Translations under genes and position numbers: made by a program | The notes under the pieces: generated by a model | The model's database searches: none | Seen by the model: only the letters and a program-made list of their open reading frames with translations | Told to the model about the DNA's origin: nothing | Part shown: in pieces, positions 1 through 44,982 of the stretch | Layout: each line of letters starts with the position of its first letter | Numbering within the stretch: position 1 is the stretch's first letter | Assembly: GCF_023701345.1 (NCBI RefSeq) | Contig: NZ_JAMPXE010000008.1 | Span: forward strand, 1-44,982 | DNA: 44,982 nucleotides | Direction: 5' to 3' | Source: Rhodoferax sp. | GTDB taxonomy: Bacteria; Pseudomonadota; Gammaproteobacteria; Burkholderiales; Burkholderiaceae_C

Positions 1-129
1 CGCCGCTCGGTGTTCACCCGCCATGGCGCGGCGCTGCTGGTGATGGAAGTGTTTGCCGCCCCCGCGCGTAGCTGGCGTTGGCCGGAGGATGCAACGTTGA
101 AAAATATCAAACGAAGGAGATCGCGATGA
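1..129 (+). CDS. 3' end of an unidentified CDS (partial)
   Basis: An open frame enters from the left edge in frame 1 and ends with TGA at 127-129, leaving 42 residues with a basic C-terminal tail. Its stop overlaps the ATG of the following thioesterase gene in an ATGA arrangement, which suggests translational coupling and is the main reason to believe the frame is real. The fragment (for example VFTRHGAALLVMEVF near the start) does not match a family I can name. It may belong to an acyl-CoA pathway because of its neighbour, but that is only inference. Confidence 0.45.
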   Translation, partial: RRSVFTRHGAALLVMEVFAAPARSWRWPEDATLKNIKRRRSR

Positions 130-545
130 AATATGACATTCCAGAACAAAAAAAGCTGGTGTTCGAGATGGTGATTCCGATCCGCTGGGGCGACATGGAC
201 GCCATGGGCCATGTCAACAACACCACCTATTTTCGCTATCTGGAGACCTGTCGTATCGACTGGATGCGGGCCACGGGTGGCATGCCCAATCCGATCGGAG
301 AAGGGCCGGTGATTGTCAACGCGTTCTGCAATTTTTACAAGCAGCTGGAATACCCTGGCGATGTGTTGATCAAGATGTATGCCAGCGACCCGGGTCGCAC
401 CACGTTCGAGACCTGGGCCACCATGGAAATGACCGATCAGCCCGGCGTGATTTACGCTGCGGGCGGGGCCACCACGATCTGGGTGGACTTTCCAAAGCAA
501 AAAGCGATTGATTTACCGGACCGAATACGCGCCCTGGTCTCGTGA
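126..545 (+). CDS. Acyl-CoA thioesterase, 4HBT hotdog family
   Basis: This 139-residue protein is a single hotdog-fold domain of the 4-hydroxybenzoyl-CoA thioesterase/YbgC type, which hydrolyses acyl-CoA thioesters in the cytoplasm. The family signature is clear near residues 21-37 (WGDMDAMGHVNNTTYFRYLE), with Asp23 as the expected catalytic acid and a typical His-Val-Asn-Asn turn. Length is normal for the family. The ATG at 126 is preferred over an in-frame ATG at 78 because a strong GAAGGAG lies just before it, and because it overlaps the upstream stop as ATGA. The substrate cannot be read from sequence. The gene converges on the DUF2934 gene. Confidence 0.88.
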   Translation: MKYDIPEQKKLVFEMVIPIRWGDMDAMGHVNNTTYFRYLETCRIDWMRATGGMPNPIGEGPVIVNAFCNFYKQLEYPGDVLIKMYASDPGRTTFETWATMEMTDQPGVIYAAGGATTIWVDFPKQKAIDLPDRIRALVS

Positions 546-572
546 GGTCGCAAGCCGACAGGCTTGAGGCGC

Positions 573-932
573 TTATTTGGAAAAATGCCCTGACGCAATC
601 AGGCGATCCACCTCGCGCTCGGCCATGGCCCAGTCATCGGCAGGGTTGCCGGGCGCGAAGCCGCGCCGTTGCGCCACATAAAAAGCGGCCACTTCGATGT
701 AGTGGTGACGCTGCTCGGCACTCACGGCGGGTCGCGTGGCAGCTGTTGTGGCGCTCGTTTTGGCCGGGACCGATTTTTTGACCGGCGCTTTTTTGACGGC
801 AGCCTTGGGTACGGCGCTTGTTTCTGTCGTTGACACCGAGAGAGCCTTTTTGGCAGCTGTTTTTGGCTTGGGCGAGACTGCTGTGGTGAATGTGCCTGTT
901 TTGGCGGCGCTTGATTTTTTTGCGGTAACCAT
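573..932 (-). CDS. DUF2934 domain protein with Lys/Ala/Pro-rich N-terminal tail
   Basis: The 119-residue product has two parts. Residues 1 to about 75 are a low-complexity Ala/Lys/Thr/Pro tail with repeated AKK, VKK and PKAAVKKAP runs, resembling histone H1-like bacterial tails. The last 40 residues match the small DUF2934 module (HYIEVAAFYVAQRRG, then a DDW..AEREVDRLI helix). The ATG at 932 follows a good AAGGAA ribosome binding site, so an extension back to 1013 is rejected. The tail suggests nucleic acid or polyanion binding, but no function is established for the family. The gene lies downstream of the PAS-LuxR gene on the same strand. Confidence 0.75.
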   Translation of the reverse strand: MVTAKKSSAAKTGTFTTAVSPKPKTAAKKALSVSTTETSAVPKAAVKKAPVKKSVPAKTSATTAATRPAVSAEQRHHYIEVAAFYVAQRRGFAPGNPADDWAMAEREVDRLIASGHFSK

Positions 933-1017
933 GGTTTTTCCTTGGGTTGGAGCTTGTGACGAAATTAGCACCTGCCGCCAGATCTGCTGGTTTCGGTCGA
1001 CCCGGTGCAGCATCAGG

Positions 1018-1572
1018 TTAGCCGGACATCAACTTGTGCACCAGGTCACCGGTATTGGAGGCCTTGTATTTTCGCATCAGTCGGGCGCGGTAAATTTCGA
1101 CGGTACGGTGGCTGATCGCAAGCGCTCGGCCAATCTCTTTGCTGGTCTGTCCATCCATCAGCAAGGCCGCCACTTCACGTTCGCGGGCTGTCAGTTCGGC
1201 CTTGACCGGGCGCCTGGCACTCAAGTCATTAAAAGTCCAGATGCCGGCTTCATGCGGCGCCGCCTGATTGAAGGCGTGGCCGGTGACGTGGCACCAGAAG
1301 GTTTCACCCTTGAAGCGGCCTTCCACCCGTTTCATGATGCGGTCATCTGCATAGGTGCCGTTGCGGTTGAGCAGCGGTTCGATGCGCTGGCCGGTGCGCT
1401 CGAACTCTAGGGCGCTGGGGTAGAGTATCTGGAAAGACTGGCCAATGAGTTGATCGGGTGCGGCACCAAACATCTCGCACAGGTGCCGGTTGCAGTCCAC
1501 CATGATGCGGTTGCGCGACAGGGCAAGCCCCACAGGGGCCATCTCGAAAGCGAGCCGGTAATTGATATCCAT
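1018..1572 (-). CDS. PAS domain-containing LuxR-type transcriptional regulator
   Basis: A 184-residue one-component regulator. Residues 1 to about 115 form a PAS sensor domain (VGLALSRNRIMVDCNRHLCEMFG, later a FWCHVTGHAF strand). Residues about 126-182 are a GerE/LuxR helix-turn-helix (LTAREREVAALLMDG, then SKEIGRALAISHRTVEIYRA). There is no receiver domain. The gene is transcribed away from the CoA-transferase pair, sharing a 114-bp gap with it, which is the usual place for a local regulator, so control of scoAB is a reasonable inference. The PAS ligand is unknown. Start is the ATG at 1572; its ribosome binding site is weak. Confidence 0.85.
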   Translation of the reverse strand: MDINYRLAFEMAPVGLALSRNRIMVDCNRHLCEMFGAAPDQLIGQSFQILYPSALEFERTGQRIEPLLNRNGTYADDRIMKRVEGRFKGETFWCHVTGHAFNQAAPHEAGIWTFNDLSARRPVKAELTAREREVAALLMDGQTSKEIGRALAISHRTVEIYRARLMRKYKASNTGDLVHKLMSG

Positions 1573-1599
1573 GGTCTCGAAAGCAGCTTGTTAGGGTTT

Positions 1600-1642
1600 G
1601 TACGTTAAGAAAAACTACGTATTTTGTTAAGTAGTATCGTAC
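1600..1642. promoter_or_regulatory. Nested inverted repeats in the luxR/scoA divergent gap
   Basis: The gap between the PAS-LuxR gene and scoA carries ACTAC (1614-1618) facing GTAGT (1631-1635), and outside it GTACG (1600-1604) facing CGTAC (1638-1642). The two pairs have slightly different centres. A GTTAAG hexamer also occurs twice here. The position fits an operator for the divergent LuxR-type protein, but the arms are only 5 bp, so chance is possible. Confidence 0.3.
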
Positions 1643-1686
1643 AGTTTCTAAATAGTTCAGGACAGACATTCATTGGAGATTTCAAA

Positions 1687-2403
1687 GTGAACAAAATATA
1701 TCCCTCCGCAGCGCTGGCGCTGAAAGACATTGTCACGGACGGCCAGTTGCTGGCCGTGGGTGGTTTTGGTCTGTGCGGCATCCCCGAAGCCCTGATTGAC
1801 GCCCTGCGTGATACCGGAGTCCGTGACCTGACAGTGATCTCAAACAATGCCGGCGTGGATGGTTTTGGTCTGGGCAAGTTGCTGGAAACGCGTCAGATCA
1901 GCAAGATGATCTCCAGTTATGTGGGCGAAAACAAGGAGTTCGAACGCCAGTACCTGGCCGGTGAGTTGCAACTGGAATTCACGCCCCAGGGCACGCTGGC
2001 CGAAAAACTGCGCGCTGGTGGCGCCGGCATTCCGGCGTTTTACGTGCGCACGGGCGTGGGCACACTGGTGGCCGAGGGCAAGGAGAGCCGGGTTTTCGAC
2101 GGCCATGTGCATATTCTGGAACAGTCCCTGGTGCCCGATGTGTCACTGGTGAAAGCCTGGAAAGCCGACAAGAGCGGCAATTTGTTGTTCCGTCGTACCG
2201 CGCGCAACTTCAACCCGGCGGTGGCCATGGCCGGCAAGATCACCGTGGTGGAAGTGGAAGAAATTGTGGAAACCGGCACTTTCGATCCCGACAGCGTGCA
2301 CTTGCCCGGCATTTACGTGAACCGCATTGTGCTCAATGCCAACCCTGAGAAGCGCATTGAAAAACGCACCATTACCGAAAAAACCAATAAAGAAGGAGTT
2401 TGA
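1687..2403 (+). CDS. scoA: 3-oxoacid CoA-transferase, subunit A
   Basis: The 238-residue alpha subunit of a family I CoA-transferase (succinyl-CoA:3-ketoacid or acetate/acetoacetate type), which moves CoA between succinyl-CoA and a 3-oxoacid. The glycine-rich [16 protein letters not shown] segment near residues 24-39 is typical of this subunit. The chosen start is GTG at 1687, preceded by GGAG at 1675-1678; it gives the usual N-terminus ([11 protein letters not shown]). An in-frame ATG at 1624 would add 21 unconserved residues. The gene is followed after 2 bases by subunit B, so the two are co-translated. Acetoacetyl-CoA or oxoadipate cannot be told apart as substrate. Confidence 0.9.
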
Positions 2404-2405
2404 TC

Positions 2406-3044
2406 ATGGCTTGGACACACGACGAAATGGCCGCTTTGGCGGCCAAGGAATTGCACGACGGTTTTTATGTGAACCTGGGCATTGGCCTGCCCACGCTGGT
2501 CGCCAATTTTGTCTCGCCCGACATCGAGGTCTGGCTGCAAAGTGAAAACGGCATGCTGGGCATTGGCCCGTTTCCCACTGACGATGAAGTGGATGCCGAT
2601 CTGATTAACGCTGGCAAGCAAACCGTCACCACCATCCCGGGCTCCAGCATCTTTGGCAGCCACGACAGCTTTGCCATGATTCGCGGCGGCAAGATCAACC
2701 TGAGCATTTTGGGTGCCATGCAGGTTAGCGAAACCGGCGACCTGGCCAACTGGATGATTCCGGGCAAGATGGTCAAGGGCATGGGCGGTGCCATGGACCT
2801 GGTGGGCGGCGTGAAAAGTGTGGTGGTGCTGATGGAGCACGTGGCCAAAAAGAAAGACGGCACGATTGACCTGAAAATTTTGCCCAACTGCACCTTGCCG
2901 CTAACCGGCGTCGGTGTGGTGGACCGCATCATCACCGACCTGGCTGTGATGGATGTCACGCCGCACGGACTCAAGGTGGTCGCACGCGCCCCGGGTGTGA
3001 GCATGGAAGAGTTGCAGTCCAAGACGGGCGTAACCTTGCACTGA
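2406..3044 (+). CDS. scoB: 3-oxoacid CoA-transferase, subunit B
   Basis: The 212-residue beta subunit carries the catalytic glutamate in the [12 protein letters not shown] motif; the Glu is residue 47 and forms the covalent glutamyl-CoA intermediate in this family. A second conserved stretch, [14 protein letters not shown], is also present. The ATG at 2406 has a perfect AAGGAG at 2393-2398, inside the end of scoA, which supports tight coupling with subunit A. Together they make the active heterodimer or heterotetramer for ketone-body or oxoadipate use. Its stop abuts the stop of the convergent MATE gene with no gap. Confidence 0.92.
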
Positions 3045-3071
3045 TCATTCGACGCGACCCGGCTCGAATGA
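3045..3071. terminator. Hairpin at the scoB/MATE convergent stop junction
   Basis: TCATTCGA (3045-3052) and TCGAATGA (3064-3071) form a perfect 8-bp inverted repeat with an 11-nt loop, exactly at the end of the MATE gene and directly after the scoB stop. No T-run follows on either strand, so it is at best a weak or Rho-assisted bidirectional terminator, or a 3'-end stabiliser. Confidence 0.35.
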
Positions 3072-4454
3072 ATGCCTGGTCAGTCTGCTGCGCGCCACAT
3101 GGCGCAGCAACGCGGTGAGCCCCAGTGCGGCAATCGTCAGCCCCAGCACCAGCGCAATCCAGAAGCCCTGTGCGGCCATCGCTTGTGCCGGTGCCCACGG
3201 TGCCCAGGCCGGCGCCAGCCCCAGGATGTAGCCCAGCGGCAGCGAAAACACCCAAAATGCGGTCAGGTGGATCACCATGGGTGAGCGGGTGACCTTGTAG
3301 CCGCGAATGGCGCAACTGGTGACCACCTGGGTGGCATCCGAGAGCTGGAACAGGGCGGCCAGCATCAGCAGCTGCGCGGTGAGCGCAATCACGGCCGCAT
3401 CACTGGTGTAGGCCCGGGCAATCTGCTGGCTCAAGAGTGCCATCAGCGTGGCCGACATCACCGCAAAACCCAGACCCAGTGCCACGCCCACCCAGGCTTG
3501 GTAACGTGCCAGCACCGGGTCTCCGGCCCCCAGCGACTGGCCGACACGGGTCAGCAACGCCAGCCCCAGGCTGAGCGGGACCATGAAGACCAGTGACGTG
3601 AAATTGAGGGCAATCTGGTGTGCCGCCATTTGGGTGCTGCCAAATTCGGCAATCAGCAGGGCAATCAGGCTGAAGGCACTGGCCTCGGCAAAGTAGGTCA
3701 CCCCGATCGGGAGTCCAAGCTTGAGCAGACTTTTGATTTGTGGCCAGTGCGGTGACTCAAAGTGTGCAAATGGCCAACTTGCGCGGTACACCGGCGAACG
3801 CCGCATCCACCATAGCAAGGCCAGCAAATTGAAGGCCACCGAGATCAGCGTGGCCCAGGCACAACCCAGTCCGCCCAGCCGGGGAAAACCAAGCAGGCCA
3901 AAGACCAGCAGGCTGTTGACGATGATGTTGAGTCCCAGCGACAGCAGCGCAATCACCATCAGCGGCTTGGTCTGGTTGATGCTGGTGCTGTAACCATAAA
4001 GCGCCCGATAGCAGGCAAAAAGCGGCATGGCGATGCTGGTGATGCGCACAAAACCAAGCGCCAGATCACGCACATAGGGTTCCAGCGTCATGTGCTCAAA
4101 CAGCAGGGCGGCCAGGTTTGCCATGGCCGCGGCCAGCAGGCCAACGGCCAGTGCTTTCCATAAGGCCTGCCGTACCACATGGGGGACGCGTGTCAGATCA
4201 CCCGAACCCACCTGATGAGCCACCACCGGGTTGATGGCCATCATCACCCCCATCATGCTGATGATGAGCATGTTCCAGATCGACACGCCCAGCGACACGC
4301 CGGCCAGGTCTTGCGCTGAGGCATGGCCGGCCATGGCCACCTCGACCACCGCCATGCCCACGTAGGCCAGTTGTCCCACCAGAATCGGCCAGGCCAGCAG
4401 CCACAGGCCCCGCAGTTCGGTGTTGAGCCGGTTGCGCTGCGCCGGGTGGTGCAC
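3045..4454 (-). CDS. MATE family multidrug efflux transporter
   Basis: A roughly 469-residue polytopic inner-membrane protein of the MATE/NorM type, which exports cationic drugs using a Na+ or H+ gradient. The opening LRGLWLLAWPILVGQLAYVG, followed by MAVVEVAMAGHASAQDLAG, is the classical MATE helix 1, and about 12 hydrophobic segments follow. The reading frame stays open far upstream into mutL, but that extension is out of frame with MutL and not hydrophobic. The GTG at 4454 gives a normal family length; a TTG at 4478 is an alternative. Neither has a good ribosome binding site. It lies 73 bases downstream of mutL on the same strand. Confidence 0.88.
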   Translation of the reverse strand: MHHPAQRNRLNTELRGLWLLAWPILVGQLAYVGMAVVEVAMAGHASAQDLAGVSLGVSIWNMLIISMMGVMMAINPVVAHQVGSGDLTRVPHVVRQALWKALAVGLLAAAMANLAALLFEHMTLEPYVRDLALGFVRITSIAMPLFACYRALYGYSTSINQTKPLMVIALLSLGLNIIVNSLLVFGLLGFPRLGGLGCAWATLISVAFNLLALLWWMRRSPVYRASWPFAHFESPHWPQIKSLLKLGLPIGVTYFAEASAFSLIALLIAEFGSTQMAAHQIALNFTSLVFMVPLSLGLALLTRVGQSLGAGDPVLARYQAWVGVALGLGFAVMSATLMALLSQQIARAYTSDAAVIALTAQLLMLAALFQLSDATQVVTSCAIRGYKVTRSPMVIHLTAFWVFSLPLGYILGLAPAWAPWAPAQAMAAQGFWIALVLGLTIAALGLTALLRHVARSRLTRHSFEPGRVE

Positions 4455-4527
4455 GAGTTGTTTGAGAGAAGTTAGCAAAATAGTGAGTTGCTGTGCAAGC
4501 GAGACAAAGATCAGATGCTGGTTTTTA

Positions 4528-6432
4528 TTAACGTCCGCGCATGAACAGCGCATCGAGCTCACGCAGGCTGACCGGTCGCCAGGTGGGCCGGCCATGGTTG
4601 CACTGGTCACTGCGTTCGGTGGCTTCCATCTGGCGCAAGAGCGCGTCCATCTCTTCCAGCGCCAATTGCCGGTTGGCACGCACGGCACCGTGGCAGGCCA
4701 TGGTGCCAAGCAACTCGTCGTGGGCGCGTTGCACCACGGTGCTGGTCTCATGCTGGCTCAGTTCGGCCAGTACGCTGCGTGCCAGTTCCACCGCATCGCC
4801 TTGCGCCAATGTGCTCGGCACCGCCCGCACCGCCAGTGTTTTTTCCGAGAACGGCGTGATGTCAAGCCCCAGCAGGTGCAGCGTGGCGGCGTTGGCTTCT
4901 GCCGTGGCAACTTCGAGCGGTGTCGCGGCAAAAGTGGCCGGAATCAGCAGCGGCTGGCTGGGCAGGCTGGAGGCGCCCTGCGTCTGCGACCATTGCGCCT
5001 TGAGCCGCTCGTAGACGATGCGTTCATGGGCGGCGTGCATGTCGACAATCACCAGGCCCTGGGCATTTTCAGCCAGGATGTAGATCCCCTTGAGCTGCGC
5101 CAGAGCCCTTCCCAGTGGCCAGTCGCCGACGGGCAGGGGCGCTGCAGCCGGAGGCGGTGGTGCAGCCCACGGCGCCCCCATGTCGCTCACCCGGAGACCC
5201 ATCGGGGTTTCAAAATGCATCGCTGCCTGAGCGTATGAAAAATGGGGCGGCGCACTGACGGGCCTGCCGGCTTCCGTCGGTAGCACCTGGCCCCAATCGC
5301 TGACTTGGGCAGTCGGTGCAGATGGATGAACCACCGTGTTGGGCGCATCCAGCGTCACATGGCCCCCACGCGGTGCCGCCAGCGCACTTTCAACCGCATG
5401 GCGCACCGCCTGATGCACTTCGCGGCTGTCGCGAAAGCGCACCTCGATCTTGGTCGGGTGCACGTTGACATCGACCCGGGTCGGGTCCAGTTCGATATAC
5501 AGTGCATAAACTGGCTGGCGCTGGCCGTGCAGCACGTCTTCATAGGCGCTGCGGGCGGCGTGGGTGATGACCTTGTCGCGCACGAAACGGCCGTTCACAT
5601 AACAGAACTGCTGGTCGCCACGCGCTCGCGCGGCGTCGGGGATGCCGGCACGGCCCCAGACCTTGATCACCGGGGCGTAGTCAGGGCGGCCCGGTGTGAC
5701 GCTGGTCGAAAAGTCGACCCATACCGAGCGCTCGACAAAGTCGCTGCCCAGCACATCAGCCAGCCGCTGCTCCAGCGCGGGCAGGCTGTTTACCTCGCCG
5801 CAGCGCCGCCATTGCTCCACCAGCTTGCCCTCATGCCAGATGGCAAAACCGACATCGGGCCGCGCCAGCGCGTGGCGGCGTACCGCCTCGACACAATGTG
5901 CCAGCTCGGTGGCATCGGTTTTCAGGAACTTGCGCCGGGCGGGGGTGCTGAAAAACAGTTCCTTGACCTCGACGGTGGTACCCGTGCTGCGCGCCACCGG
6001 CGTGATCTCGCCGGTCTGGCCTTCCAGCAGGTAGGCGTGAGGCTGGCCGTTCACCCGGGACAGCAGGGCGCAGTCGGCAATGGCATTGATGGCGGCCAGC
6101 GCCTCGCCGCGAAAGCCCATGGTGCCGACCGATTCCAGGTCGGCCAGACTGCCAATCTTGCTGGTGGCGTGGCGCTTGAGCGCCATCGGCAGTTCTTCGG
6201 GCAGAATGCCCGAGCCGTCGTCTTCGACGCTGATCAGGCGCACGCCGCCGGCCAGCAGCCGCAGCGTGACCTGGCTGGCCCCGGCGTCGAGCGCGTTGTC
6301 CACCAGTTCGCGTACCACCGAGGCGGGCCGCTCCACCACTTCACCGGCGGCAATCTGGCTGATCAGTGTGTCGGGCAGTTCACGGATGGGGCGGCGCAGA
6401 CTATTTATAAGAGGTGTTGTATCAATGTTCAC
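4528..6432 (-). CDS. mutL: DNA mismatch repair protein MutL
   Basis: A 634-residue MutL. The GHKL ATPase motifs are all present: RELVDNALDAGA (Glu42, Asn46), DDGSGI (71-76) and GFRGEAL (107-112). The C-terminal dimerisation domain contains DMHAAHERIVYE near residue 463, which fits the DQHA(x)2E(x)4E metal-binding endonuclease motif with Gln replaced by Met. It also has ACHGAVRANRQL and a closing CNHGRP. So this is an endonuclease-type MutL, as expected where MutH is absent. The start is a GTG at 6432 that lies inside a 10-bp hairpin stem. It is transcribed with the MATE gene and lies downstream of dcuB. Confidence 0.95.
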   Translation of the reverse strand: MNIDTTPLINSLRRPIRELPDTLISQIAAGEVVERPASVVRELVDNALDAGASQVTLRLLAGGVRLISVEDDGSGILPEELPMALKRHATSKIGSLADLESVGTMGFRGEALAAINAIADCALLSRVNGQPHAYLLEGQTGEITPVARSTGTTVEVKELFFSTPARRKFLKTDATELAHCVEAVRRHALARPDVGFAIWHEGKLVEQWRRCGEVNSLPALEQRLADVLGSDFVERSVWVDFSTSVTPGRPDYAPVIKVWGRAGIPDAARARGDQQFCYVNGRFVRDKVITHAARSAYEDVLHGQRQPVYALYIELDPTRVDVNVHPTKIEVRFRDSREVHQAVRHAVESALAAPRGGHVTLDAPNTVVHPSAPTAQVSDWGQVLPTEAGRPVSAPPHFSYAQAAMHFETPMGLRVSDMGAPWAAPPPPAAAPLPVGDWPLGRALAQLKGIYILAENAQGLVIVDMHAAHERIVYERLKAQWSQTQGASSLPSQPLLIPATFAATPLEVATAEANAATLHLLGLDITPFSEKTLAVRAVPSTLAQGDAVELARSVLAELSQHETSTVVQRAHDELLGTMACHGAVRANRQLALEEMDALLRQMEATERSDQCNHGRPTWRPVSLRELDALFMRGR

Positions 6433-6456
6433 CCGGACATTTTAGGTGTCCGGGTG
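6430..6456 (-). promoter_or_regulatory. Perfect 10-bp hairpin overlapping the mutL GTG start
   Basis: CACCCGGACA (6430-6439) and TGTCCGGGTG (6447-6456) form a perfect 10-bp stem with a 7-nt loop, between dcuB and mutL. On the transcribed (minus) strand the start codon GTG of mutL is the last three bases of the 3' arm. No T-run follows, so a simple intrinsic terminator for dcuB is unlikely. Sequestering the mutL start is a possible role. Confidence 0.5.
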
Positions 6457-6491
6457 GCGGACAAACTGTGTTGATTGCCCATTTCCAATGC

Positions 6492-7832
6492 TTAAATCAA
6501 GCCGCTCGCCGATGCCAGCAGGTAGCCCATCAGGCACGAGGTGGCGACACCGATGAGCCCGGGGATGATGAAGCTGTGGTTGATCACATACTTGCCGATG
6601 CGGGTGGTGCCCGAACGGTCAAACTGGATGGCCGCCAGGTCGCTGGGGTAGGTGGGCAAGATGTAATAGCCATAGGAGGCTGCGGCAAACGCCACAATGT
6701 AGCCGGGCGGCACGCCAATGGCCAGACCCACCGGCACCATGGCGCTGATGGCTGCTGCTTGCGAATTCACCAGCTTGGATACCAGCAGCAGGGCGATGGC
6801 ATAGGTCCAGGGTTGGGTCTGGACCAGTTCAGAGAGCGCAGCTTTCAACTCGGGCAGGTGGGATTCGAACACGGTGTCGGCCATCCAGGCGATACCAAAC
6901 ACCGCCACCACGGCGATCATGCCGGCCCGAAAGACCTCGGTCTTGCCAATGGTCGAAGGATCGGTTTTGGTGAACATGATCATCAGGGCGCCTGCCAGCA
7001 ACATGAACATCTGGATGGTGAGCACCATTGACAAGGGCTTGCCGTCAAAAGCTGGACGCAGGCTGGGGTAGGCTCCCAAAAAGGCCACCAAGGCAATCGC
7101 ACCGAGGAAAATCCACATGGCAATCCACTGGTCTTTGCTCAGCGTTTTTCCCATCAGCGTCGTGCTGTCACCGTAGACGATCTGACGTTGTTCCGGATCG
7201 GCAATGCGTTTTTGGAATTCAACATCCTGGTCCAGGTCTTTGCCGCGGAACCAACTAAAGATGCCGATGATCAGCACGCCGGCCAAGGTGGACGGAATGG
7301 TGATGGACAGCACCTGAATGAAATCGATCACATGACCATCCACCGGTGCCTTGGCCAAAAACGCCACCAGTGACACCACGGCCACCGACACCGGACTGGC
7401 CAGAATACCCATCTGGCTTGAAATGGACGATGCTGCCATGGGCCGCTCCGGGCGGATGTTGTTTTTGATGGCAATGTCGTAAATGATCGGCAACATGGTG
7501 TACACGACGTGGCCGGTGCCGCACAAAATGGTCAGGAAACAGGTCACGAACGGGGCCAGGATCGAGATGTATCTGGGGTTGCGCCGCAGCACCTTTTCAG
7601 CGCCCTTGAGCATCACCTCCAGGCCGCCCGAAGCCTGTAGCGTGGCAGATGCCGCTACCACGGCGATGATGGTCAGCATCACATCGACCGGTGGCTTGCC
7701 AGGTTTGAGTCCGAAAACAAAGGTCATGATGACAATGCCGATGCCACCCAGCAGCCCCAACGCCACGCCGCCCTTTCTGGCGCCATAAAACAGGCAAACC
7801 AGAATCACAATCAGTTGCAGAAATATGTCCAT
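6492..7832 (-). CDS. dcuB: Anaerobic C4-dicarboxylate transporter, Dcu family
   Basis: A 446-residue inner-membrane protein with 10 to 12 hydrophobic segments. It matches the DcuA/DcuB family, which exchanges fumarate for succinate, or takes up malate and aspartate, during fumarate respiration. Recognisable stretches are [37 protein letters not shown] near residue 110, and a C-terminal [15 protein letters not shown]. DcuB is preferred to DcuA from overall similarity, with some doubt. The ATG follows a strong AAGGAG. A perfect FNR box about 75 bases upstream fits anaerobic induction. Confidence 0.88.
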
Positions 7833-7853
7833 TTACAGCTCCTTCAAAGAAGT

Positions 7854-7876
7854 CCCTAATGTAGTGATGATTAGGG
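7854..7876. promoter_or_regulatory. Inverted repeat in the dcuB promoter or leader
   Basis: CCCTAAT (7854-7860) and ATTAGGG (7870-7876) are a perfect 7-bp inverted repeat with a 9-nt spacer, between the FNR box and the dcuB ribosome binding site. It could be an operator for a second regulator of dcuB or a short leader hairpin. It does not fit the NarL heptamer consensus. Confidence 0.4.
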
Positions 7877-7905
7877 TAAACCCTTGGTTTTGATATGAGC
7901 TTTGC

Positions 7906-7919
7906 TTGATTTGAATCAA
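7906..7919 (-). promoter_or_regulatory. FNR box upstream of dcuB
   Basis: The sequence TTGATTTGAATCAA is an exact match to the FNR/CRP-family consensus TTGAT-N4-ATCAA. It is centred about 80 bases upstream of the dcuB ATG. Candidate -10 hexamers on the minus strand (for example TACCCT at 7878-7873) would put the box near -46, so the exact spacing to the start of transcription is uncertain. FNR activation under low oxygen is the natural reading. The divergent dedA gene lies about 100 bases away on the other side and could also be affected. Confidence 0.8.
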
Positions 7920-8020
7920 TCAAGCCTCACTATTTGTAATACTTTGTTCATTATTCGGGCTGTGCTGCATTGCGCGTGCCGGCTGGGGCAGGGGCAGACT
8001 TGCCGGGGATAATCGAAGCC

Positions 8021-8662
8021 ATGGAAATCATCTCTTTTCTTCTTGACTTCATCCTCCACGTGGACAAACACTTGGAGGCGTTCGTGCAAAGCTACGGCGT
8101 GTGGGTGTATGCGCTGCTGTTCTTGATCATCTTTGTCGAGACCGGCGTCGTTGTGATGCCTTTTTTGCCGGGCGACTCGCTGCTGTTTGTGGTGGGGGCC
8201 ATGTGTGGCGTTGGGCTAATGAGCTACCCACTCTCAGTGGGTTTGTTGTTTGCTGCGGCCGTGCTGGGCAACCAGTCCAACTACACCATCGGGAATTACT
8301 TCGGACCCAAGGTGTTTGGCTGGGAAGACTCGCGCTGGTTCAACAAGAAGGCGTTTAACCAGGCGCACGCCTTTTATGAAAAATATGGCGGCATCACCAT
8401 TGTGGCGGCGCGTTTCATGCCTTTTCTGCGCACCTTTGCGCCGTTTGTTGCGGGGGTCGCTCAGATGACACGCAGCCGGTTTACGTTTTTTGATGTGCTG
8501 GGAGGGGCGCTTTGGGTGGGTGGCATCATCACCGTGGGCTATTTCTTTGGCAACATTCCCTGGGTCAAGCTGCACTTGGACAAGATCATCTGGGCGATGA
8601 TTCTGGTGCCGGGTTTGGTGGTGCTTTATGGTGCCTGGAGAGGGCACAAAAAGACGGCCTGA
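8021..8662 (+). CDS. DedA family membrane protein
   Basis: A 213-residue inner-membrane protein of the DedA/SNARE-associated (VTT) superfamily, members of which are proposed to act as lipid flippases or in envelope homeostasis. The typical DedA motifs are present: ETGVVVMPFLPGDSLLF near residue 45, GNQSNYTIGNYFG near 90, and the RFMPFLRTFAPFVAG box with conserved Arg and Pro. There are about five hydrophobic segments. ATG 8021 gives the family N-terminus; an upstream in-frame start at 7970 adds a non-hydrophobic stretch and is rejected. It is divergent from dcuB. Confidence 0.9.
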   Translation: MEIISFLLDFILHVDKHLEAFVQSYGVWVYALLFLIIFVETGVVVMPFLPGDSLLFVVGAMCGVGLMSYPLSVGLLFAAAVLGNQSNYTIGNYFGPKVFGWEDSRWFNKKAFNQAHAFYEKYGGITIVAARFMPFLRTFAPFVAGVAQMTRSRFTFFDVLGGALWVGGIITVGYFFGNIPWVKLHLDKIIWAMILVPGLVVLYGAWRGHKKTA

Positions 8663-8669
8663 TTCGAGC

Positions 8670-9899
8670 TCAGGCGCCCGTTTTCAGAAACAGCTCCTGA
8701 TCCGGCGCAAAGTTGGCATGCAGCGGCATCAGCGCGCCGCCCAGCGCCCGGGCGTCCGGGCCAACATGGCCGGCAATCACATTGGCTTGCCAAATGCCTT
8801 CCCAGTTGTAGCGTTTGAGGGCTTCCCGGGTTTCTTCGATCAACAGCGTCAGCAAGGGGCGGCAGAATGATCCATCGATCACGACGGCTTCAATGTCCAG
8901 GAACGCGGTGCCACTCACGACTGCATGTGCCAGCGCGTTGGCGGCCTGTTTGACCCAGGCGCGGGTTTCCGGCGCAAAGGGTGCCGTCAACGCACGTTCG
9001 TCGTAAGCGGCATGCGGGTCGAGACCCCTGGTCATCAAGCGTTGCTCAAGTTCCCAGAGCGATGCATGGTGAATCAGTTGCGTCGGTGCCGTGTTGCCTT
9101 GCGCCAGACTGGAGGGCAGGGAAGCCACGGCGCCTGCATTGCCATGGACGCCGCCGTGCAAATGCGAGTTGATGACCAGGCCACCGCCGACGAAGGTGTC
9201 GACAAACAGGTACAAAAAATTCTTCAGGTCACGTCCGCGCCCCACCACCAGTTCGGCGACACAGGCCGCCGAGGTGTCTTTGGCAAAGCCGACGGGCACG
9301 TCCGTCATGGTCTGCACCTGGACACGCAGGTCGATCTGGTTCCAGGCTTCGGATTGGGCCTCCGACAGGCCCAGCATCTTATGCCAGCCGCCGAGTTGAA
9401 AGGGGGCTGCCACGCCGACGCCGACCAGACGGTCTTTCAGGTCGCCAAGCTGATCACGCATGGCGTTCAGTCGCTGGTTGATGTCGGGTAGCAGGGTGCC
9501 GGCATCCGGAAACACGTAGTCCAGGCTTTGGCGCTGGCGCACCTGACCACAGAAGTCCACCAGCAACCAGTCGGCGCTGCGTCGACCGATTTTGATGCCA
9601 ATGGCAAACGCACCGTCAGGATTGAGTGACAGTGGCACGGAAGGCTGACCGATGCGCCCGCGCACCCGGTCCTGTTTGAGAACCAGACCGTCTTCTTCCA
9701 ACCGCGTGGTGATCAGCCCGATGGTTTGTGCTGTCAGGCCGGTCAGGCGAGCCAGATCGGCTTTGGGCAGGCTGCCGTTGAGGCGGATGGCCTGCAGCAC
9801 CACCCGTTCATTGAACTGGCGCATGCCCACGTGGTTGGAGCCACGCGGGCGCAACAGCGAGGGGCTTGCAACCGGTGGAGCAGGGCGGGAGGGCGTCAT
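8670..9899 (-). CDS. ROK family transcriptional regulator
   Basis: A 409-residue ROK (repressor, ORF, kinase) protein. Residues about 25-80 are a winged helix-turn-helix (LPKADLARLTGLTAQTIGLI), followed by the actin-like sugar-kinase fold. The phosphate loop that is DxGGT in ROK kinases reads GIKIGRRSADW here, and the Cys-rich zinc motif after the glycine-rich FVGGGLVINSHLHGG segment is missing. So it should bind a sugar but probably cannot phosphorylate it. It is the last gene of the frcBCA-fucU operon, with an ATGA overlap on fucU, and is the likely sugar-responsive repressor of the divergent frc promoters. Confidence 0.88.
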   Translation of the reverse strand: MTPSRPAPPVASPSLLRPRGSNHVGMRQFNERVVLQAIRLNGSLPKADLARLTGLTAQTIGLITTRLEEDGLVLKQDRVRGRIGQPSVPLSLNPDGAFAIGIKIGRRSADWLLVDFCGQVRQRQSLDYVFPDAGTLLPDINQRLNAMRDQLGDLKDRLVGVGVAAPFQLGGWHKMLGLSEAQSEAWNQIDLRVQVQTMTDVPVGFAKDTSAACVAELVVGRGRDLKNFLYLFVDTFVGGGLVINSHLHGGVHGNAGAVASLPSSLAQGNTAPTQLIHHASLWELEQRLMTRGLDPHAAYDERALTAPFAPETRAWVKQAANALAHAVVSGTAFLDIEAVVIDGSFCRPLLTLLIEETREALKRYNWEGIWQANVIAGHVGPDARALGGALMPLHANFAPDQELFLKTGA

Positions 9900-10348
9900 G
9901 GACGCAGATTTTCGCCGATGACACCCTTGCGCAATATAAAGTTGCCAAAGGGCTGCTTTTCCCCCGTGACCACGATGGCATAGGCGGCGCGGGCACGGTC
10001 GTAAAACGCAAAGCGCTCGACCGGCTCTGCACTTTGACCGGGCAACATTACTGGCGTGAGGTGCGCGATGACCTCATGCTGCAAGGCCGAGCGGAAACTG
10101 TCAGCTTCGCCACTCACCGCCATGAAGGCCACCGGATACGCCACGTCTGCCGCCAGCGGCAGCAGTGAACTGACCGCTTGCACCGCTTGCAGCATCGGGA
10201 CGCCGGGCAACCGGATCACCGGTTTGCCGGCGGCAATGCTCTGGGCGGTGAAGTTGGCATCGCTCAGCACGAGTGCGTCGTCGTGACCCATTTCCATCAT
10301 GATCTTGAGCAGCTCGGGCGTGAGCAGGGGGTTGATTCCTTTAAGCAT
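9896..10348 (-). CDS. fucU: RbsD/FucU family sugar mutarotase
   Basis: A 150-residue protein of the RbsD/FucU family, which speeds the interchange of sugar anomers or of pyranose and furanose forms. The conserved GHDDALVLSDANF segment includes His22, the expected catalytic residue, and Asp24. The C-terminus reads FGNFILRKGVI, closer to FucU than RbsD. Start and stop overlap both neighbours: 8 bases with frcA and ATGA with the ROK gene. In this operon it would supply the sugar form preferred by the downstream kinases. The true sugar may be fructose or ribose rather than fucose. Confidence 0.85.
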   Translation of the reverse strand: MLKGINPLLTPELLKIMMEMGHDDALVLSDANFTAQSIAAGKPVIRLPGVPMLQAVQAVSSLLPLAADVAYPVAFMAVSGEADSFRSALQHEVIAHLTPVMLPGQSAEPVERFAFYDRARAAYAIVVTGEKQPFGNFILRKGVIGENLRP

Positions 10349-11138
10349 GGGCGTCGGCGGGGAGTTCGTCCACCGTCTTGGCGCCGGTCATTACCGCCAC
10401 GGTATCGCTCATGCTGATGGTCCTGGGGTTGACCACGGCGGCCCGTTTGCCGAGACGCTGGATGTGGATGCGGTCGGCCACTTCGAATACATGGGGCATG
10501 TTGTGGCTGATCAGGATGACGGGCAAGCCCTTGTCGCGCACCCGGCGGATCAGCTCCAGCACCATGTTGCCCTCCTTCACACCGAGGGCCGCGGTGGGCT
10601 CGTCCATGATCACCACATGCTGGGCAAAGGCGGCGGCGCGGGCCACGGCCACGCACTGGCGCTGGCCGCCCGACAGGGTTTCCACCGCCTGGGTCATGGA
10701 GCGAATGCCGACCTTGAGTTCCTGCATGCGGGCAATCGCCTGCGCCAGCATTTCCTTTTTGTCCAGCAGGCGCAGCAGTTGGCCAATAAAGCCGGGCTTG
10801 AGCAGTTCACGGCCCAGGAACAGGTTTTCGGCAATGCTCATGGCCGGGGCCACGGCCAGATCCTGGTACACGGTTTCAATGCCGGCGCGGCGGGCGTCGA
10901 TGGGCGACTTGAAGCGCACCGGCTTGCCGTCCAGCAGCAGTTCGCCTTCATCGGGTACGGTGGCCCCGGACAGTGCCTTGATCAGGGACGACTTGCCGGC
11001 CCCGTTGTCGCCAATGATGGCCATGATTTCACCGGCTCGCAGCTCGAAGTCGGTGCCGTCCAGTGCCGTGACCTGGCCATAGCGCTTGACGATGCCTTTG
11101 GCCTGCATGATGAGGTTTTGATCGGTTGAGGTGTTCAT
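10341..11138 (-). CDS. frcA: Sugar ABC transporter ATP-binding protein (FrcA-like)
   Basis: A 265-residue single-domain ABC ATPase that drives sugar import. It has Walker A GDNGAGKSS, signature LSGGQRQ, Walker B VVIMDEPTAAL and the ISHN switch histidine. RbsA, XylG and AraG carry two fused ABC domains; this protein has one, as in FrcA of the fructose importer. ATG 11138 overlaps the frcC stop as TGATG and has AAGGGAG before it, so it is preferred to the TTG one codon upstream. It works with FrcC and FrcB encoded just upstream. Confidence 0.9.
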   Translation of the reverse strand: MNTSTDQNLIMQAKGIVKRYGQVTALDGTDFELRAGEIMAIIGDNGAGKSSLIKALSGATVPDEGELLLDGKPVRFKSPIDARRAGIETVYQDLAVAPAMSIAENLFLGRELLKPGFIGQLLRLLDKKEMLAQAIARMQELKVGIRSMTQAVETLSGGQRQCVAVARAAAFAQHVVIMDEPTAALGVKEGNMVLELIRRVRDKGLPVILISHNMPHVFEVADRIHIQRLGKRAAVVNPRTISMSDTVAVMTGAKTVDELPADAHA

Positions 11139-12100
11139 CAACGTGCTCCCTTGCGAGACATCTGGTCGGCAGCGACTGCCAGAATCACCAGAATGCCGGT
11201 AATCAATGTCTGGTAAACCGAGGCCACGCCCATCAGGGTCAGGCCGTTGCGGAACACGCCCACAATCACGGCGCCCACCAGCGATCCCAAAATAATGCCG
11301 CGGCCGCCAAACAGGCTGGTGCCACCCAGCACCACGGCAGTGATGGCATCGAGGTTTTCAGTCTGCCCGGCATTGGGGTCGCCGACACCCGTGCGTGAGA
11401 CCGAGAGTAGGGCGGCGATGCCGTAAAAAAGACCGGCCAGTGCGTAAACAAACAGCAGCACACGGTCGACGTTGATGCCGGTCAGGCGCGCCGCTTCGGG
11501 GTTGTTGCCCACCGCATACAAATGGCGGCCGGGCGCGGTGTCGCGCAGCACAAACCAGGCCAGTGCGTACAGCAGCAGCATGGTCACCGTGCCCAGGCTG
11601 ACCTCGGTGTTGCCCAAGTTGAAAGTCTCCCCCAGCGCGGTCATGGCATTGGGCAGATTGGTGATGGTTTGCGACTCCGAGTAAATCTGGGTGATGGCAA
11701 AGGCAATGTTCAGCGTGCCCAACGTCACGATGAACGGCGGCAGCTTGATGCGTGTCACCAACAGGCCGTTGATCAGGCCAAAGCCGGTGGTGACCGCCAG
11801 TCCGCAGAGGATGGCTGCATAGGGATCAATGCCGTAATTGACCGCAAACTTGGTCATGACGACGCCACCGAGGGCCATCACCATGCCGCACGACAGGTCA
11901 ATGCCCGCGGTCAAAATAATCAGCGACTGGCCAATCGCCAGCACACCCACCACCATCACTTGCTGCAGCACCAGGGACAGGTTGCCGCCGCTCAGGAAAC
12001 GGTCTGACTGGGTGGCAAAAAACAGGCAGGTCACGCCCAGGGCGATCCAGGGGCCCAGGACCCCCCAGGGAATATTACGCTTCTGCGTTGTGGTCATCAT
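11138..12100 (-). CDS. frcC: Sugar ABC transporter permease (FrcC-like)
   Basis: A 320-residue inner-membrane permease of the RbsC/FrcC (BPD_transp_2) family with eight to ten hydrophobic segments. Conserved elements include GQSLIILTAGIDLSCGMVMALGG-type residues near 60 and a VVLGGTSLFGGRG loop near 255, typical of the carbohydrate uptake transporter-2 class. A GGAG precedes the ATG pair at 12100. It is the middle gene of frcBCA and forms the transmembrane dimer. Confidence 0.92.
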   Translation of the reverse strand: MMTTTQKRNIPWGVLGPWIALGVTCLFFATQSDRFLSGGNLSLVLQQVMVVGVLAIGQSLIILTAGIDLSCGMVMALGGVVMTKFAVNYGIDPYAAILCGLAVTTGFGLINGLLVTRIKLPPFIVTLGTLNIAFAITQIYSESQTITNLPNAMTALGETFNLGNTEVSLGTVTMLLLYALAWFVLRDTAPGRHLYAVGNNPEAARLTGINVDRVLLFVYALAGLFYGIAALLSVSRTGVGDPNAGQTENLDAITAVVLGGTSLFGGRGIILGSLVGAVIVGVFRNGLTLMGVASVYQTLITGILVILAVAADQMSRKGAR

Positions 12101-12168
12101 GGACTCCGATTTAAAGTAAATTCATGGCCCGGTTGTCAGAGACGTTGACCGGGCAGTTTTGGGTCCGT

Positions 12169-13155
12169 TTACTTGGTGCCCCAGCACAGGTCCATGCCGA
12201 CCTTGGTGTCCATGCTGTCCACACCGGCGACGGCCTTGGACGCGATCAGCGTGACGCCAGTATCAATATAGCCCGAGGCTTTCTTGCCAGATTTCGCATA
12301 TTCGATACCTGCAGCGACGCCCATTGAAGCCATCTTCAGCGGGTATTGCTGCGAGGTGGCAGTGATGATGCCGGCCGCCGTGTCCTTGATGCCTTGGCAA
12401 CCACCGTCCACCGACACGATGATCACGCCTTTTTCCTTGCCGGCTTTCTTCAGCGCGTTGTAGGCACCGGCAGCGGCTGGCTCATTGATGGTGTAGACCA
12501 CATTGATGTCAGGGTTCTTTTGCAGGCAGTTTTCCATGGCGGTCTGGCCTTTGGCCTGGTTGCCATCGGTGTCGCCAGCGCAGACGGTCTCGGGGGTGCT
12601 GGAGAGCTCGTTGGACTTGGCGTCAAAGGCTTTCAGGCCGAAGCCGGCCATGAAACCGTTGTGGCGTTGCGCGCCCACCGGGTGACCGGGGAACAGGTCG
12701 AGCATGGCAATCTTGGCGGGCTTGTTGCCCAGGGCGGCCTTGGCGTATTGGCCAATCAGCACCCCGGCCTTGTAGTTGTCGGTGGCAAACAGGGCATCCG
12801 CGCCTTCAAACGGGCTGTCCAGCGCAATCACTTGCACGCCTTTGGCCTGTACTTTTTTTACCGTCGGGATGATGGCATCGCCGGTGGAGGTGATCAGGAT
12901 GGTTTTGGCACCGGCAGCGGCCATGTTTTCAAGCGCGGTGATCTGGCTGGCGGTATCGCCGTCTTTTTTGCCGGCGGCGCTCATCAGCTTGGCGCCCGCT
13001 TTTTTGGCCTCGGCCTGTGCGCCTTCCTTCATCTTGACGAAGAAGGGGTTGGTGTCGGTCTTGGTGATCAGGCCGATGATGGGTTCGTTGGCGGCAAAGA
13101 CCGCGCTGGTTGCCAGAGTCAGGGTGCTCAGCAGCAGGGTGGTTGACAATTTCAT
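12169..13155 (-). CDS. frcB: Periplasmic sugar-binding protein (FrcB-like)
   Basis: A 328-residue periplasmic binding protein of the ribose/galactose/fructose class (peripla_BP_4). The first 21 residues are a Sec signal peptide ending AVFA, with cleavage before ANEP. The mature protein starts with the usual strand IIGLITKTDTNPFFVKMKEG, and the hinge and ligand regions IALDSPFEGAD and TINEPAAAGAYNAL are recognisable. Overall it is closest in my reading to FrcB, the fructose binder; ribose is an alternative. The ATG has GAGGAG before it. It is the first gene of the operon, about 100 bases from the divergent promoters. Confidence 0.88.
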   Translation of the reverse strand: MKLSTTLLLSTLTLATSAVFAANEPIIGLITKTDTNPFFVKMKEGAQAEAKKAGAKLMSAAGKKDGDTASQITALENMAAAGAKTILITSTGDAIIPTVKKVQAKGVQVIALDSPFEGADALFATDNYKAGVLIGQYAKAALGNKPAKIAMLDLFPGHPVGAQRHNGFMAGFGLKAFDAKSNELSSTPETVCAGDTDGNQAKGQTAMENCLQKNPDINVVYTINEPAAAGAYNALKKAGKEKGVIIVSVDGGCQGIKDTAAGIITATSQQYPLKMASMGVAAGIEYAKSGKKASGYIDTGVTLIASKAVAGVDSMDTKVGMDLCWGTK

Positions 13156-13243
13156 TCGGAGACTCCTCGTTGGTTTGACCCTTGCGGGTGGTGGTTCGAT
13201 CGTTGGCAGGTGGGTGCATCATGCGGCCTGCGGGAAATTACGC

Positions 13244-13272
13244 TTGTTAACTTGGCGTGGCTGAACTATAGT
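13244..13272 (+). promoter_or_regulatory. Predicted sugar kinase promoter (sigma-70 type)
   Basis: On the plus strand TTGTTA (13244-13249) and TATAGT (13267-13272) are 17 bases apart and point to the PfkB kinase gene. Transcription would start near 13279. The -10 overlaps that of the divergent frcB promoter. Confidence 0.5.
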
Positions 13273-13284
13273 GGCAGAATAGTT
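13264..13284. promoter_or_regulatory. Candidate operator between frcB and the kinase genes
   Basis: AACTAT (13264-13269) and ATAGTT (13279-13284) are a perfect 6-bp inverted repeat with a 9-nt spacer. It covers the shared -10 region of both divergent promoters. This is where a repressor would act; the operon's own ROK protein is the best candidate, by inference only. Confidence 0.45.
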
Positions 13285-13294
13285 ATTAAATCAA
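13265..13294 (-). promoter_or_regulatory. Predicted frcB promoter (sigma-70 type)
   Basis: Reading the minus strand, TTGATT (13294-13289) and TATAGT (13270-13265) are separated by 18 bases, a good sigma-70 promoter pointing to frcB with a leader of about 100 bases. The -10 is inside the palindrome ACTATAGT and so is shared with the plus-strand promoter. Confidence 0.55.
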
Positions 13295-13306
13295 GTTGTT
13301 TTAGTT

Positions 13307-14317
13307 ATGGAAAACCCTAATATGATGCAAATAAATTCTTCAGTTCAAGTCGCCACTGCTGGTGAGGCCTTGATTGACTTCATTGCCCATGCCGATGGCC
13401 GTTTTGGGCCTTGTCTGGGTGGTGCGGTCTACAACCTCTCGCGTGCCATTGCGCGCCAGGGTGTGCCCACGCTTTACCTGAATCCGCTGTCGCGCGACCG
13501 TTTTGGCCGCCGCTTGGCGCAGGGTATGTTGGACGATGGGGTGTATCTGGCTGTCCCTGAGGCCGTGGTCGAGGTGACCTCCCTGGCGGTGGTGAATGTC
13601 GATGAACAGGGCCATCCAGACTATGCGTTTTACCGGGAGGGCGTGGCCGACCGCGCCACCTCGGCTGTTGCCTTGACGCAAGCCTGCCGGTCGCTTGACA
13701 ACCTGTCACTGGTGTGCACCGGCGCGCTGGCCTTGTCGCCTGACGATGGCGATATCTATCTGCCTTGGCTGGCGGCCCAGCGCCAGGCCGGTCGCACCGT
13801 GGTGATTGACGCCAACCTGCGTCCCTCGGTCATGCCGGATCTTGAAAAATACCGCCGCCATGTGCTGACCGCGCTGCAATACGCCGATGTCATCAAGGCC
13901 AGCGACGAAGACCTGGTTTGCCTGGCACTGCCGGGGGACGACGCCCTGGCCCAGGCGCAGCACTTGTTGCAAAGAAGCCGTGCCGGCGTCATGGCGCTGA
14001 CCCTGGGCCCGAAGGGGGCGGTTTTGCTGACGCGCCATGGCCAGGTGTTCGCGGCGCGCGAGCTGGAACCGATTGTGGTGGTGGACACGGTGGGCGCAGG
14101 TGACTGCTTTCTGGCGGGTCTGGTGGTGGCCATGCTGGCTCACAAACTGCCATCGGACTGGGGCCGCGGTGCAGTGTCCGAAGAGGTGGCCAAACAATTG
14201 TTGACCAGCGCCATCGCCAGCGCCAGCCTGTGCGTGATGCGCCGTGGTTGCGTGCCGCCGACACGCGCAGAAGTGCTGGCGCGGCTGGTACAAGTGCCTT
14301 ATTCCTTTACCCGCTGA
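13307..14317 (+). CDS. PfkB family carbohydrate kinase (fructokinase-like)
   Basis: A 336-residue ribokinase/fructokinase-family enzyme that would phosphorylate the imported sugar with ATP. It has the N-terminal GEALIDF strand, the GGAVYNLSRAIARQG substrate segment, the DANLRPS motif and the PfkB signature DTVGAGDCFLAG with the catalytic Asp. The GEALIDF and DANLRP segments favour fructokinase. The start is uncertain: ATG 13307 has no ribosome binding site, while ATG 13322 or 13325 has a weak GGAAA upstream and begins nearer the conserved core. It is divergent from the frc transporter operon. Confidence 0.9.
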   Translation: MENPNMMQINSSVQVATAGEALIDFIAHADGRFGPCLGGAVYNLSRAIARQGVPTLYLNPLSRDRFGRRLAQGMLDDGVYLAVPEAVVEVTSLAVVNVDEQGHPDYAFYREGVADRATSAVALTQACRSLDNLSLVCTGALALSPDDGDIYLPWLAAQRQAGRTVVIDANLRPSVMPDLEKYRRHVLTALQYADVIKASDEDLVCLALPGDDALAQAQHLLQRSRAGVMALTLGPKGAVLLTRHGQVFAARELEPIVVVDTVGAGDCFLAGLVVAMLAHKLPSDWGRGAVSEEVAKQLLTSAIASASLCVMRRGCVPPTRAEVLARLVQVPYSFTR

Positions 14318-14324
14318 GCTGCCG

Positions 14325-14975
14325 ATGGAAACGTCTGAAGCCATGTCTTCAACGCACCAGTTGCCCGCCCTTTGTCAGCAGCGCATCGCGCAGTTGCTGG
14401 CCTCCGGGGAGCGCAAAATCCTGGGTCTGGTGGCACCGCCGGGGGCCGGCAAATCCACCCTGGCCGCGGCCCTGATGGCGCATCATCCCCAGCATGTGCA
14501 AGGGGTGCCGATGGATGGCTTTCACTTGGCCAACAGTGAACTGGCGCGTCTGGGACGCAAAGAGCGCAAGGGCGCCCCCGATACCTTTGATGCCGCAGGT
14601 TTTGTGAATTTGCTGCGCCGCCTCAAGAACCAGTCAAGCTCGGAGACCATTTATGTCCCCGAGTTCAGACGCGATATCGAGGAGGGCATCGCCGGTGCCA
14701 TCGCCATTGGGTCAGACACGTCCCTGGTCATCACGGAAGGCAATTATCTGCTGCTCGATGAGCAACCCTGGGCCCAGGTGCGCGAGGTGGTGGATGAAAT
14801 CTGGTATCTGGACGTGCCGGACGAGCTGCGCCTGGAGCGCCTGCTGGCACGGCATATGCGGTTTGGCCGCAGCCTTGAAGAGGCGCAAGCCTGGATCGCC
14901 AGCACCGACGAGCCCAACGCCGTGCGGATTGCCGCGACGCGTCAACATGCAGACGTTTGTGTGCCGTGGGTCTGA
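14325..14975 (+). CDS. P-loop nucleoside/pantothenate kinase-like protein (FrcK-like)
   Basis: A 216-residue P-loop kinase of the uridine kinase/pantothenate kinase-like group (YggC type). Walker A is LVAPPGAGKSTL near residues 36-47. It also has MDGFHLANSEL, typical of this family, and VITEGNYLLLDEQPW. It starts 8 bases after the PfkB gene, so they form one unit. In Sinorhizobium the fructose importer frcBCA is followed by frcK, a kinase of this same general type; I recall this from the literature and it supports the fructose assignment. The exact substrate is unknown. Confidence 0.85.
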   Translation: METSEAMSSTHQLPALCQQRIAQLLASGERKILGLVAPPGAGKSTLAAALMAHHPQHVQGVPMDGFHLANSELARLGRKERKGAPDTFDAAGFVNLLRRLKNQSSSETIYVPEFRRDIEEGIAGAIAIGSDTSLVITEGNYLLLDEQPWAQVREVVDEIWYLDVPDELRLERLLARHMRFGRSLEEAQAWIASTDEPNAVRIAATRQHADVCVPWV

Positions 14976-14976
14976 A

Positions 14977-16314
14977 TCAGGTTGACCGATTGCGTGCCAG
15001 CGGCGGGTTTTTGGAGAAATAGGCTTCAATGCCGCGCATCAGGGCATCTGCCAACTGCTCCTGGTAGGCATCGCTGTTGAGTTTGGCTTCTTCATCGGGG
15101 TTGCTGATAAAGGCGGCTTCGACCAGCACACTGGGAATATCGGGTGCCTTGAGCACGGCAAAGCCGGCCTGTTCAACGCGTGGCTTGTGCAGCTTGCCGA
15201 CACGGCCAATCTCCCTCAGCATGGCGCCGCCCAACTGCAGGCTGTCCTTGATCTGGGCTGCGGTACTCATGTCGAGCAGGGCGCGCCTGACCTGGACATC
15301 TCGGGCCTTGACGTTGAGGCCGCCAATCACATCGGCCTTGTTTTCCTTGGCCGCCATCCAGCGCGCGGCGCTGCTGGAGGCGCCATCCTGGCTCAGGGCA
15401 AAGACGCTGGCGCCCTGGGGACGCGGCGTAAAAAAGGCATCGGCATGCAGGCTGATGAAGAGATCGGCCTGGACCCGGCGCGCTTTGTCGACCCGGGTGT
15501 GCAGCGGCACGAAAAAATCGGCATCACGCGTTAAAAAAGCCCGCATCGGATTGCCATTGCTGGAGGCGGCGTTGATGCGCTCGCGCAGGCGGTGGGCCAG
15601 GCGCAATACCACGTCTTTTTCCTGGGTGCCGCCGGGGCCGATGGCGCCGGGGTCTTCGCCGCCGTGACCGGCATCGAGCGCAATGATGATCAGCCGGTCG
15701 GTGGCTGCCGGGACGGGTGCGCGCATGCTTTGAGGGGGCAGTCGTTTGACTTCTTTCTGCGGCACGGGCGCTTCCGGCGGGTGCACCTGTGATTTTTGTG
15801 CAATCAATTCGCCCAGCGGGTCAGCCGCTGACGGTGTTGTGCTACGCGTGCTGGTGCTTTCCATGAGACGCTCGGCAATCAGGGCTTCCAGCGGATCAGC
15901 CACTTGCGTCGGGTACAAATCAAACACCAGCCGGTGCTGGTAGGCGGCGACAGGCGTCAACGTGAACACCTGCGGCGCAATGGGCTGTTTGAGGTCGAAC
16001 ACCAGGCGCACCACACCGGGGCCAAACTGGCCGATGCGAATGCCGGAAATGGTGGGGTCGTTGGGGCCCACCTTGGCGACCAGTTCCCGCAGCGCCGGAT
16101 TCAGGTCGATGCCTTGCACATCCACAGCCAGTCGCGGCGGGTTGGGCACAAAAGTCTGGTTGAAACTCAGGCTGGCGTCGGACTCGATGGTAACGCGCGA
16201 GTAGTCGGGTGCCGGCCACACCCGCACCGCCACGATGGTGGCGCCGCGGGCCAGATGCTGTGCCCCCAGCACCAGCACCAGCGTACCCGACTGCAACAGA
16301 TGGCGGCGTTTCAT
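14977..16314 (-). CDS. amiC: N-acetylmuramoyl-L-alanine amidase AmiC
   Basis: A 445-residue periplasmic amidase that cuts the peptide from MurNAc to split daughter cells. The N-terminus MKRRHLLQSGTLVLVLG has a twin arginine before a hydrophobic stretch, consistent with Tat export as known for AmiA and AmiC. An AMIN septum-targeting domain covers about 30-130, a Ser/Pro/Glu linker about 145-200, and the zinc amidase_3 domain the rest, with ALDAGHGGEDPGA, SLHADAF and VLVEAAFISNPDEE. ATG 16314 overlaps the tsaE stop as ATGA; GTG 16320 is a weaker alternative. Confidence 0.93.
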   Translation of the reverse strand: MKRRHLLQSGTLVLVLGAQHLARGATIVAVRVWPAPDYSRVTIESDASLSFNQTFVPNPPRLAVDVQGIDLNPALRELVAKVGPNDPTISGIRIGQFGPGVVRLVFDLKQPIAPQVFTLTPVAAYQHRLVFDLYPTQVADPLEALIAERLMESTSTRSTTPSAADPLGELIAQKSQVHPPEAPVPQKEVKRLPPQSMRAPVPAATDRLIIIALDAGHGGEDPGAIGPGGTQEKDVVLRLAHRLRERINAASSNGNPMRAFLTRDADFFVPLHTRVDKARRVQADLFISLHADAFFTPRPQGASVFALSQDGASSSAARWMAAKENKADVIGGLNVKARDVQVRRALLDMSTAAQIKDSLQLGGAMLREIGRVGKLHKPRVEQAGFAVLKAPDIPSVLVEAAFISNPDEEAKLNSDAYQEQLADALMRGIEAYFSKNPPLARNRST

Positions 16315-16841
16315 GGGCACACTCTATCAAGGCTGGCGGCATCGAGGCAACGCAGCAGGGAGGCACCCAGCTTTGTGTGCGCCGTCAGGCTCACCCGGCG
16401 CGATGCGTCATCATCCACTTCGAGACGGACCACCAGGTCGGCCAGCGGCACGCAGCCGGCGGCCTTTTCGGGCCATTCGGCCAGTTTCAGGCCGGAGCTG
16501 GCAAAGATGTCGCGAAAGCCGGCATCAAGCCATTCGCGCGGGTCGCTGAACCGGTAAAAGTCGAAGTGCCAGACATGGAGGTCAGGCAGTTCATAGGGCT
16601 CCACCACGGCGTAAGTCGGGCTTTTGATGCGTCCCTGCACTCCCAGTGCCCGCAGCAGATGCCGCACCAGCGTGGTCTTGCCCGCGCCCAGATCACCTTG
16701 CAGTTCAATGTAGGCCAGGCGCAGTTCCGGCACTTCCGCCAGCGCGCGGGCAAATTTTTCGGTGGCGGCTTCATCGCGCCACAGCAGGGTTTTTACAATG
16801 GGCAGGTGATCAACACCATGCAGCAACTCAACGGCAGTCAA
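16311..16841 (-). CDS. tsaE: tRNA threonylcarbamoyladenosine biosynthesis ATPase TsaE
   Basis: A protein of about 176 residues that acts with TsaB and TsaD to make t6A at position 37 of ANN-decoding tRNAs. Walker A is LQGDLGAGKTTLVR, followed by KSPTYAVVEPY and HFDFYR, all TsaE hallmarks. The start is uncertain: the frame offers TTG at 16841 or TTG at 16826 and no ATG. Either start overlaps the ATG of the divergent queG gene. It is coupled to amiC by an ATGA overlap; a tsaE-amiC pair is common in proteobacteria. Confidence 0.93.
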   Translation of the reverse strand: MTAVELLHGVDHLPIVKTLLWRDEAATEKFARALAEVPELRLAYIELQGDLGAGKTTLVRHLLRALGVQGRIKSPTYAVVEPYELPDLHVWHFDFYRFSDPREWLDAGFRDIFASSGLKLAEWPEKAAGCVPLADLVVRLEVDDDASRRVSLTAHTKLGASLLRCLDAASLDRVCP

Positions 16842-17903
16842 TGGGTCTCCAGAATTCAGGATTGGGGGCGGGCATTGGGATTTTCACAAATTGGCGTCGC
16901 AGGCGTCGATTTAACGGATGCAGAACCCGGATTATCGGCATGGCTGGCCGCTGGTTTCCATGGTGACATGTTTTACATGGCGTCACATGGCCTCAAGCGC
17001 GCGCGTCCGGCCGAGCTGGTGCCGGGCACTGTGCGCGTGATCACCGCGCGCATGGATTACCTGCCCGCCAGCACACCCGAGGGCTGGCAGGCGCTGGAGT
17101 TCGACCGGCTCAAGCAGCCGACAGAGGCCATTGTCTCGGTCTATGCCCGTGGCCGCGACTACCACAAGGTGATGCGCCAGCGCCTGCAAAAGTTGAGCGA
17201 CCAGATCACCGCTGCGCTGGGGCCGCTGGGCTACCGGGTGTTCACCGATTCGGCCCCGGTGCTGGAGGCCGAGCTGGCCAGTTTGAGCGGCCTGGGATGG
17301 CGCGGCAAACACACCTTGCTGCTGAGTCGCGAGGCGGGCTCGACGTTTTTTCTGGGCGAGATTTTTGTCGACATGGCCTTGCCAGTGACCGAGCCCGTGG
17401 CCAACCACTGCGGCAGTTGCAGCGCCTGCATGGACATCTGTCCGACCCGGGCCATCGTGGCCCCGTACCGGCTCGATGCCCGGCGCTGCATCTCCTACCT
17501 GACGATCGAACACGCCGGGCCGATCCCGCTGGAACTGCGCCCCTTGATGGGCAACCGCATTTACGGTTGCGACGATTGTCAGTTGATTTGTCCCTGGAAC
17601 AAGTTTGCCAAGCGCAGTGCCTTGCCCGACTTTGATGCCCGCGCCGGGTTGGCAGGCAGCCAGCTTATTGAGCTGTTTGGCTGGACCGAAGAGACGTTTT
17701 TGCGTTTCACCGAAGGCAGCCCGATCCGGCGCATTGGCCATGAACGCTGGTTGCGCAACATTGCGGTGGCACTTGGCAATGCGCTGCGTGTTGCTGATGC
17801 GGAGTCAGCCAGGCCTTTGGTGGCCGCGCTTGCGTCGCGTGCCGAGCATCCCAGTGCTTTGGTGCGTGAGCACGTGGCGTGGGCTTTGGATCAGAAAAAG
17901 TAA
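16818..17903 (+). CDS. queG: Epoxyqueuosine reductase QueG
   Basis: A 361-residue cobalamin-dependent iron-sulfur enzyme that reduces epoxyqueuosine to queuosine in the wobble position of GUN tRNAs. Two ferredoxin-like clusters are visible: CGSCSACMDICPT near residues 198-210 and CDDCQLICPWN near 251-261. The C-terminal region with RHEW-like IGHERWLRNIAVALGN is the usual HEAT-like tail. ATG 16818 gives MQQLNGSQWVSRIQDWG and family length; the open frame upstream is antisense to tsaE and rejected. The stop is followed by the unusual stem-loop region. Confidence 0.95.
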   Translation: MQQLNGSQWVSRIQDWGRALGFSQIGVAGVDLTDAEPGLSAWLAAGFHGDMFYMASHGLKRARPAELVPGTVRVITARMDYLPASTPEGWQALEFDRLKQPTEAIVSVYARGRDYHKVMRQRLQKLSDQITAALGPLGYRVFTDSAPVLEAELASLSGLGWRGKHTLLLSREAGSTFFLGEIFVDMALPVTEPVANHCGSCSACMDICPTRAIVAPYRLDARRCISYLTIEHAGPIPLELRPLMGNRIYGCDDCQLICPWNKFAKRSALPDFDARAGLAGSQLIELFGWTEETFLRFTEGSPIRRIGHERWLRNIAVALGNALRVADAESARPLVAALASRAEHPSALVREHVAWALDQKK

Positions 17904-17922
17904 CTGCAGGTTCGCCTTACCC

Positions 17923-17998
17923 ACGCAGCGGCTGGCTTTGGCGGCTTCCTCATACTGGGGTACCAGAAATCGTCAGCCCCCAAAGCCAGCCACTGCAC
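17923..17998 (-). repeat. Stem-loop element A (conserved apical loop, minus-strand sense)
   Basis: Bases 17923-17946 pair with 17975-17998 over 24 positions with one mismatch; the core is GGCTGGCTTTGG against CCAAAGCCAGCC. The 28-nt loop holds a 25-nt sequence (17948-17972) that recurs, inverted and exact, in element B. Three imperfect positions become G-U pairs only on the minus strand, so that strand is taken as sense. It starts about 20 bases after the queG stop and could also act in ending queG transcription. Confidence 0.75.
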
Positions 17999-18097
17999 TA
18001 GCGCGCGTGAAGTGACTATGAAAGGTTTACTGTGGTCACGCCCAAACCTCAAAAAGAAACGGTATTTGTCTGTAAAAAGCCTCCGCAAATCACCACA

Positions 18098-18177
18098 TCG
18101 CGTGGTAACCGGCAGGGGTGGTCACCGATTTCTGGTACCCCAGTATGAGGTGGCCGCCCCTGCCGGTTGCCGCGCGA
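18098..18177 (+). repeat. Stem-loop element B (conserved apical loop, plus-strand sense)
   Basis: Bases 18098-18125 pair with 18150-18177: 28 consecutive pairs, four of them G-U on the plus strand and no mismatch. The stem sequence (core ACCGGCAGGGG) is unrelated to that of element A. The apical region 18126-18150 is identical to element A's loop and contains its own small hairpin CTGG-TACC-CCAG (18132-18143). GCAAATCACC occurs just outside each end of the stem, at 18085 and 18179. Confidence 0.75.
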
Positions 18178-18237
18178 AGCAAATCACCGCAGTTCGATCT
18201 CGGCAAGATGAGGTCACCGCGCGAAGCAAATCACCGC
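18170..18237. repeat. 21-bp direct repeat, period 47
   Basis: An identical 21-base sequence containing GCGAAGCAAATCACCGC is found at 18170-18190 and 18217-18237. The second copy is preceded by GATGAGGTCACC, which resembles the end of element B's loop (TATGAGGTGGCC), so it may be a truncated copy of the element's 3' half. Confidence 0.7.
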
Positions 18238-18269
18238 CGTTGGAATGCGGCAAAAAGAAGACGCGTTAA

Positions 18270-19184
18270 TTAAATCAACGCCCTCAAAACCCCCAGCGCT
18301 AAAGGCAAACTCAGCATGCCAAGCACGGTGGACACGGTCACCAAGGCCGCCACATAGGCGCCGTCATACCCCATGCGTGCCGCCAAAACATAACAGCTTG
18401 ACGCCGTGGGCAGGGCCGAGAACATCAGCAAAATGGTGGCCTGCACCGGGTTGAGCTGAAACACCAGGCACACCGCCAAGGCCAACAGCGGCATCAGCAA
18501 ATGGCGGATCAACAACACCGCCAGCCCCAGCAATTTGGCATGGTTCAGGGCGCTCAGTTGCATACCGGCACCCGCGGCCATCAAGCCGAGCGCCAGCGAC
18601 GCTCCGCCAATGCGGGTCACGGTGGGTTCGGCCCAGCCCGGAATGGACAAACCGGCCAGGTTGGCCGCCAGGCCGCTGGCGGTGCCGATGATCAGCGGGT
18701 TGCGCACCAATTCGCCCAGAAAACCGCGTTTGGCGTGGCGCGCCATCGGCCACACCGCGCCGATATTCATCAGCGGCACACTGACGCCAATGACCAGCGC
18801 AATCGCCAGCAGGCCCGGGGGGCCGGCCAGCCGCTCGGCCAGCGCCAGGCCGATGAAAGAGTTGAACCGGAAGGCAATTTGTGCACTGGCGGCGTGCTGG
18901 CGTGCAGCCACATGACCTTTGAGTCCCGGCCAGTAAGGCACCGAGTAGGCCATGGCAATACCGCCCAGTCCCAGAGCCCAGCCGGCCCCCACCAGGTTGC
19001 TGGCCGCACTGATGTCGAGCGGGCTTTTCAGGATGGAATGAAACAGCAGCACCGGGAAGAACAAAAAATACACCAGTTGTTCCACTTGCGTCCACACGGC
19101 ACGGTTCAAAGGCGTGAAGCGGCAGATCAGGTAGCCGATCAGAATCAGCGAGAAATCAGGAAAGAGGAGTTGGGCGTAGTTCAC
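18270..19184 (-). CDS. AEC family transporter (auxin efflux carrier/malonate type)
   Basis: A 304-residue inner-membrane protein with about ten hydrophobic helices, of the AEC family, which includes bacterial malonate and other small-acid carriers. The repeat structure shows in LVYFLFFPVLLFHSIL near residue 40 and RNPLIIGTASGLAANLAGL near 165, and a C-terminal FSALPTASSCYVLAARMG, a typical AEC motif. GTG 19184 gives the family N-terminus (NYAQLLFPDFSLILIGY); an upstream ATG at 19229 would add 15 odd residues. Neither start has a strong ribosome binding site. The substrate is unknown. It is divergent from xerD. Confidence 0.85.
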   Translation of the reverse strand: MNYAQLLFPDFSLILIGYLICRFTPLNRAVWTQVEQLVYFLFFPVLLFHSILKSPLDISAASNLVGAGWALGLGGIAMAYSVPYWPGLKGHVAARQHAASAQIAFRFNSFIGLALAERLAGPPGLLAIALVIGVSVPLMNIGAVWPMARHAKRGFLGELVRNPLIIGTASGLAANLAGLSIPGWAEPTVTRIGGASLALGLMAAGAGMQLSALNHAKLLGLAVLLIRHLLMPLLALAVCLVFQLNPVQATILLMFSALPTASSCYVLAARMGYDGAYVAALVTVSTVLGMLSLPLALGVLRALI

Positions 19185-19283
19185 GCCCTGAGAATAGCAG
19201 GCCCACCGCGTCAAAATCGTCGATAACACCCACAGCGGTCAGCTCGGCATAAGATCAGCGCTCTTCTGTTTGCACCCCAAGCC

Positions 19284-20231
19284 ATGCCCCAGTCTCAGCC
19301 CACTGCCAATTCGGAGGTTTCGGTCGCCAAAAAAGCGCCCGACCCGGTGATCGACACCTTCATCGATGCCCTGTGGCTCGAAGAAGGCTTGTCCAGCAAC
19401 ACGCTCGCAGCTTACCGGCGTGACCTCACGCTGTTTGGCACCTGGCTGGCCGGGCAGGGGAGTTGTTTGCTGGATGGCACCGAGTTGCTGCTCAACAGTT
19501 ACTTTGCCGACCAGCATGCCAGCACTAAAGCCACCACCGCCAACCGTCGCCTGACGGTGTTCAAGCGCTTTTACCGCTGGGCCTTGCGCGAACGACTGCT
19601 GGGCGCCGATCCCACGTTGAAGCTGCAGGCCGCCAAGCAGCCGTTGCGCATGCCCAAAACCTTGACCGAGTCGCAGGTGGAGGCCTTGTTGAACGCGCCG
19701 GATACAGCCGAAGCTTTGGGCATGCGTGACCGCACCATGCTGGAACTGATGTACGCCAGCGGCCTGCGGGTCAGTGAATTGGTGGGCCTGAAGGTGTTCA
19801 ATGTGAGCCTGAACGACAACGTGCTGCGGGTGTTTGGCAAGGGCAACAAGGAACGTCTGGTGCCGTTTGGCGAGGTGGCCAGCCTATGGCTGAAACGCTA
19901 CCTGGCCCAGCCTCGGGGCGAGCTGTTGGCGGGTCATGCCAGCGAGGCTTTGTTTGTGACCCAGCGCGGCAGCACGCCGGGCACCGCCATGAGCCGGGTC
20001 ATGTTCTGGATGATTGTCAAAAAATACGCGCTGCTGGCCGGCATTACCGCACCGCTGTCACCGCACACGCTGCGCCATGCCTTTGCCACCCATTTGCTCA
20101 ACCATGGCGCTGACCTGCGGGCGGTGCAGTTGCTGCTCGGTCATGTTGACATTTCAACCACCACCATTTACACCCATGTGGCCCGGGAACGCCTGAAAAC
20201 CCTGCATGCCCAGCACCATCCGCGCGGTTGA
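19284..20231 (+). CDS. xerD: Tyrosine recombinase XerD
   Basis: A 315-residue site-specific tyrosine recombinase that, with XerC, resolves chromosome dimers at dif. The N-terminal SAM-like domain includes LSSNTLAAYRRDL. The catalytic set is complete: Arg in ASGLRVSEL, Lys in GKGNKERLVP, HTLRHAFATH, LGHVDISTTTIYTHV with His and the nucleophilic Tyr. It is about 17 residues longer than the Escherichia coli protein because of an N-terminal tail. XerD is preferred to XerC on overall similarity. No phage or integron context surrounds it, so the housekeeping role is likely. Confidence 0.92.
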   Translation: MPQSQPTANSEVSVAKKAPDPVIDTFIDALWLEEGLSSNTLAAYRRDLTLFGTWLAGQGSCLLDGTELLLNSYFADQHASTKATTANRRLTVFKRFYRWALRERLLGADPTLKLQAAKQPLRMPKTLTESQVEALLNAPDTAEALGMRDRTMLELMYASGLRVSELVGLKVFNVSLNDNVLRVFGKGNKERLVPFGEVASLWLKRYLAQPRGELLAGHASEALFVTQRGSTPGTAMSRVMFWMIVKKYALLAGITAPLSPHTLRHAFATHLLNHGADLRAVQLLLGHVDISTTTIYTHVARERLKTLHAQHHPRG

Positions 20232-20245
20232 ATGCGCGTCTGGAC

Positions 20246-21091
20246 TCACGCGGTGGTGACACTGGTTGGCACCTGCAGGGCCGAGAGTTCGGCTTCGGTA
20301 AAGCCGGCGGCACGGCGTGCCGTCAGGTTGAACGGGCCTTTGAGTTGCGGTGCCTGGTAGCGCTGTGCCAGCGCCGCATAGGTGCTGACCGGGTCGAGTT
20401 GGCGCGCATCGCAGAGGTAACGGTACCAGCGGTTGCCGATGGCCACATGGCCGATCTCGTCACGCAAAATCACGTCCAGAATTTTGGCCGCCGCCAGATC
20501 GCCCACCGACACCAGCCGGTTGCGCACTGCCGGCGTGGCGTCCAGGCCGCGCGCTTCGAGCGTGCGCGGCACCAGCGCCAGTCGGGCCAGTACATCACTT
20601 TTGGTGCGCTCGGCCATGTCCCACAAGCCGTCATGGGCGGGAAAGTCGCCATAGGCAAAGCCCATCTGGATCAGGTGAGCGTTCAGCAATTCAAAATGCA
20701 GGGCTTCCTCCTGCGCCACCCGCCACCAGTCCCGGTAAAAGTCGGTGGGCATGCCGGCAAAGCGCCACACCATGTCGAGCGCCAGGTTGATGGCATTGGC
20801 TTCGATATGGGTCAGGGCGTGGATCAGCCCGGCGCGGCCTTCCAGGGTGCCCACGGCGCGGGTTTTGAGTTGCGCGGGCTGCACCAGCAGCGGGCGCTCG
20901 GGTCGTCCGGGTAGCCGGGCTGGTCCTGTGAAGATTTCAGCGGGCTTCAGCGTGCACCGGGCGGCATCGAGCCCGCGCACCTGGGCCGCTTTGTCTTGGG
21001 GCGCGTTGATTTGCAGCAGTCGCAGGCACTCAGCGCGCAAGTCGTTCGAAGGGGGCACGCTGGTGGGGGAGTTTGGGTCAATCGGGTTCAT
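20246..21091 (-). CDS. DUF455 family ferritin-like protein
   Basis: A 281-residue protein of the DUF455 (COG2833) family. It has a ferritin-like four-helix core with paired metal-ligand motifs: HALTHIEANAINLALDMVWR near residue 90, WRVAQEEALHFELLNAHL near 124, and LDVILRDEIGHVAIGNRWY near 205. These Glu and His residues fit a diiron site, and the fold is related to the tRNA hydroxylase MiaE. The biochemical role of the family is not settled. It converges on xerD and is divergent from the carbonic-anhydrase-like gene, 51 bases away. Confidence 0.85.
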   Translation of the reverse strand: MNPIDPNSPTSVPPSNDLRAECLRLLQINAPQDKAAQVRGLDAARCTLKPAEIFTGPARLPGRPERPLLVQPAQLKTRAVGTLEGRAGLIHALTHIEANAINLALDMVWRFAGMPTDFYRDWWRVAQEEALHFELLNAHLIQMGFAYGDFPAHDGLWDMAERTKSDVLARLALVPRTLEARGLDATPAVRNRLVSVGDLAAAKILDVILRDEIGHVAIGNRWYRYLCDARQLDPVSTYAALAQRYQAPQLKGPFNLTARRAAGFTEAELSALQVPTSVTTA

Positions 21092-21142
21092 GTGGCGCTG
21101 GGTTTCCCTACAATTCTAGGTAAATGAATCCGAAAGAACGCA

Positions 21143-21667
21143 ATGGCAATTTATGAGCTTGAGGGTGTGTCACCGCAAATTGCTGAATCCGCCTGGGTGG
21201 CTGACAGCGCCGAGGTGATGGGCGATGTGGTGCTGGGCGAGGAGTCCAGCATCTGGTTTGGCGTGGTGGTACGGGGTGACACCGACAGCATTCGGGTGGG
21301 TGCGCGCACCAACATCCAGGACCTGAGTGTGCTGCACGCCGATGTCGGCATGCCGCTCACCATTGGCGCCGGGGTGACGGTGGGTCACAAGGCCATGCTG
21401 CACGGTTGCACCATCGGCGATGACAGCCTGATCGGGATTGGCGCGGTGGTGCTCAATGGTGCCAAAATTGGCAAGGGTTGCCTGGTCGGTGCCGGTGCGT
21501 TGGTGACCGAAGACAAGGAGTTTCCCGATGGTTCCATGGTCATTGGCAGTCCGGCACGGGTGGTGCGCCAACTCACCCCGGAGCAGTTGCAGGGTTTGCG
21601 TTCAAGCGCGCAACATTATGTGGACAATGCCAGGCGCTTCAAAACCAGTTTGCACAAGATCGCCTGA
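21143..21667 (+). CDS. Gamma-carbonic anhydrase family protein (YrdA-like)
   Basis: A 174-residue left-handed beta-helix protein built of hexapeptide repeats (for example IGAGVTVGHKAMLHGCTIG). The spaced histidines in VLHADVG and GHKAMLHG match the three zinc ligands of gamma-class carbonic anhydrases at the trimer interface. Members include YrdA, CaiE and PaaY, and activity varies. The short C-terminal helix (LRSSAQHYVDNARRFK) is usual. No pathway context is given by the neighbours. Its stop is followed by two REP-like hairpins. Confidence 0.9.
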   Translation: MAIYELEGVSPQIAESAWVADSAEVMGDVVLGEESSIWFGVVVRGDTDSIRVGARTNIQDLSVLHADVGMPLTIGAGVTVGHKAMLHGCTIGDDSLIGIGAVVLNGAKIGKGCLVGAGALVTEDKEFPDGSMVIGSPARVVRQLTPEQLQGLRSSAQHYVDNARRFKTSLHKIA

Positions 21668-21682
21668 TGGCCCGCTCTTGCC

Positions 21683-21790
21683 TAATCAGTTGGGGTCAGA
21701 GCACGTCGCTACGCGAGTGGTCTGACCCGCAAGCTTTTCTAATTAGTTGGGGTCAGAGCACGCCGCTATGTGAGTGGTCTGATCCGCAAG
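21683..21790. repeat. Tandem pair of REP-like hairpins
   Basis: Two 51-bp copies (21683-21733 and 21740-21790, period 57) differ at only a few positions, all C/T transitions. Each forms a hairpin of the form GGGTCAGAGCAC ... GTGGTCTGACCC: 21693-21704 with 21717-21728, and 21750-21761 with 21774-21785, with one internal G-G mismatch. An inner TCGC/GCGA stem extends copy 1. A flanking TTGGGGTCAGA motif is a common look of REP sequences mobilised by RAYT-type transposases in betaproteobacteria. No transposase gene is present in the window. Confidence 0.75.
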
Positions 21791-21817
21791 ATTATTTAAA
21801 TAAATTAGGAACGACGT

Positions 21818-22801
21818 TTGTCTGAAATTCACAAATTTATCTTCGAGGGCCTGCCGGTGCGCGGTGCCGTGGTGCGCCTGACCGATGCCTGGACCGAAAT
21901 TCTGCGCCGGCGTGCCAGCAATACCACGCATGGTGCCTACCCGCCGCCGGTGCAGGCCCTGCTCGGTGAGATGACGGCGGCTGCCGTGCTGATGCAATCC
22001 AATATCAAATTCAACGGTTCGCTGATCGTGCAGGTGTTTGGCGACGGCCCGGTCAAGCTGGCGGTGGTGGAGGTGCAAAGCGATTTTTCCCTGCGCGCGA
22101 CCGCTACCGTGAACGGCGAAGTCAGCCCGGATGCCTCGCTGAGCCAGATGGTCAATGCGGGCAATGAGGGCCGCTGCGCGATCACACTTGACCCCAAAGA
22201 CCGTCAGCCTGGTCAGCAACCCTACCAGGGGGTGGTGCCGCTGTTTGGCGACAAACGTGAAAAGCTGGAAAAATTCAGTGATGTGTTGCAGCACTACATG
22301 CTGCAAAGTGAACAGTTGGACACCACGCTGGTGCTGGCTGCCGACGACAAGGTGGCCGCCGGTCTGTTGATTCAGCGTTTGCCCATGGCAGGCTCGGGGA
22401 ATCTGGCCGGCACCGTCAGCCAGGCCGATGAAGACCAGATTGGCCTCAACGAACATTACAATCGCATCGCCCTGCTGGCAGCCAGCCTGAAGCGCGAAGA
22501 GTTGTTGACGCTGGATGTTGACACCATCCTGCATCGTCTGTTCTGGGAGGAGCAATTGCTGCGCTTTGAACCCTTGCAAGGCGAGACCGGCCCCCGTTTT
22601 GCCTGCTCCTGCAGTCGTGAACGCGTCACCAAAATGATGCAGGACCTGGGGCAGGCTGAGGCTGACAGCCTTTTGCAGGAGCGTGATGTGATCGAAGTGG
22701 GCTGTGATTTTTGTGGTTTGCAGTACCGTTTTGACGCGGTCGATGCGGCCCAGATTTTCAAGGCACCTCATCTTCAGGTGCCGCCGTCAACGCTACAGTA
22801 A
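21818..22801 (+). CDS. hslO: Redox-regulated chaperonin Hsp33
   Basis: A 327-residue cytoplasmic chaperone that is switched on by oxidation. The C-terminal zinc/redox centre is visible as CSCSRERV near residue 265 and CDFCGLQYRF near 303, the CxC and CxxC pair. The N-terminal core starts with HKFIFEGLPVRGAVVRL, typical of Hsp33. The start is TTG at 21818 with AGGA about 8 bases upstream; no ATG is available near. The promoter must lie in or after the REP-like hairpins just upstream, where an AT-rich stretch (21790-21806) is found. Confidence 0.93.
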   Translation: MSEIHKFIFEGLPVRGAVVRLTDAWTEILRRRASNTTHGAYPPPVQALLGEMTAAAVLMQSNIKFNGSLIVQVFGDGPVKLAVVEVQSDFSLRATATVNGEVSPDASLSQMVNAGNEGRCAITLDPKDRQPGQQPYQGVVPLFGDKREKLEKFSDVLQHYMLQSEQLDTTLVLAADDKVAAGLLIQRLPMAGSGNLAGTVSQADEDQIGLNEHYNRIALLAASLKREELLTLDVDTILHRLFWEEQLLRFEPLQGETGPRFACSCSRERVTKMMQDLGQAEADSLLQERDVIEVGCDFCGLQYRFDAVDAAQIFKAPHLQVPPSTLQ

Positions 22802-22848
22802 ACGGGTCTGGCGGGCCTGCGCAGCAGAAGTCAACACGGGCACGGTGT

Positions 22849-22854
22849 TATACT
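22849..22854 (+). promoter_or_regulatory. Predicted extended -10 promoter of the rpsB operon
   Basis: TGTTATACT at 22846-22854 fits an extended -10 element (TGn followed by TATACT). No convincing -35 is seen at 16-18 bases upstream, which extended -10 promoters can tolerate. The transcript would have a leader of about 125 bases before rpsB. Confidence 0.5.
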
Positions 22855-22913
22855 CGTTTGGCTTTGCGGCTGGGCTTGTTCAATGAACGTCTGCTGCAGA
22901 GTTAATCCGCAAA

Positions 22914-22958
22914 CCAGTTTCATCAAGGTGTTGCCAGTCCCCTGGCAAAACGAACTGG
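22914..22958 (+). promoter_or_regulatory. Structured rpsB leader, candidate S2 autoregulatory site
   Basis: CCAGTT (22914-22919) pairs with AACTGG (22953-22958), and inside it TTGCCAG (22931-22937) pairs with CTGGCAA (22942-22948) around a 4-nt TCCC loop. The result is a two-level stem with an asymmetric bulge, 18 bases before the ribosome binding site. In enterobacteria S2 represses its own rpsB-tsf mRNA through the leader; a comparable role here is inference. Confidence 0.4.
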
Positions 22959-22987
22959 ATTTCAGACCTAACCTTTGGAGTATTTTT

Positions 22988-23740
22988 ATGGCAGTTACTA
23001 TGCGCGAAATGCTGGAAGCCGGTGTCCACTTTGGTCACCAAACCCGCTTCTGGAACCCCAAGATGGCCCCCTTCATTTTTGGCCATCGCAACAAAATCCA
23101 CATCATCAACCTGGAAAAATCGCTGCCGATGTTCCAGGAAGCCGCCAAGTTTGCCCGTCAGATTTCGGCCAAGCGCGGTACCGTCCTGATGGTCGGCACC
23201 AAGCGTCAGGCGCGTGAAACCGTGGCCACTGAAGCGCAGCGCGCCGGTGTCCCCTACGTTGATTCGCGTTGGTTGGGTGGCATGTTGACCAACTTCAAGA
23301 CGGTCAAAACCTCGATCAAACGTCTGAAGGACATGAAGATCCAGCAGGAAGCCGGCCTTGACAGCATGAGCAAAAAAGAGCAGCTGATGTTTGCCCGTGA
23401 GCTCGAGAAACTGGAAAAAGACATTGGCGGTATCCAGGACATGACCACCTTGCCTGATGCCATTTTTGTGATCGACGTGGGATACCACAAGATTGCCATC
23501 GCCGAAGCCCGCAAGCTGGGTATTCCGCTGATTGCCGTGGTGGACACCAACCATTCGCCAGAAGGCATCGACTACGTGATCCCCGGCAACGATGACTCTT
23601 CCAAGGCTGTGACGCTGTATGCCCGTGGCATTGCCGACGCCATCCTGGAAGGTCGCGCCAATGCGATGGACGATGTGGTCAAGGCAGTTGCTGAAGACAG
23701 CGCCGACGAGTTCGTTGAGGTCAATGAGGCTGCTGCCTGA
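22988..23740 (+). CDS. rpsB: 30S ribosomal protein S2
   Basis: A 250-residue ribosomal protein S2, starting [25 protein letters not shown] as in other proteobacteria. The conserved [19 protein letters not shown]-type region, [16 protein letters not shown], and [18 protein letters not shown] are clear. ATG 22988 is preceded by TTTGGAG; the frame is open further upstream but that part is leader RNA. It is the first gene of the rpsB-tsf-pyrH-frr series and is separated from tsf by an intrinsic terminator. Confidence 0.98.
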
Positions 23741-23760
23741 TTCTTTGGCGGCCCCAATCC

Positions 23761-23789
23761 AAAGGGGGGCTTTGTTGCCCCCTTTTTTT
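23761..23789 (+). terminator. Intrinsic terminator/attenuator between rpsB and tsf
   Basis: AAAGGGGGGC (23761-23770) pairs with GCCCCCTTT (from 23777), with a 6-nt TTTGTT loop and a run of seven T to 23789. It lies between rpsB and tsf in one operon, so it probably lets only part of transcription through. Confidence 0.85.
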
Positions 23790-23829
23790 AATTTCAATTG
23801 ATAAACTGAACCGATTTCCGGAGAAAAAA

Positions 23830-24753
23830 ATGGCTGTAATTACCGCAAGCATGGTGGCTGAACTTCGTGGCAAAACCGATGCCCCCATGATGGAGTGCAA
23901 ACGCGCCCTGACCGAGGCCGAGGGCGACATGGCCAAGGCCGAAGAGTTACTGCGCGTCAAATTGGGCAGCAAGGCGGGCAAGGCGGCCGGCCGGATCACC
24001 GCCGAAGGCGTGGTGGTCTACAGTGCGGATGCCGGTGTCGGTGCCCTGCTTGAGGTGAACTGCGAAACCGACTTTGTCACCAAGAACGACAGTTTCCTGG
24101 GTCTGGCCAATGCGGCTGCCGCCCTGATTGCCAAGCACAACCCGGCTGATGTGGCCGCCTTGGGCGCCCTGACTTACACGCAGGACGGTTTTGGGCCGAC
24201 CCTGGAAGACGTGCGCAAGGGTCTGATTGGCAAGATTGGCGAGAACATGAGCTTTCGCCGTTTCCAGCGTTTTGCCAGCGGCAGCAAGCTGGCTTCTTAC
24301 CTGCACGGCACCCGCATTGGTGTGGTGGTTGAGTTTGAAGGTGACGAAACCGCCGCCAAGGATGTTGCCATGCACATTGCCGCCATGAAGCCCGTGGCCT
24401 TGTCGAGCGCTGATGTGCCGGCTGAGTTGGTGGCGCGCGAGCGCTCGGTGGCAGCCGCCAAGGCGGCTGAGGACGCTGCTGTGGCCACAGCGGCCGGCAA
24501 GCCTGTGCAGTCCGCAGAAATCGTGGCCAAGCGGATTGAAGGCGGCGTGCAGAAATACCTCAAGGAAGTTTCTTTGCTGAACCAGACGTTTGTCAAGAAC
24601 GACAAGCAGACGGTCGAGCAAATGCTCAAGGCGACGGCTACCACGGTCAATTCATTCACGCTCTATGTGGTGGGTGAAGGCATTGAGAAAAAGGTGGACG
24701 ATTTTGCTGCCGAGGTGGCTGCCCAGGTGGCCGCTGCGCAACAGGCTGCCTGA
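23830..24753 (+). CDS. tsf: Translation elongation factor Ts
   Basis: A 307-residue nucleotide exchange factor for EF-Tu. The N-terminal [18 protein letters not shown] segment corresponds to the TDVGMMDCKKAL signature, and NCETDFV is the second one. Length is typical for betaproteobacteria. The ATG has GGAG about 7 bases before it. The terminator upstream would reduce its transcription relative to rpsB unless it has its own promoter. Confidence 0.98.
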
Positions 24754-24802
24754 TCGGACTCTTGCCGTTTTATTGAATCCCCATAAACCCCAGGAGTTAC
24801 CC

Positions 24803-25525
24803 ATGTCAGATGTCAAGCCGGCTTACAAGAGAATTTTGCTCAAATTGTCGGGTGAGGCACTGATGGGTGATGACCAGTTTGGCATCAACCGCGACACCAT
24901 TGTGCGCATGGTCGATGAGATCGTGGGCGTGACGGCGCTGGGTGTCCAGGTCGCCGTGGTCATTGGCGGTGGCAATATTTTCCGGGGTGTGGCGGGTGGC
25001 TCGGTCGGCATGGACCGTGCCACGGCCGACTACATGGGCATGCTGGCGACCGTCATGAATTCACTGGCGCTGGGCGACACCATGAACAAGGCCGGCTTGA
25101 CGGCGCGCGTGATGTCGGCCATTGCCATTGAGCAGGTGGTCGAGCCCTATGTGCGGCCCAAAGCCTTGCAATACCTTGAAGAAGGCAAGGTGGTGATTTT
25201 TGCGGCTGGCACCGGTAATCCGTTTTTTACCACCGACACCGCTGCCGCTTTGCGCGGTGCCGAGATTGGCGCCGAGATTGTGCTCAAGGCCACCAAGGTC
25301 GACGGCGTTTACAGCGCTGATCCCAACAAAGATGCCGCTGCCACGCGTTACAGCAAGATTTCTTTTGACGACGCCATTTCGCAAAACCTGGGCATCATGG
25401 ATGCCACGGCTTTTGCCCTGTGCCGCGATCAGAAACTGCCGGTCAAGGTGTTCTCGATTTTCAAGCACGGCGCGCTCAAGCGCGTGGTGCTGGGCGAAGA
25501 CGAGGGCACCCTGGTTTACGCCTGA
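24803..25525 (+). CDS. pyrH: Uridylate kinase
   Basis: A 240-residue UMP kinase of the amino-acid-kinase fold, converting UMP to UDP, an essential step feeding UTP, CTP and UDP-sugars. Motifs are [11 protein letters not shown] near residue 15, [11 protein letters not shown] near 55 and [17 protein letters not shown] near 140. ATG 24803 follows CAGGAG; the longer frame upstream overlaps tsf and is rejected. The order tsf-pyrH-frr is conserved in most bacteria. Confidence 0.98.
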
Positions 25526-25590
25526 GCGTGTCGGTATTGACGGCCACAGCCAATCGTTTTTTGTTTTGAACCCTGAGTGAGGAAAGACCC

Positions 25591-26151
25591 ATGTCAGTCG
25601 CCGAAATTAAAAATATTGCAGAAACCAAGATGGACCAATCCATCGAGGCTTTCAAACATAATTTGACCAAGATCCGTACCGGACGCGCCAACCCTGCCAT
25701 TTTGGACACGGTTCATGTGGACTACTACGGTTCTCTCGTTCCTATCAGTCAGGTGGCCAATGTGTCGCTGCTGGATTCCCGCACCGTCAGTGTGCAGCCC
25801 TGGGAAAAGGGCATGGGTGCCAAGATTGAAAAAGCCATCCGCGACAGCGATCTCGGCCTGAACCCGTCGTCCATGGGCGACCTGATCCGGGTGCCGATGC
25901 CGCCGATGTCCGAGGAGCGCCGCAAGGAGTTGACCAAACTGGTGCGCAACGAAGGCGAGGGCGCCAAGATCGCCGTGCGCAACCTGCGCCGTGATGCCAA
26001 TGAGGGCGTCAAAAAACTGGTCAAGGACAAGCTGGCATCCGAAGATGAGCAAAAGCGCTGCGAGACCGACATTCAGAAAGTGACCGACAAACACATTGGC
26101 GTCATTGATCAACTGGTGGCTGCCAAAGAACACGACATCATGGCGGTTTGA
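25591..26151 (+). CDS. frr: Ribosome recycling factor
   Basis: A 186-residue factor that splits post-termination ribosomes with EF-G. The family landmarks [19 protein letters not shown] near residue 24 and [15 protein letters not shown] near 128 are unchanged, and length is standard. GAGGAAAG precedes the ATG. uppS begins 6 bases after its stop. Confidence 0.98.
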
Positions 26152-26157
26152 CCGGGC

Positions 26158-26886
26158 ATGACGAACAAGTCAACGCCCACCCATGTGGCCATTGTCATGG
26201 ATGGCAACGGTCGCTGGGCGTCAAAGCGGTTTTTACCCCGTATTGCGGGTCACAAGCAGGGGGTGGATGCCCTCAAGCGTTGCGCCCGGGCCTGTGAAGC
26301 GCGTGGCATCAAGGTACTCACGGTGTTTGCCTTTTCTTCTGAAAATTGGCAGCGTCCGCAAGAGGAAGTCTCCGGTCTGATGGACTTGTTCGCCCTGGCC
26401 CTGGGGCGTGAGGTGCCGCAGCTGAATGCCGATGGTGTGCAATTGCGCTTCATTGGTGAACGTCAGGGTTTGTCAGCCCGCGTGCTCAAGGGTATCGAGC
26501 AGGCTGAAGCGGCCACAGCCGCCAACCAGCAGCTGGTGTTGAATGTCTGTTTCAACTACGGTGGTCGTTGGGACATCGTGCAGGCGGCCGCTCGTGTGGC
26601 CGCCCAGGGCTTGACGATGACAGAGCAGAACCTGGGCCCGATGATGGCACTGGCGCATGTACCGGACCCCGACCTGGTGATCCGCACCGGCGGCGAGCAA
26701 CGCATCAGCAACTTTTTGCTGTGGCAATCGGCTTATTCCGAATTTTTCTTTTCTGACATACTGTGGCCGGACTTTGACGAGGCCGCACTCGACCTGGCGA
26801 TTCAATCCTATGGTCAGCGTGAGCGCCGCTTTGGCAAAATTCCGGGCCAGAGTGCCGCGTCAACCCTGCCAACTGGCTCCGACTGA
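26158..26886 (+). CDS. uppS: Undecaprenyl diphosphate synthase
   Basis: A 242-residue cis-prenyltransferase that makes the C55 lipid carrier for peptidoglycan and O-antigen. It has HVAIVMDGNGRWA with the catalytic Asp near residue 16, FAFSSENWQRP, and RTGGEQRISNFLLWQ with SEFFF. The ATG at 26158 lies 6 bases after the frr stop without a clear ribosome binding site, suggesting coupling to frr. The next three genes also act in lipid supply. Confidence 0.97.
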   Translation: MTNKSTPTHVAIVMDGNGRWASKRFLPRIAGHKQGVDALKRCARACEARGIKVLTVFAFSSENWQRPQEEVSGLMDLFALALGREVPQLNADGVQLRFIGERQGLSARVLKGIEQAEAATAANQQLVLNVCFNYGGRWDIVQAAARVAAQGLTMTEQNLGPMMALAHVPDPDLVIRTGGEQRISNFLLWQSAYSEFFFSDILWPDFDEAALDLAIQSYGQRERRFGKIPGQSAASTLPTGSD

Positions 26887-26897
26887 GGATCTCTGTC

Positions 26898-27743
26898 ATG
26901 CTCAAGCAACGTGTGATCACGGCTGTGTTGTTGCTGCTGGTGCTGTTGCCCGCGCTTTTTTCTAATGATCCGGCCCCTTTCAGTTTTCTGGCGCTCCTCT
27001 TCATGGCCGCTGCTGCCTGGGAGTGGGCGCGTTTAAACGCCTTTAACTTAGCTGCCAGCTACCTGGCGGGTGTGTTGACTGCTTTGGTTTGTGCACTGTT
27101 ATGGTGGGCCGGCTGGCTGGCGCAGAGTCTGCCGCAACTTTGGCTTTTTACTGGCGCTGCCTGGGTGCTGCTGGGCAGCTGGGTGTTGCGCGCGGGCGTG
27201 CCAGCCTGGGGGCGGCTGCATCGCGGCTTTCGTCTGGGGCTTGGCTTGCTGGCACTGGTGCTGACCTGGCTGGCGGTCGCGCAGGCCAGGCTGATTGGCA
27301 CCAATTTCCTGCTCTCGGTGTTTGCGCTGGTGTGGATTGCCGATATTGGCGCTTATTTTGCCGGGCGCACCTGGGGCGGGCGTCTGGTCACGCGCAAACT
27401 GGCGGCCTCCATCAGCCCGGGCAAAAGTTGGGAAGGGGTCTTGGGTGGTATGGTGGCCGTGCTGCTGCTGGCTTGGGCCTGGACCTGGTTTGACCTGTGG
27501 GCGCAACCCGCGGTGCCCAGTTTTTACAGTCACCTCGCGGAGCGTGGTGTGGTGTTTGCCGTGATCGCCTGCTTATTCCTGTCGGCCATGAGTGTGGTCG
27601 GCGATCTGATCGAGTCCCTGGTCAAGCGCAGTGCCGGGGTCAAGGACAGCAGCAGGCTGCTGCCGGGTCATGGTGGGGTGCTGGACCGGGTCGACGCCTT
27701 GTTGCCCAGTTTGCCACTGGCCATAATGCTTTACACATTTTGA
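26898..27743 (+). CDS. cdsA: Phosphatidate cytidylyltransferase
   Basis: A 281-residue inner-membrane enzyme that makes CDP-diacylglycerol from phosphatidate and CTP. About seven hydrophobic segments are followed by the family signature VKRSAGVKDSSRLLPGHGG near residue 240 with its DRVD tail. It starts 11 bases after uppS, as in many proteobacteria. Confidence 0.97.
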   Translation: MLKQRVITAVLLLLVLLPALFSNDPAPFSFLALLFMAAAAWEWARLNAFNLAASYLAGVLTALVCALLWWAGWLAQSLPQLWLFTGAAWVLLGSWVLRAGVPAWGRLHRGFRLGLGLLALVLTWLAVAQARLIGTNFLLSVFALVWIADIGAYFAGRTWGGRLVTRKLAASISPGKSWEGVLGGMVAVLLLAWAWTWFDLWAQPAVPSFYSHLAERGVVFAVIACLFLSAMSVVGDLIESLVKRSAGVKDSSRLLPGHGGVLDRVDALLPSLPLAIMLYTF

Positions 27744-27751
27744 GAGTGACC

Positions 27752-28963
27752 ATGCTGGATTCAACAGGTTTGGAAAAACAACGGGTCGCGATTCTGGGCT
27801 CGACAGGCTCGATCGGCGTCAGCACCCTTGAAGTGCTGTCACTGCATCCGGAACGTTTTGAAGTGTTTGCCTTGACCGCCTCAACCCAGGTCGACAAATT
27901 ACTGCAGCAATGCGTGCAGTTTCGGCCAAGCTTTGCGGTCATGGCCAGTCAGGCGCACGGCCAGGAACTGGCGCGTCGATGCCGTGCGCTGGGTTTGCCG
28001 ACCCAGGTGTTGTCTGGTTCGGACGCGATCACCGACATGGCCCGACATGAACTGGTGGACGTGGTGATGGCCGCCATTGTGGGTGCCGCCGGGCTGGCTT
28101 CATGCCTGGCTGCGGCGCGGGCCGGTAAACGTCTGTTGCTGGCCAACAAGGAAGCCTTGGTGGTTGGCGGTGACTATTTTCTGCAAGCCGTGACGGCGGG
28201 TGGCGCCAAGCTGTTGCCGATTGACAGCGAGCATTCCGCTGTGTTTCAGTCCCTGCCCGAAGACGCCACAACCTGGGCCGCGCAGATTGACAAGATCATT
28301 TTGACGGCATCGGGCGGACCGTTCCGCCGGCGTGACCCGGCCAGCTTTGCCGACATCACGCCCGAGCAGGCCTGTGCCCACCCGAATTGGGTCATGGGGC
28401 GCAAAATTTCGGTGGACTCTGCCACCATGATGAACAAAGCGCTGGAGGTGATTGAGGCACGCTATCTGTTTGGTGTGGCCCCCGGGCAGATCGAGGTGGT
28501 GATCCATCCGCAAAGCGTGATCCATTCAATGGTCCAGTACCGCGACCACTCCGTGATGGCCCAGCTTGGCACGCCCGACATGAAGGTGCCGATTGCCTAC
28601 GGCCTGTCCTGGCCACAACGCATGACCTCGGGTGCCAGTGCGCTGGATTTTCGGGCCATGACGGATTTGACGTTTGAGTCGCTCGATGCCAACGGCCATG
28701 GCCAGCGCTTTCCCGGACTCGCCCTGGCTTGGGCGGTGCTGGCCGCGCCCCCGGGCAGCACGGCCGTGCTCAATGCGGCCAACGAGATCGCCGTGGCTGC
28801 TTTTCTGGCCGGCCAGATCCGCTTTGATCAGATGCACGCCGTCAATCTCGAAACACTCGCCAAAGTGCAACCTGCACCGCCGGGTTCTCTCGAGGATTTG
28901 CTGGCACTCGATGCGCAAAGCCGTGATGCCGCGGCGCGTGTGGTGGCCCGGCTGACGCTCTGA
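27752..28963 (+). CDS. dxr: 1-deoxy-D-xylulose 5-phosphate reductoisomerase
   Basis: A 403-residue enzyme that converts DXP to MEP with NADPH, the committed step of the MEP isoprenoid pathway. It shows the NADPH loop LGSTGSIGVSTL near residue 15, ANKEALVVGGD, the metal/substrate segments IDSEHSAVFQ and TASGGPFR, and VDSATMMNKALEV. ATG 27752 lies 8 bases after the cdsA stop; the long in-frame extension upstream is a shadow of cdsA. Confidence 0.97.
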   Translation: MLDSTGLEKQRVAILGSTGSIGVSTLEVLSLHPERFEVFALTASTQVDKLLQQCVQFRPSFAVMASQAHGQELARRCRALGLPTQVLSGSDAITDMARHELVDVVMAAIVGAAGLASCLAAARAGKRLLLANKEALVVGGDYFLQAVTAGGAKLLPIDSEHSAVFQSLPEDATTWAAQIDKIILTASGGPFRRRDPASFADITPEQACAHPNWVMGRKISVDSATMMNKALEVIEARYLFGVAPGQIEVVIHPQSVIHSMVQYRDHSVMAQLGTPDMKVPIAYGLSWPQRMTSGASALDFRAMTDLTFESLDANGHGQRFPGLALAWAVLAAPPGSTAVLNAANEIAVAAFLAGQIRFDQMHAVNLETLAKVQPAPPGSLEDLLALDAQSRDAAARVVARLTL

Positions 28964-28967
28964 TCGC

Positions 28968-30329
28968 ATGTTGACTGTCATTTCCTTCCTCGTTGCCATT
29001 GCCTTGCTGATTGCCGTCCATGAGTACGGCCACTATCGGGTGGCCGTGGCCTGTGGCGTGAAGGTGTTGCGTTTCTCGATTGGCTTTGGCAAGCCTTTGC
29101 TGCGCTGGCAATCCAGAACCAGCGGCACGGAATTTGTGCTGGCCCTGTTTCCCCTGGGTGGTTTCGTCAAAATGCTCGATGAGCGCGAGGCTCCGGTGGC
29201 GCCCACCGAGCGCCATCTTGCCTTCAATACCCAGAGCCTGGGGCGGCGCAGTGCGATTGTGGCGGCCGGTCCGGCGGCCAATTTGTTGTTGGCGGTGCTC
29301 TTGTACAGCGTGGTCAACTGGACCGGGGTGCAACTTCCGGCAGCCATCCTGGCGCCGCCGCAGGCTGAGTCCGTGGCCGCGCAAGCCGGGCTGGTCGGCG
29401 GCGAGCGGGTGTTGCGCGCCGCCCTGGACGGTGAGGCGGAACTTGAGGTGCTGTCGTTCGACGACCTGCGCTGGCAATTGACCCGCGGCGCCCTGGAGGG
29501 GCAGGATGTCCGGCTTTGGGTGCAAGGCAATAGCGCCGCCACCGAGCGTGAATTTCTGCTCAGGCTCTCGGGGCTGGACAGCAACGAGGTAGACGCCCGG
29601 CTGTTTCAGAAAATCGGCGTGCTTGGCCCGATGACGCGCCCCGTGATTGGTGATGTCATGCCGGATTCGGCCGCAGCGCTGGCGGGTCTGTTGGCGGGCG
29701 ACGAAGTCACCCAGGTCGGTGGCAAGTTGATCGTGGATGGTCAACAGTTGCGGGTGTTGATTCGCCAATCGGTGACGAATCAGGTGGCGTCAAGCCAGGT
29801 CTGGACCATTTTGCGCGATGGCCAGCGCCTGCAACTGACGGTGACGCCGCGCGTGGTGCTGGAGCAGGAGCAGCCGATTGGCCGCATTGGTGCCTATGTG
29901 GGCGCACCCCCTGAACAGGTGCTGGTGCGTTATGGCGTGTTCGATGGCGGCTGGCAGGCACTGGCTAAAACCTGGGATGTTTCGGTACTGACACTCAAGA
30001 TGATGGGCCGGATGCTGATTGGTGAAGCCTCCATCAAAAATATCAGCGGCCCACTGACGATTGCCGACTATGCCGGCAAATCGGCTGGTCTGGGCCTGAC
30101 CCAGTACTTGACTTTCCTGGCGCTCATCAGTGTCAGTCTGGGTGTTTTGAATTTGCTGCCGGTGCCGGTTCTGGATGGCGGACACCTGATGTATTATCTT
30201 TGGGAGGGTGTCACGGGCCGACCGGTTTCCGATGCCTGGATGGAACGTTTGCAACAAGGGGGTGTCGCCATCCTGATGCTCATGATGTCGGTCGCTCTTT
30301 TTAACGATATTTCCCGATTGTTTGGCTGA
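28968..30329 (+). CDS. rseP: Site-2 zinc protease RseP
   Basis: A 453-residue inner-membrane metalloprotease that cuts anti-sigma factors such as RseA and cleared signal peptides. The active site HEYGH is near residue 22 in the first helix, and the third zinc ligand lies in VPVLDGGHLMYY near 402. Two PDZ-like regions lie between, around 115-290. It follows dxr by 4 bases and precedes bamA, the usual order linking envelope-stress control with outer membrane assembly. Confidence 0.96.
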   Translation: MLTVISFLVAIALLIAVHEYGHYRVAVACGVKVLRFSIGFGKPLLRWQSRTSGTEFVLALFPLGGFVKMLDEREAPVAPTERHLAFNTQSLGRRSAIVAAGPAANLLLAVLLYSVVNWTGVQLPAAILAPPQAESVAAQAGLVGGERVLRAALDGEAELEVLSFDDLRWQLTRGALEGQDVRLWVQGNSAATEREFLLRLSGLDSNEVDARLFQKIGVLGPMTRPVIGDVMPDSAAALAGLLAGDEVTQVGGKLIVDGQQLRVLIRQSVTNQVASSQVWTILRDGQRLQLTVTPRVVLEQEQPIGRIGAYVGAPPEQVLVRYGVFDGGWQALAKTWDVSVLTLKMMGRMLIGEASIKNISGPLTIADYAGKSAGLGLTQYLTFLALISVSLGVLNLLPVPVLDGGHLMYYLWEGVTGRPVSDAWMERLQQGGVAILMLMMSVALFNDISRLFG

Positions 30330-30373
30330 TCATTGCTTCATTTGCCAGCACCCTTTATTTACTGAATTCAACT

Positions 30374-32665
30374 ATGCAACTCAATCGTTTTCGTCTTACC
30401 ACCTGCGCCGCGCTGGTTTCCCTGATGTTTGTTGCCCAGTCCGCCTGGGCTGTTGATCCGTTCACGGTGCGTGACATCCGGATCGAAGGTTTGCAACGGG
30501 TCGAACCCGGGACCGTGTTTGTCTCCTTGCCCGTGCGGGTGGGCGATACCTACAGTGATGACAAGGGCGCCGCCGCCATCCAGAGCCTGTTTGCGCTGGG
30601 CCTGTTCAAGGATGTGCGCATTGAAGTGAATGGTGATGTGCTGGTGGTGGTGGTCGAAGAGCGCCCCACGGTGGCCAATGTGGAGTTTGTCGGCACTAAG
30701 GAGTTTGACAAGGACGTGCTGGTCAAGTCCATGCGCGATGTCGGTCTGGCGGACGGCCGGCCTTTTGACAAGGCCCAGCTGGACCGTGCCGAGCAGGAGC
30801 TCAAGCGCCAGTACATCAACCGCAGCCTGTATGCCGCCCAGGTGGTAACTACCGTGACGCCGATCGAGCGCAACCGGGTCAATCTGACGTTTACCGTTGT
30901 TGAGGGCGAGCCCGCCAAAATCAGTGAAATCCGGATTGTCGGCAACAAGGCGTTCAGCGAATCCACCTTGCGCGATTTGTTCGATCTCGACACCGGAGGC
31001 TGGTTGAGCTGGTACACCAAGTCGAACCGTTATTCGCGCGCCAAACTCAATGCCGACCTTGAGACGCTGCGCTCCTATTACCTGAGCCGCGGTTACCTGG
31101 AGTTCAAGATCGACTCGACCCAAGTCGCCATGCAGCCCAACAAGACCGACATTGGCATCAACATCAACATCACCGAGGGCGAGCGCTTCGTGGTCAGCAG
31201 CGTCAAGCTGGCAGGTGAGTACCTGGGCAAGGAAGACGAGTTCAAGTCGCTGGTGGCGATCCGGCCGGGGCAGGCTTACAACGCCGATGATGTCGCCAAA
31301 ACAACCAAGGCCTTCTCTGACTATTTCGGCAACTTTGGTTATGCCTTTGCGCGCGTCGAGGCCAAACCCGAAATTGACCGCGTCAACAACCGGGTCAGCC
31401 TGGTGCTGCAAGCCAATCCCTCGCGCCGCGCCTATGTGCGCAAGATCGACGTGGCAGGCAACACCCGCACCCGCGATGTGGTGGTGCGCCGCGAATTCCG
31501 CCAGCTTGAAGCGTCCTGGTACGACGGAGACAAAATTCGCCTGTCGCGCGATCGGGTTGACCGCCTGGGCTATTTTGGTGAAGTGGCCATTGAAACCCAG
31601 GAAGTGCCAGGCACCCCGGATCAGGTTGACCTGACTGTCAATGTCACGGAAAAACCCACCGGCAGCCTGAGTCTGGGCGCAGGTTATTCGAGTGGTGATG
31701 GTTTGGGGCTGTCGTTTGGGCTGAAGCAGGAAAACGCCTTTGGTTCCGGCAATTCCCTGGGTATTCAGATCAATACCAGCAAATTCAACCGGGTGGTCGT
31801 GCTCAATACCACCGACCCTTATTTCACCGAGGATGGCGTGTCGCGCACGTTTGACCTCTATTCCAAAACCAGCAGCCCCTACCAGGATGAGGACTATTAC
31901 AAACTGGAGTCCTCGGGGGGAAGTTTGCGTTTTGGTGTGCCGTTTACCGAAATCGACACCGTGTTTTTTGGCGCTGGCATTGAAAAAACGACCATTGTTC
32001 CTGGCACTCTGTTACCCGCCTCCTACCAGAGTTACGCCGATGAATTCGGCTATTCAAGTACCTCGTTGCCATTTACTGCGGGTTGGGCGCGCGACAGCCG
32101 CGACAGCTCTCTGGCACCTACCAGCGGGCGTTTCCAGCGGGCCAATGCAGAGTGGTCTTTTGCCGGTGATGCCAAGTACCTGCGCGCCACCTACCAGTTT
32201 CAGCAGTATTTCCCGTTGAGCAAGCAGTACACCGCCGCCTTCAATACCGAAATCGGCCTGGGCAGCGCGTCGGGCAGCCGCTCTTACCCGGTATTCAAGA
32301 ATTTTTACGGCGGAGGTTTGGGTTCGGTGCGCGGTTTCGAGCAGGGCAGCCTGGGGCCGCGGGATGCCACTGACACCGTGATCGGCGGCTCACGCAAGCT
32401 CAACATCAACATGGAAGTGTTGGCGCCGTTCCCGGGGGCAGGCAATGACCGTACCTTGCGTATGTATGGTTTCTGGGATATCGGTATGGTCGGGGGCGAT
32501 AACGCAGTCAACGCACATGCCAACGACCTGCGTTCGTCGGTAGGGGTCGGGATCAGCTGGATTTCCCCTGTGGGGCCTTTGCGTCTGGCGGTTGCCAAAC
32601 CCATTCGCAAGTTTGATGGCGATAAAATCCAAAGTATGCAATTTCAAATTGGGACCAGTTTCTAA
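30374..32665 (+). CDS. bamA: Outer membrane protein assembly factor BamA
   Basis: A 763-residue Omp85 protein that folds beta-barrels into the outer membrane. A signal peptide ends near residue 25 (QSAWA, then VDPF). Five POTRA repeats follow to about residue 420, starting FTVRDIRIEGLQRVEPGTVF. The barrel contains the VRGFEQGSLGPRD loop (VRGF/Y motif) and ends in phenylalanine, as barrel proteins do. The last base of its TAA is the first base of the skp ATG. Confidence 0.97.
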   Translation: MQLNRFRLTTCAALVSLMFVAQSAWAVDPFTVRDIRIEGLQRVEPGTVFVSLPVRVGDTYSDDKGAAAIQSLFALGLFKDVRIEVNGDVLVVVVEERPTVANVEFVGTKEFDKDVLVKSMRDVGLADGRPFDKAQLDRAEQELKRQYINRSLYAAQVVTTVTPIERNRVNLTFTVVEGEPAKISEIRIVGNKAFSESTLRDLFDLDTGGWLSWYTKSNRYSRAKLNADLETLRSYYLSRGYLEFKIDSTQVAMQPNKTDIGININITEGERFVVSSVKLAGEYLGKEDEFKSLVAIRPGQAYNADDVAKTTKAFSDYFGNFGYAFARVEAKPEIDRVNNRVSLVLQANPSRRAYVRKIDVAGNTRTRDVVVRREFRQLEASWYDGDKIRLSRDRVDRLGYFGEVAIETQEVPGTPDQVDLTVNVTEKPTGSLSLGAGYSSGDGLGLSFGLKQENAFGSGNSLGIQINTSKFNRVVVLNTTDPYFTEDGVSRTFDLYSKTSSPYQDEDYYKLESSGGSLRFGVPFTEIDTVFFGAGIEKTTIVPGTLLPASYQSYADEFGYSSTSLPFTAGWARDSRDSSLAPTSGRFQRANAEWSFAGDAKYLRATYQFQQYFPLSKQYTAAFNTEIGLGSASGSRSYPVFKNFYGGGLGSVRGFEQGSLGPRDATDTVIGGSRKLNINMEVLAPFPGAGNDRTLRMYGFWDIGMVGGDNAVNAHANDLRSSVGVGISWISPVGPLRLAVAKPIRKFDGDKIQSMQFQIGTSF

Positions 32666-33177
32666 TGAACCATTTTTTACGTCATCTTTGTGCTTTAAGT
32701 CTGTGCGGCCTGTCTGCAGTTTCCCTGCAGGCGCAGGAGTTGCGCATGGGCTTTGTCAGCACTGATCGTGTGCTCAAGGAAGCCGGCACCGCCAAGGCGG
32801 CGCAGACCAAACTTGAGCAGGAGTTTTCCAAACGCGAAAAAGAGCTGGTTGACCAGGGCGCCAGCATCAAGGCACTGGCTGACAAATTTGAGCGCGAAGC
32901 GCCCACCTTGCCCGAAACCCAGCGCCAGACGCGTCAGAAACAATTGCTGGAGCAGGACCGCGATTTTCAGAGAAAGCGGCGCGAGTTTCAGGAGGACCTG
33001 AACTCACGTAAAAATGAGGAACTGCAGGTGGTGATTCAGCGTGCCAACAAGGTCATCAAGGACATTGCCGTGGCTGAAAAATACGACTTTATTTTTCAGG
33101 ATGCGGTTTACGTCAATCCCAAGCATGACATGACCGACAAAGTGATCAAGGCGCTCAACACGCCTGCTGCCAAGTAA
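32665..33177 (+). CDS. skp: Periplasmic chaperone Skp/OmpH
   Basis: A 170-residue OmpH-family chaperone that holds unfolded outer membrane proteins for BamA. The signal peptide runs to about residue 24 (SLQAQ). The mature part begins LRMGFVSTDRVLKEAG and then forms long charged helices (residues about 45-130), as in the tentacles of Skp. The gene overlaps bamA by one base, so the two are co-translated. Confidence 0.93.
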   Translation: MNHFLRHLCALSLCGLSAVSLQAQELRMGFVSTDRVLKEAGTAKAAQTKLEQEFSKREKELVDQGASIKALADKFEREAPTLPETQRQTRQKQLLEQDRDFQRKRREFQEDLNSRKNEELQVVIQRANKVIKDIAVAEKYDFIFQDAVYVNPKHDMTDKVIKALNTPAAK

Positions 33178-33195
33178 GTTTGACTTCCAGTCTGG

Positions 33196-34176
33196 TTGCG
33201 CGTGACCCTGCGATTGGCATCCATTGTTGAGGCGCTGGGCGGCGAGTTGCATGGCGACGCCAGCCTTCTGATCGAAGGCCTGGCGCCTCTTGAAAGTGCC
33301 CAGTCAGGGCAACTCAGTTTTCTCAATCACCCCAAGTACCAGCACCAGCTGGCCGCTTCACGGGCCGCCTGTGTCATCGTCAGCCCCCAGTTCCAGGAAC
33401 TCGCCTGTGCGCGGGGTGCCTGCATCGTGACCGATCAACCCTATTTGTACTTTGCCCGTGTGACCCAACTCTGGAAAAAGACCCTGGGTTCAGCTGATGG
33501 GCCGCGAATTCATCCGAGTGCCGTGATCGACCCCCTGGCCCGGGTTCACCCGAGCGCGCGCATCGGCCCCTTGTGCGTGGTCGAGGCGGGCGCTGTGATT
33601 GGCGCCCTGACCGTACTCAAGTCGCGCGTCACGGTGGGTGAGCGTTGTCTGGTGGGTGAGCGCTGCATCATTCACACCGGGGTGGTGATCGGGGCCGACG
33701 GCTTTGGTTTTGCCCCCAACGACGGTGCCTGGGAAAAAATCGAACAACTCGGTGCGGTGCGCATTGGCAATGATGTGGAAATTGGCGCCAACACCTGCAT
33801 CGACCGGGGTGCGCTGCAAGACACGGTGATTGAGGACGGCGTCAAACTTGACAACCTGATCCAGATCGGCCACAACGTGCACATTGGCCAACACACGGCC
33901 ATGGCAGGTTGCGCCGGCGTGGCCGGCAGTGCCACCATCGGGGCCCATTGCACCGTGGGCGGCGGGGCGATTGTGCTGGGGCATCTGACACTGGCTGACG
34001 GGGTTCACATTTCTGCCGCCTCGGTGGCGACGCGCTCTATCCACAAGCCGGGTCACTACACCGGCATGTTCCCGCTCGACGACAACGCGGCCTGGGAAAA
34101 AAATGCCGCATCGCTCAAGCAACTGGCCAGTCTGCGCGAGCGCATCCGTGCGCTTGAGGCGAAACTCAATAAATAA
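33196..34176 (+). CDS. lpxD: UDP-3-O-acylglucosamine N-acyltransferase
   Basis: A 326-residue hexapeptide-repeat acyltransferase, the third step of lipid A synthesis. After the N-terminal uridine-binding domain the beta-helix repeats run from about residue 100. The catalytic His lies in [13 protein letters not shown], and the C-terminal helix is present ([20 protein letters not shown]). The start is TTG at 33196 or GTG at 33202; neither has a clear ribosome binding site and both fit. It lies in the canonical skp-lpxD-fabZ-lpxA-lpxB series. Confidence 0.95.
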
Positions 34177-34197
34177 AATCCGAACCAAGGACCCACG

Positions 34198-34635
34198 ATG
34201 GATATTTACAAGATTCTTACCAAGTTGCCGCACCGTTACCCGTTCCTGCTGGTGGACCGGGTGCTCGCGATTGACAAGGGCAAAACCATCAAGGCGCTGA
34301 AAAATATCACCATCAACGAGCCGTTCTTCCAGGGGCATTTTCCGCACCGCCCGGTGATGCCCGGCGTGTTGATGCTGGAAGCCCTGGCTCAGGCCGCCGC
34401 CTTGCTGGCCTTTGATGCCATGGATTCCGGCGCCACCGACGACATGGTCTACTACTTTGCCGGCATGGAAGGGGTTCGCTTCAAGCGTCCGGTGGAACCC
34501 GGTGATCAGCTGATCCTTGATGTCGAATTGCTGCGCATGAAGGCCGGCATTTTCAAGTTCAAGACCTGCGCCACCGTGGACGGTGTGCTGGCGGTTGAGG
34601 CAGAACTCACCTGCGCCATGCGCAAAATCGCCTGA
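34198..34635 (+). CDS. fabZ: 3-hydroxyacyl-ACP dehydratase FabZ
   Basis: A 145-residue hotdog dehydratase of fatty acid elongation. The active-site His and Glu are in [20 protein letters not shown], and the N-terminal [11 protein letters not shown] is characteristic. It competes with LpxA and LpxD for 3-hydroxyacyl-ACP, which explains its place in the lipid A cluster. An AAGGA lies before the ATG. Its stop codon is part of the lpxA ribosome binding site. Confidence 0.97.
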
Positions 34636-34645
34636 GGAGGCGCAC

Positions 34646-35440
34646 TTGACCGCCATCCATACCACGGCCCTCGTTGACCCCGCTGCCGAGCTTGACGGTT
34701 CGGTCACCGTCGGGCCATATACCGTCATTGGTCCGCACGTCAAGATTGGCGCCGGCACCACCGTTGGTCCGCACTGTGTGATCGAAGGCCACACCACCAT
34801 TGGTTGCGACAACCGGATTTTCCAGTTTGCCTCGCTGGGTGCCATACCGCAGGACAAGAAATATGCCGGTGAGCCTTGCGAGTTGGTCATCGGCGACCGC
34901 AACACCATTCGCGAGTTTTGCACCTTCAACATCGGCTCGCCCGGTGATGTCGGTGTCACACGCGTCGGCGACGACAACTGGCTGATGGCTTATGTGCACC
35001 TGGCCCATGACTGTCAGGTGGGCAACCACACCATTTTTGCCAACAGCGCACAACTGGCCGGTCATGTGCATGTCGGCGACTGGGCGATTTTGGGTGGCTT
35101 TACCGTTGTGCACCAGTTTGTCCGCATTGGTGCTCACAGCATGACGGCCATGTGCGCGCTGTTGTTTGCCGACTTGCCGCCGTTTGTCATGTGCCAGGGG
35201 CAGCCGGCAGCGGCGCGCTCGATGAACTTTGAAGGTTTGCGCCGGCGCGGTTTTTCGCCCGAGCGCATCAGTGCCGTCAAGGCCATGCACAAGGCGCTGT
35301 ACCGCGACGACCTGACGCTGCAAGCGGCCCGGGAACGTATTGAAGATTTAACGCAAACCTACCCCGAATCGTTGCCAGACGTGCAGATGATGGTCGCGTT
35401 CCTGGACCAGGCATCGCCCCAGCGCGGCATTGTGCGCTAA
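34646..35440 (+). CDS. lpxA: UDP-N-acetylglucosamine acyltransferase
   Basis: A 264-residue trimeric acyltransferase that begins lipid A synthesis. The hexapeptide helix starts at [15 protein letters not shown], and the catalytic His is in [24 protein letters not shown] follows. The start is TTG at 34646 with a very strong GAGGAGG at 34634-34640 that overlaps the fabZ stop. An in-frame ATG at 34583 would run through fabZ and is rejected. The rare start with a strong site suggests deliberate tuning to FabZ translation. Confidence 0.96.
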
Positions 35441-35459
35441 GCCTGTTAACCGTAAGCCC

Positions 35460-36605
35460 ATGCAAGTCGCCCTGGTCGCTGGTGAAACCTCTGGTGATTT
35501 GCTGGCGGGTTTGTTGCTGGACGGCTTGCAGCAGCGTTGGCCAGGTTTGCAGTCGGTTGGCATTGGCGGCCCGCAGATGGCGCAGCGCGGTTTTGCGGCC
35601 TGGTGGCCGCATGACAAACTCGCTGTCCATGGTTTTGGCTGGGAGGTGCTGCGCCGCTACCGTGAGATTGTCGGCATCCGCAATCAACTCAAAGCGCGCC
35701 TGTTGCAAAACCATCCGGACGTTTTTATCGGCGTCGATGCACCCGACTTCAACCTGGACCTGGAAGCCGCTTTACGGGCCCAGGGTATCAAGACCGTGCA
35801 TTTTGTCTGTCCCTCCATTTGGGCCTGGCGACCGGAGCGCATTGAGAAGATCAAGCGCAGCGTCGACCATGTGCTGTGCATTTTTCCGTTCGAGCCGACA
35901 CTGCTGGCCGCCCATGGCATTGCCGCCACCTATGTCGGCCACCCGCTGGCCAACGTGATTCCGATGCAGCCAGACCAAGCCGCGGCGCGTGCCCGGTTGG
36001 GGCTGTCAGTGCAGGATTCAGTGGTGGCCATTTTGCCGGGCAGCCGTGAGTCGGAAATTGCCCATCTGGCTTCCCACTTCTTCGAGGCGGCCAGGCTGAT
36101 CGGTCTGGCACGACCTGAAACGAAATTCATCGTTCCCGTGGTGGCAGCCCGCCAGGCCCGGATCAAAGCGGCACTCAGGGCCAGCGGCATGTTTGATCGG
36201 GTGCAACTGGTAACGGGTCAGTCCCACACGGTGCTTGCCGCCTGTGACGTGACTCTGATCGCCAGTGGCACGGCTACGCTGGAGGCCGCCCTGTTCAAGC
36301 GTCCGATGGTCATCGCCTACCGCATGGGTTGGTTGTCGTGGCAGATCATGCGGCGCAAGAAACTGCAGGCCTGGGTCGGGTTGCCCAACATTTTGTGCCG
36401 TGATTTTGTCGTGCCGGAACTGCTGCAGGAAGCCGCCACGCCGCCAGCGCTGGCGCAGGAAATTCTGCAGTGGCTTGACGCAAAAACCCGGCAACCTGAG
36501 AAAATACACGCCCTTGAACAACGCTTTTGCGCGCTGCACGCCGAGTTGCAGCGCGACACACCCCGACTTGCTGCCCATGCCATCGCGCAACTCCTCCACC
36601 CCTGA
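35460..36605 (+). CDS. lpxB: Lipid-A-disaccharide synthase
   Basis: A 381-residue GT19 glycosyltransferase that joins UDP-diacylglucosamine and lipid X. Motifs are [15 protein letters not shown] at the N-terminus, [13 protein letters not shown] near residue 121, IFPFEP near 142 and [10 protein letters not shown] near 197. ATG 35460 gives the standard N-terminus. Its 3' end may overlap the start of rnhB. Confidence 0.97.
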
Positions 36606-36678
36606 ACCCGGCGCCAGCCGTTTGTCGGCGTCGCGTACCGCGCCTGCGGCCAGGCGGCGTGCCCAGCGACCAGCCAGC

Positions 36679-37284
36679 ATGCAGCAGGTCGCACTGCAAT
36701 GGGGTATGACTGGCTTGATCGCCGGGGTTGACGAGGCCGGCCGTGGACCGCTGGCCGGTCCGGTGGTGGCTGCTGCGGTCATTTTGGACGAGTTGCATCC
36801 GATCAAGGGCCTGGCCGACTCCAAAAAACTCACGGCCCGCAAACGTGAGGCGCTGTTTGACGAGATCAGGGCCAAGGCCCTGTGTTTTTCTGTGGCGCAA
36901 GCCAGTGTGCAGGAAATTGATGCGCTCAACATCCTGCAGGCGACCCTGCTGGCCATGCGCCGCGCCGTCGAGGGCTTGCGCCTGAGCCCCAAACTGGTGC
37001 TGGTCGACGGCAACCGCCTGCCGGTGTTGCCCATGCGCGCCGAGGCCATCGTCAAGGGCGATAGCCTGGTGGCGGCGATTTCGGCAGCATCGATTCTGGC
37101 CAAGGTGACGCGTGACCACTGGTGCCTGGATGTCGATGCCCGCTATCCCGCATACGGCTTTGCCAGGCACAAGGGTTATGGCACGGCGGTTCATCTGGCG
37201 GCTTTGCAAAGCCATGGCGCCTGCCCGGAGCACCGCACCACTTTCCGGCCGGTGACCGAGGTATTGCACGGAGCCATGCCATGA
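36679..37284 (+). CDS. rnhB: Ribonuclease HII
   Basis: A protein of about 201 residues that cuts RNA in RNA-DNA hybrids and at single ribonucleotides. The catalytic Asp-Glu is in [15 protein letters not shown], and [12 protein letters not shown], and ARHKGYGT follow. Three starts are possible: ATG 36577 (overlapping lpxB, adding an Arg/Ala-rich tail), ATG 36679 and ATG 36706. None has a good ribosome binding site; 36679 fits normal family length. Its TGA overlaps the next ATG as ATGA. Confidence 0.92.
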
Positions 37285-38072
37285 CCTCGCCCCAGGTGCT
37301 GCACATCAGCTCGCGCGACAACGCCTTGCTCAAGGACCTCAAGCGCCTGGCCCATGGCAGCACCGAGTACCGCAAGCAGCAGCGCATCTGGGCCGAGGGC
37401 GACCACTTGGTGCGCGCCGCCATGGGGCGCGGTGTGCGGCCCGCGCTGGGTATTTTTGCAGCTTCCTATTGGACGTCTGCGCCGGCAGCTTATGTGCAGG
37501 CAGCGCTTAAAAATATTGTTCTGACCGACCCGCTGTTTGCCGATCTCAGCACGCTGGAGTCGCCGGCACGCATGGGCTTTGTCTTTGATTTGCCGGCCCA
37601 GCCAGAATTTCAGCCCGCTGTGGCAACCGTCATCCTGGACCGGGTGCAGGATGCCGGCAATGTGGGGGCCATTTTGCGCAGCGCCTCGGCCTTTGGCTTC
37701 AAACAGGTCATTGCCCTCAAGGGCACGGCGGCGCTGTGGAGCACCAAGGTGCTGCGCGCCGGCATGGGTGCCCACTGGGGTCTTCAGCTCATCGAGGGGG
37801 CAACCCTTGATCAGTTGGATGGAATGACCGTGCCCTTGCTGGTCACCAGTTCGCATCGCGGCAGTTATTTGCACCAGGCACTCATGAAAAAGGAGCTGCC
37901 CATGCCCTGTGCCTGGGCCCTCGGGCACGAGGGGCAGGGCGTTTGCGGCGAACTCGAAGCGCGCGCCAGTGGCCATGTGCGGATTGCCCAACCGGGCGGC
38001 GAAGAGTCGCTCAATGTGGCCAGCGCCGCTGCGATTTGCCTGCACGCGAGTGCCACGGCGCACTTGGGCTAA
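37281..38072 (+). CDS. TrmH/SpoU family RNA methyltransferase
   Basis: A 263-residue SPOUT enzyme that 2'-O-methylates rRNA or tRNA with S-adenosylmethionine. An N-terminal substrate-binding region (residues 1-100) precedes the knot domain, with motif 1 [20 protein letters not shown], motif 2 [10 protein letters not shown] and motif 3 [16 protein letters not shown]. Motif 2 has His where Asn or Ser is most common. The target RNA cannot be told. It is coupled to rnhB by ATGA and its end contains the -35 of the carA promoter. Confidence 0.88.
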
Positions 38073-38092
38073 GGGTGCCCCTGGGCTATAAT
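38064..38092 (+). promoter_or_regulatory. Predicted carAB promoter
   Basis: TTGGGC (38064-38069) and a perfect TATAAT (38087-38092) are 17 bases apart. The -35 lies within the last codons of the methyltransferase gene. The transcript leader is about 110 bases and includes a small CAGGAA/TTCCTG hairpin (38159-38173). No pyrimidine attenuator with a T-run is visible. Confidence 0.65.
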
Positions 38093-38211
38093 TCGGGTCA
38101 ATTTCGCCCTCGCGTACGCTCGCAGCAGCAGTCCACTCAACCCAGTCAGTAGCCGCTTCAGGAAGTCTTCCTGCGCGCTTGGGCGTACCCGCAACCATTT
38201 CGGAGAACCCA

Positions 38212-39399
38212 GTGCTTTTGTCTCTCAAGGGAAATACCCCACCGGCCATTCTGGCACTCGCAGACGGCACGGTCTATATCGGTCATTCCATCGGGGCCGC
38301 AGGATCCACGGTAGGCGAGGTGGTTTTCAACACCGCCATGACCGGCTACCAGGAAATCCTGACCGACCCCAGCTACTGCCAGCAAATCGTCACGCTGACT
38401 TACCCGCACATCGGCAACTATGGCGTCAACCCGCAGGACGTGGAGGCCGACAAGGTTCACGCTGCCGGTTTGATCATCAAGGACCTGCCCTTGCTGGCGT
38501 CCAACTTTCGCTCTACCCAAACGCTCAGCGACTACCTGGTTGCAGAGGGTACGGTCGCCATCGCCAACATCGACACCCGCCAGTTGACCCGTCAACTGCG
38601 CACGCTTGGCGCGCAAAACGGCTGCATCCTGGCTCTGGCTGACGGCGAGGCGGTGACGCCTGCCGCCATTGATAAGGCGCTGTCATTGGCCAAAGCCGCG
38701 CCCAGCATGGCTGGTACTGACCTGGCCAAGGTGGTGTCCAGCACCGTGTTCTACGACTGGACGCAGACCGAGTGGGAACTGTTCAACCCGGCGCTCAGTG
38801 GCGGCCCTGGCTACGGTGAACAAGCCGCGCCGCGCTTTCACGTGGTGGCCTATGACTTCGGCGTCAAGAAAAATATCCTGCGCATGTTGGCACAGCGTGG
38901 CTGCCGGGTCACGGTGGTGCCGGCGCAAACCCCGGCCGCCGAGGTGCTCAAGCAGCAGCCGGACGGCATCTTCCTGAGCAACGGCCCGGGCGATCCGCAG
39001 CCTTGTGACTACGCCATTGCCGCGGTCGCCGAACTGATCGACAGCGGCATCCCGACCTTCGGCATTTGCCTGGGGCACCAGATCATGGCGCTGGCTTCCG
39101 GCGCCAAAACATTCAAGATGAAGTTTGGCCACCATGGCGCCAACCATCCGGTCAAAGACCTGGACAGCGGCCGCGTCAGCATCACCAGCCAGAACCACGG
39201 TTTTGCCGTCGATGAAAAAACCCTGCCGGCCAATCTGCGCGCCACCCATGTCAGCCTGTTTGACGGCACGCTGCAAGGCCTGGAGCGCACCGACAAGCCG
39301 GCGTTCTGCTTCCAGGGGCACCCCGAGGCCTCACCCGGCCCGCATGACATTGGCTACCTGTTCGACCGCTTCATCACCGCCATGGAGTCGCGCGGATGA
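38212..39399 (+). CDS. carA: Carbamoyl phosphate synthase small subunit
   Basis: A 395-residue glutaminase subunit that passes ammonia to CarB. The class I amidotransferase triad is intact: Cys in [10 protein letters not shown], and His and Glu in GHPEASPGP. The N-terminal half begins [15 protein letters not shown]. The start is GTG at 38212 with GGAGA 6 bases before it; an ATG frame from 38179 is longer and lacks this site. The stop overlaps the LysE-family ATG as ATGA. Confidence 0.96.
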
Positions 39400-40076
39400 G
39401 TTTTTACGGCGTCACCGACCTGTGGACCTATGTGATTGGTGCCTTTGGCATCATCTTGCTGCCCGGGCCCAATTCTCTGTATGTGCTCTCGGTGGCAACC
39501 GCGCGCGGCGTGCGCGCCGGTTTCCAGGGGGCCTACGGCGTGTTCGTGGGCGACACCATTTTGCTGTTGTGCACCGCATTGGGCGCGGCTGGTGTGCTGC
39601 GCACCTACCCGGCCATGTTCATGGTGGTCAAGTACGTTGGTGCGGCTTATCTGGCGTGGGTCGGTTTTAATTTGCTGCGCGCGGCCTTGGCCGGTTTGCG
39701 TGCCCAGCCCGAGCTGCTGGGCAGCGAGAAAAATGACGCCAATAGCGCAAGCCCCGCCAGCGCCGCCCATTTGCAGCGGCCGTTTCGTCGTGCCCTTGTG
39801 ATCAGCCTGCTGAATCCGAAAGCGATCTTGTTTTTGCTGTCGTTTTTTGTCCAGTTCATTGATACCAGCTATGCCCATCCGGAAGTGCCATTTTTGATTT
39901 TGAGCGCCATCCTGATGACTTTCAGCGCCCTCTATCTGTCGGTGCTGATCGTCACCGGGGCCAGACTGGCGCAGGGGTTTGCCCAGCGCAAGCGCCTGTC
40001 GGCCGGGCTGTCGAGCCTGGTGGGTGGCCTGTTTCTGTGGTTTGGGGCCAAATTGGCCAGCGCCAGCCTGAATTAA
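39396..40076 (+). CDS. LysE/RhtB family amino acid exporter
   Basis: A 226-residue inner-membrane exporter of the LysE/RhtB/LeuE family with six hydrophobic helices. The opening [22 protein letters not shown] and the central [18 protein letters not shown] are the family's conserved segments. It lies between carA and carB, overlapping carA by 4 bases and ending 25 bases before carB, so it is part of the operon. A link to arginine or another amino acid made from carbamoyl phosphate is an attractive inference; the substrate is not known. Confidence 0.9.
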
Positions 40077-40101
40077 TAAAACAAGAGAACCGTCCTTCAA
40101 C

Positions 40102-43404
<3,303 letters not shown>

Positions 43405-43449
43405 ACCTTTGCCTGCCAGTCGCATATTCGCGGCATAATTCAACCCATA

Positions 43450-43482
43450 CCGCCGGACGGCAACGTTCGGCGGTTTCATTTT
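43450..43482 (+). terminator. Intrinsic terminator after carB
   Basis: CCGCCGGACG (43450-43459) pairs with CGTTCGGCGG (43464-43473), ten pairs with one G-U, closed by a GCAA tetraloop of the stable GNRA class. TTTCATTTT follows. It ends the carA-lysE-carB operon, or attenuates read-through into greA. Confidence 0.8.
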
Positions 43483-43510
43483 GTGACCTTTCATTTTCAC
43501 GGAGCTTGAC

Positions 43511-43987
43511 GTGGCGACCCTTCCCCTTACCAAACGTGGTGCTGACAAACTCAAGGCCGAGTTGCATCAACTCAAGGCATTTGAGCGCCCAGCGGTCATC
43601 AACGCCATCGCCGAGGCGCGCGCGCAGGGTGATTTGAGCGAAAACGCCGAATACGAATCGGCCAAGGACAAACAGGGTTTTGTCGAAGGCCGCATCAAGG
43701 AAATCGAAGGCAAGCTCTCGGCGGCGCAAATCATCGACCCGACCGAACTCCATGCCGATGGCCGGGTGGTCTTTGGCGCCACGGTGGAGCTCGAAGACGA
43801 AGAATCCGGCCAAAAAGTCACTTACCAGATCGTCGGAGAAGACGAGGCTGACCTCAAGCTTGGTCTGATCAACATCAACAGCCCGATTGCTCGCGCCCTG
43901 ATTGGCAAGGTCGAAGGCGACACCGCTGAGGTGCAGGCGCCCGCTGGCTTGCGTCACTACGAAGTGGTGGCGGTCAGCTATATCTGA
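43511..43987 (+). CDS. greA: Transcription elongation factor GreA
   Basis: A 158-residue factor that rescues backtracked RNA polymerase. The N-terminal coiled coil carries the acidic tip DLSENAEYESAKDKQ (residues about 42-56), with Asp and Glu at the catalytic positions; the C-terminal FKBP-like domain follows, ending ALIGKVEGDTAEVQAPAG. A CGGAG precedes the ATG. A carB-greA order is common in proteobacteria. Confidence 0.97.
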   Translation: MATLPLTKRGADKLKAELHQLKAFERPAVINAIAEARAQGDLSENAEYESAKDKQGFVEGRIKEIEGKLSAAQIIDPTELHADGRVVFGATVELEDEESGQKVTYQIVGEDEADLKLGLININSPIARALIGKVEGDTAEVQAPAGLRHYEVVAVSYI

Positions 43988-43992
43988 TCTGA

Positions 43993-44412
43993 ATGGCCGA
44001 GCGTTTTCTGGCTTTGGCACCCTGGCTGGCGGCCTTGTGGTGGGGCAGTCTGACCACCCTGGGTGCACTGGTCGTACCTTTGCTTTTTGTGCATTTGCCC
44101 AGCCCGGCCCTGGCGGGCGGCATGGCGGCCAAATTGTTCACGGCGCAAACCTGGCTCAGTACCGGGTGTGGCCTGCTGCTGTTGCTGCTGCATCGGCCCG
44201 GTCAGGCAGGGCCCGGCAATGGGCGGACTCAGGCCGCGCTGGTTTTCATGCTGCTAGGGGTGCTGCTGGCGCTGCTGTCGGAATTTGCGGTCGCCCCCAG
44301 AATCGTGAGCCGGGAGAGTTTGCGTCTCTGGCACAGCGTGGGCAGCGCGATGTTTGCGTTGCAGTGGCTGTGTGCCGGGGTGACGTTCTGGCAATTGACC
44401 CGAAAGCACTAG
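43993..44412 (+). CDS. DUF4149 family membrane protein
   Basis: A 139-residue inner-membrane protein with four hydrophobic segments (residues about 8-34, 52-66, 80-98 and 118-135). It fits the DUF4149 family, often found next to greA and yhbY in betaproteobacteria. Conserved features are WWGSLTTLGALVVPLLF near residue 16 and the charged SEFAVAPRIVSRESLRLWH loop near 95. It starts 5 bases after greA. No function is known. Confidence 0.85.
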   Translation: MAERFLALAPWLAALWWGSLTTLGALVVPLLFVHLPSPALAGGMAAKLFTAQTWLSTGCGLLLLLLHRPGQAGPGNGRTQAALVFMLLGVLLALLSEFAVAPRIVSRESLRLWHSVGSAMFALQWLCAGVTFWQLTRKH

Positions 44413-44436
44413 TCAGTTGAGGACGGTGCAATCCGA

Positions 44437-44913
44437 TTAGCTTTGGCTGCGTTGCTTTTTAACGCTGACCTGCTTGGGCTTGGAGCGCTTGACTTGCCCG
44501 CCGGAGGTCAGACGCTGGTTGCCCAACACGCGCAGGGTTTTGACCTCGGGACGCTGGCCGCCGCGGGTGCTGTACTTGAGCACCTTGACATCACGCGGGC
44601 CGGGTTTGCGGTCCTCGTCAGCGGTTTTTTCGCGCTCGGGCAGCGGCCGCCACAGCACCAGCAACTTGCCGATGTGCTGGATGGGAGCAGCATTGAGTTC
44701 ATCGGCCAGGGTTTGAAACATGGCTTCGCGGGCGACGCGATCGTCTGAGAAAACGCGAACCTTGATGAGGCCGTGGGCCTTCAGCGCGGCGTCGGCTTCT
44801 TTCTTGACGGCATCGGTCAGGCCGTCGCCGCCAATCATGACCACGGGGTCGAGGTGGTGGGCTTCAGCACGGTGAACTTTGCGTTGGGCGGGGGTCAGTT
44901 GAATTTGAGACAT
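44437..44913 (-). CDS. yhbY: YhbY family RNA-binding protein
   Basis: A 158-residue protein with an N-terminal CRM domain (residues about 3-95; LTPAQRKVHRAEAHHLDPVV, then IGGDGLTDAVKKEADAALKAH and HIGKLLVLWRP), which binds pre-50S ribosomal particles. After it is a charged tail of about 60 residues ending KRSKPKQVSVKKQRSQS, absent from the short enteric YhbY. ATG 44913 is preferred; the frame extends to the window edge but that part is the divergent gap and rlmE. It converges on DUF4149. Confidence 0.92.
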   Translation of the reverse strand: MSQIQLTPAQRKVHRAEAHHLDPVVMIGGDGLTDAVKKEADAALKAHGLIKVRVFSDDRVAREAMFQTLADELNAAPIQHIGKLLVLWRPLPEREKTADEDRKPGPRDVKVLKYSTRGGQRPEVKTLRVLGNQRLTSGGQVKRSKPKQVSVKKQRSQS

Positions 44914-44935
44914 AACAGTATTATCGGTGAGAACT

Positions 44936-44982
44936 ATGAAATCAGCAGTTAAAAGCAGCAAGGTCAACCGGGCCTGGCTCAA
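44936..44982 (+). CDS. rlmE: 23S rRNA 2'-O-ribose methyltransferase RlmE, 5' end (partial)
   Basis: Fifteen codons are present, reading MKSAVKSSKVNRAWL before the window ends. The basic start followed by KVNRAWL matches the N-terminus of RlmE (FtsJ/RrmJ), which methylates U2552 of 23S rRNA. The divergent yhbY/rlmE arrangement is well known in proteobacteria and supports the call. GGTGAGA lies before the ATG. The 22-bp gap to yhbY means the two promoters must overlap coding or leader DNA. Confidence 0.75.
   Translation, partial: MKSAVKSSKVNRAWL

Follow-up and report, generated by a model that had tools for sequence, protein, structure and literature searches.

Two inverted hairpins in a convergent gap

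The window, i.e. the whole stretch of DNA analysed in this work, comprises 44,982 nt of the Rhodoferax sp. contig NZ_JAMPXE010000008.1. Two hairpins in opposite orientation occupy the gap between a gene which we take, from its sequence, to be queG (epoxyqueuosine reductase) and a convergent gene, presumably encoding an AEC-type transporter:

16818..17903, plus strand: presumed queG gene, stopping 17 nt before the hairpin A unit
17921..18000, minus strand: hairpin A, of type A by its inner end (..GCTGA / AAGC..), with the loop read on the minus strand
17948..17972, minus strand: conserved 25 nt at the apex of A, in which the internal loop segments CGATTT / TATGAGG flank the mini-hairpin CTGG-TACC-CCAG
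18001..18097, no strand: spacer between hairpins A and B, crossed only by a mechanical 85-aa ORF (18012-18269)
18098..18177, plus strand: hairpin B, of type B by its inner end (..GTCAC / TGGCC..), with the loop read on the plus strand
18126..18150, plus strand: the corresponding 25 nt at the apex of B, an exact reverse complement of 17948..17972
18165..18258, plus strand: two tandem 47-nt units, 81% alike, starting within the outer arm of B
18270..19229, minus strand: presumed AEC-type transporter gene, convergent with queG

The identical 25-nt sequence in opposite orientation, noticed in the original prediction, is indeed present at 17948-17972 and 18126-18150 as exact reverse complements, while the chance expectation for such exact 25-mer pairs in the window is about 9e-7. 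The long paired stems described around it are also found: with column i set against column 81-i, hairpin A has 24 pairs over columns 3-26, with one G-G mismatch and three G-U, and hairpin B has 29 pairs, rather than the 28 first counted, made of 25 Watson-Crick and four G-U with no mismatch. All seven G-U pairs fall, as had been stated, on the strand where the loop reads CGATTT. The two stems had been said not to resemble each other, which is too strong, as 29 of 52 positions are identical in register in what are two GC-rich stems; the suggested pairing between the two loops has no greater support than the complementarity common to any inverted copies.

Both hairpins fold much better than expected, with z-scores of -7.9 (A) and -12.1 (B) as RNA and of -7.7 and -9.4, respectively, as DNA, and in all four comparisons the minimum energy is weaker on the strand opposite to the loop-sense. 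No Rfam family was matched at gathering score in the whole window. A doubling like that of the 47-nt tandem units is visible by eye in close relatives, e.g. at locus L189.

Distribution of the family

The exact 25-mer occurs in at least 119 stretches of GTDB genomes, so that the pair is not a local duplication. Titles among the 80 matches listed name Rhodoferax, Polaromonas, Limnohabitans, Curvibacter, Comamonadaceae or Burkholderiales/Betaproteobacteria. When the window sequence was searched against 40 genomes, 16, including its own and all of its own genus, were found among the matches listed, and none of the 16 genomes of other genera. Of 60 genomes of the genus, 35, among them the window's own, contain a degenerate 23-mer, going by the matches listed; the reversed pattern, used as control, occurs in none of the 60.

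Searching related genomes with a covariance model, as had been proposed, revealed many further copies, with the same loop and with stems which are different yet paired. The model, built on 61 hairpins, scores hairpin A at 83.2 bits (E 1.2e-16) and hairpin B at 92.7 bits (E 5.5e-19). Under the stricter filters used for the family, order and class searches, the family yielded, among the matches listed, 28 genomes with the hairpin out of 120, and the rest of the order one out of 97 (G199, where the apex carries a 43-nt insert); of 281 genomes drawn from the class two carried it, both belonging to the window's own family. Plasmids gave no match in a distant BLASTN search with window positions 17900-18280, nor did IMG/VR with the exact 23-mer.

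The loop string GGTACCCCAGTATGAGG was not found in the literature searched; CGATTTCTGG, combined with Comamonadaceae or hairpin, gave as its only literature match a paper on an unrelated subject, judging by its title, and excerpts of PMC5217627 hold nothing on this hairpin element. The inverted pair in the window is a member of a little-studied, dispersed family of DNA hairpins of the Rhodoferax-Polaromonas-Limnohabitans group.

Pairing of the stems and strand preference

For the evaluation of the stems, 222 hairpins were collected by their loop alone, allowing up to 5 mismatches. In the better of two registers, their arms pair at 0.938 of 23 positions; combining arms from different hairpins lowers this to 0.581. 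A less redundant set of 67 picks was defined by a pairing score of at least 50, reached by 210 of the 222, and by less than 72% identity. The alignment of 61 hairpins omits the picks L046, L109, L066 and L091. Four CTGAA-class picks are omitted from it because one extra inner A shifts their register.

Within these 61 rows, preselected for the above pairing score, 90.1% of cells pair, and changes on both sides are observed in 27 of the 29 outer pairs. Doubly changed cells are 622, against 181 in shuffled alignments; the covariation score is 0.780, against 0.174 after shuffling and 0.11-0.17 in slid registers. The pairing of the stem is kept, while its sequence, over a unit of about 80-93 nt, is free.

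The strand-specific wobble of the window is seen in the family as well. On the loop strand of the 61 hairpins, G-U combinations number 96 and A-C 23; hairpin by hairpin, G-U is ahead in 42 cases, A-C in 5, and 14 are ties. In the larger set of 216 hairpins (the 222 minus six scoring below 40), where G-T and A-C were scored alike, the figures are 422 and 102. Since G-U is found so far above A-C on the CGATTT strand, this strand is the one whose fold is kept.

Internal loop and apex

The near-constant part of the family is the internal loop, CGATTT opposite YATGAGG. The original prediction of a conserved 25-nt loop therefore stands for these two segments, which are fixed, and fails for the whole 25 nt. 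Likewise, the CTGG-TACC-CCAG mini-hairpin is present in the window and is not a conserved component of the loop: the apex varies freely, both among the model matches, where CTG-GGCGTGTGA-CAG, CGC..GCG, CTGC-TC-GCAG and a 43-nt insert are found, and among 43 apex strings, at least one of which (L061 4827) resembles a chance match.

On inspection of its letters, the internal loop can be drawn as a C-G pair followed by tandem G-A, U-U, U-A and U-U, which would make it a non-canonical motif. Just outside it, type A hairpins carry a second GA/GA step (columns 27-28/53-54), where other types have GC/GC, AC/GT or CC/GG. In a variant seen at L166, L138, L168, L170 and L260, an extra small hairpin (GGCTGCGCC..) lies between CGATTT and the mini-hairpin, and at L259 575 the internal loop of one copy is interrupted by a different repeat, GGGGTCAGAGCACG.

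Arrangement and genomic localization

Copies are scattered over many unrelated places and lie mostly at the 3' ends of genes, either singly or in outward-facing pairs. Where neighbours in the set of 222 lie no more than 400 nt apart, they are minus-plus, as in the window, in 68 cases, plus-plus in 2 and plus-minus in 1; in the minus-plus neighbours the loops are 96-336 apart, and a pair is often made of one hairpin of each inner type. Outward inverted pairs, two hairpin types and location at gene 3' ends are all features of BIMEs. Spacing may be very regular: in the Polaromonas-type genome G135 it is 155-156 between the loops of all 12 aligned pairs, and the spacer is a palindrome, the centre of which is present, by eye, in both orientations. 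At loci of the Limnohabitans type, the single hairpin occupies the centre of a GGGGTCAGATCAACATTAATTT palindrome; the loop is found in 26 of 29 such palindromes and is absent from 3.

The GGGGTCAGATCAACATTAATTT palindromes (L043, L053, L069, L141 and others) contain the loop in either orientation relative to the outer arms. At G561:C3:270-1111, four hairpins of like orientation follow one another at 174-240 nt and a fifth is inverted, giving a tandem array of the kind described for BRE. Two loci of the window's own genome, L003 1506 and L006 124, feature chimeras in which a left arm of one type is joined to a right arm of the second; these, and L060 5518, may be real inversions at the loops or assembly artefacts.

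Flanking genes could be assigned on both sides within 400 nt at 116 places, of which 76 are codirectional, 29 convergent and 11 divergent, as compared with 44, 9 and 30 in 83 loop-free gaps of 150-800 nt taken from GTDB loci; these counts rely on a home-made gene finder and treat orthologous loci separately. By the same gene finder, lone hairpins in codirectional gaps are sense in 15 cases and antisense in 21, some "lone" hairpins having partners which differ by insertions (L184 turned out to be a pair). Two of 166 places (L098 and L151) were called intragenic, as were L360 and L361, near doubtful ORF starts. As to intrinsic terminators, no U-run was noticed by eye behind the hairpins.

Subfamilies, retention and copies within genes

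The copies form genome-specific subfamilies: in seven genomes stem identity is 0.61 within and 0.457 between genomes, and the nearest relative is found in the same genome for 59 of 89 hairpins. At some orthologous places, namely parC-parE, queG and a Limnohabitans locus, the element is retained, with stems drifting but still paired. In the survey of queG, for which 30 loci were read of 55 matches, it is present at 5 of the 13 loci where the transporter follows queG, in one of them with hairpin B truncated.

In one genus, lone hairpins are found in frame within fdhA (formate dehydrogenase alpha), uvrA and a gene for a HrpA-type helicase (hrpA), in all three antisense to the gene. At L337 5196-11180, the hairpin is an in-frame linker of a 1994-aa UvrA-type protein. 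Compared with solved homologues, which match on both sides, the link measures 75 residues instead of 25 in FdhA and 65 instead of 5 in UvrA; the homologue links being so much shorter, more than the hairpin was added there. The copies in fdhA and uvrA encode a common peptide, PG(A/S)SCGEPKS(S/L)PG.

Of 14 genomes of the genus with an fdhA match, three (G151, G586 and G562) align through the hairpin stretch, which is absent from all four links read among the others (L377/L388, L378, L384 and L399). Compared with G586, the G564 gene is short of a net 31 codons at the hairpin point; no target-site duplication is visible between these two, the flanks of which have diverged. To judge from the aligned genes, the difference is an insertion at the DNA level.

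A larger common unit, of about 350-400 bp, surrounds the hairpins at L249, L250 and L251 (G013); L250 is without hairpin B and the spacer, and its ends are near-clean.

Replication strand

In the genus with the intragenic copies, 19 of 22 lone hairpins are oriented opposite to the sign of the surrounding GC skew (p 9e-4). The 22 include all lone hairpins of G151 (12), G586 (7) and G564 (1) and 2 of the 7 of G562, and the independent number is smaller, since some of them are orthologous; a G151 hairpin near the terminus (1206316) was scored as a miss. G151 is a complete genome; its skew turns at about 1.17 Mb, and its contig starts with what we take to be a dnaA-like ORF.

Other genera give 3 of 7 (G010 1 of 4, one of these hairpins, L354, having a degenerate plus-strand loop nearby; G144 2 of 2; G071 0 of 1). 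Counting also seven regions where the skew is flat or short (six in G122, and L362 in G144) adds 6 of 7, bringing the figure to 9 of 14. The replication-strand bias is thus not general. By analogy, the placement in the first genus would resemble that of attC bottom strands, which in sedentary integrons reportedly have the foldable strand on the leading-strand template, as stated in a portion of PMC5371416; we regard this likeness as suggestive only.

Interpretation

Conserved loops, covarying stems and strand-specific wobble had been taken in the original prediction to indicate either a structured RNA or a folded single-stranded mobile DNA, and these are still the two live readings. The pair in the window may best be explained as a non-autonomous mobile DNA element of the Burkholderiaceae/Comamonadaceae, recognised as a folded single strand, a reading to which we assign an even chance (about 0.5). 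It is favoured by the in-frame copies in genes and by the fdhA genes lacking the hairpin. A trans-acting enzyme, not encoded beside the copies read, would bind the folded strand through the internal loop, and the long, arbitrary stem would only hold this loop in place. Single hairpins or inverted pairs might be moved while the DNA is single-stranded, during replication or transfer. In an inverted pair each DNA strand would have one well-folding hairpin at its 3' side, so that the pair could work in either orientation. After insertion, copies located behind genes would be tolerated and persist over long periods.

ORFs near hairpins were clustered in search of an autonomous copy, and the clusters listed were mainly orthologous loci, with no recognised enzyme; for the element as a whole, no sharp end or target-site duplication could be demonstrated. 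Besides these negative findings, mobile DNA has against it that Y1 transposase genes do not track the element, that the replication-strand bias is not general, that paired stems persist at orthologous places, which also suits a host function, and that the tolerance of G-U is at least as typical of RNA.

An RNA element, transcribed with the upstream gene or alone, is the alternative to be taken most seriously, though on balance it appears rather unlikely. An RNA-binding protein would read the tandem G-A / U-U loop, and 3' ends would be protected or trimmed, the inverted pair supplying one sense hairpin to the transcript from each side. Covariation and G-U preference are explained equally well by such an element, which would also agree with G-A in type A at columns where other types have pairs, with the placement behind genes as compared with loop-free gaps, with retention at orthologous places and with the location of BRE, a possible relative, in the region of the small RNAs bprJ1 and bprJ2 in Bordetella, according to a passage of PMC3110155. 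However, lone hairpins are not oriented with transcription, the copies within fdhA, uvrA and hrpA are antisense to their gene, the window holds no Rfam family, and the distribution in the genus (the 35 of 60 genomes among the matches listed) is patchy.

That the family consists of REPINs or BIMEs proper, moved by a RAYT-type Y1 transposase and with gyrase/IHF binding as in the BIMEs of E. coli, seems improbable. Inverted outward pairs of two inner types, location at gene 3' ends, genome-specific subfamilies and the Limnohabitans-type lone hairpins inside GGGGTCAGA-ended palindromes (26 of 29) are in keeping with it, and Y1 transposase genes are found in 23 of 26 congeners. These genes, however, do not track the element, being found alike in genomes with and without it; the three congeners with no Y1 match, whose genomes are 69-86% complete, carry the element, and no loop lies near the seven Y1 places read out of 12 (L158, L172-L177). 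Moreover, the stem sequence, which defines REP families, is not conserved, most outer pairs changing on both sides. At the left base of 211 units, GTAG is not enriched (7 against 13.1 expected; right base 5 against 7.3) and CGTC is little enriched (20 against 12.4; right base 7 against 12.7). A RAYT as mover is hence not supported, Y1 presence being independent of the element and no Y1 gene lying beside a loop at the seven places.

Distinctly improbable is a third explanation, by which the 25-mer is a binding site in double-stranded or cruciform DNA, with stems kept paired by template switching or gene conversion between the arms. The central palindrome of the Polaromonas spacer, present by eye in both orientations, is a sign of arm-to-arm exchange, and the chimeric hairpins of the window's own genome (L003 and L006) may be added to it. 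Conversion, however, predicts equal numbers of G-T and A-C mismatches, as against the 96 and 23 recorded, and with a variable apex no 25-bp double-stranded site is conserved.

A cassette system, in which hairpin pairs carry genes between them, as in integron cassettes or Xer modules, is very improbable indeed and was given up as the principal reading. In its favour, a BglII-type restriction endonuclease lies together with an N6/N4 methylase between hairpins at a parC-parE junction (L060 5518-7382), and a BrnA antitoxin gene is placed likewise in L068 and a glutathione S-transferase in L171. Against it, the usual minus-plus spacing leaves no room for a usual gene, attC boxes are lacking, and in L166 the gene found in the spacer encodes an ordinary DDE (IS5-type) transposase. 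At L060, the left hairpin is no longer paired along the whole stem.

Returning to a mobile element recognised as a folded strand, we tentatively suggest that it could represent a structure-reading system distinct from attC and IS200/REP, whose candidate enzyme would read the internal loop and ignore the other sequence of the hairpin; this possibility we find somewhat less than probable. If only the internal loop were read, stem and apex could be rewritten while the element stays mobile and adds neutral linkers to core proteins.

In most repeat families the sequence is kept and the structure follows; here hardly anything besides the internal loop is preserved, stem and apex drifting as long as pairing holds. 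Searches based on sequence only will miss much of such a family. The hairpins provide a natural experiment on the structural recognition of folded strands and a defined motif to fish for the protein involved, as well as a case in which a mobile hairpin has entered the genes of core proteins while preserving the reading frame.

Comparison with known systems

Several known elements resemble this family in part. MITEs are likewise non-autonomous, small, intergenic and dispersed; they differ in that no terminal repeat or target-site duplication was demonstrated here.

A possible relative is the Beta-proteobacterial repeat element, BRE, reported in 2011. Excerpts of PMC3110155 describe it as 75-91 bp long, GC-rich and intergenic, sometimes within coding sequence, occurring in Bordetella, Polaromonas, Rhodoferax, Delftia and Acidovorax, with mobility suggested. 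Size, base composition, taxa and habit are thus alike. In those excerpts, however, BRE is defined by a sequence identity of over 70% and described as tandem repeats, and neither a hairpin, an internal loop nor covariation appears. BRE may be an early, sequence-based sighting of the same family or of a sister one; being likened by description and not by sequence, it limits any claim to novelty.

REP, BIME and REPIN sequences are short palindromes, mostly found downstream of genes and often with partners in opposite orientation, as reported in parts of PMC3733652. Downstream palindromes, inverted partners, genome-specific subfamilies and a supposed movement in trans are common to them and to our hairpins, which differ by their free stem and conserved internal loop, by GTAG not being enriched and by no RAYT being seen alongside.

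Rickettsia palindromic elements, RPE, are small mobile palindromes of about 150, inserted in frame within unrelated conserved genes, as described in sections of PMC10969869. The in-frame copies in fdhA, uvrA and hrpA, unrelated conserved genes, are of the same kind; the taxa are different, the unit is shorter and what it conserves is a structural internal loop.

Integron attC sites, as presented in portions of PMC2727003 and PMC5371416, show little sequence conservation and are recognised as folded single strands. Structure prevailing over sequence, a strand choice built into the hairpin and a foldable strand on the leading-strand template are points of likeness, whereas R boxes are lacking here, no array was seen and the conserved part lies near the apex and not at the base. 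Identity with attC was rejected on the R boxes, RYYYAAC..GTTRRRY being present in none of 211 units (shuffled mean 0.08); in reverse order the boxes occur in 9 of 211 units, a figure without a shuffled control. Failing the sequence tests for both REP and attC, the family would nonetheless appear, by analogy, to work like REP/BIME, RPE and attC.
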